This document shows, one piece after another, positions 1 to 64,000 of a stretch of DNA of 64,000 nt. A program made the position numbers and the translations under genes. Where the stretch lies: the IMG/VR virus record IMGVR_UViG_3300038701_002052, positions 1 through 64,000 of that record; one strand, 5' to 3'. Positions within the stretch are counted from its first letter, which is position 1; each line of letters begins with the position of its first letter. Under the pieces are notes generated by a model. That model saw only the letters and a list, made by a program, of their open reading frames with translations, was not told the origin of the DNA and searched no databases. The DNA is from a virus.

Positions 1-61
1 GACAGACCCCGTGGGAAAACGTGCTTGGGGAACCCCGTCCCCGGCTTCACGGTTCGTGCTC

Positions 62-92
62 AAAGGGCCATCGAATTTTTCGGTGGTCCTTT
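62..92 (+). terminator. Rho-independent terminator candidate
   Basis: AAAGGGCCA and TGGTCCTTT form a 9-bp stem with one G-U pair, followed by a short T-rich stretch. It lies just before a promoter-like motif and the first tail gene, so it probably ends transcription of upstream head genes that are outside the window. Bases 1-61 show no gene that can be supported. Confidence 0.55.
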
Positions 93-110
93 CTGCTTCC
101 AATGGTGTAA

Positions 111-128
111 TGTTACCCGTAGTTATAG
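111..128 (+). promoter_or_regulatory. CCGTARYT motif, copy 1
   Basis: TGTTACCCGTAGTTATAG abuts the ATG of the first tail gene, leaving no room for a Shine-Dalgarno sequence. It is one of a family of dispersed copies in intergenic gaps. The TATAG end recalls promoters of T7-type polymerases, but a repressor operator is equally possible. Confidence 0.55.
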
Positions 129-1934
129 ATGACGTGGCTGGAATTCAAGACCAAGGTTGAGGACAACATCGGTGTGCATGCCGATCGCCGTGGCCCCATA
201 GCGACCCAGATAGCAAACTGGATACGCGGTGCGGTGCTCGACCTCCAACGTTTCAACCACGGATATCGGACAAGCCACATCCGGACCTACACGATCTCCG
301 ATCTCGAGGTGGATTCCGAGGCTTCCTTCGGCTACCTGCCCCGCAACGCTGAGGTCAAGGCGGTCTACTGGTCCATGATCGGCACCAAGCTCAGCCGGAT
401 ACCCCTTCACCAGTACCCGTGGCAGAACCGCAACGACATGATCTCCGGGTCCATGCTGCTCAACCAGTATGTGGTATCGATCGATCCCGCGTCGCGCCAG
501 TTCTACGTCTACCCGAGGATCAACGACACCTACCAGATCGTGGTCGAGTGGGACGGCATCCAGGTGGATTTCGTGGACAGCGACGAGGTTCCCTTCGACG
601 AGAAGGAGGCGGAGGCGGTGTCCAACTACGTGCTGTCAAAGGTGGCCATGGCGGACCTGGATCTCCAGACGGCGGCTGTCCACAAGTCGGAATGGATCAG
701 CGAGCGCAAGCAGATATTTCTTTCAGAGTCGGACAAGGCGGTTGTCCGCCACACGGCCGGCTCACCCAACGGCAACATCCGCGCCTGCAATCCTCCCCTT
801 CCGGAGAACGAGGACGAGATCCAGTTTGTCGCGTTCGGTGACTTCGGTGTCGGCAATGACAACTCGCGGGCTGTCGCGGCGCTCGCCAAGGGGTTTGAGC
901 CGGACTTCATGGTCTGGCTGGGTGACGTGAACTACCCGTCCGGAGCAGCGGACACGTTCGAGGCGAATGTCATGGACGACTATGACGGCTGGGTGCCCCA
1001 GTCGATCTATCCGGTATGGGGGAACCATGACCTGGAGTCGTCCTCAGGTGGTCGCTACGGAGGCCCGCTGGCGGATCTGTTCCCGTCGGTGGACGCGGTC
1101 ACCAGCGATGAGTTCTACTACGACTTTGTCCGTGGACCATGTCACTTCTACGTGATCAACTCCGGCTACACGGACGCGGAGCCACGGGTTGACAGCGGCC
1201 TGGACTACACGGCCTATTCGGGCATCACCGGGCCGGCCCAGCTTCTCTGGCTCGAGGATCAGATCGCCGCATCCACATCCGAGTGGAACATCGTCCTCTT
1301 TCACCGACCTGGTTACTGCTCGGACGAGAACTACTACCCTGGATCGACGGCCATGCGCTGGCCGTGGAACACGCTGGGTGTGGATCTCGTGTTGAACGGG
1401 CACGGGCACAACTACGAGCGGCTGCTTGTCAGCGGCGTGCCTCATCTCGTTGTCGGGACCGGTGGGGCGGACCTGCGTGACTTCAATTCCACTCCGTCCA
1501 CCTACTCGGTCAAGCGTTACAACACGAAGCACGGTCTGGTGCGGGTCCACGCGGACTCGTCCCACCTGCAGGTGGTGTTCTACAACGTGGACGGCGATAT
1601 CATCGACAATTTCACCCTCCATCAGGCGGAGACGACTTCAACCCTCATGGCCGCATCGCTGGCCACAACCTCAGGCGTATCAGTCGCCGCAACCAATTCA
1701 GACGGCATGGCAGGATGGTTCAATGTTGACACGATGGCGGAGCTGGCGGCAATCGCCCATGCATCCACGCACAAGACGGCGGCTGTCCAGGGTGAGCTGG
1801 TGGTTGATGACGGTGGTGGCGGCGTCTTCGACTGGCGCGGTGACTCCACCTCGACACATGATGGTGTCAACATCATCAAGCCGGACGACATTGATGCCGC
1901 GCTCCCCGGTCGCTGGCACAGGATGCCGTTATAG
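129..1934 (+). CDS. Tail-tube protein fused to a metallophosphoesterase
   Basis: 601 residues. The first ~210 residues read like a podovirus tail-tube/adaptor protein (T7 gp11 position), which fits the nozzle gene two places downstream. Residues ~232-490 carry the five metallophosphoesterase motifs of purple-acid-phosphatase-like enzymes: GDFG (D238), GDVNY (D266), GNHD (N299-D301), FHRP (H392) and GHGHNYER (H425, H427), so a two-metal centre looks intact. The last ~75 residues form a small glycine-rich region resembling tailspike ends. The start is fixed by the motif ending at 128. Substrate is unknown; a cell-surface phosphoester is an inference. The fusion itself is unusual. Confidence 0.85.
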   Translation: MTWLEFKTKVEDNIGVHADRRGPIATQIANWIRGAVLDLQRFNHGYRTSHIRTYTISDLEVDSEASFGYLPRNAEVKAVYWSMIGTKLSRIPLHQYPWQNRNDMISGSMLLNQYVVSIDPASRQFYVYPRINDTYQIVVEWDGIQVDFVDSDEVPFDEKEAEAVSNYVLSKVAMADLDLQTAAVHKSEWISERKQIFLSESDKAVVRHTAGSPNGNIRACNPPLPENEDEIQFVAFGDFGVGNDNSRAVAALAKGFEPDFMVWLGDVNYPSGAADTFEANVMDDYDGWVPQSIYPVWGNHDLESSSGGRYGGPLADLFPSVDAVTSDEFYYDFVRGPCHFYVINSGYTDAEPRVDSGLDYTAYSGITGPAQLLWLEDQIAASTSEWNIVLFHRPGYCSDENYYPGSTAMRWPWNTLGVDLVLNGHGHNYERLLVSGVPHLVVGTGGADLRDFNSTPSTYSVKRYNTKHGLVRVHADSSHLQVVFYNVDGDIIDNFTLHQAETTSTLMAASLATTSGVSVAATNSDGMAGWFNVDTMAELAAIAHASTHKTAAVQGELVVDDGGGGVFDWRGDSTSTHDGVNIIKPDDIDAALPGRWHRMPL

Positions 1935-1936
1935 TC

Positions 1937-3094
1937 GTGAGGAAGCCGTTTCCAGCAGAATCCGAACGGATCGTGGTGGGGGCAACACCTCCCGATCCGG
2001 ACTGTCCTCCATTCACCCCGGCAGATGGGCGTATCCGCGCCTGCATCATCACGGAGGGGTTGCACCTCGGTGGTGCGGAAAGGTGGATGTGCGACCTGCT
2101 GACCTACGTCCTGTCCGACGTGATCCAATGGGTCGGCGTCGGATCGGTTGAAGGCGTGTTCCATGACAGGTTTGCCGATGAGATCCGGAAGCACTGCCCG
2201 GTCTACTCCGGCAAGGATCAGGTGTCGGCGCTCGCGGCGGAATGTGATGTGGTGGTCTCGTGGTTCATCAAGGACCTGACGCCCTACCCTGCGAGACGCA
2301 CAGGTCCGGTTGTCTCGGTCTCTCACAGCCCGCAGGACTGCCCGTTCTCGAGGAGGTTCATGGCGTGTGGGTTTCCCGGTGCGACTGATTTCGTGTCCGT
2401 GTCGCAGGTTTCCAGGAACACCTACCCGGCTGAGATATGGGACAGGATCAGGGTCATCAAGAACGCCGTCGATGTCGAGCGCCTGAAACCTTCGGTGCCT
2501 CGCGAGGAGCAGCGCCGGATATGGGGGGTTCCTGAAGGCAGCAAGGTCGTTGGCTTCATCGCCCGCTTCTCCCCGGAGAAGGGCTACCAGCGGGTGTGGG
2601 ACAGTCTTCACCACCTTGGAGACGAATGGGTCGCCGTGCTCGTCGGTGACGGGATCAGGTGGGAGGACTCGAAGAACCTGGCTGCCTCACAGGTCGGCAA
2701 CAGGGCGATCTTTCCAGGGGCCACCAATGATGTCGGATCGGCGCTGAACGCCTTTGATTGCATCGTGGTCCCAAGCGATTTTGAATCATTCTGCTACGTC
2801 ATCGCGGAGGCGTGGGCGGCAGGTGTGCCGGTGATCTCCACGCCGGTCGGTGTGGTCAATGACCATACGGATCTCGCCCACATCATCCCGCATAACTCGT
2901 GTGGCTACGAGGTGGCCAATGCGATCAAGCAGGACGAGGCCCACCCGGACGATGTTGCCAACCGGGTCAGGAATGCACGCGAGACCGTGATCGGAACCTA
3001 TTCGATGGAGAAATTCGGCATGGAGTGGACCCACTATCTGACATCGCTGGCGATTGACTGGGCGAGCAAGGGGAAGGTGCCTCATGCCGCGTAG
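1937..3094 (+). CDS. Glycosyltransferase, GT4-like
   Basis: 385 residues with a GTG start two bases after the previous stop. It has a GT-B fold pattern: N-terminal EGLHLGGAERW, an inter-domain VGFIARFSPEKGY at about residue 210, and the C-terminal nucleotide-sugar motif PSDFESFCYVIAEAWAAGVP with conserved glutamates. The family transfers sugars from activated donors. Its place between two tail genes, with a short overlap into the nozzle gene, suggests late expression and a role in decorating virion or host-surface molecules; this is inference. Confidence 0.85.
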   Translation: MRKPFPAESERIVVGATPPDPDCPPFTPADGRIRACIITEGLHLGGAERWMCDLLTYVLSDVIQWVGVGSVEGVFHDRFADEIRKHCPVYSGKDQVSALAAECDVVVSWFIKDLTPYPARRTGPVVSVSHSPQDCPFSRRFMACGFPGATDFVSVSQVSRNTYPAEIWDRIRVIKNAVDVERLKPSVPREEQRRIWGVPEGSKVVGFIARFSPEKGYQRVWDSLHHLGDEWVAVLVGDGIRWEDSKNLAASQVGNRAIFPGATNDVGSALNAFDCIVVPSDFESFCYVIAEAWAAGVPVISTPVGVVNDHTDLAHIIPHNSCGYEVANAIKQDEAHPDDVANRVRNARETVIGTYSMEKFGMEWTHYLTSLAIDWASKGKVPHAA

Positions 3095-5933
3095 GAATCA
3101 GGTTGTTCCGACATCACCGCTGCTTGGCGGATCACTGGTGACCGACCACTCGCCCGATGTGGCGGGAATCGGAAACTTCACGGTGTGCCGCAACTGGCGA
3201 CGCGAGCAGTCGGAGATGAAGGCTTCCGAGGGTTACGACTATTACTGGCCCAACACGACAGGCACCTTCGCATCTGATCCTGGCAACCAGCCTTTCCCGA
3301 ATTCGGCATCGGCGATCGTCCCGACTTCAGCGACCTTCTATCAGGGTATCGTGACCCTGCAGGTCGGTTCGGGCCACACCTACATCGCCGGCGAGAAGAT
3401 CCGTGTCTCCGGGTTCACCGAGGCGGATTATAACGGTGACTTCGAGGTGTCCTATGTTTCCGGCGCGACGGTCAACTACGCCATCGACACGGAGCCGACC
3501 ACGCCTGCGACAGGGACGGGGCTGCTTGTCTCCAACGAGCCGATCAATCTGGTTCACCAGGCGGTCAGGCCCAACGGCAAGGTGGCCCACATCGTTGGCA
3601 CGAAGACACGCCTGTTCCGCTTCTTCTCGTTCGAGGATTCGGACTACTTCGAAGGAACGCCGTCCGATCCCTACTTCGAGGACGCCGGTGTCCCTGGTGA
3701 CGAGTATTTCAGTTCCAACCAGGGCGACTGGATCCAGATAGCCACCGGGCTTTCGATCAACGGCAAACGCTGGCAGTCGGTCAACATCAACGGCTGGTCC
3801 GTGTTCAACAACTCGGTCGACCTGCCGCTCACCTATCGCGTCGAGGACACGGTGGCCCACCCGATCTACGAGCTGCGCGAGCAGGGCATCGCCGCGGTCG
3901 AGTGCATCGAGGAGCTGAATGGAATCCTGAATGCCGGTGGCGTGCTGGAGATCCAGTCGGACGCTCTCGAGGAGGTGCTCCGGCCGCAGCTCATCCAGTC
4001 GTCGGAAGGCGTCACCGCCAGCCAGTCCGGAACCACGGTCACATCCACGTCGGAATTCTTCAGCTCGGTCTACGTCGGCAGATACATCGTCTGGGACGAC
4101 GGCACCACACCTGTCGAGATCACGGGACACACCAGTCCCAAGGTGGTCACGGTCGGAGCTTCCGCCACCACGCCTCATGGCACGTTCAGGCTCCGCACCA
4201 AGGCGGCTCAGACGGGCTGTCCGTTCTCCACGCCGGTGACCGCGTCTGTTGCCGCATCCTCCACCACGGTCACGGCGGACACGGCCTCGTCGTTTGTCAG
4301 TGGTGATGTCGGGAAGACACTGCGTTTTGTCAACGGGTTCGAGTCGGTGATCGCCTCGCGCACGTCGGACACGATCGTCGAACTCACTGATGCCGCGCCG
4401 GTCGCGGTCACGGACCTGCCCTACTGGCTGATCGACACGGGCGATGACGTGGTCGAGGCGGAGTCGGGGGTGTTCACCGGCTCGGATCTGGTGGGGTCGG
4501 TGCTGGTTTGGGACTCGGGCGAGCAAAGGATCATCACGGAATACGTCGACTCCACCCACGTCAAGGTCAACAGCGAGTATGCCGTCGCTTCAGGGTTCAT
4601 CTCGATCGAGAATCCGGACACCTACGCGGCCTTCACGGACTACTCGAAGACCAACCGGATCCAATACCGTCACCTGTGGTCGGCGGTTGATGACCCGACA
4701 CGGTTTGCAGCGGTGCTTTCAGGCTCCATCACGGCGGGATCACGCACGCTTGTGCTGGACGGGACGGCCAGGTCACTTGAGCGCGGTGATGAGATCACCA
4801 TCCTTGGTGCGGGCACGCTGGGCGGGAACCTGACAACCACGATCACCGGCATTGCGGGAGGTCGGGTCATCGGGCTTCAGAACCCGGCCATCACCACGGC
4901 GGTTGGCGCTGGCGTGCAACGCTCGGACGCGATCGGCTCCATCGTCGGGCAGGCTGACCTTCAGGACGACTCCTCGGCGATCGTGAACATGAAGCGGCTG
5001 CGCGACAAGCTGGTCATCTACAAGGACACGTCCATCATCATCGCGTCCTACACGGGGCTGGTCGAGTCGCCGTTCTCCTACCACATCGTGCGCGTGCCGG
5101 AAGGACGCAGCCTCTATTTTCGAAACCTGCTCATCTCGATAGACACGGACTCCCATGTTTTCGCCGGCAGGAATTCGTTCTACTCGTTCGACCTCACCAC
5201 CCAGATGCCCAAGCTGGTCCCGGAGCTTGAGAACTGCCGCAATCTTTTCTTTGACGAGGTGGCCATCAGTGATGACGACGAGATCTTCGCCACCCATTGC
5301 GCCCCTACCAGCGAGGTGTGGATCGCCTACCCCGGAACCTCCGGCGACAGGGCGCTCCGATGGTCCTACAAGTACGGCAACGTGGCCACATCCAGCTTTC
5401 CGGTGCTGGCGGCCGCCACCATGGACCGGCCGGAGATCGGAAACCTGGAGGGGGTCAGTGAGAACTGGTTTGTCATGGGCATGGACGGCGGAACGGTCTG
5501 CATCTACGGCAAGACGGATCAGCCGATGGCCGCGTGGGCGGACGACGAGATCTTCTACACACGCTCCGCCAACCCCTACAGCGCCACCAAGGGCACCTAT
5601 GTGGCGACGATCACCTACGGCCTCGCGGACTTCGGTCTGCCCTACGATGAGAAGATCCTCACCCAGGTCATGCCTTACTTCGGGGTCAGGTCCGATGACG
5701 TGGACATAGCGTTCTCGATCTACAGCTCCCGTGTCCCCTCGGAGACGCCCGAGCTGCTTGACACCACATCCATCACCTCGCCCCTGACGTCCAGTGCGGT
5801 CCCGATGCACTTCATGGGTCACTATTTCCAGGACAGCTACCAGGTCACGATCAACGAGCAGGTGGCGCGGTTCAAGGGGCGTCAGTTCGATGTCCGCCCC
5901 GTATCCTCCAACTCGAAGGTCAGGGTGCTCTGA
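3084..5933 (+). CDS. Tail nozzle protein, T7 gp12-like
   Basis: 949 residues. The ATG at 3084 follows a GGGGAAGG ribosome site and overlaps the glycosyltransferase end. The N-terminus (MPRRNQVVPTSP) and the beta-rich second half with repeated YKDTSI, FAGRNSFYSF and VWIAYPG segments resemble podovirus nozzle/tail tubular B proteins, which form the distal tube and carry fibres. It is somewhat longer than T7 gp12 (~794). Assignment rests on pattern, size and position. Confidence 0.7.
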   Translation: MPRRNQVVPTSPLLGGSLVTDHSPDVAGIGNFTVCRNWRREQSEMKASEGYDYYWPNTTGTFASDPGNQPFPNSASAIVPTSATFYQGIVTLQVGSGHTYIAGEKIRVSGFTEADYNGDFEVSYVSGATVNYAIDTEPTTPATGTGLLVSNEPINLVHQAVRPNGKVAHIVGTKTRLFRFFSFEDSDYFEGTPSDPYFEDAGVPGDEYFSSNQGDWIQIATGLSINGKRWQSVNINGWSVFNNSVDLPLTYRVEDTVAHPIYELREQGIAAVECIEELNGILNAGGVLEIQSDALEEVLRPQLIQSSEGVTASQSGTTVTSTSEFFSSVYVGRYIVWDDGTTPVEITGHTSPKVVTVGASATTPHGTFRLRTKAAQTGCPFSTPVTASVAASSTTVTADTASSFVSGDVGKTLRFVNGFESVIASRTSDTIVELTDAAPVAVTDLPYWLIDTGDDVVEAESGVFTGSDLVGSVLVWDSGEQRIITEYVDSTHVKVNSEYAVASGFISIENPDTYAAFTDYSKTNRIQYRHLWSAVDDPTRFAAVLSGSITAGSRTLVLDGTARSLERGDEITILGAGTLGGNLTTTITGIAGGRVIGLQNPAITTAVGAGVQRSDAIGSIVGQADLQDDSSAIVNMKRLRDKLVIYKDTSIIIASYTGLVESPFSYHIVRVPEGRSLYFRNLLISIDTDSHVFAGRNSFYSFDLTTQMPKLVPELENCRNLFFDEVAISDDDEIFATHCAPTSEVWIAYPGTSGDRALRWSYKYGNVATSSFPVLAAATMDRPEIGNLEGVSENWFVMGMDGGTVCIYGKTDQPMAAWADDEIFYTRSANPYSATKGTYVATITYGLADFGLPYDEKILTQVMPYFGVRSDDVDIAFSIYSSRVPSETPELLDTTSITSPLTSSAVPMHFMGHYFQDSYQVTINEQVARFKGRQFDVRPVSSNSKVRVL

Positions 5934-6562
5934 TGGCGATACCTACGCGACAGGCCAGGTATGACATTCCGGATCTTTCCGGCGAGATCCCCGAGAAGGA
6001 GGTTCCGGTTCCGGACGACGTCAAGGACCGGTTCCCGTCCATGGCGGGATACCAGCAGGCTGTCATGGCCAGGTGGGAGGACTTCACGCGCATTCTCAAG
6101 CGCCAGATCTCCGAGCTGGGGGCCTCCGTGGCCACACTCCAGTCATCGGACAGGTCCACCGCCACCACGGTCACCTCGATCCAGTCGTCCATCACCTCGA
6201 TCAATGCATCACTGGCCGACCTGCAGGCCCAGATAACGGCGCTTGGGGCTGATGACGAGGCGCTGTCCCCGGTGGTCACGTCACTCGCGTCGCTTTCAGC
6301 ATCAGTCACGAACCACATCGCCGCCACATCGGCCCACGGCGTCACCGGTGACATTGTCGGAACATCAGGAGCCCAGTCACTGGAGTCCAAGACCATCGGC
6401 CTGACCTACCCCAAGCCGGGCAGGTTCAACGCGCTCATGGTCAAGGAGTCGATCGACGCCGCGGAATCCATCACGGTGCCTTCCGGCACGACCATGTTTG
6501 TCCCTGGAGGGCTTTCCATTTCCGGCAGATTAAGAGTTGAAGGCCGTGTGCGCTTTCTGTAA
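5933..6562 (+). CDS. Probable fibre or tail accessory protein
   Basis: 209 residues; its ATG overlaps the nozzle stop by one base. Residues ~45-105 are a heptad-rich coiled coil with runs of Ser, Thr and Ala, followed by a Gly/Ser/Val-rich region (SITVPSGTTMFVPGG) like the trimeric ends of phage fibres. Role in host contact is inferred. Confidence 0.6.
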   Translation: MAIPTRQARYDIPDLSGEIPEKEVPVPDDVKDRFPSMAGYQQAVMARWEDFTRILKRQISELGASVATLQSSDRSTATTVTSIQSSITSINASLADLQAQITALGADDEALSPVVTSLASLSASVTNHIAATSAHGVTGDIVGTSGAQSLESKTIGLTYPKPGRFNALMVKESIDAAESITVPSGTTMFVPGGLSISGRLRVEGRVRFL

Positions 6563-6580
6563 TGTTACCCGTAACTATAG
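6563..6580 (+). promoter_or_regulatory. CCGTARYT motif, copy 2
   Basis: TGTTACCCGTAACTATAG contains the dyad GTTAC-CC-GTAAC and lies 7 bases before the next start codon. It is almost identical to the copy at 111 and opens a new group of structural genes. Confidence 0.6.
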
Positions 6581-6587
6581 GTTGTAA

Positions 6588-7052
6588 ATGGCATTAGACC
6601 TCCAGGGAGACAATATCAACATTGACGGAGTCGCCACCCAGATCGGTGCGCCGACCTCGGCGAATCATTGTGTCCGCAAGGGAGATGTCATTGATCTGTG
6701 GGCTTACGTGGAGGGGCTGGACCTCAACACGGCGGCTCCTGCCGACCTTTCCGTCATCACCATCGCCAACGCCACACGATGGATACTGCTCGAGGCCGTG
6801 GTGATCGATCCCACCGCCAACCTGTCCGCCGCGATCGTTGATGTCCGCACCGCGTCAGGTGGTGGTGGAACCGCGATCGTCGGAGCTGAGACGCTTTCGA
6901 GCCTGACCGGAACGGACACCTACCACGACTGCACGGTGGACAGCACCGCCATCCAGACCGCCACCACGATCTACCCGAGGATCACGACCGCGTCCGGTGT
7001 GGCCGGCACGGCCGCCCTGCTCCTCAAGTACCGCTCCATCGGAGAACTGTAA
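6588..7052 (+). CDS. Minor virion protein candidate
   Basis: 154 residues, not recognised. The ATG at 6588 follows the regulatory motif. The sequence is beta-rich with many Ala, Thr and Gly and no catalytic signature, and it overlaps the collar gene by one base. A small decoration or fibre-attachment role is an inference from context. Confidence 0.6.
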   Translation: MALDLQGDNINIDGVATQIGAPTSANHCVRKGDVIDLWAYVEGLDLNTAAPADLSVITIANATRWILLEAVVIDPTANLSAAIVDVRTASGGGGTAIVGAETLSSLTGTDTYHDCTVDSTAIQTATTIYPRITTASGVAGTAALLLKYRSIGEL

Positions 7053-7756
7053 TGCCCATCGACACCATACCTCCCACCTACCGGGTCACCAAGGGGTCCG
7101 AGCTGACTCATGTGGAAGGCGACGCGAACTTCCGGAACCTCTACAACGGAATCCAGTCGCTCGCGGCGCTGCTTGGTGTGGCGTTGAACAATGACGGATC
7201 TCTCAAGGACGGGGCGATCGCCTCGACCGACGTGTTTGACGCGACAGTCCTTGCCTCTCTGCAGTCCATCCCGGTCGGGTTCTTCATGATGGGCGGGGTC
7301 GCCACCCCTCCGACAAACTTTCTGCTCTGCGACGGATCACTCATCAGCAGGACGACCTATGCCACGTTGTTCGCGAAAATCGGCACCACCTACGGGGTCG
7401 GTGATGGATTGACCACCTTCGGACTTCCTGACCCACGCGGCAGGGCGTTGATGGCGGCGGGGTCAGGTGCCGGACTCACAGCAAGGGCACTCAACGCCAG
7501 CGGTGGCACCGAGGAGCACACGCTCACAGCGGACGAATCAGCAGTGCTCACCTACACGGTTACATCCACGGAGGCGGTCACTACTGATGATGCCACTTCC
7601 CAGACGACCAATCCGCAGATCCTCTACGCCGGCCGCAACCAGGCGACGGTGTCCTACAACCCGTCCATGACGATCGGCAGCGATGCGGGCGGTAACGCCC
7701 ACAACAACATGCCGCCCTACCTCGCCGTGGGCCATCTCTTCATCCGATACCAATGA
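7052..7756 (+). CDS. Tail collar domain protein
   Basis: 234 residues. Residues ~70-130 match the phage tail-collar pattern: PVGFFMMGG, PPTNFLLCDGSLISR, TYGVGDGLTTFGLPDPRGR. Such domains cap or join short tail fibres. The last 90 residues are Thr/Asn-rich and end in NNMPPYLAVGHLFIRYQ, the usual end of collar proteins. It overlaps the next gene by 4 bases. Confidence 0.85.
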   Translation: MPIDTIPPTYRVTKGSELTHVEGDANFRNLYNGIQSLAALLGVALNNDGSLKDGAIASTDVFDATVLASLQSIPVGFFMMGGVATPPTNFLLCDGSLISRTTYATLFAKIGTTYGVGDGLTTFGLPDPRGRALMAAGSGAGLTARALNASGGTEEHTLTADESAVLTYTVTSTEAVTTDDATSQTTNPQILYAGRNQATVSYNPSMTIGSDAGGNAHNNMPPYLAVGHLFIRYQ

Positions 7757-8217
7757 ACGTCGAGGCTTCCAGAAGGTTTGATGAACTGAGCGCCGAATAC
7801 GGCGGGCTGATGGGAGAGATCTGTGCCCCATACCCCGGTGCGCTGGAATGGTGGGAGAGCTTCAAGGGCTATGTCCTGACGTGGGATCACATCGTCGATG
7901 AAGGCGACGAGATCTGCGTGAACACGGCGTCCGCCTCGTTGGAGGCATGCCTCGTGGACTGGCCCCGAAACCAGTTCTACATGGCTTTCATGGCCCAGCT
8001 CACACCGGTCATCTTCAACGCGGTCACCGCATGGAAGTGGTCCAACGTGGAGGGCAACCCGAAGATCAAGGCTTACGATGTCTACACCGAGGTGGGGACC
8101 ACGATCGCGTGGCTGCTCCATAGCAAAGAGAAGGCGACGGAGTATTCAATGAGGATCCGGAACATGAACCGTGAGATCGAGGTGGTGGACGACGTGCTGG
8201 ACGGAGGGAGGAAGTAA
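7753..8217 (+). CDS. Unknown protein of the virion cluster
   Basis: 154 residues, largely helical, Trp-rich (ALEWWESFKGY, TAWKWSNVE). No family is recognised. ATGA-type overlaps on both sides place it in the structural operon; it stands where T7 carries a small internal or assembly protein. Confidence 0.55.
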   Translation: MNVEASRRFDELSAEYGGLMGEICAPYPGALEWWESFKGYVLTWDHIVDEGDEICVNTASASLEACLVDWPRNQFYMAFMAQLTPVIFNAVTAWKWSNVEGNPKIKAYDVYTEVGTTIAWLLHSKEKATEYSMRIRNMNREIEVVDDVLDGGRK

Positions 8218-9239
8218 TGGCTTGGCCTGTTTTAGCAGCGGCGGTTTCTGCGATCTCTACAGTGGCCTCCGCACGGGAGGCTTCCAATGAGATCGATGCC
8301 GCCAATCGCAGGAACATCAACAATTCCAACGCGATCAATATCGCGAACTGGGAGTATTTCCGACAGGGACGTGGTTCGGACGGCACGGCCATCCTTCCGG
8401 AATACGCGGTCATCGAGGGTCCGAAGAAGATCGACCCGGAGACAGGCGAGGAGCTTCCCGGTGATCCCATTCCGCTTGAGCCGGAGCTGTTCGGCAGGGC
8501 GTGGGACATCTACAACCGATACGGCGGCGGGACACTTGAGGAGCAGCGATCGGCGCTTGAACAGCTTCTGGATCCGGCGTCACGAGCCATTGATGATGCG
8601 AAGGTTACCGCCCAGTCGTTGTTTGACGGGTCGCGCAGAAACCAGGAGCTGAATGACCAGGCGGTCACGGCGGAGGCACGCAGACAGCTCACGCGGACCA
8701 CGAACAACCAGGCGCTCGAGAACATGCGGAAGTCGCTTGGCAGGATCGGTGCCGGCAATGCCGCCAAGGGATTCGTCGGTGGCGGTTCCGCGGTGGACCA
8801 GGCCCGCCTTGGCCAGCGTTCCGCCGCCTTCCAGAATGCCGCCACGGCCACCACGGCGGACGACATCCGTTCCGCATCCGAGGTCGCCGCGATTCTTTCG
8901 AACAACGACAACCGTATGCTCACCAACCTGGGTCTTCCGCTGGAGCAGGCCGAGCGCAGCGTGTCCAATGTCGGGCTCGTGGACCAGTCGCTCATCAACC
9001 GGTTGAATCTCGGTCAGTCCGTGTTCAACCAGTTCCGCCTGCCTGTCCAGGCTTACGAGGCGAAGGACCTGCCCAACACCATTCCAAACACGGCCTACTC
9101 ACAGGCGGTGTCATCACTGGGCAACGGCCTTGGAAGTCTGTTGACCAACTACGGGCTCAGCCAGACAGCCGATCCACTTTCATCGATCAAGACCACACCG
9201 ATAGTGGCCTCGGCGATGAATACAAATGACCTCGCCTGA
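8217..9239 (+). CDS. Internal virion protein candidate, paralogue A
   Basis: 340 residues, Ala/Asn/Gln-rich and helical, with an amphipathic N-terminus. It shares EYFRQGRGSDGTAILPEYA and a C-terminal stretch (QFRLPVQAYEAKDLPNTIP) with the next gene product, so the two are tandem paralogues. The position matches T7 gp14/gp15, ejected core proteins. Confidence 0.6.
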   Translation: MAWPVLAAAVSAISTVASAREASNEIDAANRRNINNSNAINIANWEYFRQGRGSDGTAILPEYAVIEGPKKIDPETGEELPGDPIPLEPELFGRAWDIYNRYGGGTLEEQRSALEQLLDPASRAIDDAKVTAQSLFDGSRRNQELNDQAVTAEARRQLTRTTNNQALENMRKSLGRIGAGNAAKGFVGGGSAVDQARLGQRSAAFQNAATATTADDIRSASEVAAILSNNDNRMLTNLGLPLEQAERSVSNVGLVDQSLINRLNLGQSVFNQFRLPVQAYEAKDLPNTIPNTAYSQAVSSLGNGLGSLLTNYGLSQTADPLSSIKTTPIVASAMNTNDLA

Positions 9240-10402
9240 TGCCTCAAGCAGCCACCAGTATCTACAACAACACGCTTCCTGACGCTCAAGGCGTGGGCGG
9301 CACAGGGTTGACGGCCGGTGGTGTGGCGGGCGCGGTCGGAGGTGTCGCGCTGAACACGGCGACGAACTTCCTTTCCGGTTACCTTCAGGACAGGGCGCTC
9401 CGGGACGCGGCGAATGCGAATGCCGCTGCCACGAACGCGCTCAACAACAACAACCTCCAGTACTTCCTGCAGTCTCGTGGTGCCACGGGTTCGGCGCTGC
9501 TTCCTGAATACGCACTGGACGCGGACGGCAACCCGGTGGAGCCGCAGTTGTTCGATGACGCCTATTCCCTGTTCCAGTCGATCACGGGAAGGTCTCCAGA
9601 GGAGTCGGACCAGCGGTTCCGGGACGCGCTGAGCGGTTATCAGGAATCCATTTCAGCAGGCACTCAGGCGGTCGGGGATCTCTTCAGTGGGGACATGCTC
9701 CGCCGTGAGCAGCAGTCCATTCTGGGGGTCAACAACCAGCGCAGGCAGGGGATCAATGCAAGCCGCAACTCGAGGCTTCAGGCACTCTCCCAGACACTCG
9801 ACGAGATCGACAAGGTCCAGGAGCAGCGTGGTTTCCGGAACTCCGCCTCAGGCAGTCGTAATCTCGCGTTCAACGCACTCCGGGACACGAACAACCAGTC
9901 CGCCACGGAACGCGCCACGGCGGACCTGACCACGGCTGCCGAGCTTCAGGCTGCCAGCCAGAATGATTTCAACCGACGTCTCCAATACATCAACGAGCCG
10001 TCTGTCCAGGCCAACCGCATCGCGGCCGGTGACAACCTCCTGCCGGCTGCCCTGATAGGGAACTTCAACCAGGCGTCCAGCGTCTTCGACAACTTCCGCA
10101 TCCCGGCCCAGTACTTCGAGGCGAGAGGGCTGCCGGAAATCGTTCCGTCGTTCGGAGTGGCGAATGAGATCGGATCCACGGGTAACGAGCTGGGTGCGTT
10201 GGTGGCCAACTACACCATCGATGGGAACACATCAAAGCTTCAGGACTATTGGACCAATGTGATCGGCGGAAACATCAACCACAACGGGGCCAGGGGGGAT
10301 AGTGGCAGAAACCGATTCCGTGACTGGGTTGAGAGCCTGACCAATTCCGGCGTCGATGCCATCAACAACTCCGACCTCAATCCGACCAACCAGACACCCT
10401 GA
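9239..10402 (+). CDS. Internal virion protein candidate, paralogue B
   Basis: 387 residues, overlapping its neighbour by one base. YFLQSRGATGSALLPEYAL near residue 80 and NFRIPAQYFEARGLPEIVP near residue 285 repeat features of the preceding protein. A Gly/Ala-rich hydrophobic stretch at residues ~20-50 could insert into membrane on ejection. Function is inferred from position only. Confidence 0.6.
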   Translation: MPQAATSIYNNTLPDAQGVGGTGLTAGGVAGAVGGVALNTATNFLSGYLQDRALRDAANANAAATNALNNNNLQYFLQSRGATGSALLPEYALDADGNPVEPQLFDDAYSLFQSITGRSPEESDQRFRDALSGYQESISAGTQAVGDLFSGDMLRREQQSILGVNNQRRQGINASRNSRLQALSQTLDEIDKVQEQRGFRNSASGSRNLAFNALRDTNNQSATERATADLTTAAELQAASQNDFNRRLQYINEPSVQANRIAAGDNLLPAALIGNFNQASSVFDNFRIPAQYFEARGLPEIVPSFGVANEIGSTGNELGALVANYTIDGNTSKLQDYWTNVIGGNINHNGARGDSGRNRFRDWVESLTNSGVDAINNSDLNPTNQTP

Positions 10403-11640
10403 TGGCCAACTCCGCATTTGACGTACTGAACAGATGGTTTGAGCAGAAGCGCGCTGACAAGCGGCAGGATCAGCTTCTGTCCGCCGAGCGTGCCTTCATC
10501 CTGCAGCGTGAGCGCGACCAGCGTGCCTACCGTGATGACTCACAGCGGGCCATGGACAAGGTCAACACCGATTACGCCAACAAGCTGTCCGGTGAGATCG
10601 AGGATCTCTACGAGGAGTTTGACCAGATCCACAACCGCGTCGGCATCGAGATAAAACGTGAGGCGATGACGCGCATCGCGAACACCTACAAGGACAGGTT
10701 CAAGGCCGCGATCGGGGCGAACGGGAACGTCATTCCCGATGCGTTCAACAAGATCCTGGAGAGCCAGGACGATGGCATTTTCCAGGAATACAACGACACC
10801 CTGATCCGGCTGGAAGAATCAGGCGGCAACAGCGAACTCGCCAACCGGCTCCGGTTCCTTCAGCGCCGCATCCAGAACCACGAATCGACCTTCCGCGACA
10901 CGGTCCGCACCATTCAGGACAAGTCTGGTCTCGAGGTTTCAGGAGGTTCGCCGCTGGCATCAACCGTCGGCTCGACCGAGATGAGCGACCGGGAGCTCGA
11001 GGAGGGGGTTGTATCGTCAGTCGGGTCAGCGGGTGGCCCATCATCAGATTCAGACGCCTTGTCTTCGGTTACTGGAGACGGCGGCGGTGAAAAGCTCTTT
11101 TCCTACGAGGGGACGCCACTGCAGGCCATTTTCCAGAACGTTGGCAAGGCGGCTTCAGGCCCAGTGGGTTACATCAAGGATCAGCTCGCCCCGATGAAGG
11201 GGGCTGTTTCTTCCGTTGTTCAGGCCGCCAACCCACTCACTGGGGTGGGGCCGCTGGGGCTTCCCGCGCCGAACCCGGTTCCTCCGCTTGTTGGTAATCC
11301 GCCCATCAGCAGGAACAACCTTGCTTCGCCTGAGACTGGGGCACCTGAGTTGTTCAATGCGACTGCCCCGATCGGCGGGGTGGAAGCGATTCAGAAATAC
11401 GCCCAACCTCAACCTTCCCCTGACGAGCTGGCCCGTGCCATGGCGGTCAGGGTTCTCGGGAGTGCGGACCCCGCTTTTCTGGACTCCCTTCAGGCGTTCG
11501 CATCCTCCCGGTATGGGCTGACCCCGGACCAGTCGGTCCAGTTGATGTTCGGGGCGGACAAGGGGGACCCTGAGGCGACACGGAAGCTCCACGAGATCCG
11601 AAGCGCCTACGGGGCGAGCCCATCACCCGTGGCCCGGTAG
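10402..11640 (+). CDS. Internal virion protein candidate
   Basis: 412 residues. The first ~190 are strongly helical and charged (coiled-coil-like: SAERAFILQRERDQRAYRD). The remainder is Pro/Gly/Ser-rich and probably flexible. It overlaps its upstream neighbour by one base and precedes the giant virion protein. No enzymatic motif is visible. Confidence 0.6.
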   Translation: MANSAFDVLNRWFEQKRADKRQDQLLSAERAFILQRERDQRAYRDDSQRAMDKVNTDYANKLSGEIEDLYEEFDQIHNRVGIEIKREAMTRIANTYKDRFKAAIGANGNVIPDAFNKILESQDDGIFQEYNDTLIRLEESGGNSELANRLRFLQRRIQNHESTFRDTVRTIQDKSGLEVSGGSPLASTVGSTEMSDRELEEGVVSSVGSAGGPSSDSDALSSVTGDGGGEKLFSYEGTPLQAIFQNVGKAASGPVGYIKDQLAPMKGAVSSVVQAANPLTGVGPLGLPAPNPVPPLVGNPPISRNNLASPETGAPELFNATAPIGGVEAIQKYAQPQPSPDELARAMAVRVLGSADPAFLDSLQAFASSRYGLTPDQSVQLMFGADKGDPEATRKLHEIRSAYGASPSPVAR

Positions 11641-11675
11641 ACCTGTCCGCAGCACGAATCTGGCAAGCAAACTGA

Positions 11676-14600
11676 ATGGCAAACTCCATTGTCAATTTAC
11701 ACCGGCAGAAATTCCCGAATGACGGCAGGTCGGACGAGGAACTGACTCTAGTCTACTCCAAGCGCCTAGGTGGCCGTGACGGGCTCCCTCAGGACTTCCT
11801 GGACGACCTGAGGTCCATCAATCGCGGGATTGACCTGGCGACGCGTCCAAGCCTCGCAGGCGAGTTCAAGGGGGCGGTGTCGAGCGGTGTGGACCGGGCA
11901 CAGGCCCAGCTCTACGACACGGTTGCCCTGGGTGCGAACAAGCTGGGGCTCGAATCGGTCCAGGCTTACGCGGACCGTGGGCGTGAGCGCAATCTGGCGG
12001 AGGCCGGTGAGAACGTCCGGTCGGTGCATTCGATCGAGGAGGTCGAGGATTTCAAGGACTTCGCCTACTGGTTTGCCGGCGTGGTCGGAGAGAACGCGCC
12101 CCAGCTCGCAGGCACGCTTGGAACCGCGGCGGCGGCGACAGGTGGTGCGGTGGTGGCAGGTGCTTCCGCTCCGGTCGTGGCAACGGCGGGCCTCATAGGT
12201 GGTGCGGCGGCGGGCTTCACCCAGACCCAGAATTTCGGCGACCTTCGTGACGAGGGGATCGACGAGGACACGGCAGGCAACACGGCGATCGCGACCGGCT
12301 TCCTGAGTTCCCTGCTCGAGGCCATCCCGGTCATGAAGGCCATCTCCCCTTACACGCGCACCCTCGGCAAGGAGCCTGTCAAGGACGTGGTGATGGAGCT
12401 GATGAAGAAGATCCCGTCCAACGCGCTCGTCGAGGGCGGGACGGAGGTCGGTCAGGAGTTCGTCACCATGGTCGGCGAGACGCTCGCCCACCGGAAGACG
12501 GACCCTGACTACGAGATCCCGGACAAGGAGTTCTCATCCCGCATCATCAATGCGGGTGTGGCTGGTGCCGCTCTCGGTGGGGCGCTGGGTCCGGTCGAGG
12601 TGGCGGGCGATGTCTATCGTGGAAGCACGGGCCGCAGGAAGGACCCGGACCCGGACCTCCCGCCTGCCGACAAGGCGACAGATGCATTCTTCGGCAATCT
12701 GGGACAGGACGAACAGGCCACCATCAAGGAGATGGCAGGGCGGTCCAATGACGGCGGGATCACCTTCGAGGAGGCGACGTGGCTGAGGGACAACCCGGAG
12801 CGCCGTGATTACCTCGTCTCTGTTGGTGGCAATCCGGACAACGTCCACCAGCCGGTCAGCAATCCGGTCTCGGAGCCACCTGCCCAGCAGCCGGTGGCCC
12901 CTGCTCCTGCTCCTGCTCAGCCAGCACCGCAACCCGTTGAAGTTGCTGCTCCACAGCCACAGCCACAGCCCGTGGTGGCTCCGGTTGTCACCCCTGCCCC
13001 TGCCCCTGCCCCCACGCGCACGGAAAGCCTTCAGCATCTCCAGCGGTTCGTGGCACCTCGTGAGGTTTCCTACACACCTCCCCAGACCAAGGCCCCATCG
13101 GACGATGTCGCCAGCACGGTGCTCAAGACGCGGGTGGACGGGCGTGTGTTTGAGACCCCGTCGGTGGTCAGGGCCATTGCGGCCAAGTTTTCAGCGAACG
13201 AGCCTTTGACTCCTGGTGAACAGGAAATCGTGGACGGCTTCAGTCCGGAGCAGAACGAGCAGTTCACCAACATGCTCATCCAGGCCGGTGCGCCCAAGGC
13301 GATCAGGACAGGACTGGATACGCGTACGCTCGAGGAGGCGGAGACGGTGAAGAAGCAGGGCGTGAAGGCGGGCGAGGATGCCGTCGAGGGGACACGTCTT
13401 CGCGGGTTCACGCCCTTCCCGCTCAAGGTTGGGTTCAAGCTCCGCAGCGGTGAGGTGGTGGAGGGACTGGACCACACGGTCCACAGTCCCGAGCTGGACG
13501 AGATCCTTTCGGACGATTCCTCCAAGCCTTCATCCGGTTCCGCACCGTCCAAGACCCACCGCTACGTCTTTTTCGAGGACACGGCACAGACGGCGGACCC
13601 GAAGTCGAAGGTGGTGGCACTGCCGGTCTATCGTCGCACACGGGGAGGCAGGCGGATCGGGCGTGTCGGTGTTCCTGCCGGGGTCCCTCACAAATCCAAC
13701 GAGAAGTCCGTGGCGATCTCCAAGCTGATGAAGGAGCGGAACGCGGACGGTTCCACCCGATTCGTGCCGCTTGCCATCCGGAATGCTCACGACGTGGTGG
13801 ACGCCCACGACCCTTCATCCGTCCAGTATTTCTCGCGATCTGACTTTGATTCCCTCGCCGACGCGGAACTCCGCGAGATCGGGGCGATCCAGCGCGGTGC
13901 CGAGGCTTCCAGGTTCCAGCAGCGAGGTTTTGACGAGTCCGGCAACGTGATCGAGGGACGCACTGTTTCCGGGCTGGACAGGGAATCGGACCTATCGTCC
14001 GACGACCCGATCACCCGCTTGCAGGCGACTGTTGAAGAAATACTTGGAGATTCCATCGGGTCTCCGGTTGACATCAGCACAGCCCGTGAGATGGTGCTTG
14101 AGTTCATGGCTTCCGGCCCCGAGGAAGCCGCCATGGTTCGGGAGCTTTACGCGGAGCTTCTCAGCACAGCCATGGAGGACCCGCTGTTCTCGGAATCGAT
14201 CAGAAACGACCCGTCCCTCGCGATAGACCAGATAGAAGCACATGCAGCAAAACTCGTCTCCAATTACTCGGAAGCAGCCGGAATGGGTTCGGCAGATGTT
14301 AAGAGACTCCTTGAGGGAGACAATGGCCATGCCTCGCCAGGAACTTCCGAAGTCCAGCCCGGAGATACACGAGATGATCCGGGATCTCTTCGTGGAGAAG
14401 GGACTCATAAGCGACTCCAGCCAGGAGTAGCATTCTCGATCCCGGTCGGTGACAGCCCGCGCATGAGCGGGGCCAGGGTCATCGATCTCTTCTCGCGCAT
14501 CCTCAGATCCGCCACGGCCAACGGGATCAACGTCCGTGTCTTCCAGCAGCGATTCGACGCACTCACGTCGGAATTCCTCTCACGGGAAGGTGGTGCTTTT

Positions 14601-17600
14601 GACAACGCCTCGAACACGATCGCGCTTGTCCTGCACGACATCCAGAACCCGAACCTTGGCAACATCCGTGTCCTGCTCCACGAGATCGCCCACCACGTCT
14701 TCCGCAACGAGCCTGCCCGCATACGTGAGGTCATGGCGGCATCGATCGACGCGTTGGGTCGCGACGCGCTGAAGATCAACCCGGAGGCCAACCGATCCAC
14801 GTCGGGGCTTGACCCAGAGGAGATCCTCGTTGAGACGGCTGCCCAGTCGATCGATCCCGCGACAGCCCGCAGCCTGGTTCAGCGGCTGCTTGATTTCCTC
14901 AAGGGCGTTTATTTGCGGGCCTCGCTTGAGATCCAGTCCTTGTTACATCGAACGGGCGTTCGTGACATCAACCCGCACTACGCCCAGGAGTACGCGGACC
15001 TCCGATTGCGCCAGCTCGCGTTCAGCGGAGATGTCCCATCGGTCTTCAAGTGGTTCATGGGCGGCGACCCGAAGCCGGAACAACGGATTGAATACCTCAC
15101 ACCGACATCAGAATCATGGATCCGGGCCAGATTCAACCCGGCAACCGGACGCATGGAGACCGTGGGAGCGATCCCGTTCACCGCGGAAGATGCTGTTTTC
15201 AACACGGAATCAGCACGCTTCTCCATTCCTTCAGAGAACGCCATATCGCCCGACCAGGGAACCGCGCAGGCCGTTCCTGAAGTGGCCGCGCTCCGCAAGG
15301 TGTCAGGAGTCCTGAAGCGGTGGTTTGAATCATTTGACGGGTCCGGAGAGAACCAGACGGCGGACGGTAAACCGCTTTCCGATTACCAGGGTTTACTGAG
15401 ATCCGTGCTGCCGAAGCGCATGCAGGACCCGGAGGTGGTGGAAGCTTCGAAGAGCGAGGCGCTGAAACGGCTTGGAAAGCAGCCGGTCGGTCCTGAGGTC
15501 CGGCTGGAGTCACTTCCGGAGTTCCCGCGCAAGAACGCCGCCAGACAGGCGTTGATCCTCCTCAACCGCATACGCAAGGCGATCACGAAAAATGTCGGTA
15601 ATCAGCGGTTCGAGGAGCAGAAGATCCGCAACCGCATGGAGCGTCGGGTTGCCCGTGAGGATCGACTGATCACCGCCCACACGGACGCGGATGAGGTTTC
15701 GTCCTACATCATCGAGGAGATCCGGAATGATTTCTCGGGGCTCAAGGCGGACGGCAAGGCGTTCCGAACGGCGACAGGCAAGATCACCAAGCTGTCCCAG
15801 ATGATCGGCAAGCTGGACGCCAGCCTTGAAGGGGACCAGGTGCCTGCGGAATACCAGAAGGCGGCACAACGTGTCCTTGATCACCTCACCAGGACCAAGA
15901 AGTCGCGCATCGAGCTGTTTGACATCATGGACTTTCTGGTGTCACAGGGCGTGGACTGGCACTCCGTCCCACTTGACGCCGCTCGCAGGCTTATCACCAC
16001 GGCTGCATCGAGCTTTCCGGAACTGAAGGCGCTGACCACCCAGGATCAGACGGCGAATGTGCTCACGACGGCGCTGGTGCATTTCCTGCAGAAGCATTCC
16101 CACGTCGAGGCGATGATGAAGCTCCGCAAGGAGGACCTCGGGAAGCAGCGTGACGAGATGATCGCCTCGCTCAAGGCGGCACTCAAGGGCCACACGGCGG
16201 AGGTGAATCGTGCTGAGAAACTCATCCGTTCACTTCCGCGTGCCGCTGTCCACGCCGACCGGATACTCCAGAAGATCAAGCAGATCCACGAGGACCAGCG
16301 GGCTGATCATGCACGTCTCCAGCAGATCCTGAATCTCCAGTCGGTCTGGGTTTCCGGGGAACCGGTCCTGGAGGAGGAGATCCAGCGCCTTGAATCCATG
16401 ATGGGGGCGGTCGGGAAGGAATTCAACGCGGTTGAGGGCGAGACCTATCCGGTCCCTGACGGCAAGGGCGGGTTCCGCATGGCGGAGTTCCACTACCCGA
16501 AGGAGAAGAAGGAGAGCGCCGCGCTGATACGCGACATGAAGGCCATGTCGGAATGGCTGGACACCATGGAGCCGGGTGACCTGCGGCGAGGTTCGGACCG
16601 CTACAACCAGGTGCTCAACGCCTACGAGAAGATCAGGGACAATTCCGTGGTCTACAAGGCGCTGATCAACCGCGATTCGTGGATCATCAGGTTTGCCGGG
16701 TCACTGGTCGACAAGCTGGACCTGATCGGCAACCCATCCGCACAGGCCGCGGCACGCAAGGTCCGTCGTTATGCGGCTTTTGTAAGCTCGGTTCACGAGA
16801 AGTTCGGACTGGTTCGGGGACGCCGGTGGGCCACCCTCGAGGCGGAGGCCATGAAGGCGGCTGGATTCCCACGCGGCGGTCTTGATGAGTTTCGCAGGAC
16901 GTGGTTCAACCGCGCCTTCCATTTCTTCGCCCGCAACAAGGAGATCCTGATCGATCACCCGGATCTTGCAGATGCCTACAGCGAGGCGTTCAAGCGTGCC
17001 CGCAGGCACTACATGGACGATCCCTCCACCCGTGCCATCGCGGCAGATGACAAGAAGTGGGCGGCGATGAGGCGCTATTGGGAATACACGGCGGAGACGT
17101 CAGACGCCGCGGTCGGGCTTTCGGAACGCAACGGCATCAAGGTGGACGACAAGGAACGCCTCGGCATGTATCGGGACGTCATCGGCGCACCGCTCTTCGA
17201 GGTCATGCGGGCACCCAGTGACCTGCTCCACAATCTGGCGGACCGGATGAAGAAGCGTTGGACGGATCACCCGCTCACAAAGGCGTACGCCGGATCACTC
17301 GTCGAGGGCGGTATTGAAACACTGGACCAGTCACTTGCACAACATCTCGGAGGTGGTGTCTGGGAGGATTTTGTCGGATCGGTCGCGGAGATGTCCGGAC
17401 GTGCCGGCTTCCATGGACCGGCCGGACCTGATGGCACACGCGACATTCTCCGCACCACGGCCGTCAAGGCGGCCTATCGCATCTCGGGTGGATCGGTTTC
17501 GAGGTTCATACAGGCGCTCCACCAGGCGGGCTCCGGCGAGTCCACGACTGAATCGGTGGAGGATTACGCGGTTGATGTCCTGTCGACGCTCAACGACTGG

Positions 17601-19916
17601 TTCCGCTCCATCCACGGCATGAGTGTGGACCGGTCGGAAAAGGACGGGTTCTCGATCACGGCAGCACAGCCGCTGATGAACGCCCGCCTCTCGGAATCCT
17701 TCCCGGAGCAGTGGGTCACCCACCGGACCTACGGTGTCCGGGACCTGAACAATCTCCTGCACACCATGGGCTACAACATCGCCTTTGGCCGCAACCTGGA
17801 GGGGATTCTTCATGACTTCAGCGTCGCGGACGCAGAGATTAAGGAGCGTGTCCTCAAACACAAGGTCGAGGTGGTGGATCGCGCTCAGGCCACCGGCAAG
17901 ACCGGAAAGGCGCTCCGTGCCGAGATGGTCCGGCTGGCAGGCGGTGAGGCGGAATTCAAGCGTGGTGAGAACGCGATCAGGGACGTGAAGCTGATCAATG
18001 AGCAGCGCCGGTCCTTCGCCGCGTTCATCAACTCGAACCATACGTCGGTCGACTGGGGGTTGGTGAATGAGGGGATCTCGGGAATGGTGGGCGCGGCGGT
18101 CCAGGGCCTCAAGACGGCTCTCGTGGACACGTCGACGGCCTTCAAGCCGATCATGGAATACGGGTTCTCCCGAACCTCCATCATGATGAGCCTTTCCATT
18201 CTGAAGGGCATCGGCGCGAACACGGCCAACTCGGCCGCGAACGCACTCCCCTTCATCGCCGCGGAGGGAGACAGGTTCCAGCGTGACCTTTCAGACATGT
18301 CCGTCGCGGCGGGATTTGTCGACGCGGACAACGACCTCTCCGTCAAGGAGACCATGGTCGGTGAGATGCACAGCGTGCCTCAGGCTCAGGACACGGGGCG
18401 TGCGTCCGCATTGAGCGAGAAGGCACGCCTTGCAATGCGCGGGGCCAGGACCGTGCTCTCGGTGGGGATCGGCAAAAGCTCCGGGGCTTCGAGGTCTGCA
18501 AAGCTGCAGGCTCCGTTCACGTTCATCTCCAAGACGATCAACCTCGCCGCCATCCAGGGGGCGTTCAAGATCTATGGCAATCTGGTGATGAAGATGGTGG
18601 AGGCATTCGAGTCCAACCCGTCCTTCGCCGCCGATCCGGACTTCGAGTTCACCGCGGAACAGCTCGGGTTCAGGAACACGTTCTTCGGGCTGCTTCGCGA
18701 CAAGGACACCTACGCCTACCTGAGCCAGAGGTTTCAGGACGAGATGGGCATGACGCTCGAGACGGCGGCTCGCGAGGCCATGCGACGCAATGCCGGCAAG
18801 TCGCTCAAGACGCTCTTCACGCCGCGTGATCTGGCCCGCATCGGCAACATCGCCATGACGGACCTGACCCAGGAGTCGTCCGCGACCACCACGCCGTCAT
18901 CCTTCCTCTCCAACCCGGCCCTCCATGCCATGCTGCCACTGCTCAACTGGGCCATCCGGCAGACGGTCTCGGTGTCCAAGTCGTTTTCAACGCCTGGTGG
19001 CGGGAGGTGGGACGCCGCAGCAATCCGCAAGGGATTCCTCGGCATGGCCTTTGGCGCGATTCCGATCGGCCTGCTCTACTCGGTGCTGGTGGACGAATTC
19101 GAGAAGGAGGTTCTCGGCAAGAAGGCCAACGTGCTCGACTTCGGAGGCAACCCGTTCTTCGCCATGGTCGACAAGCTGGCCCGTGTGGGCACGTTCGGAC
19201 TGGCCGGTGACGCGGTCAACTCGATGATCAACCTCGACACGGCACGCCCGTTCTCGATCGATTCGCGTGTGTTCGCCGTCTCCTCGTTCATGTCCATGCT
19301 CAACACGGTCGGGACCGGCATCCAGCAGGGTGCGGCCTCGTGGGAGACGGTGGGACGTCCCCTCGCCATGTCGCTTGGCGGAGCAGGCTACCTGTCCAAC
19401 TTCCAGATCATCAACAACACGTTCGGACTGGACAACGAGGAGGCCCGCGTCAACTCGCGCATCAACGTCAACAACCACCTCCGAGCAGCCGGTCGCGAGG
19501 TGGGAATGGAGGTCCGCACCTACCGCGGTGGTGGGATCACCCCGTCCAAGACCCGCGTCCATGTCAAGGCCATGCTCCTTGCCGCCATGGGAGACGACCA
19601 TAAGGCGTTCTTCGAGGCTTACAAGCGGGGTGTCGAGGCGTCCATCAAGACCGGCAAGACGCGGTCGGAGGCCGAGGAGTCGATCAAGCGGTCATTCCAG
19701 GGCTACCACCCGATGCGGTCCATCTTCCGCACCCCGCCGACGGAGCGTGACATCAGGAACGTCCTGCAGGCCATGGACGACACCGGACGTGAGGACGTGC
19801 TCGAGGCCATGAGGCTCATTGACATCTACACGAACCGGCTCGGGATCAAGACATTCACCCCGAAACGTGAACGCTCACGCACGTCGCTTTCAACATACGT
19901 CAGATCCGGTTTTTGA
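11676..19916 (+). CDS. Giant internal virion protein with zincin motif
   Basis: 2,746 residues, the largest gene here. The N-terminal ~300 residues are helical with a Gly/Ala hydrophobic stretch at ~145-185, followed by a Pro/Ala/Gln linker (~390-450). HEIAHH at residues 1002-1007 is a gluzincin-type zinc motif. The rest is mostly long helices, as in T7 gp16-like and polyvalent phage proteins that are ejected and span the envelope. Position directly before the tailspike supports that role. Whether the zincin acts on virion, cell wall or host proteins is unknown. Confidence 0.8.
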   Translation: MANSIVNLHRQKFPNDGRSDEELTLVYSKRLGGRDGLPQDFLDDLRSINRGIDLATRPSLAGEFKGAVSSGVDRAQAQLYDTVALGANKLGLESVQAYADRGRERNLAEAGENVRSVHSIEEVEDFKDFAYWFAGVVGENAPQLAGTLGTAAAATGGAVVAGASAPVVATAGLIGGAAAGFTQTQNFGDLRDEGIDEDTAGNTAIATGFLSSLLEAIPVMKAISPYTRTLGKEPVKDVVMELMKKIPSNALVEGGTEVGQEFVTMVGETLAHRKTDPDYEIPDKEFSSRIINAGVAGAALGGALGPVEVAGDVYRGSTGRRKDPDPDLPPADKATDAFFGNLGQDEQATIKEMAGRSNDGGITFEEATWLRDNPERRDYLVSVGGNPDNVHQPVSNPVSEPPAQQPVAPAPAPAQPAPQPVEVAAPQPQPQPVVAPVVTPAPAPAPTRTESLQHLQRFVAPREVSYTPPQTKAPSDDVASTVLKTRVDGRVFETPSVVRAIAAKFSANEPLTPGEQEIVDGFSPEQNEQFTNMLIQAGAPKAIRTGLDTRTLEEAETVKKQGVKAGEDAVEGTRLRGFTPFPLKVGFKLRSGEVVEGLDHTVHSPELDEILSDDSSKPSSGSAPSKTHRYVFFEDTAQTADPKSKVVALPVYRRTRGGRRIGRVGVPAGVPHKSNEKSVAISKLMKERNADGSTRFVPLAIRNAHDVVDAHDPSSVQYFSRSDFDSLADAELREIGAIQRGAEASRFQQRGFDESGNVIEGRTVSGLDRESDLSSDDPITRLQATVEEILGDSIGSPVDISTAREMVLEFMASGPEEAAMVRELYAELLSTAMEDPLFSESIRNDPSLAIDQIEAHAAKLVSNYSEAAGMGSADVKRLLEGDNGHASPGTSEVQPGDTRDDPGSLRGEGTHKRLQPGVAFSIPVGDSPRMSGARVIDLFSRILRSATANGINVRVFQQRFDALTSEFLSREGGAFDNASNTIALVLHDIQNPNLGNIRVLLHEIAHHVFRNEPARIREVMAASIDALGRDALKINPEANRSTSGLDPEEILVETAAQSIDPATARSLVQRLLDFLKGVYLRASLEIQSLLHRTGVRDINPHYAQEYADLRLRQLAFSGDVPSVFKWFMGGDPKPEQRIEYLTPTSESWIRARFNPATGRMETVGAIPFTAEDAVFNTESARFSIPSENAISPDQGTAQAVPEVAALRKVSGVLKRWFESFDGSGENQTADGKPLSDYQGLLRSVLPKRMQDPEVVEASKSEALKRLGKQPVGPEVRLESLPEFPRKNAARQALILLNRIRKAITKNVGNQRFEEQKIRNRMERRVAREDRLITAHTDADEVSSYIIEEIRNDFSGLKADGKAFRTATGKITKLSQMIGKLDASLEGDQVPAEYQKAAQRVLDHLTRTKKSRIELFDIMDFLVSQGVDWHSVPLDAARRLITTAASSFPELKALTTQDQTANVLTTALVHFLQKHSHVEAMMKLRKEDLGKQRDEMIASLKAALKGHTAEVNRAEKLIRSLPRAAVHADRILQKIKQIHEDQRADHARLQQILNLQSVWVSGEPVLEEEIQRLESMMGAVGKEFNAVEGETYPVPDGKGGFRMAEFHYPKEKKESAALIRDMKAMSEWLDTMEPGDLRRGSDRYNQVLNAYEKIRDNSVVYKALINRDSWIIRFAGSLVDKLDLIGNPSAQAAARKVRRYAAFVSSVHEKFGLVRGRRWATLEAEAMKAAGFPRGGLDEFRRTWFNRAFHFFARNKEILIDHPDLADAYSEAFKRARRHYMDDPSTRAIAADDKKWAAMRRYWEYTAETSDAAVGLSERNGIKVDDKERLGMYRDVIGAPLFEVMRAPSDLLHNLADRMKKRWTDHPLTKAYAGSLVEGGIETLDQSLAQHLGGGVWEDFVGSVAEMSGRAGFHGPAGPDGTRDILRTTAVKAAYRISGGSVSRFIQALHQAGSGESTTESVEDYAVDVLSTLNDWFRSIHGMSVDRSEKDGFSITAAQPLMNARLSESFPEQWVTHRTYGVRDLNNLLHTMGYNIAFGRNLEGILHDFSVADAEIKERVLKHKVEVVDRAQATGKTGKALRAEMVRLAGGEAEFKRGENAIRDVKLINEQRRSFAAFINSNHTSVDWGLVNEGISGMVGAAVQGLKTALVDTSTAFKPIMEYGFSRTSIMMSLSILKGIGANTANSAANALPFIAAEGDRFQRDLSDMSVAAGFVDADNDLSVKETMVGEMHSVPQAQDTGRASALSEKARLAMRGARTVLSVGIGKSSGASRSAKLQAPFTFISKTINLAAIQGAFKIYGNLVMKMVEAFESNPSFAADPDFEFTAEQLGFRNTFFGLLRDKDTYAYLSQRFQDEMGMTLETAAREAMRRNAGKSLKTLFTPRDLARIGNIAMTDLTQESSATTTPSSFLSNPALHAMLPLLNWAIRQTVSVSKSFSTPGGGRWDAAAIRKGFLGMAFGAIPIGLLYSVLVDEFEKEVLGKKANVLDFGGNPFFAMVDKLARVGTFGLAGDAVNSMINLDTARPFSIDSRVFAVSSFMSMLNTVGTGIQQGAASWETVGRPLAMSLGGAGYLSNFQIINNTFGLDNEEARVNSRINVNNHLRAAGREVGMEVRTYRGGGITPSKTRVHVKAMLLAAMGDDHKAFFEAYKRGVEASIKTGKTRSEAEESIKRSFQGYHPMRSIFRTPPTERDIRNVLQAMDDTGREDVLEAMRLIDIYTNRLGIKTFTPKRERSRTSLSTYVRSGF

Positions 19917-19924
19917 TCGACAAA

Positions 19925-19942
19925 TGTTACCCGTAACTTAGT
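19925..19942 (+). promoter_or_regulatory. CCGTARYT motif, copy 3
   Basis: TGTTACCCGTAACTTAGT, again with the GTTAC-CC-GTAAC dyad, sits in the only gap between the giant virion gene and the tailspike/cytochrome/lysis genes. Confidence 0.6.
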
Positions 19943-19953
19943 ATTTGCACAAA

Positions 19954-22380
19954 ATGAGGTTAGTCTACGCATGGGTGGCAGCCGCCATCCTCATCACATG
20001 CTCCTCGGCTCTCGGGCAGGGGTCGGTCTATTACGTCGACTCCAAGGTCAAGCTCAAGGAGCTGAACCCCCAGGTCGGTCGCGGGCTGTCCTTCAGCCGT
20101 CCGGTCCTGCTCTACGATCCTGCTGACATCAACTCCTACGGGTTCTACATCGCGACCAACTCCGTTGCCGGGGTTGATGACGACGCAATCATCCGGTCAG
20201 CCCACACGGACACCTACTCATGGGTCAGGATCGACACGGTCCCGCTGGCCAGTGATTCGGTTAAGGGCAAGTTCCGGCTCTTCAGCGCCCCATCGGACCC
20301 GAATGATCCGGTCGGCTATGACAAGGAGGACACCGACGCGCTCATCGACGCCCTGCCGGTCAGTCTCGACGAGCAGGCCGATGTGGACGCCAGCGCGGGT
20401 ACGACAAACCAGTTCCTGATCAAGCGAAACGTCGCCGGAGTGACTCAATACACGCCGGTCACCCCGAGGATGATCGACGCGGCTGCTCTTTACGGTGTCG
20501 ACATGACCGGGGCAACGGACTCGACGGCGCGGCTGCAACACGCGATCGACTCACACAAGACGGTGTTTCTTCCGTCCGGCACGGTCACCATCTCGAACAC
20601 CATAACCCTCTACACTGACACGAAGCTGATCGGGGCTGGTCGAGACGAGGTCACCATCACCAACTCCAACAGCTCGGTGTTTGCGTTTGTCTTGAGCACC
20701 TCGACCGACACCCCGCTTTCGGACGTTGATTCAAACTTCATTCTCGAAGGTGTGACGATCGGATCGAAGAACGGGCTGCGTATAAACACCACTTCAGATT
20801 TCGCGGCCCGGCACCCGATCAAGGGAGTGGCAATACGCCACGTCAGTTTCCTCGGCTCTTACGGATCTGGTGAAGACGCGGACTATGAAACGGACGACGT
20901 CCCGACGATCGCGGAACTTCAGGCATTCGGCACCGGGCTTCAGTTCGTGAAAGTGTTCGACGCGGACGTGAGGAATTGCCTGTTCCAAAGGCTGGGGATC
21001 GGAACCTACCTGTTCGGCTCGGACATAAACACGTTCGAAAACAACCGCTACAACGTGAACGCAAACCATGTTTACACGACGAGGGACACGTCGACTGGAA
21101 CATGGGGGTATGGTAACAAGTGGATCAATTCCGACATCCTTCAGAACAAGCGCGTTCGTGGGGTATGGATCGAGGATAACCGGCACACGCTGATTCAGGG
21201 GAACTATTTCGAAAATCATAATTATGGGTCATCCTTGTATCTGTACACGACCAATGACATCGGGACGAAGATCTTCGCCAACCGCTTCGACAACACGGGC
21301 AACGCGACGCCCGCCATAGATATCAACCCTAAACATTCCTTCCAGTATTCGGGCAACACCTGGAACGTCTCCACACCGCTCTCCACATTCCTGATCGGGT
21401 CAAACTCGTGGGCTCAGACGGCCCCCTCACAGATCATGGCATCATTCCGCGACAACGGTCCAGAGACCGGGCACCCGGTGATCAACTACCCGCAGGTGGT
21501 CACCAACCAGGTTGACCCGTATCTCTTCTCGGCGATGAACCCGCAGCAGGTCGGGGGCTCTGGCGGTGCTTCATGGCCCTGGAACGTGTCATCCGCCACG
21601 GGGCGGCACGCGATCCAGACAAGCACTGGCAACCTGATCGTTTCCTTCTACCCGCTCATCTCGGATCGCGCATTCAGGGTCGACTTCACCGCTCGCGACA
21701 TCTCTGGAGCGGCGGCTGATTACGCGGAGATCAAATACTTTGGAACCAGCACGAACACGCTATTGTCGGAAACGATCGGATTCACGGACACGAACGAGGT
21801 TCAGACAATCAGTCGATGGATCGAGCTTCCCGCATCTGAAATTGCCGATGGCCGGTTACAGATCGAGTTCCTGAATGATCGTGCCGAGCTGGAGCGCATC
21901 CGGTTGACCCCGGTCTCTGGTTCGGAGTCAGTCATTCAAGGCGCTCAGACTTTTTATCCACGAGCTGGTTCTCCGGCGATGACACTATCCGGCCGCAGCG
22001 CCGCCTACGCGTTCGACCCCACCGCATTTGAGGATGTTTCAGGGGTGCTACAAGTGCCTCGGGACTGGAAGGCGGTGAAGCTGAGGCTGCTTTATGCAAA
22101 CCCATCCACGACCGCAGCCGATATTCTGTGGGCCATCTATTGGGACGAGCGATCGGTTGCGGACGACCTGACGACATCCGGCTCTGGGTACGAGCTGCTC
22201 ACATCCGACGCGGGGACAACCGCCGACCTTTTGCGGGTGACCGCATACACGGCGATCATCGATATTGACCCATCGAAGTTGCAATTCGTCCGCATAGCAA
22301 GAGGTGGGAGTGACGCACGAGACACGCTGAACGCGTCCGATGCTGAGCTGATCGCCGTTGAAATTTTGAGATACGAATGA
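19954..22380 (+). CDS. Tailspike-like beta-helix protein with signal peptide
   Basis: 808 residues from the ATG at 19954. Residues 1-21 (MRLVYAWVAAAILITCSSAL) are a classic Sec signal peptide. Residues ~180-480 have the pectate-lyase-3/tailspike pattern (YGVDMTGATDSTARLQHAI, VFLPSGTVTI, KLIGAGRDEVTI) expected of a right-handed beta-helix. Beta-rich C-terminal domains follow. Such proteins usually bind or cut surface glycans. A signal peptide is unexpected in a tail protein assembled in the cytoplasm; it may be an exported enzyme instead. Confidence 0.75.
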   Translation: MRLVYAWVAAAILITCSSALGQGSVYYVDSKVKLKELNPQVGRGLSFSRPVLLYDPADINSYGFYIATNSVAGVDDDAIIRSAHTDTYSWVRIDTVPLASDSVKGKFRLFSAPSDPNDPVGYDKEDTDALIDALPVSLDEQADVDASAGTTNQFLIKRNVAGVTQYTPVTPRMIDAAALYGVDMTGATDSTARLQHAIDSHKTVFLPSGTVTISNTITLYTDTKLIGAGRDEVTITNSNSSVFAFVLSTSTDTPLSDVDSNFILEGVTIGSKNGLRINTTSDFAARHPIKGVAIRHVSFLGSYGSGEDADYETDDVPTIAELQAFGTGLQFVKVFDADVRNCLFQRLGIGTYLFGSDINTFENNRYNVNANHVYTTRDTSTGTWGYGNKWINSDILQNKRVRGVWIEDNRHTLIQGNYFENHNYGSSLYLYTTNDIGTKIFANRFDNTGNATPAIDINPKHSFQYSGNTWNVSTPLSTFLIGSNSWAQTAPSQIMASFRDNGPETGHPVINYPQVVTNQVDPYLFSAMNPQQVGGSGGASWPWNVSSATGRHAIQTSTGNLIVSFYPLISDRAFRVDFTARDISGAAADYAEIKYFGTSTNTLLSETIGFTDTNEVQTISRWIELPASEIADGRLQIEFLNDRAELERIRLTPVSGSESVIQGAQTFYPRAGSPAMTLSGRSAAYAFDPTAFEDVSGVLQVPRDWKAVKLRLLYANPSTTAADILWAIYWDERSVADDLTTSGSGYELLTSDAGTTADLLRVTAYTAIIDIDPSKLQFVRIARGGSDARDTLNASDAELIAVEILRYE

Positions 22381-25300
22381 GATACCTGCTTTCCATCCTT
22401 CTTTTCTGGTCAGTCTCGGCTTCGCAGGCACAGGTCGTGACCGCGATCCCGAAGGCGCTGATGCAGCTCCGAACGACGGGGACCAACGGGAACCGCGTCG
22501 AGGCCATGTGGGTGCAGCTCACGCCGCCACAGACCAACGAGGTGTTCGTCAATGTCCGCATCTCAGGAGGGGGCGCGAATGCCTTTGGAGACGGCAGTGG
22601 CGAGATCAACACCTTTCTCCGGTTCGCACCGGGTCAGGAGCGTCGGAAGCTGATCCTGCTTGAGAACGGGACGGGTGCGGAGTCGGGCAGCATCTCGGTC
22701 GCCTTGTTGGAAGGGTCGAATTACACGCTTGGGGACCGGACCACGGAGAACCCGCCGTGGGACCGCACCGGCACAGGGGACGCCATCCCGACCGTCACCG
22801 CACCGACGATCTCGCTCCTGACACCGTCGGACAGCGCGACGGCAGACACGGAATGGGCGGTTCCCTTTACATCGTCCTACACGTCGTCCGGCGAACACCG
22901 CATCGGCTCGATCGCGTATCAGGTTTTCAATGCCGGTTCAACCAAGGTCGCCGATGTCGCGGCGGACATGATCGAGAGTGGGTATGCCGCGACGGCCACC
23001 CTCGCCACCTCGGGCACCTACACGGCGAAGGCGGTGCTCTACTACACCGATGAGAACGGTGTGGACCAGACTGTAGAGTCATCAACCATCTCGATCACGG
23101 CGACGGACCCGAGTATCACCACGTCCATCACCAGCCCTGCCGATGCGGCGACTCTGACCGTTGATGTCGCGACGTCGGTGCAGGTGTCCGCGTCAGCCAG
23201 CAGTGGCGGCATCACCCAGGTGGAGTTGTTCGAGGACGGCGTCTCGGTCTTCGTGGACGGGGCCAGCCCGTTCAACATCCCATACACTCCGACATCGCTT
23301 GGCGCTCACAACCTGACCGTCACGGCAACCCGCACGTTGGGAGGGACCGCGTCGGATTCGATAGACATCGTCTGCATCCCGGCGGCGAACCAGGCACCAA
23401 CCGCGGAGCTTTCCTTCGATGCGGCATCTTCGGATGCGGAATTCCCGACGCTCGATCTCCGGTTTGACTACGTGGTGAGCGATGCCGACGGCACGGTGGA
23501 TCAGATTGAATTACGCATGGAGGGGTCGATCATTCAGACACTCTCCAGCGGACCCTATACGACCGGAACCCTGACGTTCAACGGCGTCTCCCCGGCGATG
23601 GTCACGGACCGCGGCTATGTCTTCGACATCATCGCGACCGATGACGATGCGGCCACCACCACGAGCAGCTACGCCAACGTCGTGACCACGACCGCCTCGA
23701 CGCCCGCCTACACGTTCACGGGGCCTGGCGACGGATCGGCGGAGGTCGGGCAGACGATCACGCTGACATCCAACCAGGCAAACGGCACGGCTGACTCGCT
23801 CCTCTACGAGAAGGTGTCCGGGCCGGGCACGATCACCTTCGGAACCGCGACGGCGATCTCGACCACCGCGAGCTTTGACACTGCTGGTATCTACGTCGTC
23901 CGCGTGACCAGCACGAAGGGCGCGACGAGCTACGTAAGGGAGGGGACTTACACCATCACCGCGCTTCCCTATCAGTTCACGGGACCGGCTGACCTGACAC
24001 TCGTGGTCGACGAATCCGGCACGCTCACGGCGACGGAGGCCAACGGACCGGCCGATTCCTACGCGTGGGCCAAGACTGCTGGCACAGGCACGGTGACGTT
24101 CGGGACATCGACGGCCATCTCGACGAGTGTCTCCGTCGACACGGCGGGCACGTTCACGATCACGGTGACCGCCACCAAGGACGGCACGCCCTATGTACGC
24201 ACGGTCACACTGACCATCACGGCGGCCGACACCTATCCGGAGCCCGGAGACCCGCCCACACCGGACGCGGTCAACAACATCACGCTTCCGGTCCTCGTGT
24301 TCGACCACGACGACCAGACGGACGGCATCGCATCCAAGACGGTCACCTTCAAGACCGATTCAACCTTCGCGCAGGCTTCCGGCACGGTGATGGAGCTGAA
24401 CGTTCCGAACCTCCATCACGGAAACACGCTTTCATTCAGGATCAACGGCGGGACAGAGCGGCTGATCCGCGACACCACGGCGACCGTCGACCATAACGCG
24501 CTCAACAATCACGGCACGGCGGACGGCTATCTTGGTGACTTCTCATTCAAGGTGCTGCGCGTGCCGATCACGGACGGCGTGATCGTCGCGGGATCGAACA
24601 CCATCACGTTCACCTTCCGTGCGCCGTGGTCGGCGGGATTCACATCCACCGGCATCACCTACGATCAGGGGCACTTTCAGACGGCGGGCTACCGCATCGT
24701 CTATTTCAACTTCCTGGAGACTGACGGCGACCGGCTGCTTGATTCGTCTGACTTCGTCGTCACGGATTACACCGCGTTCACCGCACCCGCAGGCGGGACG
24801 GCGGCGACCGGGCAGACGCTATGGGAGAATGACACCATCCTGACCTCGAACCCGAACAACCAGGCGGCGAAGCGCACCGCGTGTTTCGACTGCCACGGAT
24901 CGGGCGCACCTCTTCATTACTTCCATTTCGAGAACGACGTCATCATCGCCCGCTCGCGATTTCATGGCCTGACCACGCAGCAGGGCACCGACATCGCGGC
25001 CTACATCCGCAGCCTGACACCGGCCCAGACGTCGACGAATGCCCGTCCTTGGTCGCTCCCCTACCAGCCAGGCCCGAACCTCGCGAACCTCACGACGCAT
25101 GAATGGGCGGCGGGCGAGATGAAGGCGCATGCGATCGTTCCGGACCTGAAGATCCCGGACGTGCTCGCCAACTCCGACGCACACCGGACGGAGATCTACG
25201 GCGCGACGATCGAGAACTCGGACCTCACGTTCTCAAACTCGACCGACAGCGAATGGCAGACCCGCATACACTTCCAGCTTCCTTCCTACCAGCAGTGGGT

Positions 25301-26330
25301 GGCGGACTTCCACCCGAAGGAGTTCATGGGTTCGCGCACCTCATGGAACGCGTCGAACCTGAAGCGCGAGCATGACCAGTTCCGGGCCAAGTTCACCAGC
25401 GCCGCGAGCAACTCTTCCGCGATCTACGACTGGCGGGAGCTTGACCTTTACAGCTACCGATTCATTGAGAACGAGATGCGGACCTACTTCTCGACGATGT
25501 ATTTCCAGGCCGACGAATTCGCCTACCCCTACAGCGTCAAGAAGCTGGCTTCAGTGCTCGCGCTGGACATGGAGATGACGTGGAACCTGTCGAGCGTGGA
25601 TCTGTATTCATCCGTCGCGTGGGACCATTCCCGCGAGTATCCGAGAGCCGCCACGTTCTTCAATACTTCGCCGCTTCAAAGCCACGTCGCCACCGGCTAC
25701 ACAGGGCACGCGGTCGGCAACCGCACCGACGCCAGCAAGCGTTTCCTGGACGTCGGCTGGTATGCCGTCCAGATGTATGTCAACCCCTGGATGGGAGGGG
25801 ACAACCGATTCCTCGACAGCGGGCGCGGCTACTTCTACGGCGCGTCATCAGATTGGTTGAGCAAGATCCCCGGAGGTGGCGAGCCTGAGAGCCTGTTCGC
25901 GCTGATGCACCAATTGAATGTCTGCATGATGCGAATGAGTCAGCAGGACCAGAACGTGAACAACAGGAGCGGCGGGGCCTACCTCCCCCACTTCAACCCG
26001 CAGGTCTTGAGCGACAACCAATGGCTGGCGAATGCCGACAAGGGCGACGCGACCGACAAGCTCGCGATCATGCTCGCCGCCGTGGAAAACTTCATCGACT
26101 TCCTCGACACCATACCCGTCGCCACATGGCAGACCGCCAGCGTCGTCAGCAGCATGACCAGCGGTGCCTCCTCGACCGGGTTCCGCGACGATTCCAAACA
26201 GCTCTCGATCTGCTACATGCTCCTCCACAACCTCAAAAACAACTGGGGCGTCTCGACCAGCCACGCGACCTACGTCCGCGCACGCGACAAGTTCGCCCTG
26301 ATCTGGCCTTCACAAGCAACATGGCCATGA
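22377..26330 (+). CDS. Exported multidomain protein with cytochrome c motif
   Basis: 1,317 residues overlapping the tailspike stop by 4 bases. Residues 1-18 are a signal peptide ending ASQA. There follow at least two Ig-like domains (~240-440), two similar PKD-like repeats (~440-620: YTFTGPGDGS and YQFTGPADLT), a beta-sandwich, and a cytochrome-c-like segment with CFDCHG (residues 836-841) followed by RFHGLTTQQGTDIAAYIRSL, typical of bacterial class I haem domains. The last ~430 residues are unrecognised. The CXXCH motif and signal peptide are mutually consistent, since haem is attached outside the cytoplasm. No clear distal methionine is seen. Function is unknown. Confidence 0.75.
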   Translation: MRYLLSILLFWSVSASQAQVVTAIPKALMQLRTTGTNGNRVEAMWVQLTPPQTNEVFVNVRISGGGANAFGDGSGEINTFLRFAPGQERRKLILLENGTGAESGSISVALLEGSNYTLGDRTTENPPWDRTGTGDAIPTVTAPTISLLTPSDSATADTEWAVPFTSSYTSSGEHRIGSIAYQVFNAGSTKVADVAADMIESGYAATATLATSGTYTAKAVLYYTDENGVDQTVESSTISITATDPSITTSITSPADAATLTVDVATSVQVSASASSGGITQVELFEDGVSVFVDGASPFNIPYTPTSLGAHNLTVTATRTLGGTASDSIDIVCIPAANQAPTAELSFDAASSDAEFPTLDLRFDYVVSDADGTVDQIELRMEGSIIQTLSSGPYTTGTLTFNGVSPAMVTDRGYVFDIIATDDDAATTTSSYANVVTTTASTPAYTFTGPGDGSAEVGQTITLTSNQANGTADSLLYEKVSGPGTITFGTATAISTTASFDTAGIYVVRVTSTKGATSYVREGTYTITALPYQFTGPADLTLVVDESGTLTATEANGPADSYAWAKTAGTGTVTFGTSTAISTSVSVDTAGTFTITVTATKDGTPYVRTVTLTITAADTYPEPGDPPTPDAVNNITLPVLVFDHDDQTDGIASKTVTFKTDSTFAQASGTVMELNVPNLHHGNTLSFRINGGTERLIRDTTATVDHNALNNHGTADGYLGDFSFKVLRVPITDGVIVAGSNTITFTFRAPWSAGFTSTGITYDQGHFQTAGYRIVYFNFLETDGDRLLDSSDFVVTDYTAFTAPAGGTAATGQTLWENDTILTSNPNNQAAKRTACFDCHGSGAPLHYFHFENDVIIARSRFHGLTTQQGTDIAAYIRSLTPAQTSTNARPWSLPYQPGPNLANLTTHEWAAGEMKAHAIVPDLKIPDVLANSDAHRTEIYGATIENSDLTFSNSTDSEWQTRIHFQLPSYQQWVADFHPKEFMGSRTSWNASNLKREHDQFRAKFTSAASNSSAIYDWRELDLYSYRFIENEMRTYFSTMYFQADEFAYPYSVKKLASVLALDMEMTWNLSSVDLYSSVAWDHSREYPRAATFFNTSPLQSHVATGYTGHAVGNRTDASKRFLDVGWYAVQMYVNPWMGGDNRFLDSGRGYFYGASSDWLSKIPGGGEPESLFALMHQLNVCMMRMSQQDQNVNNRSGGAYLPHFNPQVLSDNQWLANADKGDATDKLAIMLAAVENFIDFLDTIPVATWQTASVVSSMTSGASSTGFRDDSKQLSICYMLLHNLKNNWGVSTSHATYVRARDKFALIWPSQATWP

Positions 26331-26971
26331 CGGATTACATCACGGAAATCGCCACGTCTCTCATCGGCCTCGCCGGCGTGACCGTGACGGCGTGGTTTGG
26401 ATACAAGAAGGTCAGGACCGCCAACATTGAGACCTCCCAGGCAAAGAGCGAGCTGCAGTTCCAGTCCCACGCATTGTCACTCACGGACTTTCTGGGGGAG
26501 TGGGGGGAGATCCACCACGAACTGGAAGACCTGATGAAGAACTCAGAGGTGGACAGGTTCCTGATATTGAGGGCGTGGAACGGACTGGCTTCACCAAGGT
26601 GGACGACCGCCGTGTTCCAATACCGCATAGGCAGCCACAAGCCGGAATCCTACATCCACTTCGAACTGGATGCGGACTACGTCGAGCGTCTCAAGCAGGT
26701 TGTTCATTCGGGGTCCATATCGTTCACCACCTCTGAGATAAGCGACAGCGCCATCAAGGACGTCTATGCGATGGAGGGGGTCAAAAGCTCCGCGTGGTTC
26801 CTCATCGACAAGTCAGCCGGACCTGTGGCTGGATCCGCCGCGATATCCTACTGCTCGTTCGCCTCTCATTCCGAAGACAGGATCAAACCCGAGACGATGA
26901 CGAGGTGCCGCATGGTCGTGGGTCGCCTCAAGGGTGCTGCGATGCGAATGATGGAAAGTAGATCAAGCTGA
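26327..26971 (+). CDS. Membrane-anchored protein, possibly GAF-like
   Basis: 214 residues (an in-frame ATG lies 6 bases earlier). One N-terminal membrane helix (SLIGLAGVTVTAWFGYKK) is followed by ~180 soluble residues whose alternating strand/helix order suggests a GAF-like sensor fold; this is a weak inference. It overlaps the lipoprotein gene by one base and lies in the lysis region. Confidence 0.6.
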   Translation: MTDYITEIATSLIGLAGVTVTAWFGYKKVRTANIETSQAKSELQFQSHALSLTDFLGEWGEIHHELEDLMKNSEVDRFLILRAWNGLASPRWTTAVFQYRIGSHKPESYIHFELDADYVERLKQVVHSGSISFTTSEISDSAIKDVYAMEGVKSSAWFLIDKSAGPVAGSAAISYCSFASHSEDRIKPETMTRCRMVVGRLKGAAMRMMESRSS

Positions 26972-27153
26972 TGAAGACCTTCCCACTGCTCATGTTGATC
27001 GCGCTGGCTGTCTCCGGATGTGCCACGAACACGCGCACGGTCAACGCAATCACCCCCGGCTCCGAGATGCGCGACACCGTCGTGATCAGGAAGCAGGGCA
27101 ACACCACGTTCATCTACAAGGACAAGACTTATGGGAATACCCGCAATCGCTGA
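26971..27153 (+). CDS. Small lipoprotein, possible outer-membrane spanin
   Basis: 60 residues. MKTFPLLMLIALAVSGCA is a lipoprotein signal with lipobox VSGC, leaving a ~43-residue mature chain. It overlaps the holin-like gene by 23 bases, an arrangement recalling Rz/Rz1. A spanin role is inferred from size and place. Confidence 0.6.
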   Translation: MKTFPLLMLIALAVSGCATNTRTVNAITPGSEMRDTVVIRKQGNTTFIYKDKTYGNTRNR

Positions 27154-27589
27154 GCTGGTCAGCATGTTCGGTGGCGCGATCGTCACCGGTGCCATGACAT
27201 TCTGGGCCAGGAAACAGGAGTCCGACCGTCAGGACATCATGCAGAAGCACGAGCTGGAGATGGCCAGGCTCGACAAGCAGGCCGTCATGGTCAAGGAGGC
27301 GCGTGAGAGCGCGACCATGGGTAAGAGCTGGGTCCGCCGGGCCATCGCGCTCATGATCGTCACGGGCTACATCTTCGGGACCAAGGTCGTGCCGGTCTTC
27401 TGGCCGGACGTGCCGGTCGCGGTGAGCTATTCCGTGATCGACCCCAAGACCTTCTTCGGGCCGGAACGCGAGCTGGTGGAATGGGTCGTGGTCAACGGCA
27501 TCGCCATCACCCCGCTCGATTCCTCCATGCTATTCGCCATCATCGGCATGTTCTTCGGCTACGAGGTTGTCAGAAAGGCCCACCGATGA
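27131..27589 (+). CDS. Holin-like protein, 3TM type
   Basis: 152 residues with an N-terminal hydrophobic segment (~5-25), a charged helix (KQESDRQDIMQKHELEMARL) and two C-terminal membrane helices (~72-92 and ~125-145). This layout matches the three-TM holin family described for gene transfer agents. The stop overlaps the next start. Confidence 0.6.
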   Translation: MGIPAIAELVSMFGGAIVTGAMTFWARKQESDRQDIMQKHELEMARLDKQAVMVKEARESATMGKSWVRRAIALMIVTGYIFGTKVVPVFWPDVPVAVSYSVIDPKTFFGPERELVEWVVVNGIAITPLDSSMLFAIIGMFFGYEVVRKAHR

Positions 27590-27807
27590 GTTCACTCAAT
27601 GATGAGAATGGAAAGCCGTCCTCGATGCGCCTCATGGCGGTCACGGCACTCTGGATGAGCTTCGCGCTCGCCATCATCGCCTCGCTCAAGCCCGACCCCT
27701 CGGGCAACGGCTTCTGGCTGTCCCTGTCCTTCGTCGGGTTCGCCTTCACCGGCAAGTCCGCCCAGAAGTTCCTGGAGATGATGCCGGGACGGAATGATCC
27801 GAAATAG
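27586..27807 (+). CDS. Small two-TM membrane protein
   Basis: 73 residues with two predicted membrane helices (MAVTALWMSFALAIIASL and the segment following SGNGFW). The ATGA overlap couples it to the holin-like gene, so it may be a second holin or antiholin. A terminator follows 75 bases later. Confidence 0.6.
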   Translation: MSSLNDENGKPSSMRLMAVTALWMSFALAIIASLKPDPSGNGFWLSLSFVGFAFTGKSAQKFLEMMPGRNDPK

Positions 27808-27818
27808 AGACTTGTCAC

Positions 27819-27840
27819 GCCGTAGTTACGTGTTACATTG
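27819..27840 (+). promoter_or_regulatory. CCGTARYT motif, copy 4
   Basis: GCCGTAGTTACGTGTTAC combines the core CCGTAGTTAC with a second GTTAC half. It lies between the lysis genes and the terminator at 27880, so if a promoter it would need read-through or would make a short RNA of ~60 nt. Confidence 0.4.
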
Positions 27841-27879
27841 CACCTGCTAGGACGGTGATGGTTCATGATGTGTGTTCAT

Positions 27880-27922
27880 GACCGGCCCGCGGATTCAACC
27901 CCGACGGGCCGGTCTTCTTTTT
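27880..27922 (+). terminator. Strong Rho-independent terminator
   Basis: GACCGGCCCG (27880-27889) pairs perfectly with CGGGCCGGTC (27905-27914) around a 15-base loop, followed by TTCTTTTT. It ends the late virion/lysis operon. Confidence 0.9.
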
Positions 27923-27963
27923 ATCCCCTCTTTACGTTTGCGCCCGCACCTGATCGGTGGTAG

Positions 27964-28482
27964 ATGTTAGCCAAACTTATGGGTAACACTCCAGCCGTCG
28001 CGATCATCGGACCAGGGCACTGTGGCAAGGACACCGCCGCGGACATCATCAGCAGGCTCACCGGATTCCGGTTCCTGGGGTCCACCTCATGGCATGTGAA
28101 GGAGTTTGTCGCCCACCGCATGGGGATCAATGCCATGACCGCATGGGAGACCCGCAGGACACGGCGCAAGGACTGGCGCAGACATGTGGATTCCTACCGG
28201 GAGGGCGATCCTGCCCGCATCGTCCGCGAGATGGTGTCGGACGGGGCGGCGATCATCACCGGCATCCGCACCCACCCGGAGCTGTCGGAATCCCTCGATG
28301 ACGGGCTCATAGGCCCTGTCATCTGGATCAGCCGGGACAACTCCCCTGATCCCACCAACGAACTTACCACCCGCGACGCAGACCACACGGTGTTCAACAC
28401 CGGCACGATCGAGGACCTCAAGGACAAGCTGAGGGTGCTGCTCGCGGACATTGGTCTTTATGGGAAAAAAGCGAACCGATGA
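27964..28482 (+). CDS. P-loop nucleotide kinase-like protein
   Basis: 172 residues from the first ATG; an in-frame ATG at 27979 is also possible. AIIGPGHCGKDTAADII is a Walker A loop of the form found in phage dNMP kinases. DHTVFNTGTIEDLKDKL near the end is typical of that family. It would supply nucleotide precursors. It overlaps the next gene by 23 bases. Confidence 0.65.
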   Translation: MLAKLMGNTPAVAIIGPGHCGKDTAADIISRLTGFRFLGSTSWHVKEFVAHRMGINAMTAWETRRTRRKDWRRHVDSYREGDPARIVREMVSDGAAIITGIRTHPELSESLDDGLIGPVIWISRDNSPDPTNELTTRDADHTVFNTGTIEDLKDKLRVLLADIGLYGKKANR

Positions 28483-29584
28483 GGAGATCATCGCAGCCCT
28501 TCAGAACGCGAAGGGCAACCGCACGAAGGCCGCGCAGTCGCTCGGCATAGGGCGCTCCACCTTCGTTGAACGGCTTGGCCGCGTCGATCCGGACATCTGG
28601 AAGGCGGCGGCACCGATACCACCGACCCACCACTCCCCGCGCACCACGGTGCTCTATGACGGCGATGGGAACGTGCTGCTCGAGTGGCGGAAGCTGGAGG
28701 AGACCGCGAAGGTCATGGACGGGTTCGTCAACAGCCTCTGTGAGCGCGTGAAGGGAAAGGGGCGTGCCCCTGTCAGGAAACCGCGCAAGACCGACTCCGA
28801 GGACATTCTCTTCGAGATCGACGTGGCAGACCCGCATATCGGCATGTATGCCTGTGCCGAGGAGACACGCGACCGTGACTACAACTGCGAGATCGCCACC
28901 CGGCAGGTCATCGACGGCGTGGACGCGCTGCTCATGCGGCACAACCGTCCCGACGAGATCGTGCTCACCTTCCTGGGTGACACCGCCCACTCCGACTCCC
29001 GCAACAACCAGACCGAGAAGTCGAAGAACATCCTCGACGTCGACACCCGCTACCATCGCGTCGCGGACCACCTGACCAAGGTTGCCACTGATGCGGTGGA
29101 CATGTGCGCCAGAGCCGCCTCCAGGGTCCGTGTCGTGGTCGTGGAGGGCAATCACGACTGGCACAGCTCCGTGTGGCTTGCACGCGTCCTGTCCGCCTTC
29201 TACAGGGCCTGTCCGAACGTGGTGGTCGAACTGTCCCACTCACCCCGCAAACACCTCGTATGGGGCGATACGCTGCTTGTATGGGCACACGGGGACCAGG
29301 TCCGCATGAACCGGTGGAACGGCGTCATCACCACGGAATTCCGGAAGGAATGGGGGAGCACGCGGTTCCACCACCTCAAGCTCGGCCACGTCCACCACCA
29401 GAAGAAGATCCCACCCATGGTCATCAACGAGGACACCGGCCTCCTGATCGAATACCTCTCACCTTCCTGCCCCTCCGATGCCTGGCATGCCGGGGCGGGA
29501 TACATCGGATCACAACGCGGACTCACCGCGTTCGAATACCACAAGAAAGCGGGGCTCCTCGCCAGATACAACCACTGGACATGA
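28460..29584 (+). CDS. Helix-turn-helix metallophosphoesterase
   Basis: 374 residues. Residues ~5-35 (DEEIIAALQNAKGNRTKAAQ) are a Fis-type helix-turn-helix. Residues ~115-340 hold calcineurin-like metal motifs: DVADPHIG, FLGDTAHSD, EGNHDWHSS, WAHGDQ and GHVHHQ. This HTH-phosphoesterase architecture is frequent in tailed phages, with nuclease or DNA-processing roles proposed. It is unrelated in detail to the tail-fused phosphoesterase at 129. Confidence 0.8.
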   Translation: MGKKRTDEEIIAALQNAKGNRTKAAQSLGIGRSTFVERLGRVDPDIWKAAAPIPPTHHSPRTTVLYDGDGNVLLEWRKLEETAKVMDGFVNSLCERVKGKGRAPVRKPRKTDSEDILFEIDVADPHIGMYACAEETRDRDYNCEIATRQVIDGVDALLMRHNRPDEIVLTFLGDTAHSDSRNNQTEKSKNILDVDTRYHRVADHLTKVATDAVDMCARAASRVRVVVVEGNHDWHSSVWLARVLSAFYRACPNVVVELSHSPRKHLVWGDTLLVWAHGDQVRMNRWNGVITTEFRKEWGSTRFHHLKLGHVHHQKKIPPMVINEDTGLLIEYLSPSCPSDAWHAGAGYIGSQRGLTAFEYHKKAGLLARYNHWT

Positions 29585-29820
29585 ACAACTGCAGCAACTG
29601 CGTCCATTCCTTCTCATACGGCCACCCACTTGTCATCCAATGCTCCAGTCTCGCCGTGGCAAGAGACAGCGGGCTGGAGCTGCCCGAGGCGTGCAAGGCT
29701 GTCTACACGAAGGACTTTTCGTGCATACATCACGAACTGAAACAACCACCGCCCTACTTCGTTGGCACCGACCCACACAGTGATGACGCTTTCCACTACT
29801 CCATGTGTTACCCATCATGA
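29581..29820 (+). CDS. Cysteine-rich small protein
   Basis: 79 residues starting with NNCSNCVHSF; six Cys and several His could bind metal. No family recognised. ATGA overlaps on both sides show translational coupling. Confidence 0.55.
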   Translation: MNNCSNCVHSFSYGHPLVIQCSSLAVARDSGLELPEACKAVYTKDFSCIHHELKQPPPYFVGTDPHSDDAFHYSMCYPS

Positions 29821-30137
29821 AATCCCTCCCATCCCCCATCCGAATCCACTACGAGACCTATGACGTGATCGAGCTGGATCCGGTGGAGTCGGCACAGATC
29901 CAACGCAGCGGTGAATACATCGGTACACACAAGTTGCTACGGGTCTGCATGAACGACTCGGACCTTGCAGTGCTGAACACCCTGATCCACGAGATCAATC
30001 ACGCCATCCACTGGCATTACAGACTCGAGAGCGCCTCGGAAGAGGAGGACATGGTCTGCCGTCAAAGCTCCGCGTGGACCCAGGTCTACAAGGACAACCC
30101 CCATCTGGTGAAATGGATACTCAGCATCGTGAAATGA
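29817..30137 (+). CDS. Small zincin-like protein
   Basis: 106 residues from the ATG at 29817. TLIHEINHAIHWHYRL holds an HEXXH zinc motif, with acidic EEEDMVCR downstream where a third ligand could lie. Short phage proteins of this kind exist, but substrate is unknown. Confidence 0.65.
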   Translation: MKSLPSPIRIHYETYDVIELDPVESAQIQRSGEYIGTHKLLRVCMNDSDLAVLNTLIHEINHAIHWHYRLESASEEEDMVCRQSSAWTQVYKDNPHLVKWILSIVK

Positions 30138-30487
30138 AGTCATGGAAACCACCTTTTCTCAACCTGAAGCTTTCAAGATTCCGATCATGGGCGGCCGTGT
30201 TGCGGCGCGAGGGGAGGATACAGTCGAAGTGGGGGTTGATGATCCATTTGATCACTGCGCTCCTGAGGGGTCGGACCGTGCCTCGGGAGGTGTGGCGGGC
30301 GAGGATGAGGAAGTGCCCGAAATGCCCCCTGTTCGACCCCGCCATGAAACGCTGCCGGCCGCACGATGAATCACCGCTCGGCTGTGGCTGCTACGTGCCC
30401 TTCCTCGCGCTCATGAGTCCGGGTTGCTGGGGGCGGGATCGACTGACGGAGGCGGATCCTGAGTTTGGCTGGGGGTCATATCCGTGA
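30134..30487 (+). CDS. Small protein with Cys cluster
   Basis: 117 residues; basic N-terminus, then MRKCPKCPLFDPAMKRC and GCGCY, which could form a zinc ribbon. It is the last gene of the rightward block and overlaps the zincin-like gene by 4 bases. Confidence 0.6.
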   Translation: MKSWKPPFLNLKLSRFRSWAAVLRREGRIQSKWGLMIHLITALLRGRTVPREVWRARMRKCPKCPLFDPAMKRCRPHDESPLGCGCYVPFLALMSPGCWGRDRLTEADPEFGWGSYP

Positions 30488-30490
30488 CCG

Positions 30491-30526
30491 GGAGGCTGGT
30501 GATCATTGCCCGGCCTCCTTTATTTG
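30491..30526. terminator. Terminator between convergent operons
   Basis: GGAGGC (30491-30496) pairs with GCCTCC (30513-30518), followed by TTTATTT. It closes the rightward genes; the leftward gene ending at 30503 runs into it. Confidence 0.6.
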
Positions 30527-30715
30527 ACAGTTCTCCAAAATACGTTCGGCTTCCTCTACAACCTCACGACAATCGAAAGCATTGTGGATCACAAGTGCCT
30601 CGGAATACGCTCCCCCTGTTACAGGGTCATACCACTCAACCCTAGGCCCGCACTGACACATGGCCCCCTCAAGGTTGTGAGGTTTTTCATCGTTGATTGG
30701 GTAAACGTGCATCAT
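30503..30715 (-). CDS. Small phage protein
   Basis: 70 residues. MCQCGPRVEWYDPVTGG and the following AYSEALVIHNAFDCRE resemble a small conserved phage protein of unknown function. It is the last gene of the leftward early block. Confidence 0.6.
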   Translation of the reverse strand: MMHVYPINDEKPHNLEGAMCQCGPRVEWYDPVTGGAYSEALVIHNAFDCREVVEEAERILENCQIKEAGQ

Positions 30716-30727
30716 TGATAAAAAGCG

Positions 30728-30973
30728 TCAGTTCCCTGCCTCGATGACAAGCGCGGTTCGCTCGGCCACGCGACCACTGGAAAGCACCTTCCAGCCGCCA
30801 TCGTCATCTAACAATTCATGTGTTTGCACCTCTACTGAAGTTATCGGTATGACGCAGACACCATCACCTTCAAGAGGGTGGGTGCATTTTGACTTGTCAA
30901 TGCACACTTGCATACGCCCATGACCCTCCCTGATCAGCTTCCCGAGTAGTTTGTGTAGCTTTGCTGTTGTCAT
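30728..30973 (-). CDS. Unknown small protein
   Basis: 81 residues from MTTAKLHKLLGKL, with the ribosome site AAGGAGGAATC. It has a helical N-terminus and beta-rich remainder. The ATG overlaps the stop of the upstream membrane peptide. Confidence 0.6.
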   Translation of the reverse strand: MTTAKLHKLLGKLIREGHGRMQVCIDKSKCTHPLEGDGVCVIPITSVEVQTHELLDDDGGWKVLSSGRVAERTALVIEAGN

Positions 30974-31131
30974 GATTCCTCCTTTCCTCCATTCCAACGA
31001 TCCAGGATCACTGATACTAAAGCCAATATACTGACAAAGGTTCCCGCCAGGCGAAACCAGTCCGAATCAGGCATTGAGGTCAGTATCCCCACACATGCCG
31101 CCGCCGCCCAGATGTGTTGTTTTGTATTCAT
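30970..31131 (-). CDS. 53-residue membrane protein
   Basis: MNTKQHIWAAAACVGILTSM followed by a second hydrophobic stretch (LAGTFVSILALVSVILDRW) suggests two short membrane helices. The stop overlaps the downstream ATG in ATGA form, and its own start overlaps the upstream stop, which supports translation. Confidence 0.55.
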   Translation of the reverse strand: MNTKQHIWAAAACVGILTSMPDSDWFRLAGTFVSILALVSVILDRWNGGKEES

Positions 31132-31238
31132 GTGTTAAATTGAATTCCCGTCCAGGTCGCTGACGCGTGCAGGGCAGCCGGAGGTTTCCAGCCCCTCACC
31201 CTCACCTCACGCCCCCTCGATGCGGGAAATTGTGTCAT
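31128..31238 (-). CDS. 36-residue basic peptide, uncertain
   Basis: A short frame beginning MTQFPASRGREVRVRGW, joined by ATGA overlaps to both neighbours. Support is purely positional. Confidence 0.3.
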   Translation of the reverse strand: MTQFPASRGREVRVRGWKPPAALHASATWTGIQFNT

Positions 31239-31339
31239 GGCCGTCTCCGCTTCCTGACCCAGTCTCGGATCGCCCTGATCCCGTCCGGAATGGCGGAGAT
31301 CAGCAGGCAGAATTCAGACAGTAGAATCAGTATCTGCAT
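31235..31339 (-). CDS. 34-residue hydrophobic peptide, uncertain
   Basis: MQILILLSEFCLLISAIPDG with a basic tail (WVRKRRRP) reads like a single-pass membrane peptide. ATGA overlaps link it to both neighbours. Confidence 0.35.
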   Translation of the reverse strand: MQILILLSEFCLLISAIPDGIRAIRDWVRKRRRP

Positions 31340-31737
31340 CACGGTTTCGGCCTTGCCTTCATCACGCGGATCGTCTCGGCAGCCAGCGGCTTGAACACAG
31401 ACTCCCAGTCAGGACTCCGCCGCGCACTGCTCCACTTCCCGTTCCGCCAGAACTTCTCCACCCGCTGACGTTCACTCCAGATGGACGGGTTCACCCCGCA
31501 GCCCGCAAGGAAGGAGATCACCTTGCCGAACGGGATCGGGTCCCACGTCATGGCCTGGGAGATCGCGATCACGTCGAAACGGTCGAGCCGGCTTCGCAAC
31601 GCCACCACATCGACAAAGTCCATGTAGCCAAGCTTCCGCTGGGTGTGGTTGCAGGCCATGATGAAGAACGCGGCCGGCGTGAACCAGTTGATCCACCCCA
31701 GCACGTTCGACGCGATCCTTCGACGTGGTTTCTTCAT
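31339..31737 (-). CDS. Unknown protein
   Basis: 132 residues from MKKPRRRIASNV; a hydrophobic segment (GWINWFTPAAFFIMACN) near the start, then a mixed region with RLDRFDVIAISQAMTWDPI. No family recognised. The start overlaps the upstream stop. Confidence 0.6.
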   Translation of the reverse strand: MKKPRRRIASNVLGWINWFTPAAFFIMACNHTQRKLGYMDFVDVVALRSRLDRFDVIAISQAMTWDPIPFGKVISFLAGCGVNPSIWSERQRVEKFWRNGKWSSARRSPDWESVFKPLAAETIRVMKARPKP

Positions 31738-31904
31738 TTGTGATGAAGGTGGGAGAGTGTGAACATGACACCAGCGCCAATGCTGGCGTGGCCCAAAAAT
31801 CCCGAGTTGAACACGGAGAGCAGCAACGCCACACCTGTCAAGACGGCCGCCGCCCAGAAAAAGAACCTGCACTCACCGCATTCCGGTATCCTTGGTTTCT
31901 TCAT
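31734..31904 (-). CDS. 56-residue membrane protein
   Basis: CGEC near the start and two hydrophobic stretches (FFFWAAAVLTGVALLLSVF; ASIGAGVMFTLSHL). Overlaps its downstream neighbour by 4 bases. Confidence 0.5.
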   Translation of the reverse strand: MKKPRIPECGECRFFFWAAAVLTGVALLLSVFNSGFLGHASIGAGVMFTLSHLHHK

Positions 31905-31908
31905 GGTT

Positions 31909-32028
31909 CTACCACCACTTGCTGATGAAGTGCCAGGCCACCCAGCCCACCGCAAACATAATGGCCAGATTTAAGATGAACGCCCCGATGAGCATGGCGC
32001 TGAACACGCTGTCTTTCGTTGGTTTCAT
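31909..32028 (-). CDS. 39-residue membrane peptide
   Basis: MKPTKDSVFSAMLIGAFILN then a second hydrophobic run ending in HFISKWW. The start overlaps the glycosyltransferase stop. Confidence 0.45.
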   Translation of the reverse strand: MKPTKDSVFSAMLIGAFILNLAIMFAVGWVAWHFISKWW

Positions 32029-32699
32029 GATTCTTTCTCGTTCAGGTATTTGTCACCACACCAGTGTTCAACATAAGCGTCCTTCGAATGCCTCGGGGCG
32101 TTCATGGTCACCGGGAGCTTCTCGGCATGGCCGGCCGCGAGGGACCAGCAATACTGCTCGACCAGCGGATCGGCGGAGGAGCGATGGCGCTCGAACGCCT
32201 CCCGATACCCGTCCACCACCAGGCGTCGATAGCCCGCAGCCGGGAACCACATGACCCCCGCGCAACCCATGACGTGGCACTCCTTGTCGAGCACACGCTC
32301 CGCAAACCGGTTCTCCGCGATGTGCATCGGCGTCCTGAGCTTCTTGAGGACCATGGACGGGTCCTTCATCAACACCGCGTCCGCATCCAGATAGAGCAGG
32401 TCCCCGCCGAGCAGTGGTAGCGCCGCGAGCAGCAGCGCACCCTTGAGGTCGAAGTTCCTGCCCTGCCCTGCGGTCACCACCCCGTCACCGTCAATGCTGT
32501 CACGTATCAGTGACTCGTCCGGCGTGACGCACAGCTCCGCGTCGAAATTGCATACGTGGCTGCTCCCGTAGAGCCCGCCTGTGATCAGCACGCGCTTCGC
32601 CTGGGGCACGGCATCCTCCACCGCCTCGGCCCAGTCGTTCAGCATGGACCAGAACGTCGGGTCGGAGCCGAAACACACCGTCGCCACGATCATTGGCAT
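32025..32699 (-). CDS. Glycosyltransferase, GT-A/GT8-like
   Basis: 224 residues. GGDLLYLDADAVLMKDPS is the DXD-type nucleotide-sugar/metal motif. MGCAGVMWFPAAG and YVEHWCGDKY fit the acceptor side of GT-A enzymes. It is the second glycosyltransferase of the window, here in an early-type leftward operon, so sugars may be added to DNA or host targets; the target is not shown by the sequence. Confidence 0.7.
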   Translation of the reverse strand: MPMIVATVCFGSDPTFWSMLNDWAEAVEDAVPQAKRVLITGGLYGSSHVCNFDAELCVTPDESLIRDSIDGDGVVTAGQGRNFDLKGALLLAALPLLGGDLLYLDADAVLMKDPSMVLKKLRTPMHIAENRFAERVLDKECHVMGCAGVMWFPAAGYRRLVVDGYREAFERHRSSADPLVEQYCWSLAAGHAEKLPVTMNAPRHSKDAYVEHWCGDKYLNEKES

Positions 32700-32932
32700 T
32701 CCTTCCTGCCTATGGTGAACACATCGTTCTTCATGCTTTCAAAAGTGTCCTTCATGAACCCGACACCGGCCTCCAGCTCCTCGAGCGAGGGAAAGGTTTC
32801 CGAGACCTCTCTCATGGTGAAGACCGACTTGCCGGGAACCGCGCTCATGTCCACGATCTCGCCGATGAACCACCCCTCATCCCCGTCACCGTCCAGGCGG
32901 CGGACCACCCTGTATGCCAGATCGAAATTCAT
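32690..32932 (-). CDS. Unknown small protein
   Basis: 80 residues, acidic, with LDGDGDEGWFIGEIVDM and an alpha-helical C-terminus. It overlaps both neighbours, placing it between the RNA ligase-like and glycosyltransferase genes. Confidence 0.6.
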   Translation of the reverse strand: MNFDLAYRVVRRLDGDGDEGWFIGEIVDMSAVPGKSVFTMREVSETFPSLEELEAGVGFMKDTFESMKNDVFTIGRKECQ

Positions 32933-33531
32933 CCAAGGCTCTTTGGTTTCTCATCACCGGTGATGGTCTTCTTGAAGTAACTGCTGGATGCGGTGTGAAA
33001 CACGATCACCCCCTCTGGGTTCATGAAGCCAGGAGCCGCGAAGCTGCCGGCACTCTCAAGGTCACTGACCATCCGTTCAATCCTTGAGGCACTGAACTCG
33101 CCCTTCCAGATGATCGGAACCACACCGCAGCACGCAGGGCGTTTGTCATTATCGGACCAAGAGTGGGTGTTGAAGAGGCTGAAACGTTTTTCTTTCAATC
33201 CGTAACCTCTCTGGATGCCACTCCCCCACCACTCCCCGAAATGCCGTCCCGGACCAAGCTTTGAAAGCTCCTTGGCGTTTTCACTGACCCACGAAGCGAA
33301 CCCGAAGTTGTCAGCATGGGTTGAAATGAACCTGTTGCGCGAACCTGGGTAGAGCCACATTCCGAAATCACCCTCAATCGGGTGGAGGTGTTCACACGGG
33401 GCGTCCTTCGAGATGTATATCTGGGCGTTGGTCCCGTCGATATTCTCGGTGACGACGCATTCACGAGACAGTCTTGGAATCTTTCCGAACCCCTCGAACG
33501 TGACTGTTGTATCAGGTGGATTGACCATCAT
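32929..33531 (-). CDS. RNA ligase-like protein lacking the motif I lysine
   Basis: 200 residues. The arrangement matches the RNA_ligase family used by phages to reseal RNA: motif I region VVTENIDGTNAQI (residues 26-38), motif III-like FGEWWGSGIQRGYG, RFSLFN, motif IV PEGVIVF and a motif V-like YFKKT. The nucleotidyl-accepting lysine expected in TEKIDG is Asn30 (AAT at 33442-33444). The rest is intact and has no stop, so the protein may bind RNA or nucleotide without ligating, unless this is a sequencing error. Confidence 0.75.
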   Translation of the reverse strand: MMVNPPDTTVTFEGFGKIPRLSRECVVTENIDGTNAQIYISKDAPCEHLHPIEGDFGMWLYPGSRNRFISTHADNFGFASWVSENAKELSKLGPGRHFGEWWGSGIQRGYGLKEKRFSLFNTHSWSDNDKRPACCGVVPIIWKGEFSASRIERMVSDLESAGSFAAPGFMNPEGVIVFHTASSSYFKKTITGDEKPKSLG

Positions 33532-33779
33532 TGTAGCCTGAACTTACGGCTGACTTTGGTTTTTGCAACCGGTTCCTTGTTCTTTTTCACATAGCTCACC
33601 AGCTCCCGCAGAAACTCCGCGAAATCCGCCTCACCCACACGCACCTGGGCGTTCAGGATCGTGCTCGCCATCTGGCCGCTCCAGCGCATGCCGGCGAGGA
33701 AGGCCGTCCGGAAGCACGCCTCTTCAAACCCCGGATCGTTCCGGTGGTTCGAGATCGCCTGGTCAATGTCGGGGTTCAT
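33528..33779 (-). CDS. Unknown small protein
   Basis: 83 residues with ACFRTAFLAGMRWSGQMA and a Lys-rich end. ATGA overlap with the RNA ligase-like gene. No family recognised. Confidence 0.6.
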   Translation of the reverse strand: MNPDIDQAISNHRNDPGFEEACFRTAFLAGMRWSGQMASTILNAQVRVGEADFAEFLRELVSYVKKNKEPVAKTKVSRKFRLQ

Positions 33780-33782
33780 GGG

Positions 33783-34373
33783 TCAGTTGAAAAACTGTCC
33801 GAGGTTTGGTGGTGAGAAGTTCGGACCCTTCATGATCTTGCCGTCCTCACGCAGCACCGGCTTCCCGTCCTCACCAAGCTTGGACATGTTGGACCGATGG
33901 ACCTCCGCGAATGCTTCGTCGAAGATGGTGGATATCGGAAGCTGGCAGGCCCCCGCCTTGAATCCCCACGAGCTGGTGATAGATCGGATCGCCATGGCGA
34001 GATCGGAAAGCTCCGCGTGGATTGTCGGATGGAAGCCCCTCTCCAACGTGATGGACGCCATCCGTGACGCGTCGTGCAGGTTGATGAACCCAATCTGCGG
34101 TGCCTTCACATTCCAGTTGTCCCCGGTGTCAAAATACGAATCAAACCCGAACGCCAGCAACGCGCCGTTCGTGACATAGAGCAGGTCGCACAACCCGTCC
34201 AGAGCCTCCACCTGGTCAAAGACCGAGATCGCGTTGAACAGCTCTCGGGTCTCCTCACGGATCAGCTCGGCACGCAGCCGGCGTATCTGGTGTTCATTCT
34301 CGTTGTTCACCCGCCCCACGCCGAATGCCTCGTGAAACTCGCGCACCATCGCGATCGTCGGTTCAGTTTTCAT
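33783..34373 (-). CDS. MazG-like nucleotide pyrophosphohydrolase
   Basis: 196 residues. ELIREETRELFNAI followed by EALDGLCDLLYVTNGALLA gives the EEXXE...D all-alpha NTP pyrophosphatase pattern. The later KLGEDGKPVLREDGKIMKGP is a common phage variant end. The family hydrolyses (d)NTPs and is thought to clean the nucleotide pool or alter host signalling. Confidence 0.75.
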   Translation of the reverse strand: MKTEPTIAMVREFHEAFGVGRVNNENEHQIRRLRAELIREETRELFNAISVFDQVEALDGLCDLLYVTNGALLAFGFDSYFDTGDNWNVKAPQIGFINLHDASRMASITLERGFHPTIHAELSDLAMAIRSITSSWGFKAGACQLPISTIFDEAFAEVHRSNMSKLGEDGKPVLREDGKIMKGPNFSPPNLGQFFN

Positions 34374-34542
34374 GTTCTATCTTAATTCCAGCTTTTTCGC
34401 ATTTTTCCAGTATGGAGTTTAAGAACGCCACAAACTCTTCAGCCTCTTCCCTGTATTCACCAATGACCAACCCATCAAAACCAAACCCTTTCAAAGAGGG
34501 GTGAGCCTGATCCGTGTAATGCTTGATTACAAATTTTCCCAT
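34363..34542 (-). CDS. Unknown small protein
   Basis: 59 residues from MGKFVIKHYTDQAHP, with an acidic helical C-terminus. The start is chosen for its AGGAACT ribosome site. It overlaps the MazG-like gene by 11 bases. Confidence 0.5.
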   Translation of the reverse strand: MGKFVIKHYTDQAHPSLKGFGFDGLVIGEYREEAEEFVAFLNSILEKCEKAGIKIEHEN

Positions 34543-34635
34543 AGTTCCTCCATGGCGCACTCTTTCAAGTCGCACTTGTAGAATGTTACATTTATTCAGT
34601 TTTCATGCTTCTCATTATAATGAATCCATAACCAG

Positions 34636-34962
34636 TCAGTCGTGTGAACACTTCGCGTCAGGCTTAGAATACCGATCAATGAACGACTTTAAGCAGTCGT
34701 CTTTCTGCGAGTAGTGTCCGCCATCTGCAATATCGTAATAGCGGTCGATCACACACCATTTGCCCTTGTTTTCTCCGACCTCCACCTTGTTGAGATAGAA
34801 GCGGAGACCATTCGGGTGAACCCATTCCCGGTCTCGTTCGATGTCACTGGTGACGTGAGGGTCGGGATACAGCTTCCCTTGAACAGGGTTGAATCCACAA
34901 GCCACGCAAGACGCTTGTGGTGGCTGGCCACCAGGCTTAGTTGTATTACTTTTCGTTTTCAT
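34636..34962 (-). CDS. Cassette-like unknown gene
   Basis: 108 residues with CVACGFNPVQGKLYPDPH near the start and mixed charged sequence after. No family recognised. Its start is 29 bases from an attC-like site and its stop lies in a sequence (34627-34650) that repeats part of that site, so it may be a captured gene cassette. Bases 34543-34635 hold no other gene. Confidence 0.55.
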   Translation of the reverse strand: MKTKSNTTKPGGQPPQASCVACGFNPVQGKLYPDPHVTSDIERDREWVHPNGLRFYLNKVEVGENKGKWCVIDRYYDIADGGHYSQKDDCLKSFIDRYSKPDAKCSHD

Positions 34963-34990
34963 GATGTTGCTGTTGTTGTTATTGATTAGT

Positions 34991-35044
34991 GCCCAACCGG
35001 TCAGTCGTGTGAACGTTGCACGTCACACACTTCCACGTTATCTG
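34991..35044 (+). other. Integron attC-like site
   Basis: GCCCAAC (R box) and GTTATC flank AGTCGTGTG and CACACACT, which pair with one extra C, around a core ACGT-TGC-ACGT. Paired arms, two 5-base unpaired spacers and a single extrahelical base are the attC plan. Shorter relatives of the same sequence lie at 34627 and 35461. Confidence 0.5.
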
Positions 35045-35250
35045 GCAAAAGAATCAAGCATCTTAGCGATTGCGGCATGCTTCATCCTATTCACCAGTTC
35101 GGTGACTTGGGGATCTTTCTTCAGCTCCCGCCTTACTTGGCGTTTCAGATCTTCTGTGATTTCGTCGGCGATAATGGACGCGATAGTGACGCCATCTAGG
35201 CCATCTAGGCAATCCAGGCTATTTAGGTCTATTTCAGTTTTTAGTATCAT
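35038..35250 (-). CDS. Small helical protein, cassette-like
   Basis: 70 residues, Asp/Leu-rich then basic (LKRQVRRELKKDP). The TAA stop falls inside the attC-like R box, as in many integron cassettes. Its start overlaps the upstream stop. Confidence 0.55.
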   Translation of the reverse strand: MILKTEIDLNSLDCLDGLDGVTIASIIADEITEDLKRQVRRELKKDPQVTELVNRMKHAAIAKMLDSFAR

Positions 35251-35468
35251 GGTCGTTTATCTTGAACGTTAGCCCTATCGTGATGCCGCACTAGTATTGC
35301 GTGCTGCTTGTCTGCGCTCACCACGATCCGTCTTAGTCGTTCCGGCGTTGGCAGGTCGTTTCCGAGCTGCGCTAGAGTGCCGTCCACGCCGACGATGAAA
35401 TACTGAACGAGACCCCCGTATAATCCGTAACCAATCCTTCCTCGTAAATCATCAGGAAGGGCTAACAA
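35247..35468 (-). CDS. Unknown protein with TTG start
   Basis: 73 residues beginning at a TTG inside the attC-like repeat at 35461 and including GLYGGLVQYFIVGVDG. The frame stays open upstream, but residues encoded beyond the TTG look non-coding. ATGA overlap with the next gene. Confidence 0.4.
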   Translation of the reverse strand: MLALPDDLRGRIGYGLYGGLVQYFIVGVDGTLAQLGNDLPTPERLRRIVVSADKQHAILVRHHDRANVQDKRP

Positions 35469-35502
35469 GTCGTGTGAACGTTGCACGTTATGCTGAGAAG
35501 TG

Positions 35503-35530
35503 GTGGCAGAGAGCGGGAATCGCACCCGAT
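35503..35530 (-). other. tRNA 3'-end-like sequence
   Basis: On the minus strand GGGTGCGATTCCC followed by a pyrimidine-rich arm and CCACCA looks like a T-arm plus acceptor and CCA. GACAGAG at 35581-35587 could form most of an acceptor stem, but no D-arm is convincing. A decayed tRNA or old attachment site is possible. The gap 35469-35636 holds nothing else. Confidence 0.25.
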
Positions 35531-35636
35531 TTCTCGAACAGTCCAGATCGTGCCATTGCCTAGGTAGCCGTATCCAGCTCTGTCGTTTGTTCCGACTTTC
35601 ACGGATCTGCCGTGTAAATTGAAATTGCATGACAAG

Positions 35637-35813
35637 TCAGTGGCAAGAACGATTCGCGTACGATGCTTCAGCGTTCGGCTCAGAAACGTAGAGCATGTGA
35701 ATCGCCGCCAGGTGCTCTACGCCATTCCATCGGCGCACGGTGATTTCAGGCTTGGTTTGTGGCTCAGTGGTCAACACCCATTCTTGCAGAATGGCATGCA
35801 TATCTATCTTCAT
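35637..35813 (-). CDS. 58-residue unknown protein
   Basis: Begins MKIDMHAILQEWVLTTEPQT and ends ANRSCH. ATGA overlap with the upstream gene supports translation. Its 3' end lies in another attC-reminiscent stretch (35631-35690) whose arms do not pair well. Confidence 0.5.
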   Translation of the reverse strand: MKIDMHAILQEWVLTTEPQTKPEITVRRWNGVEHLAAIHMLYVSEPNAEASYANRSCH

Positions 35814-36004
35814 ATCATCACCTCGCGTGCTTTCATTGATCTCTCCACCACGCCCATGTCCACCTGATCCACCTTGCCGGTGGCCTCGTGGAACCGGGAA
35901 GCCACCTTGACGGCCTCCGCAGGGGATCCCGCGATCACGGGCACCAGATACGCCTTCGGGTCGTTCAGCCGGTCGTGGATCGCCTCTGCCAGATACAGGT
36001 TCAT
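35810..36004 (-). CDS. Unknown small protein
   Basis: 64 residues from MNLYLAEAIHDRLNDPKAYL; mixed alpha/beta. Coupled by overlap to both neighbours. Confidence 0.55.
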   Translation of the reverse strand: MNLYLAEAIHDRLNDPKAYLVPVIAGSPAEAVKVASRFHEATGKVDQVDMGVVERSMKAREVMI

Positions 36005-36383
36005 TTCTCTTCCTTCTTCTCCTGCCATTGTGCCTTGCCTATCATCGAGAGGTCATACCCGTCCGGGTAGTCGATGATGATCGTCGTTCCTTCCTCTTCA
36101 CCCTTGTGCGTCTTTTCCTGCTCGACCGTGAATCTGATGGACGCTTCTGAGTCATCGTGTATCGCGCCAGCGTAGCACAGGGCGTCGAGTAGAAACTTGC
36201 TTCCACCGAAGGCGGCGTCTTTGTCGAGAAGGCGTTTGCGGCTTTGAACAAAGCAGACAACAGGCAATCCTGCGCGTCCCTCTTCATTCGTGTACGGTCC
36301 GCCCAGTGGGATGTCCTCGAAAGAAGGTCGTTCATCGACGGGGGTAGATAGCCAGGGATACGAATGACGATTCTTGTCGGCAT
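36001..36383 (-). pseudogene. RusA-like Holliday junction resolvase, frameshifted
   Basis: The N-terminal half (IRIPGYLPPSMNDLLSR, HWADRTRMKRDAQ) lies in one frame from the ATG at 36383. The C-terminal half (GGSKFLLDALCYAGAIHDD, then a GEEEGTTIIIDYP ending) lies in the -1 frame. Together they give a RusA-family resolvase with its usual Asp cluster. The crossover is around 36220-36265; no clear slippery heptamer is seen, so mutation or sequencing error is more likely than programmed shifting. The ATG overlaps the helicase stop. Confidence 0.7.
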
Positions 36384-38887
36384 CAGAAGTTCGCCGCTTC
36401 CGCGGTGTTGATGGTTTCTCGGGTTTCAAAACGGGTATGCTTCTTGAAAAAGGTCAGCGGTATCAGGCCGGTCGCGCCATCACGCTGCTTCTCGATCAGG
36501 AGATCAACGGCGTGGACGTCGTCATGGTCGGCACTGTCGGGGCGGTGGAGGAAGCCGATCAGATCCGCGTCCTGCTCGATCGATCCGCTGTTATGGACAA
36601 CTATGCCATTCGTAACGAAATTGTTTGTTCCTGGAACGCTTAGATCGCAAACAGAACACTCACCAGGAACGGCATCCACGCTCCTTAGACGCCCCCAACC
36701 AAGCTCCGAACATGACATATATGGGGAGTTTTTGATCGATTGAATCATGTGGTTTTTAAGAAGCTCCTCCATGGATTTCTTACACACAGACTTAAATCCG
36801 CCTGACTTCCTCTTCTGGAACCTCATGTATCGGTTTCCGGTAATCTCGCTTGCAAGCTCTACGAATATGGATGGCGCTGGGTCTATGTATCTCGGGCTTG
36901 GTGACCTGAGGCGACCAAACCTGTCCAGATTCGAGCAAATCACTTCCATTTTCTCGTTATCCTCAACACACACCCTCACTTCCCATATATCGCTATAGTA
37001 ACCAACCGTTGATCGAATTCCACAGGTAAGCAAAAGCCACGAAACCTGATTGGCAAGTAATTCACTGACGGTGGAGTATTTAGCACACCCCCTAGTAACG
37101 GTTCCGTCCGCTTCCCATAACCCCGAAAGAAGCTCGCGGTGCGATTCGTTTGATGTTCCAAGATAGTCACTTGGTATGAATTTTGAATGAGCGGTGCATC
37201 CGTCTAGCCCTAGGCTCCGAAGCCATGTCATGACAGGGTTTTGGAGACACCCGCTTCTTTTACCGTTGGACAGATATGCGTCAAAAACATTATCGCTCGG
37301 CTGGTTCTTCCTGATGTTCACACTGACACCAAACTCGGACACAGATGCAACCACTTCTTCATGGAGTTCTCTCCTGTATATCAACCCAGGCGTTCCGGAC
37401 ATACTGCCGTTGCCTATCAACCACCCCAGTAGCTTGGCGTGCCTGACGTGGCCTCTGTTAGCATGGGGTATCACCCTTGGCGACGCTATCACATCCCTTC
37501 CCGGTTTAAGCTGATTGACCTGCTTCCACCCTGAACCTGTAAGAACAAGATGTTTTGCGGTCGCTGAAAACGACCCGAATTGAGTGTTGACCCTGAATAC
37601 CTTGTTATACCTCTTTGGGATAAACTCACACTTCCTTATTACAGTGACATCCCTGTCCAGTGAAACAACCCGATCGGGCCGACTCCCAATCCGAACCGGT
37701 CCAGTTGGTGTGTAAACCCACTCCTGCTCCGGAAGACACTCCCGGAGATCGCTCAACCTCGGCTTGCGGTTCTTCTCCTTCTCCACGTCGCGGCTGAGCT
37801 GGCTGAGTGCGATCACCGGGACGTCCAGCTCCTTGCTCATCTCCTTCAGTCCGGACGAGATGATCCCAACCTCCTCGGTCCGGCTCATGTTCTTGCGTCC
37901 GACACCATTGGCAAGCTGCAGGTAGTCGATCAGGATCAACCGGGTCCCGTTCTTCTGCTTCTCACGGCGTGCCCTGGAACGCATCTGGGCGATGGTCAGG
38001 CCGGGGCTGTCGTCGATCATGATCGGGTAGTTGCTCAGCCTGCCGGCCGCGCCCGTCATGCGGACATAGTCCCGCTCCGTGCAGAGACCGTTCCGCAGAT
38101 CCATCATGTTCACCCGAGCCATCGACAGCACCACCCGCTGGATCAGGTTGCCCTTGCTCATCTCGAGTGAGAACACATGGCAGTGAGACCCCTTCTCCAT
38201 GACCGACTCGACGATGTTCATCGCAAGAGACGTCTTCCCCATCGCCGGCCTCGCGGCGAGGATGTAGAGCTTGCCGGGGTGGAGCCCTCCCGTGATGCGG
38301 TCCAGCTTGCTGAAACCGGTGCTGAGCCCGTTCACGCCACCGTCCGCATGGGTCGCCGCCTCGATGTATTCCAATGCGCTGATGACCTCGTCCTTGATCG
38401 AGAACGTCGATTCCTTGTGGACCGCCTTCCCCACCGACCCGACCCGCTCCTCGATCATGGACACCAGGTCCGACGTGGAAGCCTCCCGGTCGTCGATCTT
38501 TTCCGTGATCTCCGCCACCGCCGACCTGAGGTCGCGCCTCACCCAGCAGTCCACCACCATGTTCAACCAGTACTTCAGGTTGAGCGCCGATGGCACCGAA
38601 TCCAAACACTCGCTCAGATAGACGATCCCGCCGACCTGCGAAAGCAACGAGGATCCCAGCATCTCAGCGACCACCGTCTCCAGAGAGACCGGCTTGCCCG
38701 CCCTGCTCATCCTCTGGAGCAGCTTGAACAGCTCCTTGTGGCGGATGTCGAACATCAGCTCGGCCGGGTCGGGGTGGACCGCCTCCACCTGGGCCATGCA
38801 CATGCCGCAATCCAGGATCAGGCAGCCGATCAACGCACGCTCGGCATTCTCGTTGTGAGTGGGGGGAGATGTTGCTTCTTTTGACAT
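36383..38887 (-). CDS. dnaB: DnaB-type replicative helicase with intein
   Basis: 834 residues. The extein (1-383 plus 767-834, 451 in all) is a full-length DnaB: N-terminal domain from ENAERALIGCLI, Walker A AARPAMGKTS (211-220), Walker B RLILIDYLQL and a C-terminal SGSIEQDADLIGFLHRP. An intein interrupts DLRE/SGSIEQ, a known DnaB insertion site. The protein would unwind DNA at the phage fork. A resolvase, a replication protein and an SSB-like gene lie in the same operon. Confidence 0.93.
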   Translation of the reverse strand: MSKEATSPPTHNENAERALIGCLILDCGMCMAQVEAVHPDPAELMFDIRHKELFKLLQRMSRAGKPVSLETVVAEMLGSSLLSQVGGIVYLSECLDSVPSALNLKYWLNMVVDCWVRRDLRSAVAEITEKIDDREASTSDLVSMIEERVGSVGKAVHKESTFSIKDEVISALEYIEAATHADGGVNGLSTGFSKLDRITGGLHPGKLYILAARPAMGKTSLAMNIVESVMEKGSHCHVFSLEMSKGNLIQRVVLSMARVNMMDLRNGLCTERDYVRMTGAAGRLSNYPIMIDDSPGLTIAQMRSRARREKQKNGTRLILIDYLQLANGVGRKNMSRTEEVGIISSGLKEMSKELDVPVIALSQLSRDVEKEKNRKPRLSDLRECLPEQEWVYTPTGPVRIGSRPDRVVSLDRDVTVIRKCEFIPKRYNKVFRVNTQFGSFSATAKHLVLTGSGWKQVNQLKPGRDVIASPRVIPHANRGHVRHAKLLGWLIGNGSMSGTPGLIYRRELHEEVVASVSEFGVSVNIRKNQPSDNVFDAYLSNGKRSGCLQNPVMTWLRSLGLDGCTAHSKFIPSDYLGTSNESHRELLSGLWEADGTVTRGCAKYSTVSELLANQVSWLLLTCGIRSTVGYYSDIWEVRVCVEDNEKMEVICSNLDRFGRLRSPSPRYIDPAPSIFVELASEITGNRYMRFQKRKSGGFKSVCKKSMEELLKNHMIQSIKNSPYMSCSELGWGRLRSVDAVPGECSVCDLSVPGTNNFVTNGIVVHNSGSIEQDADLIGFLHRPDSADHDDVHAVDLLIEKQRDGATGLIPLTFFKKHTRFETRETINTAEAANF
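36590..37738 (-). mobile_element. DnaB intein with LAGLIDADG-type endonuclease
   Basis: 383 residues from Cys1 (CLPEQEWVYTPTGPV) to the C-terminal VVHN followed by Ser, the canonical splice junctions. The middle carries two dodecapeptide-like helices: LLGWLIGNGSM and LLSGLWEADGTV. The first has Asn where the catalytic Asp is expected, so cleavage may be weak or lost. Splicing residues look intact. Confidence 0.9.
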
Positions 38888-39005
38888 TGCGTATCTGAAA
38901 GTTTCACCGGGCTACCGCTGCCGTCGGGGACCACACAACCAACTGTTCTGATGAGCCCTGTAACCAACCCCGACCGTTTCACCCGGTGAATAAATGCTTC
39001 GTGTT

Positions 39006-39221
39006 TCAGTTTTCCGACCTGCCCAGCTTCTCGTCGATGAGCGCGATGGCCGCGTGGCATTCCGTGTCGATAGCGGTCAGGTGCCTTGCAACGTCCTCGG
39101 GTATCTCCACCTCGTTGCCGTCATCATCGACGCCGCACACCTTCAGGAACTGCCGTATCGAGCAGAACACGCTTCGCCCGTGGTTCAGGTCGTGGTCCTC
39201 CGGATTGATTTCAACTATCAT
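39006..39221 (-). CDS. Unknown small protein
   Basis: 71 residues, acidic and helical, with VCGVDDDGNEVEIPEDVARH. No family recognised. It lies 118 bases upstream of the helicase; that gap shows no further gene. Confidence 0.55.
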   Translation of the reverse strand: MIVEINPEDHDLNHGRSVFCSIRQFLKVCGVDDDGNEVEIPEDVARHLTAIDTECHAAIALIDEKLGRSEN

Positions 39222-39241
39222 GGTTTCTTGTTTTCAGAAAT

Positions 39242-39424
39242 TTATGTTCGTGGTGTTCTGTGCCTTGGATCCATCATCCACACCAAAACACCAGCAGCCA
39301 ATCCCAGCAGCGCCGGAATGATCGACCTGCACCCACTGGCCACAATAACCCCGGTTCCTATCAAATTGACACCAACCGCGAAACCGATCTTTCCTTGTAT
39401 GTTTTCAATGTCTTTGTCGTTCAT
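39242..39424 (-). CDS. 60-residue membrane protein
   Basis: Two hydrophobic stretches (IGFAVGVNLIGTGVIVA and ALLGLAAGVLVWMM) after a charged start. Probably an inner-membrane peptide. Confidence 0.5.
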   Translation of the reverse strand: MNDKDIENIQGKIGFAVGVNLIGTGVIVASGCRSIIPALLGLAAGVLVWMMDPRHRTPRT

Positions 39425-39439
39425 AGATCGCCCTTCTTT

Positions 39440-39823
39440 TCAGCCTTTATGTGGTGCATCGGGAAGTGGCATCCAGTGGGTTGGTTGCGACCCTGGAAAA
39501 TGACCAGAAGGCCCCCACGCACCACCGCCATGGTCCTTGTAGTAACGCATGATGGCTATATCGCCTTCCCGTAAAACCAGAACAAACACATCCTTCGGAG
39601 CCGACTCGATCGGAAGCCAGCCTTGGCGGGTGTTCGAGCCCGGTTCTGAATCCACTGCCGATTCCAACCTCCGAGCGCACTGGTGGAGTTCGCGTCCGGT
39701 GACTTTCAGATACTCCGCTCGTCGGGTGTTGCCTGCCTCCTCGATTCGCAATTTCAGAAGCTCAACTTTCTTGTCCAGTAGCCGGACCTCTTCCCGGATG
39801 GCCTCTTTCAGTTCCTCACTCAT
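39440..39823 (-). CDS. DUF551-like protein
   Basis: 127 residues. Residues 1-50 form a charged coiled coil (REEVRLLDKKVELLKLRIEE). The C-terminal GWLPIESAPKDVFVLVLREG and THWMPLPDAP match the DUF551 pattern common in phages, function unknown. It overlaps the upstream gene by 4 bases. Confidence 0.7.
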   Translation of the reverse strand: MSEELKEAIREEVRLLDKKVELLKLRIEEAGNTRRAEYLKVTGRELHQCARRLESAVDSEPGSNTRQGWLPIESAPKDVFVLVLREGDIAIMRYYKDHGGGAWGPSGHFPGSQPTHWMPLPDAPHKG

Positions 39824-40029
39824 AGATCACCCTTCTTTTCCACCTTCACGCTTGATCCTTCACCCTTACCGACTCGCCCCAGCATCTGCTCCACCTCGAC
39901 CACGTCGGGAAGGCATCTCGAGCAGAAATCAGATCCGTTGTCGGTGTCCCTGAAAAACAGGGTCCGGTGGTTGCCGCACATGCAGCAATTTCCGTGGGTT
40001 ATCTCGCCGTGGTTCAATTTGTGGATCAT
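39820..40029 (-). CDS. Zinc-finger-like small protein
   Basis: 69 residues with CCMCGNHRTLFF and FCSRCL, giving a CXXC...CXXC metal knuckle. Overlaps both neighbours. Confidence 0.6.
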   Translation of the reverse strand: MIHKLNHGEITHGNCCMCGNHRTLFFRDTDNGSDFCSRCLPDVVEVEQMLGRVGKGEGSSVKVEKKGDL

Positions 40030-40679
40030 GGTGCCTTTCTCTGTAGCCGCCGTCCGGCCGCAAGGTCCTCGTCATTGAAGACCGGTTCGTTCACGTTGGT
40101 CTTGAACTCCATGACAGCCACCTCGCGTGGGTCACCCACCGCGGACGACATGTCATAGTAGTTCGGGAAATTGCTTGGCCGGAACAGCGTGGTCGGATTG
40201 AAGTGGTTCACCATGTCAGGGTCACCGCCCCAGCGGTCCCACATGAACTCGACCATCCGCATCACGCCCTTCTCGTCCACCTCGTCGTCCTCACCGATCC
40301 GGGCCAGGATCGAGGTGATGTAGATGTCACGGTCACGGAACCTCCGCCCGGACAGCTTGGAGATCCGATCGATGATCCTCACCGCCAGCGCCCTGTCCTC
40401 ATCACTCATGGACTCCTTAACAGAAGGGCAGGCGGTCCGGACATGAATCCCGCGTCCGTCCTTGCGGCAGGACAGGAGCCTCATCCCGCCCAGCTTGCGG
40501 ACAGAGGCGTCCAGCGCGGCCTCCTCACAGATGTTCATTCCAAGGATCATGGTTCTCTCGTCACGCCACTGGTGGTTGCCCTTGTCGAGCGATCCCACCG
40601 CCCCCCATACCATCTTGTCCAGCGGGGACAGATCTGTTCTGGTATAGATGTGCATGGGGAGGGTGAGTGATCGCTTCAT
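40026..40679 (-). CDS. Phage replication protein, Phg_2220_C-like end
   Basis: 217 residues. The first ~80 look like a winged-helix region (LSPLDKMVWGAVGSLDKG). The C-terminal part, with RMVEFMWDRWGG, FNPTTLFRPSNFPNYYD, matches the conserved phage C-terminal domain found in replication proteins that load the helicase. Its place between the SSB-like and DnaB genes supports this. Confidence 0.7.
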   Translation of the reverse strand: MKRSLTLPMHIYTRTDLSPLDKMVWGAVGSLDKGNHQWRDERTMILGMNICEEAALDASVRKLGGMRLLSCRKDGRGIHVRTACPSVKESMSDEDRALAVRIIDRISKLSGRRFRDRDIYITSILARIGEDDEVDEKGVMRMVEFMWDRWGGDPDMVNHFNPTTLFRPSNFPNYYDMSSAVGDPREVAVMEFKTNVNEPVFNDEDLAAGRRLQRKAP

Positions 40680-40689
40680 CGGTCATGGA

Positions 40690-41373
40690 TCAGAATGGGA
40701 CCTCGTCGTCATCAATCGGTGGCTGTGGTGAGGTTCGAGCCTTGGGGTCCGGACCTGCAGCACCCTCGCCGAGAAACGCCTTGTACTCGTCCGATTCCCT
40801 GATCGTGTTCTGAACCCACTCCGGCATGTCGTCAGGGAAGACGCCGCCGTTGTCCGTGATGTCGGTGATGGAATACATCCTCGACTTGTTGACCTGGGGT
40901 GGAACCTCCGTGCCCTTCATCAGGCTGGAGATGTTGATGATCTCCTCGGTCTTCCGCATCGTTCCGTCACGGCCCTTGAACTCCTTGTGGCCGATCGTGA
41001 TCTGACACGACTTCCCGAGCACGGCGCTCAGCTTGAACGCCATCGCCTCCTCCTCGGTCATCTTCTTGCCGCGCCACGAATCCAACGCCTTCCGGAGATT
41101 CGCCTTCGGGTTGGTGGAGAGCCGGTATCGCTTGCTGACAGCCTTCGGAAGCGTGACCACCTTGCCGTCCTCCCCTTCCTTGTCGAAGGTCTCGTGGGGC
41201 AGCTCCCAGGAGATGACGATCTGATGGTTCTCATCGTCGGCACCGGTGCGTTCGTTGGTGTACCACCTGGTCCCGATGTCAAAGATCGCGTAACAGGTCG
41301 CCAGGTAGGTTCCCTCCGGGACCGGCTCGAAACCGCCAGCCCCGCCCTTGTTGGTTGCAATGATGTCACTCAT
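40690..41373 (-). CDS. SSB-like protein, DUF669-type
   Basis: 227 residues. The N-terminal PEGTYLATCYAIFDIGTRWY and RYRLSTNPKANLRKALDSW fit the DUF669 family of phage proteins. A flexible Pro-rich region ends in DDDEVPF, the acidic tip used by bacterial SSBs to dock partners. It probably coats single-stranded DNA during replication. Confidence 0.7.
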   Translation of the reverse strand: MSDIIATNKGGAGGFEPVPEGTYLATCYAIFDIGTRWYTNERTGADDENHQIVISWELPHETFDKEGEDGKVVTLPKAVSKRYRLSTNPKANLRKALDSWRGKKMTEEEAMAFKLSAVLGKSCQITIGHKEFKGRDGTMRKTEEIINISSLMKGTEVPPQVNKSRMYSITDITDNGGVFPDDMPEWVQNTIRESDEYKAFLGEGAAGPDPKARTSPQPPIDDDEVPF

Positions 41374-41627
41374 GCGCTTGGAGCGGTTTGACTGGTTGCC
41401 TTGCCGGGGAGCTTCCCACCCATCCAGACACGGACGGTTCCCTTGCCCTTGACCGGACGCGTGCTTGTCTGGTGGCCACGGCCGTTGATCGCCGAGCGCA
41501 GCCCGTTGACCTTCTCCGCCTCCACCTCGACCGAATCACCCGCCTTCATCTGCGTCGCCAGAAGTGTCATCTGGCCCCGAGGTTCGGGGAGTATCCCGCT
41601 TTCTATTGTATATGCTGTTTCACTCAT
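41370..41627 (-). CDS. Unknown small protein
   Basis: 85 residues: MKAGDSVEVEAEKVNGLRSA in the middle, then a basic region with VRVWMGG. Coupled by ATGA overlap to the SSB-like gene, so possibly a DNA-binding accessory. Confidence 0.6.
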   Translation of the reverse strand: MSETAYTIESGILPEPRGQMTLLATQMKAGDSVEVEAEKVNGLRSAINGRGHQTSTRPVKGKGTVRVWMGGKLPGKATSQTAPSA

Positions 41628-41652
41628 CGTGCTTGTGCTTGTTGTTTTCTCT

Positions 41653-41871
41653 TCAGACCGTGATCGCCTTCTGAACCCTCAGAAGCTCGTTCAACGTATA
41701 GTGGATCACCCGTTTGTTGGGCGCGACGGGGTGGGCTCTTCCTGCCTGCCGCAGGAACCGGAGGGTTGATCGGGGGATGCCGATTCTGGCTGCCCCGTCC
41801 CGCTCGTTGAAGAACCCGGCTGGAACTCTTGAGCTGCGGCTCGCTCCGACCTCTCTTTGTTGAGTCTCCAT
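41653..41871 (-). CDS. Excisionase-like small DNA-binding protein
   Basis: 72 residues with GGAGGAGGAAG just upstream. ERDGAARIGIPRSTLRFLRQAG reads as a winged helix/helix-turn-helix like MerR or Xis proteins. An alternative upstream ATG at 41909 gives an extra basic N-terminus in another frame and is not preferred. Could regulate early genes or excision. Confidence 0.5.
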   Translation of the reverse strand: METQQREVGASRSSRVPAGFFNERDGAARIGIPRSTLRFLRQAGRAHPVAPNKRVIHYTLNELLRVQKAITV

Positions 41872-41892
41872 TGCAACTTCCTCCTCCGGACC

Positions 41893-42696
41893 TCAAAGCT
41901 TCTTCTCATGGTCAGACGTAACTACGGCTAGATGATCGAACTCGCCACGATTAAGCCGGTTGTTGAAATGGAAAAGTGCGACTGTCTTGGCGTCACTCAA
42001 TCGGCAGCTTCCACTGACGAGCCCCTTGCCGCCGATTTTCTCAACCGAACACAAGCCACCCTCCGTTGGCTTGATGTGGTAGAGCGCCTCCACGATAGCG
42101 GGATTGGTTTTTTTAGAAGTGACCCTGCACAGCCAACCCACGACCAACCGAGCTCCCCATACCGGATCCGACCAAATAATCTGAAGCCTGCCTCGGTCGA
42201 TAGTTACGGTTTCACGCTCACTGAAAGTGACCCAGTCAAGGCCGAACCCTTGTGATTTTAAATGTTTGATTATTGTGCTACGCGCCTCACACAAGTTGAT
42301 CTTGTGCTTGTTGTTCACGGTGACAGTGATACGTCCGTGTCCGTCAGGACTGACAGTGCTTTCAGCTATCTCTGCCGCGGTGTGCAAATCCCCTGAACAG
42401 GCCACATCAAAAGCGATCGAGTCCCTTTCCTTAAGCCAGAGCCTTTCCTTGAGCCACAGCCTTTCAATCGTCTCATCCCGCAACTTTAAAAGCGATACTC
42501 CCCTCAGAATTTCCTCAATGGAGCTTGAGTTGAACTTAGAGCCCTCTTTATTGACCACGTCCCCTTTTCCAAGATCCGTGATGTAGCGCGACACGCAATA
42601 CGTCACGAGGTCCTTCTCACTGATCCCCAGCTTCTTGCATGCCTCGTCGAGAATCGGACCTATCGCATCTCCCTGTTGGTGTGAATTCGTGCTCAT
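41893..42696 (-). CDS. Putative regulator, unknown family
   Basis: 267 residues from MSTNSHQQGDAIGP. Residues ~10-45 (LDEACKKLGISEKDLVTYC) look like a helix-turn-helix. A tandem duplication gives RLWLKERLWLKERD at mid-protein. The C-terminal half is beta-rich. It faces a ribbon-helix-helix gene across a 117-base gap, an arrangement typical of a lysis/lysogeny switch; this is inference. Confidence 0.5.
   Translation of the reverse strand: MSTNSHQQGDAIGPILDEACKKLGISEKDLVTYCVSRYITDLGKGDVVNKEGSKFNSSSIEEILRGVSLLKLRDETIERLWLKERLWLKERDSIAFDVACSGDLHTAAEIAESTVSPDGHGRITVTVNNKHKINLCEARSTIIKHLKSQGFGLDWVTFSERETVTIDRGRLQIIWSDPVWGARLVVGWLCRVTSKKTNPAIVEALYHIKPTEGGLCSVEKIGGKGLVSGSCRLSDAKTVALFHFNNRLNRGEFDHLAVVTSDHEKKL
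41917..41928 (-). promoter_or_regulatory. CCGTARYT motif, minus-strand copy
   Basis: Minus strand GCCGTAGTTACG, 46 bases before the start of the excisionase-like gene. It lies inside the 3' end of the regulator gene, in the direction of transcription. Confidence 0.4.
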
Positions 42697-42813
42697 GTTC
42701 AAGTAACCGAACCGTAGCACTGTATTACACCGATACAAGTGGAAATTTCGATTTATTTTGATTACCGGAAGCCAGCGGTTAATATGGGTAGTCCGGGGAG
42801 TAGACAGAAGCAG
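42697..42813. promoter_or_regulatory. Divergent control region
   Basis: The gap between two oppositely directed regulator genes is more AT-rich than its surroundings and includes ACCGTAGCACTG, a weak relative of the CCGTARYT motif, and AATTTCGATTTATTTTGATT. Promoters for both genes must lie here or nearby; individual boxes cannot be assigned with confidence. Confidence 0.4.
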
Positions 42814-43071
42814 ATGAACACGAACAAAAATACAGACCCAGAAGAGAGCCCGTTAAAGCAGACGAAAAAACGACTGATCACCAGCGTTGAGTTTCCCGAC
42901 GAACTCGCCGAGAAGATTCAACTCGCGATCCGTGTGACCGGGAAGACCAAGAAGGACATCATTCTCGATGCGCTCAAGGCTCACCTGCCTGAAATACTGG
43001 CGTCGGGTGAGACTGAGCTGGCTGCCTTGAAAGCGGAGATTCAGAAAATGACCAGCAAAGACAGATCATGA
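42814..43071 (+). CDS. Ribbon-helix-helix-like regulator
   Basis: 85 residues from MNTNKNTDPEE. KRLITSVEFPDELAEKIQLA and TKKDIILDALKAHLPEIL follow the strand-helix-helix order of CopG/Arc-like repressors; a short coiled tail follows. Divergent from the 267-residue regulator. Confidence 0.6.
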   Translation: MNTNKNTDPEESPLKQTKKRLITSVEFPDELAEKIQLAIRVTGKTKKDIILDALKAHLPEILASGETELAALKAEIQKMTSKDRS

Positions 43072-43174
43072 CCAGGTCCTTCTGACTGACCCCCAGCAAT
43101 GCCGCCGCGTTTTTCAATGAAGCACCCATGCTGGAATGCCCTGACTCCCCGGTAACCCTTGATACGTTCTTCAT
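43072..43174 (-). pseudogene. N-terminal remnant of the 267-residue regulator family
   Basis: From an ATG at 43174 on the minus strand, ~35 residues including LKNAAALLGVSQKDLVMICL resemble LDEACKKLGISEKDLVTYCV of the regulator at 41893. The similarity stops where the ribbon-helix-helix gene ends on the other strand, so it looks like a truncated copy. Confidence 0.4.
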
Positions 43175-43240
43175 AATCACTCCTGAATCATTACATGAAC
43201 CCTGGGACAATTGCTGTCCTACCTTCACCAATAAAAGGCC

Positions 43241-43471
43241 ATGAAAATCTTTTTCGCAATAACAATTGTAGTCACACTCATCTTTTCCCCGTGGGAGGAA
43301 CAATTCCAGACCAGACCACCAAGGACCGTCATCAGTCCGATATGGGACGCACCGGTCGCCTCGGAACTTCGAATTGATGTCATCGCCGTCGAGTGGGTCG
43401 GGCTGGGGCTCATCTACCTGGCCTTGTCCGGCAGGAAACCAAGACCCGCCGACGGGGAGGCTGTTGACTGA
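43241..43471 (+). CDS. Small membrane protein
   Basis: 76 residues: N-terminal membrane helix (MKIFFAITIVVTLIFSPW) and a second hydrophobic stretch (VEWVGLGLIYLALSG). Its stop lies inside the first direct repeat of the attP-like region. A superinfection role is conceivable but not shown. Confidence 0.5.
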   Translation: MKIFFAITIVVTLIFSPWEEQFQTRPPRTVISPIWDAPVASELRIDVIAVEWVGLGLIYLALSGRKPRPADGEAVD

Positions 43472-43735
43472 TTGTTGACCCGTTTTGAGGCCGAACTCGC
43501 TTCAATTCACTCCAATTCCTCACTCGCGCCGAATCCGGCTTTCGCCCGTAACTCGCTGAAACACCAACCCGTTAAGCCACTTCCATCACCCCACCCACCA
43601 ATCCCCGTCCCGGTTTCCGGAACCGTAGGTTGTGGGTTCGATCCCCGCCCCGCGTACCACTCCCCACCAAGGACTTGCGAAGATTCTGGAAGATGGCTAA
43701 AACTCACCCGTTGACTGATTGTTGACCCGTTTTGA
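43463..43735 (+). other. attP-like region with tRNA-Arg(CCG) 3' half
   Basis: Identical 26-base direct repeats (43463-43488 and 43710-43735, each with two GTTGAC boxes) flank a tRNA 3' half at 43611-43659. That half has an anticodon stem (CGGT/ACCG), loop TTCCGGA with anticodon CCG, variable loop, T-arm GTGGG-TTCGATC-CCCGC, acceptor strand CCCGCGT, A and CCA. No 5' half is present. A tRNA-derived core next to an integrase, with arm-type repeats on both sides, is the standard attP plan. Confidence 0.75.
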
Positions 43736-43748
43736 ACCAGAAGCCAAC

Positions 43749-44867
43749 ATGCTGAAGAAATTCAAGACCCGTATCGGGAAGGAAACCGTTCGAGGTGTGA
43801 AGAGGTTCACACTGAATACCACTGACCCGTCAGGGAAGCGGACTCGGAAGTTTTTCAACTCACTCAAGGAGGCCAGGGACGCTGAGAAGCTCCTGTGGCT
43901 GGACTACAACGAACACGGTGCGCGTGACCTCAACCTGTCCCACGAGGACCGCCTGAGATTCGTCACGCTCGACCGTCAATGCAGGAAGGTGGGGACCACG
44001 CTCGAGAAGGCTGTTGAGATCGGCCTGGGCTCGTTGGTGGCCCCGGATCCGATCGCCCTCAAAGAGGGCATGGACGCCTACATCCAGTCGAAGGTCAACC
44101 GGCGCTGCAGGCCCCGCACCGTCCAGACGGTCCTGTCCAGGATCCGGCAGCTCGTGGAGATGATGCCGAAGGATGCCATGTGCAGCGACGTCACACCGGC
44201 CATGCTGCGAGACATGGTCCACCGGAACGGCTGGAGCCCCATGACCATGAGGAACCGCATGGTCGAGTACGGCGCATTCTTCAGGTGGCTCGTCCGGAAC
44301 GCCCACATGGCAAACAACCCGGCCGAGCACATGGACAGGATCATTGTCGACCCCACCCCGCCTCGCGTCCTGACACCTGAAGAGCTTCGAAGGCTGCTTG
44401 GTTGGTGCTGGGAGAACGACCGCGGCATGGCCGGCTGGATCGCGATCGGGGCGTTCTGCGGAATACGACCAGCCGAGATCAACAGGCTCCCACCACAAAA
44501 CATCGATCTGAAATCGAAGGTGGTCCTGGTGGAAAGCACTAAGATCAGGGACAACCGTTACGTCGACATCCCTGACAATGCGATCCCGTGGCTAGGCGAA
44601 TTTTCAACAAAGGGATCAAGGAAGCGGTTCGAGAAGGCACGAAGAGAGACCGGGTTGCTCGATGACTGGCCACCTGACGGACTCAGGAACTCGTGCGCGA
44701 GCTACTACGCGGCGCTGTGGGGTGTCGACAAATCAAAGGATCGCCTGGGCCACAAGGGCGACTCCAGGACGTTCTTCGTCCACTACCGAGTGCCCGTGTT
44801 GAAGGATGCGGCAGAGGAATGGTTCAGGATAACACCGGAAGCGACAGGTTGCCCCATTACCACCTAA
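43749..44867 (+). CDS. int: Tyrosine recombinase integrase
   Basis: 372 residues from the ATG at 43749; a TTG at 43719 inside the repeat is an alternative. The N-terminal arm-binding region is followed by a core-binding domain (RPRTVQTVLSRIRQLVEMMP) and the catalytic domain with GIRPAEI (Arg), DGLRNSCASYY (Arg; the usual first His is Asp), LGHKGDSRTFFVHY (His and nucleophile Tyr). It should recombine the adjacent tRNA-Arg core with the host gene. Confidence 0.88.
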   Translation: MLKKFKTRIGKETVRGVKRFTLNTTDPSGKRTRKFFNSLKEARDAEKLLWLDYNEHGARDLNLSHEDRLRFVTLDRQCRKVGTTLEKAVEIGLGSLVAPDPIALKEGMDAYIQSKVNRRCRPRTVQTVLSRIRQLVEMMPKDAMCSDVTPAMLRDMVHRNGWSPMTMRNRMVEYGAFFRWLVRNAHMANNPAEHMDRIIVDPTPPRVLTPEELRRLLGWCWENDRGMAGWIAIGAFCGIRPAEINRLPPQNIDLKSKVVLVESTKIRDNRYVDIPDNAIPWLGEFSTKGSRKRFEKARRETGLLDDWPPDGLRNSCASYYAALWGVDKSKDRLGHKGDSRTFFVHYRVPVLKDAAEEWFRITPEATGCPITT

Positions 44868-44875
44868 AACGTGCC

Positions 44876-45163
44876 TCATGGCATGTTATCCGCATTCTCA
44901 CTTCGCATATTAACACTGTTCGACATACAGATCCGCAGTCCGAGTTCCTCCATGATCTGCCGAGCCTCGTCTGCGACCACGCGGCTTTTGACCTTGGATC
45001 GCTCGTTTTGTCGCGATGCCTCCCGGACGATGCACTCCATGAGTAGCAGTTGATTTTCCAGCAGTGTCGCCATGCCGAAGCACACGATAGATAGCCATTC
45101 CTCATGAGTCTTGGCTGCGTCAGTCAGTTGGATTGCAAAGTTTTCAGTGCCAATGGATGCCAT
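44876..45163 (-). CDS. Cassette-like unknown protein
   Basis: 95 residues, helical and charged (EASRQNERSKVKSRVVADEA). No family recognised. Its start codon is four bases from the attC-like site at 45167, and its stop is close to the integrase end. Confidence 0.55.
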   Translation of the reverse strand: MASIGTENFAIQLTDAAKTHEEWLSIVCFGMATLLENQLLLMECIVREASRQNERSKVKSRVVADEARQIMEELGLRICMSNSVNMRSENADNMP

Positions 45164-45166
45164 AAT

Positions 45167-45262
45167 GCCGAACCAGTTCGTGCAGCCAACCCCTACCGGG
45201 CCGCGTCTTTTGTGTTGGTTGAGTCGTCAGCCGGTAGGGGCGGCTGACGAAGGTCGTTCGGC
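45167..45262 (+). other. Integron attC-like recombination site
   Basis: 96 bases bounded by GCCGAAC and its complement GTTCGGC. Inside, TTCGTGCAGCC pairs with GGCTGACGAA leaving one extrahelical G, then CCCCTACCGG pairs perfectly with CCGGTAGGGG around a ~31-base terminal loop. The paired R and L boxes, small unpaired spacers and single extra base match the folded attC substrate of integron integrases. Confidence 0.75.
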
Positions 45263-45265
45263 GAA

Positions 45266-45634
45266 TCAAAGATCGTGCGCTTTGAGTGCATCCACGACCT
45301 CCTTTTTGGCTCCAAGAATCTCGCGGAAGAAGTCGCTCCACTTCATTCCTTGAAGCCGCTTGTGGTGTTTCGCGCTGGAGACGAGTTCTTCTTCCGTCTC
45401 GCCGCTGGCGACCGTCTCTTCGTGGAGGTGTTCCCAATCGAGCGCATTACCGTCTTGATCGACCCATTGGCCGGGATCGTCCTTGGTGTGTCGCTTGTAG
45501 CCAAGCACGAGGAACATCTTGCCCGCTGGCGTCGAGATTCTGGCCTCGTCAGCATTGGGGAACATCCGCCGAAAACGCCGAACAAGTCGCGGCAGGTCAA
45601 CCGCTGCCCGCGGGTCAGTTTTCTGTGTTTTCAT
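45266..45634 (-). CDS. Unknown protein next to attC
   Basis: 122 residues: RLVRRFRRMFPNADEARIST, then acidic HEETVASGETEEELVSSAK. No family recognised. The stop lies three bases from the attC-like site, the position of a cassette gene read leftward. Confidence 0.6.
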   Translation of the reverse strand: MKTQKTDPRAAVDLPRLVRRFRRMFPNADEARISTPAGKMFLVLGYKRHTKDDPGQWVDQDGNALDWEHLHEETVASGETEEELVSSAKHHKRLQGMKWSDFFREILGAKKEVVDALKAHDL

Positions 45635-45809
45635 AGTCTTTTGGCGCGGGCATCGGTGCCTGCGCTTTGGCGTTCTCTCTTAAAACTTCTGATAGTCCAC
45701 CCCTGAAAGCCGTGACTGGCTCGTTCCCCGCTGGCTCATTATCGTAGATAAATCTTTCAAGGGCGGTTAAAGGCTCTGTGGTTTTTGTATGGCTCCAGAT
45801 TCGTGTCAT
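45615..45809 (-). CDS. Unknown small phage protein
   Basis: 64 residues from MTRIWSHTKTTEPLTALERF; YDNEPAG and RGGLSEVLRENAKA resemble small phage proteins of unknown role. Overlaps its downstream neighbour by 20 bases. Confidence 0.55.
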   Translation of the reverse strand: MTRIWSHTKTTEPLTALERFIYDNEPAGNEPVTAFRGGLSEVLRENAKAQAPMPAPKDYENTEN

Positions 45810-45811
45810 GA

Positions 45812-46114
45812 TCACTCGCCCTTTCCCCAAAACCAGATTTCATCACCAGGTTCGGCTTCGATGCCCCATCCGTGAACCTCTGGGTCGTAATTGACCTGCG
45901 AACACAGACCGGCTTGCTTGGCCAGCGGTAGCACGTCCTCACTCCACTCGTCCGAGCAGAAGTGCGCCGTGTCCATGCATAGGCAATCACAGCCAGCCTC
46001 GGGGCCGCATGTACCTTGGTGTGCGGGCTCAGGAATCACGCCGTGATTTAGCACAGACATTGTCCACTCCAGTCTTTTGCGGAGGTTTTTGATTAGTTCA
46101 GTGTCGTTCATCAT
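45812..46114 (-). CDS. Cys-rich unknown protein
   Basis: 100 residues with HQGTCGPEAGCDCLCMD and a further HFCSDEW; the Cys/His cluster could bind metal. The C-terminus is acidic and Trp-rich. It overlaps the next upstream gene. Confidence 0.55.
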   Translation of the reverse strand: MMNDTELIKNLRKRLEWTMSVLNHGVIPEPAHQGTCGPEAGCDCLCMDTAHFCSDEWSEDVLPLAKQAGLCSQVNYDPEVHGWGIEAEPGDEIWFWGKGE

Positions 46115-46395
46115 TCAAACTTGGGTGTGTTGTGAAGCTCTGTCAGCTCCCGCGTCATCCACTCGATACGGGTCCGGATCTGGTCGTTCGCGTCAGCCAC
46201 CGCAGCCTCACGCGTGGCCCACAGCCACCGGACGTTGATGGGCTTGGGCGAGACGCGTCCCTCAAGAATGCAGACACCCTTGCCGCTCGTCGCCAGGGAC
46301 CGGTAGATCACCTTTTCAATGCCGTCCTTCAACGCGTTCTCCGTGGTGTGGAGCGTCTGTCCTGGAATGAGTTCCCTTGCTTCCTGATTGGTCAT
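46111..46395 (-). CDS. Unknown protein
   Basis: 94 residues with alpha/beta alternation (KVIYRSLATSGKGVCILEGR) and a helical end. First gene of this leftward group; its promoter should lie in the 68-base gap that contains a perfect palindrome. Confidence 0.55.
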   Translation of the reverse strand: MTNQEARELIPGQTLHTTENALKDGIEKVIYRSLATSGKGVCILEGRVSPKPINVRWLWATREAAVADANDQIRTRIEWMTRELTELHNTPKFE

Positions 46396-46430
46396 TTTAG
46401 TCTGAATTCACTGGTTGACGAATACCGGAA

Positions 46431-46452
46431 GTTAGCCCAAAGTTGGGCTAAC
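46431..46452. promoter_or_regulatory. Perfect palindrome between divergent genes
   Basis: GTTAGCCCAA-AG-TTGGGCTAAC is a 10-bp perfect inverted repeat with a two-base centre, 36 bases from one start codon and 12 from the other. It is placed like an operator controlling both directions. No T-tract makes a terminator unlikely. Confidence 0.6.
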
Positions 46453-46463
46453 GCAAATAAAAA

Positions 46464-46943
46464 ATGCAGCTCAAAGTAATCTCACCCACCATCACGCTCG
46501 ACATCACCGGTGCCTACGCCAGCGGAGACGTTCTATTCGGACTGACAGCGATCCCCAACCGCGGCGGCTTCTCGAACGGTGTCGCCAACATGCTGCGGAC
46601 GGTCACCGTGATCGACCGCTACAACCAGGCCCCCGAATTCGACCTCGTCCTCTTTGACTGCGACGCAGGCGACCCCACCCTGGCAGCCGCAAACGCCGCA
46701 TGGACGCTGACAGCGGACCACGGCGAGAAGATCATCAATTTCGTCGACGTGGACGCGGCTGACTACGGCTCGATCGCCGCAACCGGCGGAGCGGTCCGCA
46801 TCGCCCACTTCTCCGGCCTTCAGATCCCGATCAACACGGATACGTTGAAGATCGCAGGCATCTCCAGAGGCACTCCAAACTACGCCTCAGGATCCGCCAC
46901 CACTGATTTCGTCATCCGCCTTGGCATCGACCAGAGCATCTGA
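46464..46943 (+). CDS. Structural-type protein apart from the tail cluster
   Basis: 159 residues, beta-rich: PTITLDITGAYASGDVLFGL and VRIAHFSGLQIPINTDTLK. It reads like small virion decoration proteins of marine phages, but it lies far from the virion operon. The regulated start, 12 bases after a palindrome, suggests separate control. Function is inferred only. Confidence 0.55.
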   Translation: MQLKVISPTITLDITGAYASGDVLFGLTAIPNRGGFSNGVANMLRTVTVIDRYNQAPEFDLVLFDCDAGDPTLAAANAAWTLTADHGEKIINFVDVDAADYGSIAATGGAVRIAHFSGLQIPINTDTLKIAGISRGTPNYASGSATTDFVIRLGIDQSI

Positions 46944-46998
46944 CACCCATTTCCAACCGGAGGAAGGCACCCCACCCGCGTTTCATACTCAGCACCCC

Positions 46999-47256
46999 AT
47001 GGACGCTTCGACCCTTCCGAATCCCCGAGTCCAGACAACCCGCCCCTCGCGAACGGCCCCTCCGGTTGGATCCCAATCTCAGCAACAGCGCGTCAGAAAA
47101 TGCGCCATGTGCCCCTCCTGCGGCACCACCCAGTCAAACGTCCTGTTCGGCAGGCTGAAGAAGGACGGAACCCTAAGGCGACGGCGTCACTGCCTCGGTT
47201 GCGGGGAAAGGTTCACCACCATTGAAGTCGCGACCCAATTCCTCAAATCACGTTGA
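46999..47256 (+). CDS. NrdR-like zinc-ribbon protein without ATP-cone
   Basis: 85 residues. MCPSCGTTQSNVLFGR and RRRRHCLGCGERFTTIE reproduce the N-terminal zinc ribbon of the ribonucleotide reductase repressor NrdR, but the chain ends right after it, without the ATP-cone that senses dATP. It may be a DNA-binding decoy or another zinc-ribbon regulator. Confidence 0.6.
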   Translation: MDASTLPNPRVQTTRPSRTAPPVGSQSQQQRVRKCAMCPSCGTTQSNVLFGRLKKDGTLRRRRHCLGCGERFTTIEVATQFLKSR

Positions 47257-47533
47257 ACTGGTCGCCAGGCCCACAACGTCAGGCAGATGGGCCATCTGGA
47301 CAGCCCTCGCCTGGACCCGACTCCGCACAGGTGACCTCCTGCTCGCCTACAACCTCTTCAAGTCCGACCCCGGACAAGGCAGCTTCCTCGAGATGAAACG
47401 GGACCTGGACCGCGTGGGCATGGGTCCGGAATGGAAGACCGAGGAGGACGCAAACACAGCCATCGCATGCTTCAACGCCTACACGTCCCAGAAATGGGCC
47501 AAGAAGCGTGCTGTGAGGCGTAAGAATACCTGA
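47222..47533 (+). CDS. Unknown protein, start uncertain
   Basis: Up to 103 residues from a TTG overlapping the zinc-ribbon gene; the protein-like part begins near TTSGRWAIWTALAWTRL. The rest (GSFLEMKRDLDRVGMGPEW) is helical and basic at the end. No family recognised. Confidence 0.45.
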   Translation: MKSRPNSSNHVELVARPTTSGRWAIWTALAWTRLRTGDLLLAYNLFKSDPGQGSFLEMKRDLDRVGMGPEWKTEEDANTAIACFNAYTSQKWAKKRAVRRKNT

Positions 47534-47830
47534 TCAAAACAACGTTGGCTGGTTCGTGTCAGAATACTCCCGGATCAGCCTCTTGCGATACGGCGTGAAG
47601 CTCTTCACCTTGACGCCTGAAACGGTCCACCCAGCCGCTTTGGGCGCTCCGGCCTCCACAAACCGATCATAGACCGACCTTGGGACCTTCTGCCCAACCA
47701 ACCCGGAAAGCCACCCCCTTGAAAACGGCCATTCAACCCCAAGGATCTCCACCTGGACACGCCTGAAACCTCCCTTCGGCGTCTTTCCGGCATGCAGGTT
47801 CTCACGAGTCAATTCCACCATCTCTTCCAT
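47534..47830 (-). CDS. Unknown protein
   Basis: 98 residues: FRRVQVEILGVEWPFSRGW, QKVPRSVYDRFVEAG. Convergent with the preceding gene with no gap. A small DNA-binding role is possible but unproven. Confidence 0.55.
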   Translation of the reverse strand: MEEMVELTRENLHAGKTPKGGFRRVQVEILGVEWPFSRGWLSGLVGQKVPRSVYDRFVEAGAPKAAGWTVSGVKVKSFTPYRKRLIREYSDTNQPTLF

Positions 47831-47872
47831 GCCATCAAATTCCCACCTATTCTCACTTGCGTCAAGACGCAG

Positions 47873-47890
47873 TTGCCCGTAACTTGGGGT
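47873..47890 (+). promoter_or_regulatory. CCGTARYT motif before structured RNA 1
   Basis: TTGCCCGTAACTTGGGGT sits directly upstream of the gene-free, hairpin-rich stretch. TTGCGT 17 bases before TAACTT could also form a sigma-70-like pair. Confidence 0.5.
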
Positions 47891-48432
47891 TGGATCATTC
47901 CGCGTGGTCCTTACATATCAGCAGGCGTTGCTGGTCTCTTCCACAGGTGTACACGGTGCGCGGGCCGGCCTTGGAAGGGGTCGCTCTCAGAGCGTAAACG
48001 CCTCCGAGTTCAGTTGGGAACCCCACTGCGGCCAACACCGCAGACCGAGTGACCTGAAACACGGCACGACGACGGGCTCGTTAAACATACCGCCTCTCCA
48101 GGTGGAGAGGATGGGGGAGTCTATAAGCTCCCCCATACCGTCGCGGCTTAACAGCCGTGAAACCTTGGTTCGGGGGAAGATCACCCCTGAGTGCGCTACA
48201 GGGCAACCGGGCGCATCTGTCCCAGCAAAGGACCGAGGTGCGGAAAGAACACTCCCAAAGTGTTCGGGACCGCCATGCAACCATACTCGTCGTTTGGACG
48301 GTTGAAACGGTGCAAAAGCGCCAAGCATGTTCACTCTCCACTGAGACTGGAGGGTGAACTGTGCCCCAGCCTGCCGAATGGAGCGGTGAAACGGGTGTTA
48401 AAGCAGACACGGCGCTTGCATAGCACAACTTG
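47891..48432 (+). ncRNA. Large structured RNA candidate 1 (~0.55 kb)
   Basis: No credible protein frame spans this stretch, yet it folds into a chain of strong local hairpins: 47982-47994; 48026-48031/48038-48043 (CTGCGG/CCGCAG); 48093-48099/48104-48110 (CCTCTCC/GGAGAGG); 48111-48119/48128-48136 (ATGGGGGAG/CTCCCCCAT); 48247-48253/48259-48265; and 48329-48340/48348-48359 (12 bp with one G-U). A CCGTARYT motif stands at each end, so it may be a separate transcript. Size recalls the ornate ROOL/GOLLD RNAs of phages, but no identity is claimed. The plus strand is chosen from the motif direction. Confidence 0.6.
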
Positions 48433-48436
48433 CACA

Positions 48437-48452
48437 ACACGTAACTTGGGCT
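48437..48452 (+). promoter_or_regulatory. CCGTARYT motif after structured RNA 1
   Basis: AACACGTAACTTGGGC lies 14 bases before the next start codon, and so marks the end of the RNA region and the start of a short gene group. Confidence 0.45.
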
Positions 48453-48466
48453 ACCTTCTGGCCCAC

Positions 48467-48709
48467 ATGAGATACAACAACAGGACGAACAAGGGGCTGA
48501 CGGGTACACCAACGCAGATCGAGCCGCAACCCGGCCGTACAAGTACAGGAAAGATCAGCAGATACGAACAACTGCTCCGAAAGAAATCCCGTCAACCACT
48601 CAGCCCGCAAGAACACGCCAACCTCATCACACTGGCCGGAAAACTCGGCAAGCTGACCAAGAAGGAGGCCGGCAGAATCCTCAAAAAGCTGCAGGCTCAT
48701 ACCAGATGA
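48467..48709 (+). CDS. Basic small protein
   Basis: 80 residues, very basic: ISRYEQLLRKKSRQPLSPQE, KKEAGRILKKLQAHTR. Helical; may bind nucleic acid, perhaps the adjacent RNA, but that is only a guess from position. Overlaps the next gene by 4 bases. Confidence 0.5.
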   Translation: MRYNNRTNKGLTGTPTQIEPQPGRTSTGKISRYEQLLRKKSRQPLSPQEHANLITLAGKLGKLTKKEAGRILKKLQAHTR

Positions 48710-48987
48710 ACCCAATATCAAGTCTCGGCATGTACAAAGAGACCCAAAAAGCTGAAACAAGAAGACGACAATTCCTCAAAAAGGCCGCCGACCGCGGTGA
48801 GTTCGTACAAGAAGTGGACGGCTTTGTTTACTGGCTCCCAAACGAGTCACAGAGCGGGATCATGGCGTCTCACCACCTCCGCTGGATTGCTGGTGAACTG
48901 GACCGAAGAAACGAGCAGTGGAACCGCGAGATCAACGCGGCGCTGTCACCAGTAGTAGACCCAGGGCTTGGTGTCCAACGGGAATAA
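48706..48987 (+). CDS. Small conserved-type phage protein
   Basis: 93 residues. FVYWLPNESQSGIMASHHL followed by RWIAGELDRRNEQWN resembles a widespread small phage family of unknown function. The 3' end overlaps a gene on the other strand. Confidence 0.6.
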   Translation: MNPISSLGMYKETQKAETRRRQFLKKAADRGEFVQEVDGFVYWLPNESQSGIMASHHLRWIAGELDRRNEQWNREINAALSPVVDPGLGVQRE

Positions 48988-49167
48988 AACCTCCTCCTCG
49001 CCGGACATAACCCTGGAAACGCAGGCGCGGCACTCAGCACGCCTCTTCCTGTGCTTCTGAAGCCTTCGCCACTCCTTGGGCTCAGCTCGAAGCCACCCGC
49101 CATCACGCCACAGATCAGCTTTCAAGCCCCTACACCTGCTCTTGTTGTGGTGATACGTGCGGCTCAT
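48946..49167 (-). CDS. Small basic phage protein
   Basis: 73 residues from MSRTYHHNKSRCRGL; an in-frame ATG 12 bases upstream is possible. PKEWRRLQKHRKRRAECRA and FPLDTKPWVYYW resemble a conserved phage family, function unknown. Tail-to-tail overlap of 42 bases with the plus-strand gene. Confidence 0.6.
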   Translation of the reverse strand: MSRTYHHNKSRCRGLKADLWRDGGWLRAEPKEWRRLQKHRKRRAECRACVSRVMSGEEEVLFPLDTKPWVYYW

Positions 49168-49202
49168 GTAAATCGACATTACACACGAATTCCCACTTGC
49201 AC

Positions 49203-49218
49203 AACCCGTAGTTACAGG
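49203..49218 (+). promoter_or_regulatory. CCGTARYT motif, copy before 49233
   Basis: AACCCGTAGTTACAGG, 15 bases before the next start codon, in the direction of transcription, opening a three-gene group. Confidence 0.5.
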
Positions 49219-49232
49219 TCACATTCCCGGAC

Positions 49233-49349
49233 ATGAAACACAAGACCCTCACCCCCGGCGACTACCTGGTCTCAATCCTAGGTGGAATCTTCCTCTTCCT
49301 CATCGTCACCCAGGCCGTACAAAGCGGCTGCGCCATCATCACGCCATGA
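49233..49349 (+). CDS. 38-residue membrane peptide
   Basis: MKHKTLTPGDYLVSILGG followed by IFLFLIVTQAVQ forms one membrane helix. ATGA overlap with the next gene and a regulatory motif 15 bases upstream support it. Confidence 0.45.
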   Translation: MKHKTLTPGDYLVSILGGIFLFLIVTQAVQSGCAIITP

Positions 49350-49570
49350 AACCAAACCCTCTCAGAACCCACATCATCCAGACCGTCCAACAAAACGACC
49401 TCCAACTCTCAACAGATGAACTCATCTCCAAAACCACCAACCACTTCCGCAACGAATACCCCCAAAGAACCATCACAGCCGCCATCCAGGAACTCTTCCA
49501 GGAACGCATCTTCTGGATCCGCAGAAACAAGGTCGCACTCGTCCACGGTGCCACACAGAAGGCTGAGTGA
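49346..49570 (+). CDS. Small HTH-like protein
   Basis: 74 residues: LSTDELISKTTNHFRNEYPQ and TITAAIQELFQERIFWIRR suggest a winged helix. Target unknown. Confidence 0.5.
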   Translation: MKPNPLRTHIIQTVQQNDLQLSTDELISKTTNHFRNEYPQRTITAAIQELFQERIFWIRRNKVALVHGATQKAE

Positions 49571-49624
49571 GGCTATCAGATACCTCAAATACGATATGAA
49601 GTGGTCATAACGACCAACGAACCA

Positions 49625-49954
49625 ATGGCTATGAATGCACAAGAAAACTCCGACGAGGTGGGTATTGATGTCCAACGCCTTGTTCGCCGCTTGATGGATA
49701 CCGTGGAAACTACCGCCATGGAATACCCGCCGTTCTGCAAAGATGTGAGGCATGCGTGTCTCGAACTTGAACGCCTCAACCAATGGAAAAGGGAAGGGAT
49801 GCGGGTTTTGGGAGAGTGGGAATCCGTATGGGTTGCCGCTGGATCACCGGGAAGATTGGGGCAATCCAAAGCAGAAGCGGTGCGAGAACTTATTGCCGCC
49901 CAACTACACATATCCTCCCACAGCCACAACACCGGGGAACACAATTTCAAATGA
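49625..49954 (+). CDS. Unknown protein
   Basis: 109 residues, helical: VQRLVRRLMDTVETTAME, and LELERLNQWKREGMRVLGEW resembling small phage proteins. An ATG two codons later is an alternative start. Bases 49955-50215 after it hold open frames of low quality only; no gene is called there. Confidence 0.5.
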   Translation: MAMNAQENSDEVGIDVQRLVRRLMDTVETTAMEYPPFCKDVRHACLELERLNQWKREGMRVLGEWESVWVAAGSPGRLGQSKAEAVRELIAAQLHISSHSHNTGEHNFK

Positions 49955-50215
49955 CCCACCTCAACATGCCATCAAAATCGCTCAGAATGGCCCCTGTAAG
50001 CCGTTTTGCAACCAATGGGCGAGAACGGTGGGGCGACGGCACAGAGAGGGCACCAGGGGGGCGGGCAGAGGGCGTTAAGAATGGTTTTGACGGAATGCCA
50101 CGAAGTTTAGAACGACCACATATAACATTATGCGACCTCGTCAGGCCTTCCCCCCAATGCCCCCCACCCCGGTGGTTGAGGCTCCTGGTCGACTCCTCTG
50201 ACAATGTTAACCAAA

Positions 50216-51090
50216 ATGGGTTAGGTCACACGTTTCTATAAGTCGTTGATTATCAACGGTTACCTACAGAATTGTGGGAAAATTGCTAGCAGTTGGGCGG
50301 TCAATCGTTACTAAAACAGGCCGGACCTATCCCCCTACTAAGTGTTCGAAATGCGGTTCGGGAACACGGTAAATGCAAAGCGTTTGCAATTCCCAACAAG
50401 CGCGGACGGTGAAGCGGTTTCGTTCTGACTACGCTTGGTTTCCATGAAACCTTCTGGGTTGTAGCTCTTGACGACTCCCCTTTGACGGTGACACGGTGAT
50501 CAAAGATCCTGCGTTGCTGAATGCGGACCCTTCCGTATCCCTCTGGTTCGCAGAGGTTTCGGTTTGAGAATTCCGCAGCGGTGTAGGCCTGATGCCGGCC
50601 TAGCTGGATCGACTCCAGCCATCAGAAGCCCCAGCGAAACAATTGGGCGCGTATCTGAGTGACCCCTACCGCATGGCAGAAGTGTGAAGGAAGCACGAAC
50701 GAGAGACGCGCTTATAGCATGGCGCGGCGGGGTGCGCACCCTTGCTTTCGGACGGTGAGCCAGCTAACGGGCAAACAAATTTGGTGGAAGCCTGCAATGA
50801 AACCGGGCAAGCGGAGTGCTTGAAACCTTGGCATTGTGGGTTGATTAGGTGGGCGCGTTGTGCGTCGCCACACTGGGGGAATGGTCCCCGCAATCCCTTG
50901 TGATGGACAAGGAAAGGCACGTCAGTTACAGCGGGCGAGGTTTTACGTTGTGGCAGTGTGCGTTGGTTAATGGAATTGGACCGGTATTGATTCTTTGAAT
51001 CGTTATCGGTCCATGTCCATTTGTGGTGCTCTGCGGGGCATTACAAATGGGCAATACGTCCAGACGTTGCCGGTCGTGATACCGGCTTTT
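50216..51090 (+). ncRNA. Large structured RNA candidate 2 (~0.87 kb)
   Basis: The longest gene-free stretch in the window, dense in short perfect stems: TGCAAA-GCG-TTTGCA (~50374); CCTCTG/CAGAGG (50540/50551); TAGGCC/GGCCTA (50584/50597); GCTGGA/TCCAGC (50603/50614); CAAGC/GCTTG (~50808); CCTTGT/ACAAGG (50896/50907); nested GGACCG/CGGTCC and GATTC/GAATC (50978-51012); CCATTTGT/ACAAATGG (51017/51043); and terminal GCCGGT/ACCGGC (51069/51081) followed by TTTT. The only frames on either strand are short and unlike proteins. TATAAG at ~50237 could be a -10 box. GOLLD-like giant phage RNAs are the nearest concept; relation untested. Confidence 0.65.
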
Positions 51091-51104
51091 GAATGGGAGA
51101 TGCT

Positions 51105-51611
51105 ATGAACACCACACTACAGTTACGGAATGAATCCGCCATCGCGATCAGTGACAACCCTGTTCCTGGGTGTAACCGGTTGGTTGATGCGGTTCGCGAT
51201 AGGTTTGAAGACGGGGCTATGTATCGTGCTGGCAAGGCGTCGGATACGGTGACGTTCATCACGAAGAAACATTACGGGGAGATGTACGGGTTGAAGGGCG
51301 CGGCTTTGAACAAGGCGCATCGCGAGTATCTGGGGCAGTTTCGCAGGGCGACTGCTCAGTTCATCGGCGGCGAGGTTGCTGCGGGGAACATCCTGTTGCA
51401 TGGAATGACAGTGAATCGTAAGACGGGCAACGGCACACTCAAGATTGCTGATGCGAAGGTGGTAGCTGCTCGTGACGCGAAGGCGTCGAGAAGGGGCCGG
51501 AAGGCTGACAAGGTGACGACGGCCGTTGACGTTGCCCGTAACTCTGGGTTGACTGACGAGCAGATTGTGGCGCTGTTGGAAGGTGTGAAGGGGAGCGAGG
51601 TGGGCAAGTGA
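51105..51611 (+). CDS. Unknown protein, first gene of right operon
   Basis: 168 residues from MNTTLQLRNESAIA, with the ribosome site GGGAGA. HYGEMYGLKGAALNKAHREY is the most protein-like region; a basic stretch (KASRRGRKADK) and a helical end follow. Not recognised. It follows the RNA candidate closely. Confidence 0.55.
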   Translation: MNTTLQLRNESAIAISDNPVPGCNRLVDAVRDRFEDGAMYRAGKASDTVTFITKKHYGEMYGLKGAALNKAHREYLGQFRRATAQFIGGEVAAGNILLHGMTVNRKTGNGTLKIADAKVVAARDAKASRRGRKADKVTTAVDVARNSGLTDEQIVALLEGVKGSEVGK

Positions 51612-52327
51612 GTGGCCTTGTATTGACCCGGCAGCATGCGGCCAAGGTGGTCAAGGTGGTCGGTGCCGGTCTGTGTTCCGGTGTTGGTGTTCCAGAGCCG
51701 GGGAAGATGTGTGTTGAGGCGGCGGTTTGCTATGCGCTGGGGTTGCCACACGGCGATGATCCGGAGTGCGTGGGGAGTGCTGTTCGTGCTGCGAAGATCG
51801 CCCTGAACGATTTGGCTTGGAGCAGTGACAAGGCGAGGGGTTTGGGAATGATGAAGGTGGCTGTTGCTCAGCTTGGTAGCGATCAGATTGACCAGGTTGA
51901 GTTTTCGAAGCGGCTTGTGTTGAAGCAGGTGAACACGATTCTCGCCGACATGCTGGAAAGTTGTGGAATGTCTCGTGAGGCTGAGTTATGCCGGGTTGCC
52001 GTCACGCTAGAAGCGGCGAGGTCGGCGGCGGAGTCGGCGGCGTGGTCGGCGGCGGAGTCGGCGGCGTGGTCGGCGGCGAGGTCGGCGGCGAGGTCGGCGG
52101 CGGAGTCGGCGGCGGAGTCGGCGGAGTCGGCGGCGTGGTCGGCGGCGGAGTCGGCGGCGTGGTCGGCGGAGTCGGCGGCGTGGTCGGCGGCGGAGTCGGC
52201 GGCGTGGTCGGCGGAGTTGGGAGATGCTGTCTTGGTGCGCTTTGCCGGCCTCATTCTTGAGGTGTTGGTTGAGCTGGATTCCCCCGGCGTTCAATGGCTG
52301 CATTTGTGCGAGGAGGTGGAGCCATGA
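51608..52327 (+). CDS. Protein with Ser-Ala-Ala-Trp/Glu repeats
   Basis: 239 residues. Residues ~1-125 form a globular, helical domain (PEPGKMCVEAAVCYALGLPH). Residues ~135-203 are tandem SAAESAAWSAA/SAAR units that would make a long Ala-rich helix. A short hydrophobic C-terminal segment follows. Phage proteins with such repeats are known, without known role. Confidence 0.6.
   Translation: MSGLVLTRQHAAKVVKVVGAGLCSGVGVPEPGKMCVEAAVCYALGLPHGDDPECVGSAVRAAKIALNDLAWSSDKARGLGMMKVAVAQLGSDQIDQVEFSKRLVLKQVNTILADMLESCGMSREAELCRVAVTLEAARSAAESAAWSAAESAAWSAARSAARSAAESAAESAESAAWSAAESAAWSAESAAWSAAESAAWSAELGDAVLVRFAGLILEVLVELDSPGVQWLHLCEEVEP
52009..52217 (+). repeat. GC-rich tandem repeats
   Basis: Mixed 9-, 12- and 24-base units built from GCGGCGGAGTCG and GCGGCGTGGTCG within the gene at 51608. 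Length is probably variable by slippage. Confidence 0.85.
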
Positions 52328-52659
52328 GCGAGATCAACATCACCCGGTTGTTTCGGGAGGAATCATCGTTCGTGCCGTTCGACATCAGCAACAACGTGGC
52401 GACGTTGGGGGATGATGCTGGGAAGTTGACGTGGGGTGCGGCTGTTGAATGCGCTGAGGACGAATCGCTGTTGAACACGGAGGACTTGCGCGATGAGTTC
52501 CGAGACTACGTTCACGGCTTTGGTGCATGGGGCACGATCAGGCATGGTATCTTGAGAACCCAGTCTCGATCATCTCGTCGAGGATTAGGAAGCCGGATCA
52601 GATCATCCAGCCTTATGAGTTCGGTCATGACGCCAGCAAGAAGACGTGCCTTTGGTTGA
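52324..52659 (+). pseudogene. Truncated phage gene, N-terminal part
   Basis: From MSEINITRLFREESSFVPFD to about FGAWGTI (52545) the product resembles a small phage family with DISNNVATLGDDAGKLTW. Beyond this the frame becomes Arg/Ser-rich and unrelated, while a different family begins in another frame. The break looks like a deletion join. Confidence 0.5.
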
Positions 52660-52880
52660 ACGGGTTGCCGTTGTTTGAGCCGACGGAGCGCATTGAGCCG
52701 AGGATGGTTGGCGGTCGACCTCGTTGGTCGAACCAGACCGACAGCGGGCAGAACAGGCTTGGTCCTTCCGAGGGGCGCGAGAAGGAGAGAAGTAGGGCCT
52801 ATCAGGGGATTGCGTATGCGATGGGTTCTCAATGGGGCGCATGTAAACTGAAACTACGGGCAATGAAAGGAACATCATGA
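52545..52880 (+). pseudogene. Truncated phage gene, C-terminal part
   Basis: Only a C-terminal segment is present: ENPVSIISSRIRKPDQIIQP, FGHDASKKTCLWLNGLPLF and KERSRAYQGIAYAMGSQWG, resembling the end of a larger phage protein family in which these motifs stand in this order. Its N-terminal domain is missing and its reading frame is not joined to the preceding fragment. Confidence 0.5.
52852..52866 (-). promoter_or_regulatory. CCGTARYT motif, reversed copy
   Basis: Minus strand CATTGCCCGTAGTTT, ten bases before a plus-strand start codon. Its direction is opposite to the downstream gene, which favours an operator over a promoter at this place. Confidence 0.4.
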
Positions 52881-53119
52881 ATACTGATTATGCGTCGGTT
52901 AAATCCAGTGCGTTCGCTCTGGGTTCGGTCAACAATGGTTACTTTGGAGGTAGGACCGAGTGCTTGTTCGCGCTGGTGGGCAACCACGTTGTGGCGGTTC
53001 ACGACGGCGGGTATGCCTGTTTTGGGAACGCGAAGCCGGTTGTGGATCGATCCGAGGCGCTGTTTTACTTGGAGCGTGGATGGTTTCGCGGTGGTGAGAG
53101 AATTACTGAAAGGTTTTGA
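52877..53119 (+). CDS. Unknown small protein
   Basis: 80 residues: NNGYFGGRTECLFALVGNH, VVAVHDGGYACFG; beta-rich. Ribosome site GAAAGGA. No family recognised. Confidence 0.55.
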   Translation: MNTDYASVKSSAFALGSVNNGYFGGRTECLFALVGNHVVAVHDGGYACFGNAKPVVDRSEALFYLERGWFRGGERITERF

Positions 53120-53122
53120 ATC

Positions 53123-53533
53123 ATGAAACACACAATCATTCTTGCGGCGCTGTTGGCGGCCGGTTCGTGCTCTGGTGAGCCGGTTGACCGGCTGTTGGAC
53201 GCCATTCGTTTTGTTGAGTCGTCGTCACGTCCTCCTCATCTGGTTCCAGATGGGGATGGAGGGGCGAGCATCGGGCCGTTCCAGATCGGGCGGCTTTATT
53301 GGATGGACAGCGGGGTTGATGGGGAGTGGGAGGACTGCCGTGACCTTGAGTATTCGAGACGGGTTGTCCTGGCCTATTTCCGGAGATACGGGAAGGAGGC
53401 GTTGAGGGTTGGTGATTGGGAGAGGCTGGCGAGGATGCACAACGGCGGTCCTCGCGGCCATTTGAAGCAGGCCACACGGACCTATTGGTTCAAGGTGGAG
53501 AGGCGCATGCAACGTGCGGGCGAAGTCAACTGA
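53123..53533 (+). CDS. Exported i-type-lysozyme-like endolysin
   Basis: 136 residues. MKHTIILAALLAAGSCSGEP is a signal peptide, possibly a lipobox-like one (GSC). IRFVESSS, ASIGPFQIGRLYWMD and ARMHNGGPRG, ending in TRTYWFKV, follow the invertebrate-type lysozyme/destabilase pattern, with Glu in RFVESS as the likely catalytic acid. It would cut peptidoglycan after Sec export. It lies far from the holin-like genes. Confidence 0.65.
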   Translation: MKHTIILAALLAAGSCSGEPVDRLLDAIRFVESSSRPPHLVPDGDGGASIGPFQIGRLYWMDSGVDGEWEDCRDLEYSRRVVLAYFRRYGKEALRVGDWERLARMHNGGPRGHLKQATRTYWFKVERRMQRAGEVN

Positions 53534-53546
53534 AACTACGGTCAAC
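53533..53546 (-). promoter_or_regulatory. CCGTARYT motif, second reversed copy
   Basis: Minus strand GTTGACCGTAGTTT in the 25-base gap between the lysozyme-like and DUF3560 genes, again opposite to transcription. Confidence 0.35.
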
Positions 53547-53558
53547 ACACAAAACATC

Positions 53559-55334
53559 ATGGATACAGAAACAAGCACGGAAGACATGGAAGAAACCAAT
53601 GAATTCACAGGCGAGGCGACGTATTGCCCCGAGGACAACAAGCTTAGGCTTTACGTCGGCTGGGTTGAGCGTTCCGAGTATGAGAAGTTGCGGTCTGAGG
53701 GGTGGGTGGCGACGCCGAAGCAGGATTGCGACTTCGTTGCGACATGGACACCTGATCGGGAGGACACGGCCATTGAATACGCTGGAGTGATCGGAGATGA
53801 GGACGTGTCGCCCCAGGATCGGGCCGTTGACCGCGCGGAGCGGTTTGCCGGGTATCGTGACAAACGGCTTGGTGAGGCCGTGGGGCATGCGGACCGTTAT
53901 GACGCGGGTCCGGCAGCTCATGGCTACCAATCAGAGAAGCGGGCTGAGAGGGCAGCGATGAGGCATGACCGCATGGCTGCAAGGTCGCTGTCGTCATGGG
54001 ACAAGGCGGATTACTGGGTTGGGCGAACGAATGGAGTGATCAACAATGCGCTCTACAAGTCCAGTCCTGGTGTTCGGATGGGGCGGATAAAGGAGATCGA
54101 GAAGGAGCTTCGACAGGCACAGAAGGCCGTTGATAAATACCGGGAAGACTACAAGCGTACGCAGGAGTATCTGGAGGCTCCTGACGAGTGTTTCGAATAC
54201 CTGAAGAGCAAGTTCGATTACAAGGGCTGGTCGGATCGGGACATCATTGCGTCCATACTTCAAACAATTGGCAGTTATGGCAAATACACACACCCTCGGC
54301 TGCCTGATGTGACAGGGACCTTGTATTCACTGGCCGGACGGGAAGATGATCCGATCACTCTGAAAGAGGGACTGGAGTTGTATCTTGCCAGGCGCATCGA
54401 CCCTGACAGTGAGGGTTACGCGTCGGTTGGGGCTATGAGGTGGATCAATCATTGCAACCTTCGCCTTGGGTATGAGAACCAGATGCTTGAAGCACAGGGC
54501 GGCCGGGCGGCGATGATTGAGATGGAGGTTGGCGGGAAGATTGGTGGCTACACCATCCGCAAGGTGAACAAGTCGGCTGCTACGGGCCGTGTCGTGTCGG
54601 TCACCGTGAAAGCAAAGGGTGACCGGTGGGGCAACACAAGTGAAGGGTTTCACATGGCCGTCATCAACATCGAGCGTCTCCCGATCGAGTCCTACACGGC
54701 ACCGACCGATGAGGACAAGGCGGCGCTCAAGGCCGAGATTGCGGCTGAGAAAAAAGCCAAGCCCAAGGTGAAGCCGATCCCGTTCATCAATCCGACCATG
54801 GAGGACGCCATCAGGCTGCAGGATATCTGGAACGAGCATCGGAACAAGCATTGGGACAGGGATCCGAAAAAGGTCCTGTCCTGTCCGCAGAAGTGGTATT
54901 CGGCGAATTCGAAGGGCAGCTATTCGCGGTGTGAAACGGTTCTTCTTACGGGTGGCGGGCTGGAGAGCCGTGAAGGCTCCGGTTTCATGAGGCGACCCGA
55001 TTGCCCTGTCGTGGTCAAAGTCAGGTCCCATGATGGGGCGGTTGTTGTTATAAATGACAAGCCTCAGAAGCCACTCCCTGGTGAGTTGTGGATCGATCCT
55101 CGCGTCGAGATGAGGGAGGATGTCGAGCGGCGCATCCTGGAGCTTCGGTCCATCATGACCCCGAGTTATCTGAGTGACGAGATTTGGAATCACGAACTAG
55201 TTCGGAAAGGTCGGATTGTAGGGTTGGCTTACATCGACAGCATGAGCCAGTTTGGTCTCACGTCCGAGGGGAACAAGATCGCGCTGGAGCGTGCTGGAGT
55301 GAAGACAGGGCTGAAGGCTGAGGTGGCTGGATGA
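53559..55334 (+). CDS. DUF3560 domain protein
   Basis: 591 residues from MDTETSTEDMEETNEF. The DUF3560 region (~15-200) includes YCPEDNKLRLYVGWVERSEY, FVATWTPDRE and SEKRAERAAMRHDRMAARSL. A long helical middle and a C-terminal mixed domain follow. Genes of this family travel with DNA methyltransferases on phages and plasmids, as here. Role unknown; DNA maintenance or anti-defence is possible. Confidence 0.75.
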   Translation: MDTETSTEDMEETNEFTGEATYCPEDNKLRLYVGWVERSEYEKLRSEGWVATPKQDCDFVATWTPDREDTAIEYAGVIGDEDVSPQDRAVDRAERFAGYRDKRLGEAVGHADRYDAGPAAHGYQSEKRAERAAMRHDRMAARSLSSWDKADYWVGRTNGVINNALYKSSPGVRMGRIKEIEKELRQAQKAVDKYREDYKRTQEYLEAPDECFEYLKSKFDYKGWSDRDIIASILQTIGSYGKYTHPRLPDVTGTLYSLAGREDDPITLKEGLELYLARRIDPDSEGYASVGAMRWINHCNLRLGYENQMLEAQGGRAAMIEMEVGGKIGGYTIRKVNKSAATGRVVSVTVKAKGDRWGNTSEGFHMAVINIERLPIESYTAPTDEDKAALKAEIAAEKKAKPKVKPIPFINPTMEDAIRLQDIWNEHRNKHWDRDPKKVLSCPQKWYSANSKGSYSRCETVLLTGGGLESREGSGFMRRPDCPVVVKVRSHDGAVVVINDKPQKPLPGELWIDPRVEMREDVERRILELRSIMTPSYLSDEIWNHELVRKGRIVGLAYIDSMSQFGLTSEGNKIALERAGVKTGLKAEVAG

Positions 55335-55975
55335 GTGCGTTCAACCGGCTGCATGAATTGCGGATGGAGAACGATGCTGTCCGGTATTCCATGGACGAGC
55401 AGCGGACCCGTTTTGAGCGCATGCGGAATCGGCATGCGAACGGCACCGCCTCGCGTGCTGTCGTGGTCCATCAGTTGTTTCAGACGCCTGTTGGTATCGT
55501 GTCCCGCATGATGGGGTTGGTTGGCGACCTTGCAGGGGCGCGTGTTCTGGAGCCATCTGCGGGGCTTGGGCGGTTGTTGGATGGGGTTGCGGCCATGCGG
55601 CCCCATTCCGTGACCGCGGTCGAGATAGACCCGAAGTGTGCTGGTGAGCTTTACCGGCAGGACCGGGATCGCGTGAAGATACTTCAACGTGATTTCCTTT
55701 CGGTGTCACCGGACGAGACGGGGTTGTTTGACGCTGTGATCATGAACCCGCCTTTCACCATGAGGTCAGACATCCGGCATATCGAGCACGCGTTGAAGTT
55801 CGTGAATACAGGAGGCGTGCTGGTGGCGTTGTGCATGGACACGAGGCATCGAGTCGAGGCGTTGAAGGACAGGAGCGACCACTGGGAGCAGATCCCGGCG
55901 GGCGCATTCAAGGAATCAGGAACGGGCATCGCAACTGTGATGCTTAGGATCACCAACAAAAAGGACACACAATGA
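55331..55975 (+). CDS. Class I SAM-dependent DNA methyltransferase
   Basis: 214 residues. FQTPVGIVSRMM, RVLEPSAGLGRLL (motif I), VTAVEIDP and DAVIMNPPFTM (NPPF, motif IV) are typical of N6-adenine methyltransferases. It overlaps the DUF3560 gene by 4 bases. No recognition domain is visible in this short protein. It may protect phage DNA. Confidence 0.75.
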   Translation: MSAFNRLHELRMENDAVRYSMDEQRTRFERMRNRHANGTASRAVVVHQLFQTPVGIVSRMMGLVGDLAGARVLEPSAGLGRLLDGVAAMRPHSVTAVEIDPKCAGELYRQDRDRVKILQRDFLSVSPDETGLFDAVIMNPPFTMRSDIRHIEHALKFVNTGGVLVALCMDTRHRVEALKDRSDHWEQIPAGAFKESGTGIATVMLRITNKKDTQ

Positions 55976-56334
55976 GAGCAGATGATGTGATGCAGCTATT
56001 GGCCTCCAGACCATACGAGGAGGTTCGCGATGAGGAAGGCGGGGAGATTGACATTCGCCTTGTTCATGGTGGGTGGAAGCCTGCCACCTACTTCCAGGTG
56101 ATCGGGTCGGAACGTGAATGTGAGAAATGCGGTGGGCATGAGGAGAGGGTTTTTGATCTGCAGGATCGGATCAGAAAAGTTGAGGTGATTCTCAAATCTG
56201 CGCTTGAGATTATGATGGATCGTCCGAAATGCGTCACCAAGTTGATGGAGGACCCCCGTGAGGCAAATGAGTTCGATGGTTGGTGCGGGGACATTGCATG
56301 TGAATTACGTGATGCACGGAGGCAGTTGTCATGA
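55972..56334 (+). CDS. Unknown protein with CXXC
   Basis: 120 residues: ERECEKCGGHEERVFDLQDR followed by a long helix. Overlaps neighbours by 4 bases on each side. Confidence 0.55.
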   Translation: MRADDVMQLLASRPYEEVRDEEGGEIDIRLVHGGWKPATYFQVIGSERECEKCGGHEERVFDLQDRIRKVEVILKSALEIMMDRPKCVTKLMEDPREANEFDGWCGDIACELRDARRQLS

Positions 56335-56576
56335 GTGCCCGCACTGAACACATTCACCACGTCCTGATCGCGTTGATGGGGGATCTGGAGAGTGACGGGT
56401 ATTCCGTCGAGGAGATCAGTGAGGAGATGGTATATCTCGTCATGGCCATGTCCCATCACCTGAAAGGCGACATGGGGCGGCCGTTCATCCGGCGCTGTGA
56501 GGATCGGATTGAAGGCGTCGAGAACGCGCTGGAATGGTTCCATCCGGAGGGGGGAGGGGTGAATGCAAACAATTGA
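56331..56576 (+). CDS. Unknown small helical protein
   Basis: 81 residues, helical and acidic (EEISEEMVYLVMAMSHHL). Overlaps the next gene by 14 bases. Confidence 0.5.
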   Translation: MSARTEHIHHVLIALMGDLESDGYSVEEISEEMVYLVMAMSHHLKGDMGRPFIRRCEDRIEGVENALEWFHPEGGGVNANN

Positions 56577-57051
56577 ACGCATTGATTCCTCTGTGTTGTT
56601 CCGCGAGATCGTGGGCAAGACGTCCCGCAGTGACAAGCTGAGGCGTCGGGTCGGTGATGTCGTCCGCAAGATGACGGGCCGTGATTCGATCTACCTGTTC
56701 GACCAGTCAGGTGTCGAGGATGGGGTGAAGATCAACGTCTATCACTTCATTCTCGATTGCCTGGAAGGCGGGTTTGAGGAGGTGGAGATACCGGGCCGGG
56801 AATTCGCCTCCGTGGAGGCCGAGACGCCGGTGGTCAAGGTGCCCGAGGGGATGACGCCGGGGCAGTTGAGCGAGTGGCTCAACGCCCACGAGAAGCGCAT
56901 CATGAGGCGCGTTGACAACGTGGTCAGTGATCGTGTGGCGGATCGTTACGAGATCATGCAGGCACTCCGCGAGGAGGTGGTGAACATCGTGTCGGTGGCG
57001 TTCAGCGGAGTCGCTGAGACGCTCAATGAAATGCTGTCAGGAAACAAATAG
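56563..57051 (+). CDS. Unknown protein
   Basis: 162 residues: RSDKLRRRVGDVVRKMTGRD, a Val/Glu-rich middle and a C-terminal helix (VVNIVSVAFSGVAETLNEML). No family recognised. Confidence 0.5.
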   Translation: MQTIERIDSSVLFREIVGKTSRSDKLRRRVGDVVRKMTGRDSIYLFDQSGVEDGVKINVYHFILDCLEGGFEEVEIPGREFASVEAETPVVKVPEGMTPGQLSEWLNAHEKRIMRRVDNVVSDRVADRYEIMQALREEVVNIVSVAFSGVAETLNEMLSGNK

Positions 57052-57065
57052 AAGGGTAAGTGATC

Positions 57066-57467
57066 ATGAAATACAAAGTGACGATGATGCGTGAGGAGAA
57101 ACGATTGCACGTATTCGAAGTGGAGGCTGAGGATAGCGTCGATGCTGCCGACAAGGCACTCACCTTGTCCAGCAATCACGATTACCGCGAAGACCGCGTT
57201 TGGTATTCTGATGAATACGTGGAGGAGGTCAAGTTGGACGAAACTGACCCGCCTATCCGCTACTACGCCGTGACTGGACGGGTTACTGGAGATGATGAGG
57301 AAACTACATACTGTTTTGAATGCCGGTCCCGCGACGAGGCTGTTGAGGCATTCACAAAGGTGATGACGGAGGGGGTCCACATGTTTGAGATCTTGGAACT
57401 ATACGGAGAGTTTTGTACCCACATCTCCTCCGTCCTCTCCTCCTCGTCACCCATAGGAATCGACTGA
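57066..57467 (+). CDS. Unknown protein ending in a duplicated leader
   Basis: 133 residues from MKYKVTMMREEKRLHVFEVE; two similar ~45-residue alpha/beta halves (EAEDSVDAADKALTL; ECRSRDEAVEAFTKVM). The last 16 residues (HISSVLSSSSPIGID) come from an 83-base sequence that recurs upstream of 58024, so the original C-terminus may have been replaced. Confidence 0.55.
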   Translation: MKYKVTMMREEKRLHVFEVEAEDSVDAADKALTLSSNHDYREDRVWYSDEYVEEVKLDETDPPIRYYAVTGRVTGDDEETTYCFECRSRDEAVEAFTKVMTEGVHMFEILELYGEFCTHISSVLSSSSPIGID

Positions 57468-57503
57468 AACAGCCAAACAACAGAAATACACACCATGAAA
57501 ATA
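57421..57503 (+). repeat. 83-base direct repeat, copy 1
   Basis: Nearly identical to 57950-58032, with the few differences lying just before the start codon. It begins ACATCTCCTCCGTCCTC and ends at the first codons (ATGAAAATA) of the next gene, so it acts as a shared 5' leader. Confidence 0.85.
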
Positions 57504-57725
57504 GGGATCAGGAAGATAAAAGACGGATTGTTCCGGACTTACTACGACCTGGGTGGGGGTGAAACCACCATCCCGTTCAAGACATACGAGGAAGCGGCGT
57601 TGCTCAAGGAAGGCTTGGAACGCGCTGTTGAAGAATTAGAATCAATTCGTCGCACAAAGGCGCTTAAGGAAAGGCTCTACCACCAATCCAAAGAGCAGGG
57701 ATTTCGGCTCACTTCGGCATCCTGA
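57495..57725 (+). CDS. Unknown small protein
   Basis: 76 residues: GIRKIKDGLFRTYYDLGGG with a helical, basic end. Its start lies in the duplicated leader. No Shine-Dalgarno is obvious. Confidence 0.5.
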   Translation: MKIGIRKIKDGLFRTYYDLGGGETTIPFKTYEEAALLKEGLERAVEELESIRRTKALKERLYHQSKEQGFRLTSAS

Positions 57726-57746
57726 CAGTTTTTTCTAGTTTACATT

Positions 57747-57944
57747 ATGAACATGGAAGATACGCCAAGAGACCAACAGGAATGCTTACTGCGCGACTTC
57801 TTGAGAAGAATGCTAGGCGCAACTGGCGACAAACGGGAAGTGGAACGAGCCGTGAATGCCCTGAATGACAGCCTGTATGGACACGGATTTGACTTGAGTA
57901 TGAGATATGACCACCGAGACGGGAGCGCTGACATTGTGGGGTAA
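57747..57944 (+). CDS. Unknown small protein
   Basis: 65 residues: RDQQECLLRDFLRRMLGATG, with an acidic C-terminus. No family recognised. Confidence 0.45.
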   Translation: MNMEDTPRDQQECLLRDFLRRMLGATGDKREVERAVNALNDSLYGHGFDLSMRYDHRDGSADIVG

Positions 57945-57949
57945 CATCT

Positions 57950-58032
57950 ACATCTCCTCCGTCCTCTCCTCCTCGTCACCCATAGGAATCGACTGAAACA
58001 ACCAAACAACAGAAATATACACCATGAAAATA
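57950..58032 (+). repeat. 83-base direct repeat, copy 2
   Basis: Second copy of the leader at 57421, here upstream of and including the start of the sliding-clamp-like gene. The high identity points to a recent duplication, or to selection on an mRNA leader. Confidence 0.85.
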
Positions 58033-58572
58033 CACAAGAAGATCGCCATTGAGAAAGCCGTATCCAAGGACAAGACCCGCTCCGCTATCTGCGAACCATA
58101 CCTGGACGTGTCAGACAAGAACAATCCGGTCATGGTCGCAACGAACGGCTGGATCATGTCCGTGGTTCCCGTCGAGGTTCAGGACGATGACGAGAGTGGT
58201 TATGTGAGTAAGGAAGCCTTGGCGGCTGCCCGGAAAAGCGCCGTGATGGATGAGTGCGAGATCAGGCTCAACGGCAAGGCCGAGATACCGTCATCTGGAA
58301 TGGTGATGGGGCGCGAGGGTCTGGCTGGCGAGAGTCGATACCCGAACTGGCGGCAGGTGATGCCTGATTACGACGAGAAGGACAAGGGTTTCACGGTGAT
58401 CGCCTTGAACGCGAAAATGCTGCTCGATCTCGCGCTCAGCATGGGACACGAGTGGGTCAAGCTCGTCATCAAGGATTCGAACAGCCCGATAGGGGTTTCA
58501 CCGAGCCCTACAGACCGGTCCTATGTCCCCACGAACGCGAAGGGTGTGATCATGCCCATATACCTGAAGTAA
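58024..58572 (+). CDS. Phage sliding-clamp-like protein
   Basis: 182 residues. VMVATNGWIMSVVPVEVQDD, YPNWRQVMPDYDEKDKG, VIALNAKMLLDLALSMG and a final GVIMPIYLK follow the order seen in short phage proteins related to the DnaN beta clamp (one and a half domains rather than three). It would serve as a processivity factor or host-polymerase tether. No polymerase is in the window. Confidence 0.6.
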   Translation: MKIHKKIAIEKAVSKDKTRSAICEPYLDVSDKNNPVMVATNGWIMSVVPVEVQDDDESGYVSKEALAAARKSAVMDECEIRLNGKAEIPSSGMVMGREGLAGESRYPNWRQVMPDYDEKDKGFTVIALNAKMLLDLALSMGHEWVKLVIKDSNSPIGVSPSPTDRSYVPTNAKGVIMPIYLK

Positions 58573-58583
58573 CAACCCTCAAC

Positions 58584-58745
58584 CCCGCCGTGTGCGGGCA
58601 TGGTCGCCGGGGAGAGCATATTGGCAAGGTGAACTCCGGATGCGTCGGGCCGGCACGCCCACGATAGGCGCTGACGGGAACAATTGGACAACAAATCGAC
58701 CCTTAGAAATCGAGCGTTGTTCTGAGACGAACCCGGCGACCATTC
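58584..58745 (+). ncRNA. Small structured RNA candidate
   Basis: GGTCGCCGGG (58602-58611) pairs perfectly with CCCGGCGACC (58732-58741), enclosing ~120 bases that hold further stems, such as AACAA...TTGTT with TCGA/TCGA. A short hairpin CCGC-CGTGT-GCGG precedes it. The gap 58573-58776 has no gene. It may be a leader RNA or a free small RNA. Confidence 0.45.
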
Positions 58746-58776
58746 CCCCACACGGCACAAATGAAAGACATCAAGA

Positions 58777-58968
58777 ATGGACATCGATGAGCTTAAACGC
58801 AAAGCCGACGCGAAAGGTGTGGACGTGCTGGTCTCGGTGGTCTCAGGAACCTGCAAGGCCGTGATGCCTGAGCACCGGAAAACCGTTGTAACTGAACAGG
58901 ACGAATTTGGCATTTACTACACCGATGAACATGTTGCCTACGTCCGCATGCCGAAGGTATCAGTATGA
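58777..58968 (+). CDS. Unknown small protein
   Basis: 63 residues, MDIDELKRKADAKGVDVLVS, then beta-rich. Follows the small structured RNA candidate. ATGA overlap with the next gene. Confidence 0.5.
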   Translation: MDIDELKRKADAKGVDVLVSVVSGTCKAVMPEHRKTVVTEQDEFGIYYTDEHVAYVRMPKVSV

Positions 58969-59147
58969 CAGCTAAGAAAAATAAACCGCGCAAGTATAGG
59001 CCCTCGCGCAACTGTAAAGGATGCGGCTGTATTGTGCGGGACCGATTGGAGCAAATAACCGAATGGTATGGGGTATTGCACCGCGGCACCTGCGGATGTG
59101 GCCGTGTGGTTGATCAAGGGTACGGATGGGAACCCGCTGCACCATAG
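58965..59147 (+). CDS. Cys-rich basic small protein
   Basis: 60 residues with CKGCGC and CGCG separated by ~25 residues: a likely zinc knuckle in a Lys/Arg-rich chain. Confidence 0.5.
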   Translation: MTAKKNKPRKYRPSRNCKGCGCIVRDRLEQITEWYGVLHRGTCGCGRVVDQGYGWEPAAP

Positions 59148-59187
59148 CTCGAAAAGTTGAAAAACCGTTTTTAGAACCGTTTGAATC

Positions 59188-59373
59188 ATGAAAGACATCA
59201 CGAAAAGCACATTCCACTCAGAACGCTACAAGGACGGATTCATCCAATCCCATTACGAAGGGATTGGTGAACGTTCCGTTGTCCGCGTCATCCTCGGCGA
59301 CGGGGAGATCAGGGACGCCAAGTCCATCCGGGGTGCCAAGGCCATGATCACCCGAACCATACCAAAGCGATGA
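59188..59373 (+). CDS. Unknown small protein
   Basis: 61 residues: YKDGFIQSHYEGIGERSVVR, VILGDGEIRDAKSIRGAKAM. Short alpha/beta chain, no family recognised. Overlaps the next start. Confidence 0.5.
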   Translation: MKDITKSTFHSERYKDGFIQSHYEGIGERSVVRVILGDGEIRDAKSIRGAKAMITRTIPKR

Positions 59374-59558
59374 ATACCAATCGCGTGAAAGCTGTCTCTG
59401 GATCACCTATTGAGCTTGTCCTGCTCGATTGTGGGAAACACTGGGGACGCACGGCTGGTCGATGCCGAAAATGCGCTTATGCGGGCCTTCATTCAGGTGA
59501 ACGGAACCGTTCTCTCGTCAACGCCATCCGACGATTGGAAGACACAGGCATCAACTGA
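59370..59558 (+). CDS. Unknown small protein with Cys motif
   Basis: 62 residues; CRKCAYAGLH could bind metal together with a nearby Cys/His. No family recognised. Confidence 0.45.
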   Translation: MNTNRVKAVSGSPIELVLLDCGKHWGRTAGRCRKCAYAGLHSGERNRSLVNAIRRLEDTGIN

Positions 59559-59567
59559 CAAAACATC

Positions 59568-60227
59568 ATGACATACGAAGAACTTGAATCGAGGATCGGG
59601 AAGCAGGACAAGGATTTATGGCACCAACACACAAACGGTGGTGGTTGGGTTCATGGATCAGCCACTGTTGGTGAATCAGCGTTTATTGGCGTAAATGCTA
59701 TCGTGTGGGGAGTGGTCGCAGGCGACGCGTGGGTCGCAGGCGACGCGAGGGTCGCAGGCAACGCGAGGGTCGAAGGCAACGCGAGGGTCGAAGGCAACGC
59801 GAGGGTCGAAGGCAACGCGTGGGTCGCAGGCAACGCGAGGGTCGAAGGCGACGCGAGGATTGCAGGCAACGCGAGGGTCGCAGGCAACGCGAGGGTCGAA
59901 GGCAACGCGTGGGTCGAAGGCGACGCGAGGATTGCAGGCGACGCGAGGGTCGAAGGCAACGCGAGGGTCGCAGGCAACGCGAGGATTGCAGGCAACGCGA
60001 CGGTCGAAGGCGACGCGTGGGACAAACCAGTGCTTTATGTTTTGGATTCTCGTGGACATGGATGTAGCAACACAAAACACGGATGGTTGAGAATTGGGTG
60101 CGAGTGTCACACATTCGACGAATGGGTTTCCAGGTTTGACGCAATCGCGAGAAAACATGGTCTGAGTGACGATGAAATGATTGAGTACAAGTCCATCGTG
60201 GAACTTTTCAAGAAGATCGGTAAGTGA
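59568..60227 (+). CDS. Hexapeptide-repeat solenoid protein
   Basis: 219 residues. After ~30 residues the chain has about 18 tandem hexapeptides of the form G-[DN]-A-[RWT]-[VI]-[AE] (residues ~50-153), the pattern of a left-handed beta-helix. A conserved-looking C-terminal domain follows (LRIGCECHTFDEWVSRFDAI). Proteins with such a plan occur in phages; function unknown. The repeat array is nearly uniform at DNA level. Confidence 0.75.
   Translation: MTYEELESRIGKQDKDLWHQHTNGGGWVHGSATVGESAFIGVNAIVWGVVAGDAWVAGDARVAGNARVEGNARVEGNARVEGNAWVAGNARVEGDARIAGNARVAGNARVEGNAWVEGDARIAGDARVEGNARVAGNARIAGNATVEGDAWDKPVLYVLDSRGHGCSNTKHGWLRIGCECHTFDEWVSRFDAIARKHGLSDDEMIEYKSIVELFKKIGK
59716..60021 (+). repeat. 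18-base tandem repeat array
   Basis: About 17 units such as GTCGAAGGCAACGCGAGG, each coding one hexapeptide, with few changes (GAA/GCA, AAC/GAC, AGG/TGG, GTC/ATT). Low divergence suggests recent expansion. Confidence 0.9.
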
Positions 60228-60242
60228 CCAACGGCGGGCATC

Positions 60243-60479
60243 ATGAAACGAATCAACAACAACAAGGACAGGGCGCAACGTGCGTTGCACTCCGTCAATG
60301 AATACAAGGCGTATTGTGGTGAGACCGTATCGGATCGCGTTGAGACGGTCACGGACCTGCTATGCGACCTGATGCACCTGTGCGATCGGCTGGGTGTTGA
60401 TTTTGACACGCGGGTCGTGAGCGCACGCTTTCACCATGACGAAGAGATCAGGGAAGAGAACGAAGATGCAACAAACTGA
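60243..60479 (+). CDS. Unknown small protein
   Basis: 78 residues, helical (ETVTDLLCDLMHLCDRLGVD). No family recognised. Confidence 0.5.
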   Translation: MKRINNNKDRAQRALHSVNEYKAYCGETVSDRVETVTDLLCDLMHLCDRLGVDFDTRVVSARFHHDEEIREENEDATN

Positions 60480-60488
60480 ACACACACC

Positions 60489-60974
60489 ATGAAACTCATC
60501 ACCAAAGACGGCCACGAGATCACGAGAATCGCCGAGATGCTTCCGTCATCGTCCTACGTCAACGAAATCACCGTCGATCTGGATGGACGGATCACGGACA
60601 TTGACTGTCAGGATTCTGACCCTCGGTTCGACCAGATCGAGCTGGAGGCCGCTGATGGACAGCGCTGGTTCGTCCACCCCGTGACCGACTGCACCATTCT
60701 TGAAAAGGACCTCCTCCTCGTCCCTGACGAATGGAACGAAGGTGACCCGGTCCCACCCGACGCGAAAGCTCCTGTTGTCGACACCTCCCGCTACGACAAG
60801 ATCGTGGCGGAATGCCGGGACGAATGGGCGTCGTTTGACGAGATCGACATTGACGCGCTGCCGGTGATCAGTGAAGGGGACGACAATGGCTGCTACGTCC
60901 AGGCGTGGGCATGGGTCAGCTTCGACGGCGTCGAAGGACTCGACAAGGAAGCCGAGGAGGAGGATATTGACTGA
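60489..60974 (+). CDS. Unknown acidic protein
   Basis: 161 residues, strongly acidic, with beta-rich first half (EITVDLDGRITDIDCQDSD) and an acidic end. Could be a DNA mimic, but there is no direct support. Confidence 0.5.
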   Translation: MKLITKDGHEITRIAEMLPSSSYVNEITVDLDGRITDIDCQDSDPRFDQIELEAADGQRWFVHPVTDCTILEKDLLLVPDEWNEGDPVPPDAKAPVVDTSRYDKIVAECRDEWASFDEIDIDALPVISEGDDNGCYVQAWAWVSFDGVEGLDKEAEEEDID

Positions 60975-60997
60975 ACCGTGAACAGAAAGAACACACT

Positions 60998-61291
60998 ATG
61001 AAAACAGGTCGAAAACAGACAGTAGTATTCACTGACCACCTCAGGGATCGATCAGGCGAGGTCACGGTATGGACCGAACGCGTCAATGCGGAATGGCACC
61101 CCTACGGCGCGAAAGCGGTTGTATGGATTAGGGTCTGGTTCGAAGGAAAGATGATTCGCAGAACATGCGGATCGGCGTTAGGGACGACCGAAAGGCACGC
61201 AATCTCCAACGCCCGTCAAAGCGCAATCGGTGCGGCAAGAAATGCTGGTGTGCTGGCAGCCCGCGATCAGGACGGATGGGAGCCCAAGTAA
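60998..61291 (+). CDS. Unknown small protein
   Basis: 97 residues: VWTERVNAEWHPYGAKAVVW, then a helix (ERHAISNARQSAIGAARNAG). No family recognised. Confidence 0.5.
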   Translation: MKTGRKQTVVFTDHLRDRSGEVTVWTERVNAEWHPYGAKAVVWIRVWFEGKMIRRTCGSALGTTERHAISNARQSAIGAARNAGVLAARDQDGWEPK

Positions 61292-61308
61292 TTAATCTTC
61301 CGAATTTT

Positions 61309-61920
61309 ATGAACACCTCTACCAGTCTAAATACCTCCGCAATCGACAAGTTGACCGGGACGCTCCCGGTGTACCTGAAATACGATCGCGAGATCAACCC
61401 TCAGCCCGCCTACCTTGAGATAGACGAGGACGGCTACGTGTCCGCAGATAGCAACAGCGAAATTGGCAATGGCGTGCCTGCGAGCGTGTGGAACGGCCTT
61501 ACGCTTCGAATCCATATTCCCAACCATTTGACGGCCCGAGGTATTCAGGGGTTGGTCACTGACCTGTTACCCCTCCTCGAACGCCTCCACACAGGCAACG
61601 AAATAGCGTGGAATGGAAACAACTGGACCGGGAAACTCACGGACGACGCCTTAGAAGCTGAAACAGAGATACTGCAATTCATCGATCGAAACTCCACCGA
61701 TTACGAATCATCCGAGATTTGGGACGCCTGCGATTGGCTCCAGTCTGAAACCCCGGAATCGCTCGGAATCACCTCCACCACCACCGATGAGCAACTTCAG
61801 ACCATCGCTGACAAAATCACCGAGGAGACAGAGCCGCTGACATGCGTCCTCGGCGTGGTCGAATACCTGCAAACCATACGCGATCTAATTGGAAGCGAAG
61901 ACGAACCCGATGAAGACTAA
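61309..61920 (+). CDS. Unknown acidic protein
   Basis: 203 residues from MNTSTSLNTSAIDKLT. Acidic with repeated Thr; LTGTLPVYLKYDREINPQP and EIWDACDWLQSETPESLGI. No family recognised. Open frame upstream of the ATG is not protein-like. Confidence 0.5.
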   Translation: MNTSTSLNTSAIDKLTGTLPVYLKYDREINPQPAYLEIDEDGYVSADSNSEIGNGVPASVWNGLTLRIHIPNHLTARGIQGLVTDLLPLLERLHTGNEIAWNGNNWTGKLTDDALEAETEILQFIDRNSTDYESSEIWDACDWLQSETPESLGITSTTTDEQLQTIADKITEETEPLTCVLGVVEYLQTIRDLIGSEDEPDED

Positions 61921-61950
61921 CCACCCACCAATTCAACAATCACTCAAACC

Positions 61951-62475
61951 ATGAACCAATACACACTTCCAACACCTCCCGTTTCTGGGAACTTCACAGA
62001 CCAGGAAGACTTCGCGAAAAGCGTCAACTCTGCCGTGCGAAAAATGATTATCGACCAGCGGGACGGAGGTGCGAATGACTGTTTCGGTGAGGTTCAGTGT
62101 GGGCTTGGCGGTGGCTACGCCGTCGACCTCAGCAATGAAGATGGTAACTATTTTTTTCACCCAATCGAGCGGGTCGTGATGCTGGTTAAACCCGAAAAAG
62201 AATATCCATCATTCGCGGAACTCATAAACGACAGGTGGTTAACAACCGCACAGGAAGAGCAGGAGGGATGGGAATGCGATATCGACCTGTCCGAAGTGCC
62301 GGTTGAATATGTTTTTGAAACGATCCCCGAAGCCGAGGCATGGCTGAAAGACCAGCTCGCCATGGAAGAGGATGGCCGTGCGGCTCACAAGGAACACCTC
62401 GATGAACTCACCCATGACAGGGAAGCCTACAAACACATGACACCAGAGGAACGTGACGCGCACGACAATTTGTAA
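61951..62475 (+). CDS. Unknown acidic protein
   Basis: 174 residues: CFGEVQCGLGGGYAVDLSNE, then an acidic helical end with THDREAYKHMTPEERDAHDN. No family recognised. Confidence 0.5.
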   Translation: MNQYTLPTPPVSGNFTDQEDFAKSVNSAVRKMIIDQRDGGANDCFGEVQCGLGGGYAVDLSNEDGNYFFHPIERVVMLVKPEKEYPSFAELINDRWLTTAQEEQEGWECDIDLSEVPVEYVFETIPEAEAWLKDQLAMEEDGRAAHKEHLDELTHDREAYKHMTPEERDAHDNL

Positions 62476-62480
62476 GGCAT

Positions 62481-62696
62481 ATGAAAGAAATCGCAAAATT
62501 CGAATCTGAAAAAGCACTCCAAGCCTTCGTGAAAAAGAACGGCATGAGATTCGCAAACGCCTGCATTGACAACGACCTTGAAGACGAGGTGGGGTGGATC
62601 AAAGCTGCGCGGAGTCGGGGTCTGGCTGTGGTGTGGCTCGCAGACTATACGCTGGGCAAGGGTGCTTATCTCGCTTTCCATCGAAGATCTCCATAA
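62481..62696 (+). CDS. Unknown small protein
   Basis: 71 residues: EIAKFESEKALQAFVKKNGM. No family recognised. Confidence 0.45.
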   Translation: MKEIAKFESEKALQAFVKKNGMRFANACIDNDLEDEVGWIKAARSRGLAVVWLADYTLGKGAYLAFHRRSP

Positions 62697-62706
62697 TGCT
62701 TTACCC

Positions 62707-62973
62707 ATGAAACTCAACTGGACCGAATCCCGAACTGACGACTCCCGCATTTCCGTGGACGATGGTGTGATCACGGTCTACGCCGCTGAAGACGACCTTC
62801 CGGATCAATTCACCCTCCGTGAAATTGCTGAATCCTACGCCGCGGACTACGATCACAGTGGCAACGATGAGACCTTCACCGTCGCCGAAATCGAGGACCT
62901 GGATGACGGCGAAACCCACCGCTTCGCCTTTGACGGAAACGGTCATTTCGAGTGGGACACAGACCGGCGCTGA
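62707..62973 (+). CDS. Unknown acidic small protein
   Basis: 88 residues from MKLNWTESRTDDSRISVDDG, net acidic (AEIEDLDDGETHRFAF). No family recognised. Confidence 0.5.
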   Translation: MKLNWTESRTDDSRISVDDGVITVYAAEDDLPDQFTLREIAESYAADYDHSGNDETFTVAEIEDLDDGETHRFAFDGNGHFEWDTDRR

Positions 62974-62993
62974 CCCCCACCCTACAGCCTCTC

Positions 62994-63035
62994 CAACTAT
63001 CAATCCAAAGCGAATCAATAGCTGGTTGATAGTTG
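62994..63035. repeat. Inverted repeat in intergenic gap
   Basis: CAACTATCAA and TTGATAGTTG form a perfect 10-bp stem around a 22-base loop, with CCTC/GAGG possibly extending it. No T-tract follows. It may be an operator or an mRNA-stabilising hairpin in the 126-base gap before 63100. Confidence 0.6.
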
Positions 63036-63081
63036 AGTCGGTTGAGGCATGAACCTTGCCCTTGCATTTCCGGATAACCTG

Positions 63082-63093
63082 AGTTACGGGTAA
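63082..63093 (-). promoter_or_regulatory. CCGTARYT motif, third reversed copy
   Basis: AGTTACGGGTAA is the reverse of TTACCCGTAACT, seven bases before a start codon. Confidence 0.45.
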
Positions 63094-63099
63094 TGCACG

Positions 63100-63477
63100 A
63101 TGCCGAAGCTTGGATTTGAAATCACCGTTCCCGACGATGAGCTTGAGAAGGCCCTGGAGTCGGACGAGATCTACCTCGACCTGACCTACCGCCTTGAGAC
63201 CATCATCAAGGAGAGGGTCGTGAAGGCGGGTGGATGGGAGTCCACCGAGGCGTATCGCCGGATGAAGCACCGGGTTGACATGGCGAAGGAGCGCCTTGAC
63301 AAGTGCATCGAGCAGTTCGAGAAGAAGAAGGCATGGCACCTAGATCGCAAGAAGAGCTACACGCGTGTCTTGAAGCTGCGGGAAGGGAGAAAGATGGTGA
63401 TCGCCCAGCGCCTTCAGGCCCAGATCCTGAAGCGTAAGGATGCCCCGCAGAAATACCGTGAAAAAGGAACCACATGA
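63100..63477 (+). CDS. Unknown helical protein before integrase
   Basis: 125 residues: beta start (LGFEITVPDDELEKALESDE) then a long charged helix. ATGA overlap with the integrase suggests a partner or a control role. Confidence 0.5.
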   Translation: MPKLGFEITVPDDELEKALESDEIYLDLTYRLETIIKERVVKAGGWESTEAYRRMKHRVDMAKERLDKCIEQFEKKKAWHLDRKKSYTRVLKLREGRKMVIAQRLQAQILKRKDAPQKYREKGTT

Positions 63478-64000
63478 ACACATTGATCCGCCGTAACAAC
63501 GGCTACTATTACGCTAGACTGGACGGGGAGGGAGGGACAAGGTATCTCTCGATGAAGACCCGTAACAAAGAGACGGCGAAGAAACGCGCCGCCAGTGCCG
63601 GCATTGACGAGATGAACGAGGCATCCAGGGCGGGGTCGCTCCGCGGACGTGCCTTCTCCACGCTCAACACCGGCCGCGTTTCCAGTCTCGTTGAGGCTCG
63701 TGACATGTGGGTCGATTGGTTGGACGCGAGTGGATCAAAGTCCGGCAAGACCGTGCTGAACTACAGCCAGCTCGTCGATGGGTTCCTGAAGGACACCGGG
63801 CTTGGTAAACGTCCGGCATCGGACCTCAATGCTGATCGCATCAACGGCTGGATCAACAACCCGGAATGGGGGGCCAAGCGCACCACGCGACTTTCCGCGC
63901 TGGCGGCGTTGAGGAAGTGGGTCGAGTGGATGGGGGTCATGGGCATGGTGCCCGCTGGCATCGGGAAGATGTGCTACGTCGACGTGAGGTCCCTGCCCCA
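63474..64000 (+). CDS. Second tyrosine recombinase, cut by window end
   Basis: About 175 residues visible. NNGYYYARLDGEGGTRYLS and MKTRNKETAKKRAASAGI form the arm-binding beta sheet; LVEARDMWVDWLDASGSKSG and the following helices (DGFLKDTGLGKRPASDLNAD) form a SAM-like core-binding domain. The catalytic half lies beyond the window. It is distinct from the integrase at 43749. Confidence 0.75.
   Translation, partial: MNTLIRRNNGYYYARLDGEGGTRYLSMKTRNKETAKKRAASAGIDEMNEASRAGSLRGRAFSTLNTGRVSSLVEARDMWVDWLDASGSKSGKTVLNYSQLVDGFLKDTGLGKRPASDLNADRINGWINNPEWGAKRTTRLSALAALRKWVEWMGVMGMVPAGIGKMCYVDVRSLP

Follow-up and report, generated by a model that had tools for sequence, protein, structure and literature searches.

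What occupies the stretch at 50,216-51,090 in front of the rightward early genes of an uncultured phage, where the preliminary description saw nearly 900 nt without a credible gene, more than ten perfect local stems and, at the end, a GC hairpin with TTTT? The window analysed here comprises the first 64,000 bases of an uncultured viral record that is 77,266 bases long; its phage is labelled G000 in the comparisons. The terminase and structural genes of this phage have only distant relatives among the sequences searched, the best-matched terminase, portal and capsid proteins sharing about 40% identity with their counterparts on other uncultured phage contigs, and for its early genes no close relatives were found among viral contigs. 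The stretch is probably the gene of a structured non-coding RNA of about 0.9 kb at the head of the rightward early operon. Besides its stems, it is the conservation of the locus as such in a phage lineage that now makes a large structured non-coding RNA the best reading of the stretch. The features on which the argument draws are the following.

50,103-50,126, + strand: promoter-like block, AAGTTTAGAA ... TATAAC (in relatives GGAAAGTTNAGAA ... TATATA); profile match, with the spacing to the C-tract as in relatives.
50,150-50,170, + strand: C-tract element CCCCCCAATGCCCCCCACCCC; position kept in relatives, ahead of the non-coding stretch.
50,204-50,269, + strand: leader, consisting of a hairpin TAACC/GGTTA, then TAAGTCGTTGAT, then a second hairpin GTTGATTATCAAC; covariance model and covariation.
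50,204-51,090, + strand: proposed large structured non-coding RNA; no coding potential, excess of stems, fold z of -3 to -4, leader and synteny.
50,486-50,519, + strand: predicted hairpin of 14 bp; pair probability 0.98 (partition function).
50,789-50,842, + strand: predicted stem of 11 bp around a smaller hairpin (50,808-50,822); partition function.
50,917-50,961, + strand: predicted imperfect hairpin of 15 bp; partition function.
50,977-51,053, + strand: two long predicted hairpins side by side (16 and 18 bp), which make up the strongest local structure, with local z values of -6 to -8 and a pair probability of 0.97-0.98.
51,069-51,090, + strand: weak hairpin like an intrinsic terminator, GCCGGT-CGTGAT-ACCGGC-TTTT; not above chance alone.
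51,105-51,611, + strand: first gene after the stretch, 168 aa; homologous to the gene that comes first behind this block in relative G005.

That the stretch holds no credible gene was borne out. The segment 50,170-51,090 is without coding potential, and no credible gene was found from about 50,170 to 51,104. Measured by the codon usage of this phage, every open reading frame in 50,274-51,090 has a score near zero or below (+1 to -22), against +17 and +18 for the true neighbour genes on the same phage-specific measure; stops are present in all six frames across 50,274-51,090, and a Pfam search of the longer stop-to-stop frames in the stretch returned no match of note. At 50,274-50,372 an in-frame zinc-ribbon motif resembling that of TnpB was considered and rejected, with no Pfam match.

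The stretch has eight perfect Watson-Crick hairpins (at least 6 bp, loop up to 12), compared with 1.9 +/- 1.3 (maximum 6) in 200 shuffles; across 764 windows of the same genome the count is 1.8 +/- 1.5, and just two windows contain eight. The figure of more than ten perfect stems therefore holds only when shorter or imperfect stems are counted. The sole other 875-base window with eight perfect hairpins lies at 40,901-41,775. By partition function, 22 helices of at least 4 bp have a mean pair probability above 0.6. Compared with shuffled sequences, the fold of the whole stretch has z values of -3.4 (20 shuffles), -2.9 and -3.9 in separate runs. This excess is modest and uneven: the last 120-180 nt, with the hairpins of 16 and 18 bp that account for most of it, reach z -6 to -8, and most other 120-nt windows of the stretch are unremarkable. 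The GC hairpin with TTTT is present at the 3' end, though as a terminator it is weak and at chance level, two terminator-like sites being found in the region against 2.4 expected by chance. Taken as a whole, the initial observation of a gene-less, stem-rich stretch that ends in a hairpin was thus confirmed.

The promoter-like block, the double C-tract and the leader hairpin with TAAGTCGTTGAT are common to this phage and about 17 distantly related uncultured phages, and the presence of block and leader ahead of the stretch in many phages is new here. The arrangement seen in many contigs is GGAAAGTTNAGAA, an AT-rich TATATA, the double C-tract, the hairpin and TAAGTCGTTGAT. The double C-tract lies about 50 bases past the start of the box; some contigs have a C-tract followed by a G-tract instead. 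The copy of CCCCCCAATGCCCCCCACCCC listed above is the only one on the + strand of this genome. Since the C-tract was first picked by comparing the window with G041, it was then tested by profiles built without the window's phage. Two such profiles match 50,103-50,262 with nhmmer E-values of 6.5e-4 and 1.4e-4 (about 1.7 million bases searched), whereas a third, made of the upstream part only, could not tell the window copy apart from noise (E 6.2); the evidence hence lies in block and leader together. Other copies of the block are weak in G041 (E 0.45) and G005 (E 0.0085) and partial in G014.

For the leader, the covariance model R1, built from 11 other phages, matches 50,204-50,269 with 31.3 bits and a roughly calibrated E of 8e-6, the runner-up in the record having E 1.5. 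Among 16 phages the leader hairpin shows 27 double-change cells versus 13.4 +/- 3.2 in shuffles, which ignore relatedness, and 80% of its cells are paired versus 28-47% when the partner is slid. Leaving out the window's phage gives 16 double-change cells versus 8.3 in shuffles that likewise ignore relatedness, with 90% paired. Judged by these substitutions the leader is RNA-like, in that pairing is kept while letters vary; in a DNA site recognised by a protein, the letters themselves would more likely be conserved.

Relatives were reached via the terminase, which gave more than 100 loci. One contig, G041, has a kilobase of structured non-coding sequence where its rightward genes begin. By home-made gene calls, a non-coding stretch of 0.6-1.1 kb directly follows the leader in the window's phage and in G041, G042, G014, G018 and G005. 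By the same calls, one gene comes first in G044, G045, G031, G022, G028 and G032, followed by 0.8-1.7 kb of non-coding sequence. Fold z values (15 shuffles each) range from -3.3 to -9.0 in G041, G014, G044, G045, G022, G031, G024, G005 and G030, compared with -1.6 to +1.0 in four coding controls (15 shuffles each); they are weaker, from -2.8 to -0.2, in G018, G012, G032 (-1.7), G028 (-1.1) and G042 (-0.2). The stretches of G044 and G045 align over 1.2 kb with a clear terminator common to both at the end. At -155.7, the energy of their consensus structure is well below that of 20 column-shuffled alignments (-74 to -109), and it contains 57 double-change pairs where the shuffled alignments have 26-43. 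With a profile made from this pair, the 3' third of the stretch was recovered in G031 (E 6e-9). The G042 stretch, used as a query, returned no relative of its own, and the G045 RNA has no match among known phage records. The large gaps that G044 and G045 show near 57 and 63 kb were also considered; they read as integrase genes on the other strand and not as RNA.

Five stretches (G042, G014, G044, G045 and G031) contain an exact TCTTTGA[AC]A versus 0.2 expected from the genomes. We take this site to resemble the boxA antitermination site of rRNA operons, and a boxA-like site would suit long untranslated transcripts. The window has no clear copy.

The window itself is tied to its relatives by position. 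In G005 the block is followed by about 660 non-coding nt and then by a homologue of the window's 51,105-51,611 gene (phmmer E 9e-7, blastp E 2e-4); the portal protein of G005 is the best match to the portal of this phage. As the stretch takes the same place in both phages, that place probably serves the same purpose in each, and the two bodies may have diverged past sequence comparison or been replaced. The window body has no similarity above shuffles to G041, G043 or G005 and no nhmmer match at E up to 1 to the RNA profiles of G044, G045 and G031; a nucleotide search with the window RNA returned nothing in phages, plasmids or terminase-sharing phage contigs. Two leads were rejected: 9-mers common to the window and G041 (GAGACGCGC and others), first taken as homology, are at chance level, and among all viral contigs no match to a pseudoknot-shaped pattern resembles the window RNA beyond the pattern itself. 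Because the window body can be aligned with no relative, its internal helices are without covariation support, and homology rests on leader and synteny. The proposal of a large structured RNA accordingly stands on a locus kept across the lineage and on covariation in the leader and in the RNA body of relatives, though covariation was not obtained in the window's own body.

Does the stretch belong to a known class? GOLLD is a homo-oligomeric RNA cage that is often, though not obligatorily, encoded near tRNA genes, and ROOL has a pseudoknotted core. The GOLLD RNA occurs in phages and prophages, exceeds 800 nt, has ornate local structure and a universally conserved 3' region, and its function, like that of the large non-coding phage RNA ROOL, is unknown (PMC12286853). 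Size, phage setting and the many local stems would fit a diverged GOLLD or ROOL RNA, the window stretch being about 900 nt long with ornate predicted structure, and a putative large non-coding phage RNA as ROOL is. Rfam covariance models of 4227 families gave no match in the window, neither at the gathering threshold nor at E up to 10, which covers GOLLD, ROOL, OLE, raiA, other large Rfam RNAs and group I and II introns; the relatives gave none at gathering level. No tRNA was found in the whole 77 kb record, so that the tRNA island is absent as well. Moreover, the lineage conserves only the promoter-like block and leader, unlike GOLLD, and the window stretch is larger than ROOL. Membership in either class is thereby disfavoured and very improbable. 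The comparison with GOLLD that was made at the outset is thus an analogy in size, setting and ornateness only, in the face of an empty Rfam search, a record without tRNA and no sequence match to known phages, while the accompanying statement that no known class could be matched held for GOLLD, ROOL, OLE and raiA alike. Since no known class matches, a new family is plausible.

Three further explanations have to be weighed. The RNA could be a cis-acting leader of the early operon that controls transcription or translation of the gene at 51,105, with the terminator-like hairpin as attenuator and no function apart from the mRNA. Like the attenuators of early-operon leaders, the window has hairpins and a terminator ahead of the first gene; the terminator-like stem ends just ahead of the Shine-Dalgarno and start of that gene, 14 nt before the start codon, and in G005 a stretch of this kind likewise precedes the homologous gene. 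At nearly 900 nt, however, the stretch is far longer than ordinary attenuators, and in G044, G045 and G031 the structured stretch comes after the first gene and has its own terminator there, which makes a cis-acting leader an unlikely account. Alternatively, the stretch could be a spacer not under selection that follows a conserved promoter and has a few long hairpins at the 3' end; this would explain why the body sequence is not conserved and why most 120-nt windows are ordinary. Yet phage genomes seldom keep a spacer of 0.9 kb, in relatives this position is likewise non-coding, often with strong structure, and the RNA of G044 and G045 is alignable and covarying; we regard a spacer as quite improbable. 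Much the same standing is given to a replication origin or other DNA-level element, made of palindromes, C- and G-tracts and a turn of the GC skew, where transcription, if any, would only prime or open the origin. In support, the cumulative GC skew is lowest at 49,556 in this phage and, inside the stretch of G041, at 67,083, the C-tracts are conserved, and G-rich and C-rich arms lie opposite each other at 50,047-50,163. Against this, iterons or direct-repeat arrays were searched for in the stretch and none were found, the skew turn also follows from the change in gene direction, and the leader hairpin pairs despite letter changes, which fits an RNA but not a DNA site bound by protein.

Under the preferred reading, that of a large structured non-coding RNA, transcription would start from the conserved promoter-like block at 50,103-50,126, and the 5' end of the RNA could fall anywhere from about 50,130 to 50,204. 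The RNA would begin with the conserved leader hairpin, fold into a multi-hairpin molecule and stop at the weak terminator just ahead of the next gene. The locus would be kept across this lineage of uncultured phages while the RNA body diverges too fast for lineage-wide alignment. Most likely the RNA would work as a stand-alone structured molecule, as a scaffold or an assembly in the manner of other giant phage RNAs, and not as a messenger. We read it as a fast-evolving large early non-coding RNA, GOLLD-like by analogy only; its transcription, 5' end, body homology and function are what we infer from the features above.

A bolder proposal, which we put forward tentatively and consider possible, is that of a new superfamily of giant phage RNAs of 0.6-1.7 kb, which would occupy a single early locus preceded by promoter, C-tract and leader, all conserved, and whose bodies would diversify so fast that only locus and leader can be recognised. 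Such diversification might perhaps come from an arms race between the RNA and factors of the host. Only a few giant phage RNAs such as GOLLD and ROOL are known, none of them explained, and the present locus, which many phages carry and Rfam does not contain, is a further one. Its fixed promoter and leader in front of a changing body offer a handle to find such RNAs by position where sequence search fails, and the locus provides a way to ask what early phage RNAs of such size do.

Some minor observations concern the phages themselves. A second double C-tract, CCCCCCCTATAGTCCCCCCC, is common to G044 (about 57,176, + strand) and G045 (63,694, - strand), beside a reverse-strand integrase-like gene. 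The record of the window's phage has a nearly identical direct repeat of about 120 bases at both ends (about 3-128 and about 77,140-77,260), so the genome may be nearly complete, and it encodes two tyrosine integrases (window 43,719-44,867; record 63,474-64,565). Its DnaB-like replicative helicase (window 36,383-38,887, - strand) is interrupted by a probable intein of about 380 aa; the insert carries Pfam Intein_splicing and LAGLIDADG_3 matches, and helicase homology resumes near residue 765. Downstream of the first early gene, window 51,608-52,327 encodes a protein with a long low-complexity repeat of SAAESAAWSAARSA type, specified by GGCGGCG-rich repeated DNA at about 52,000-52,220.
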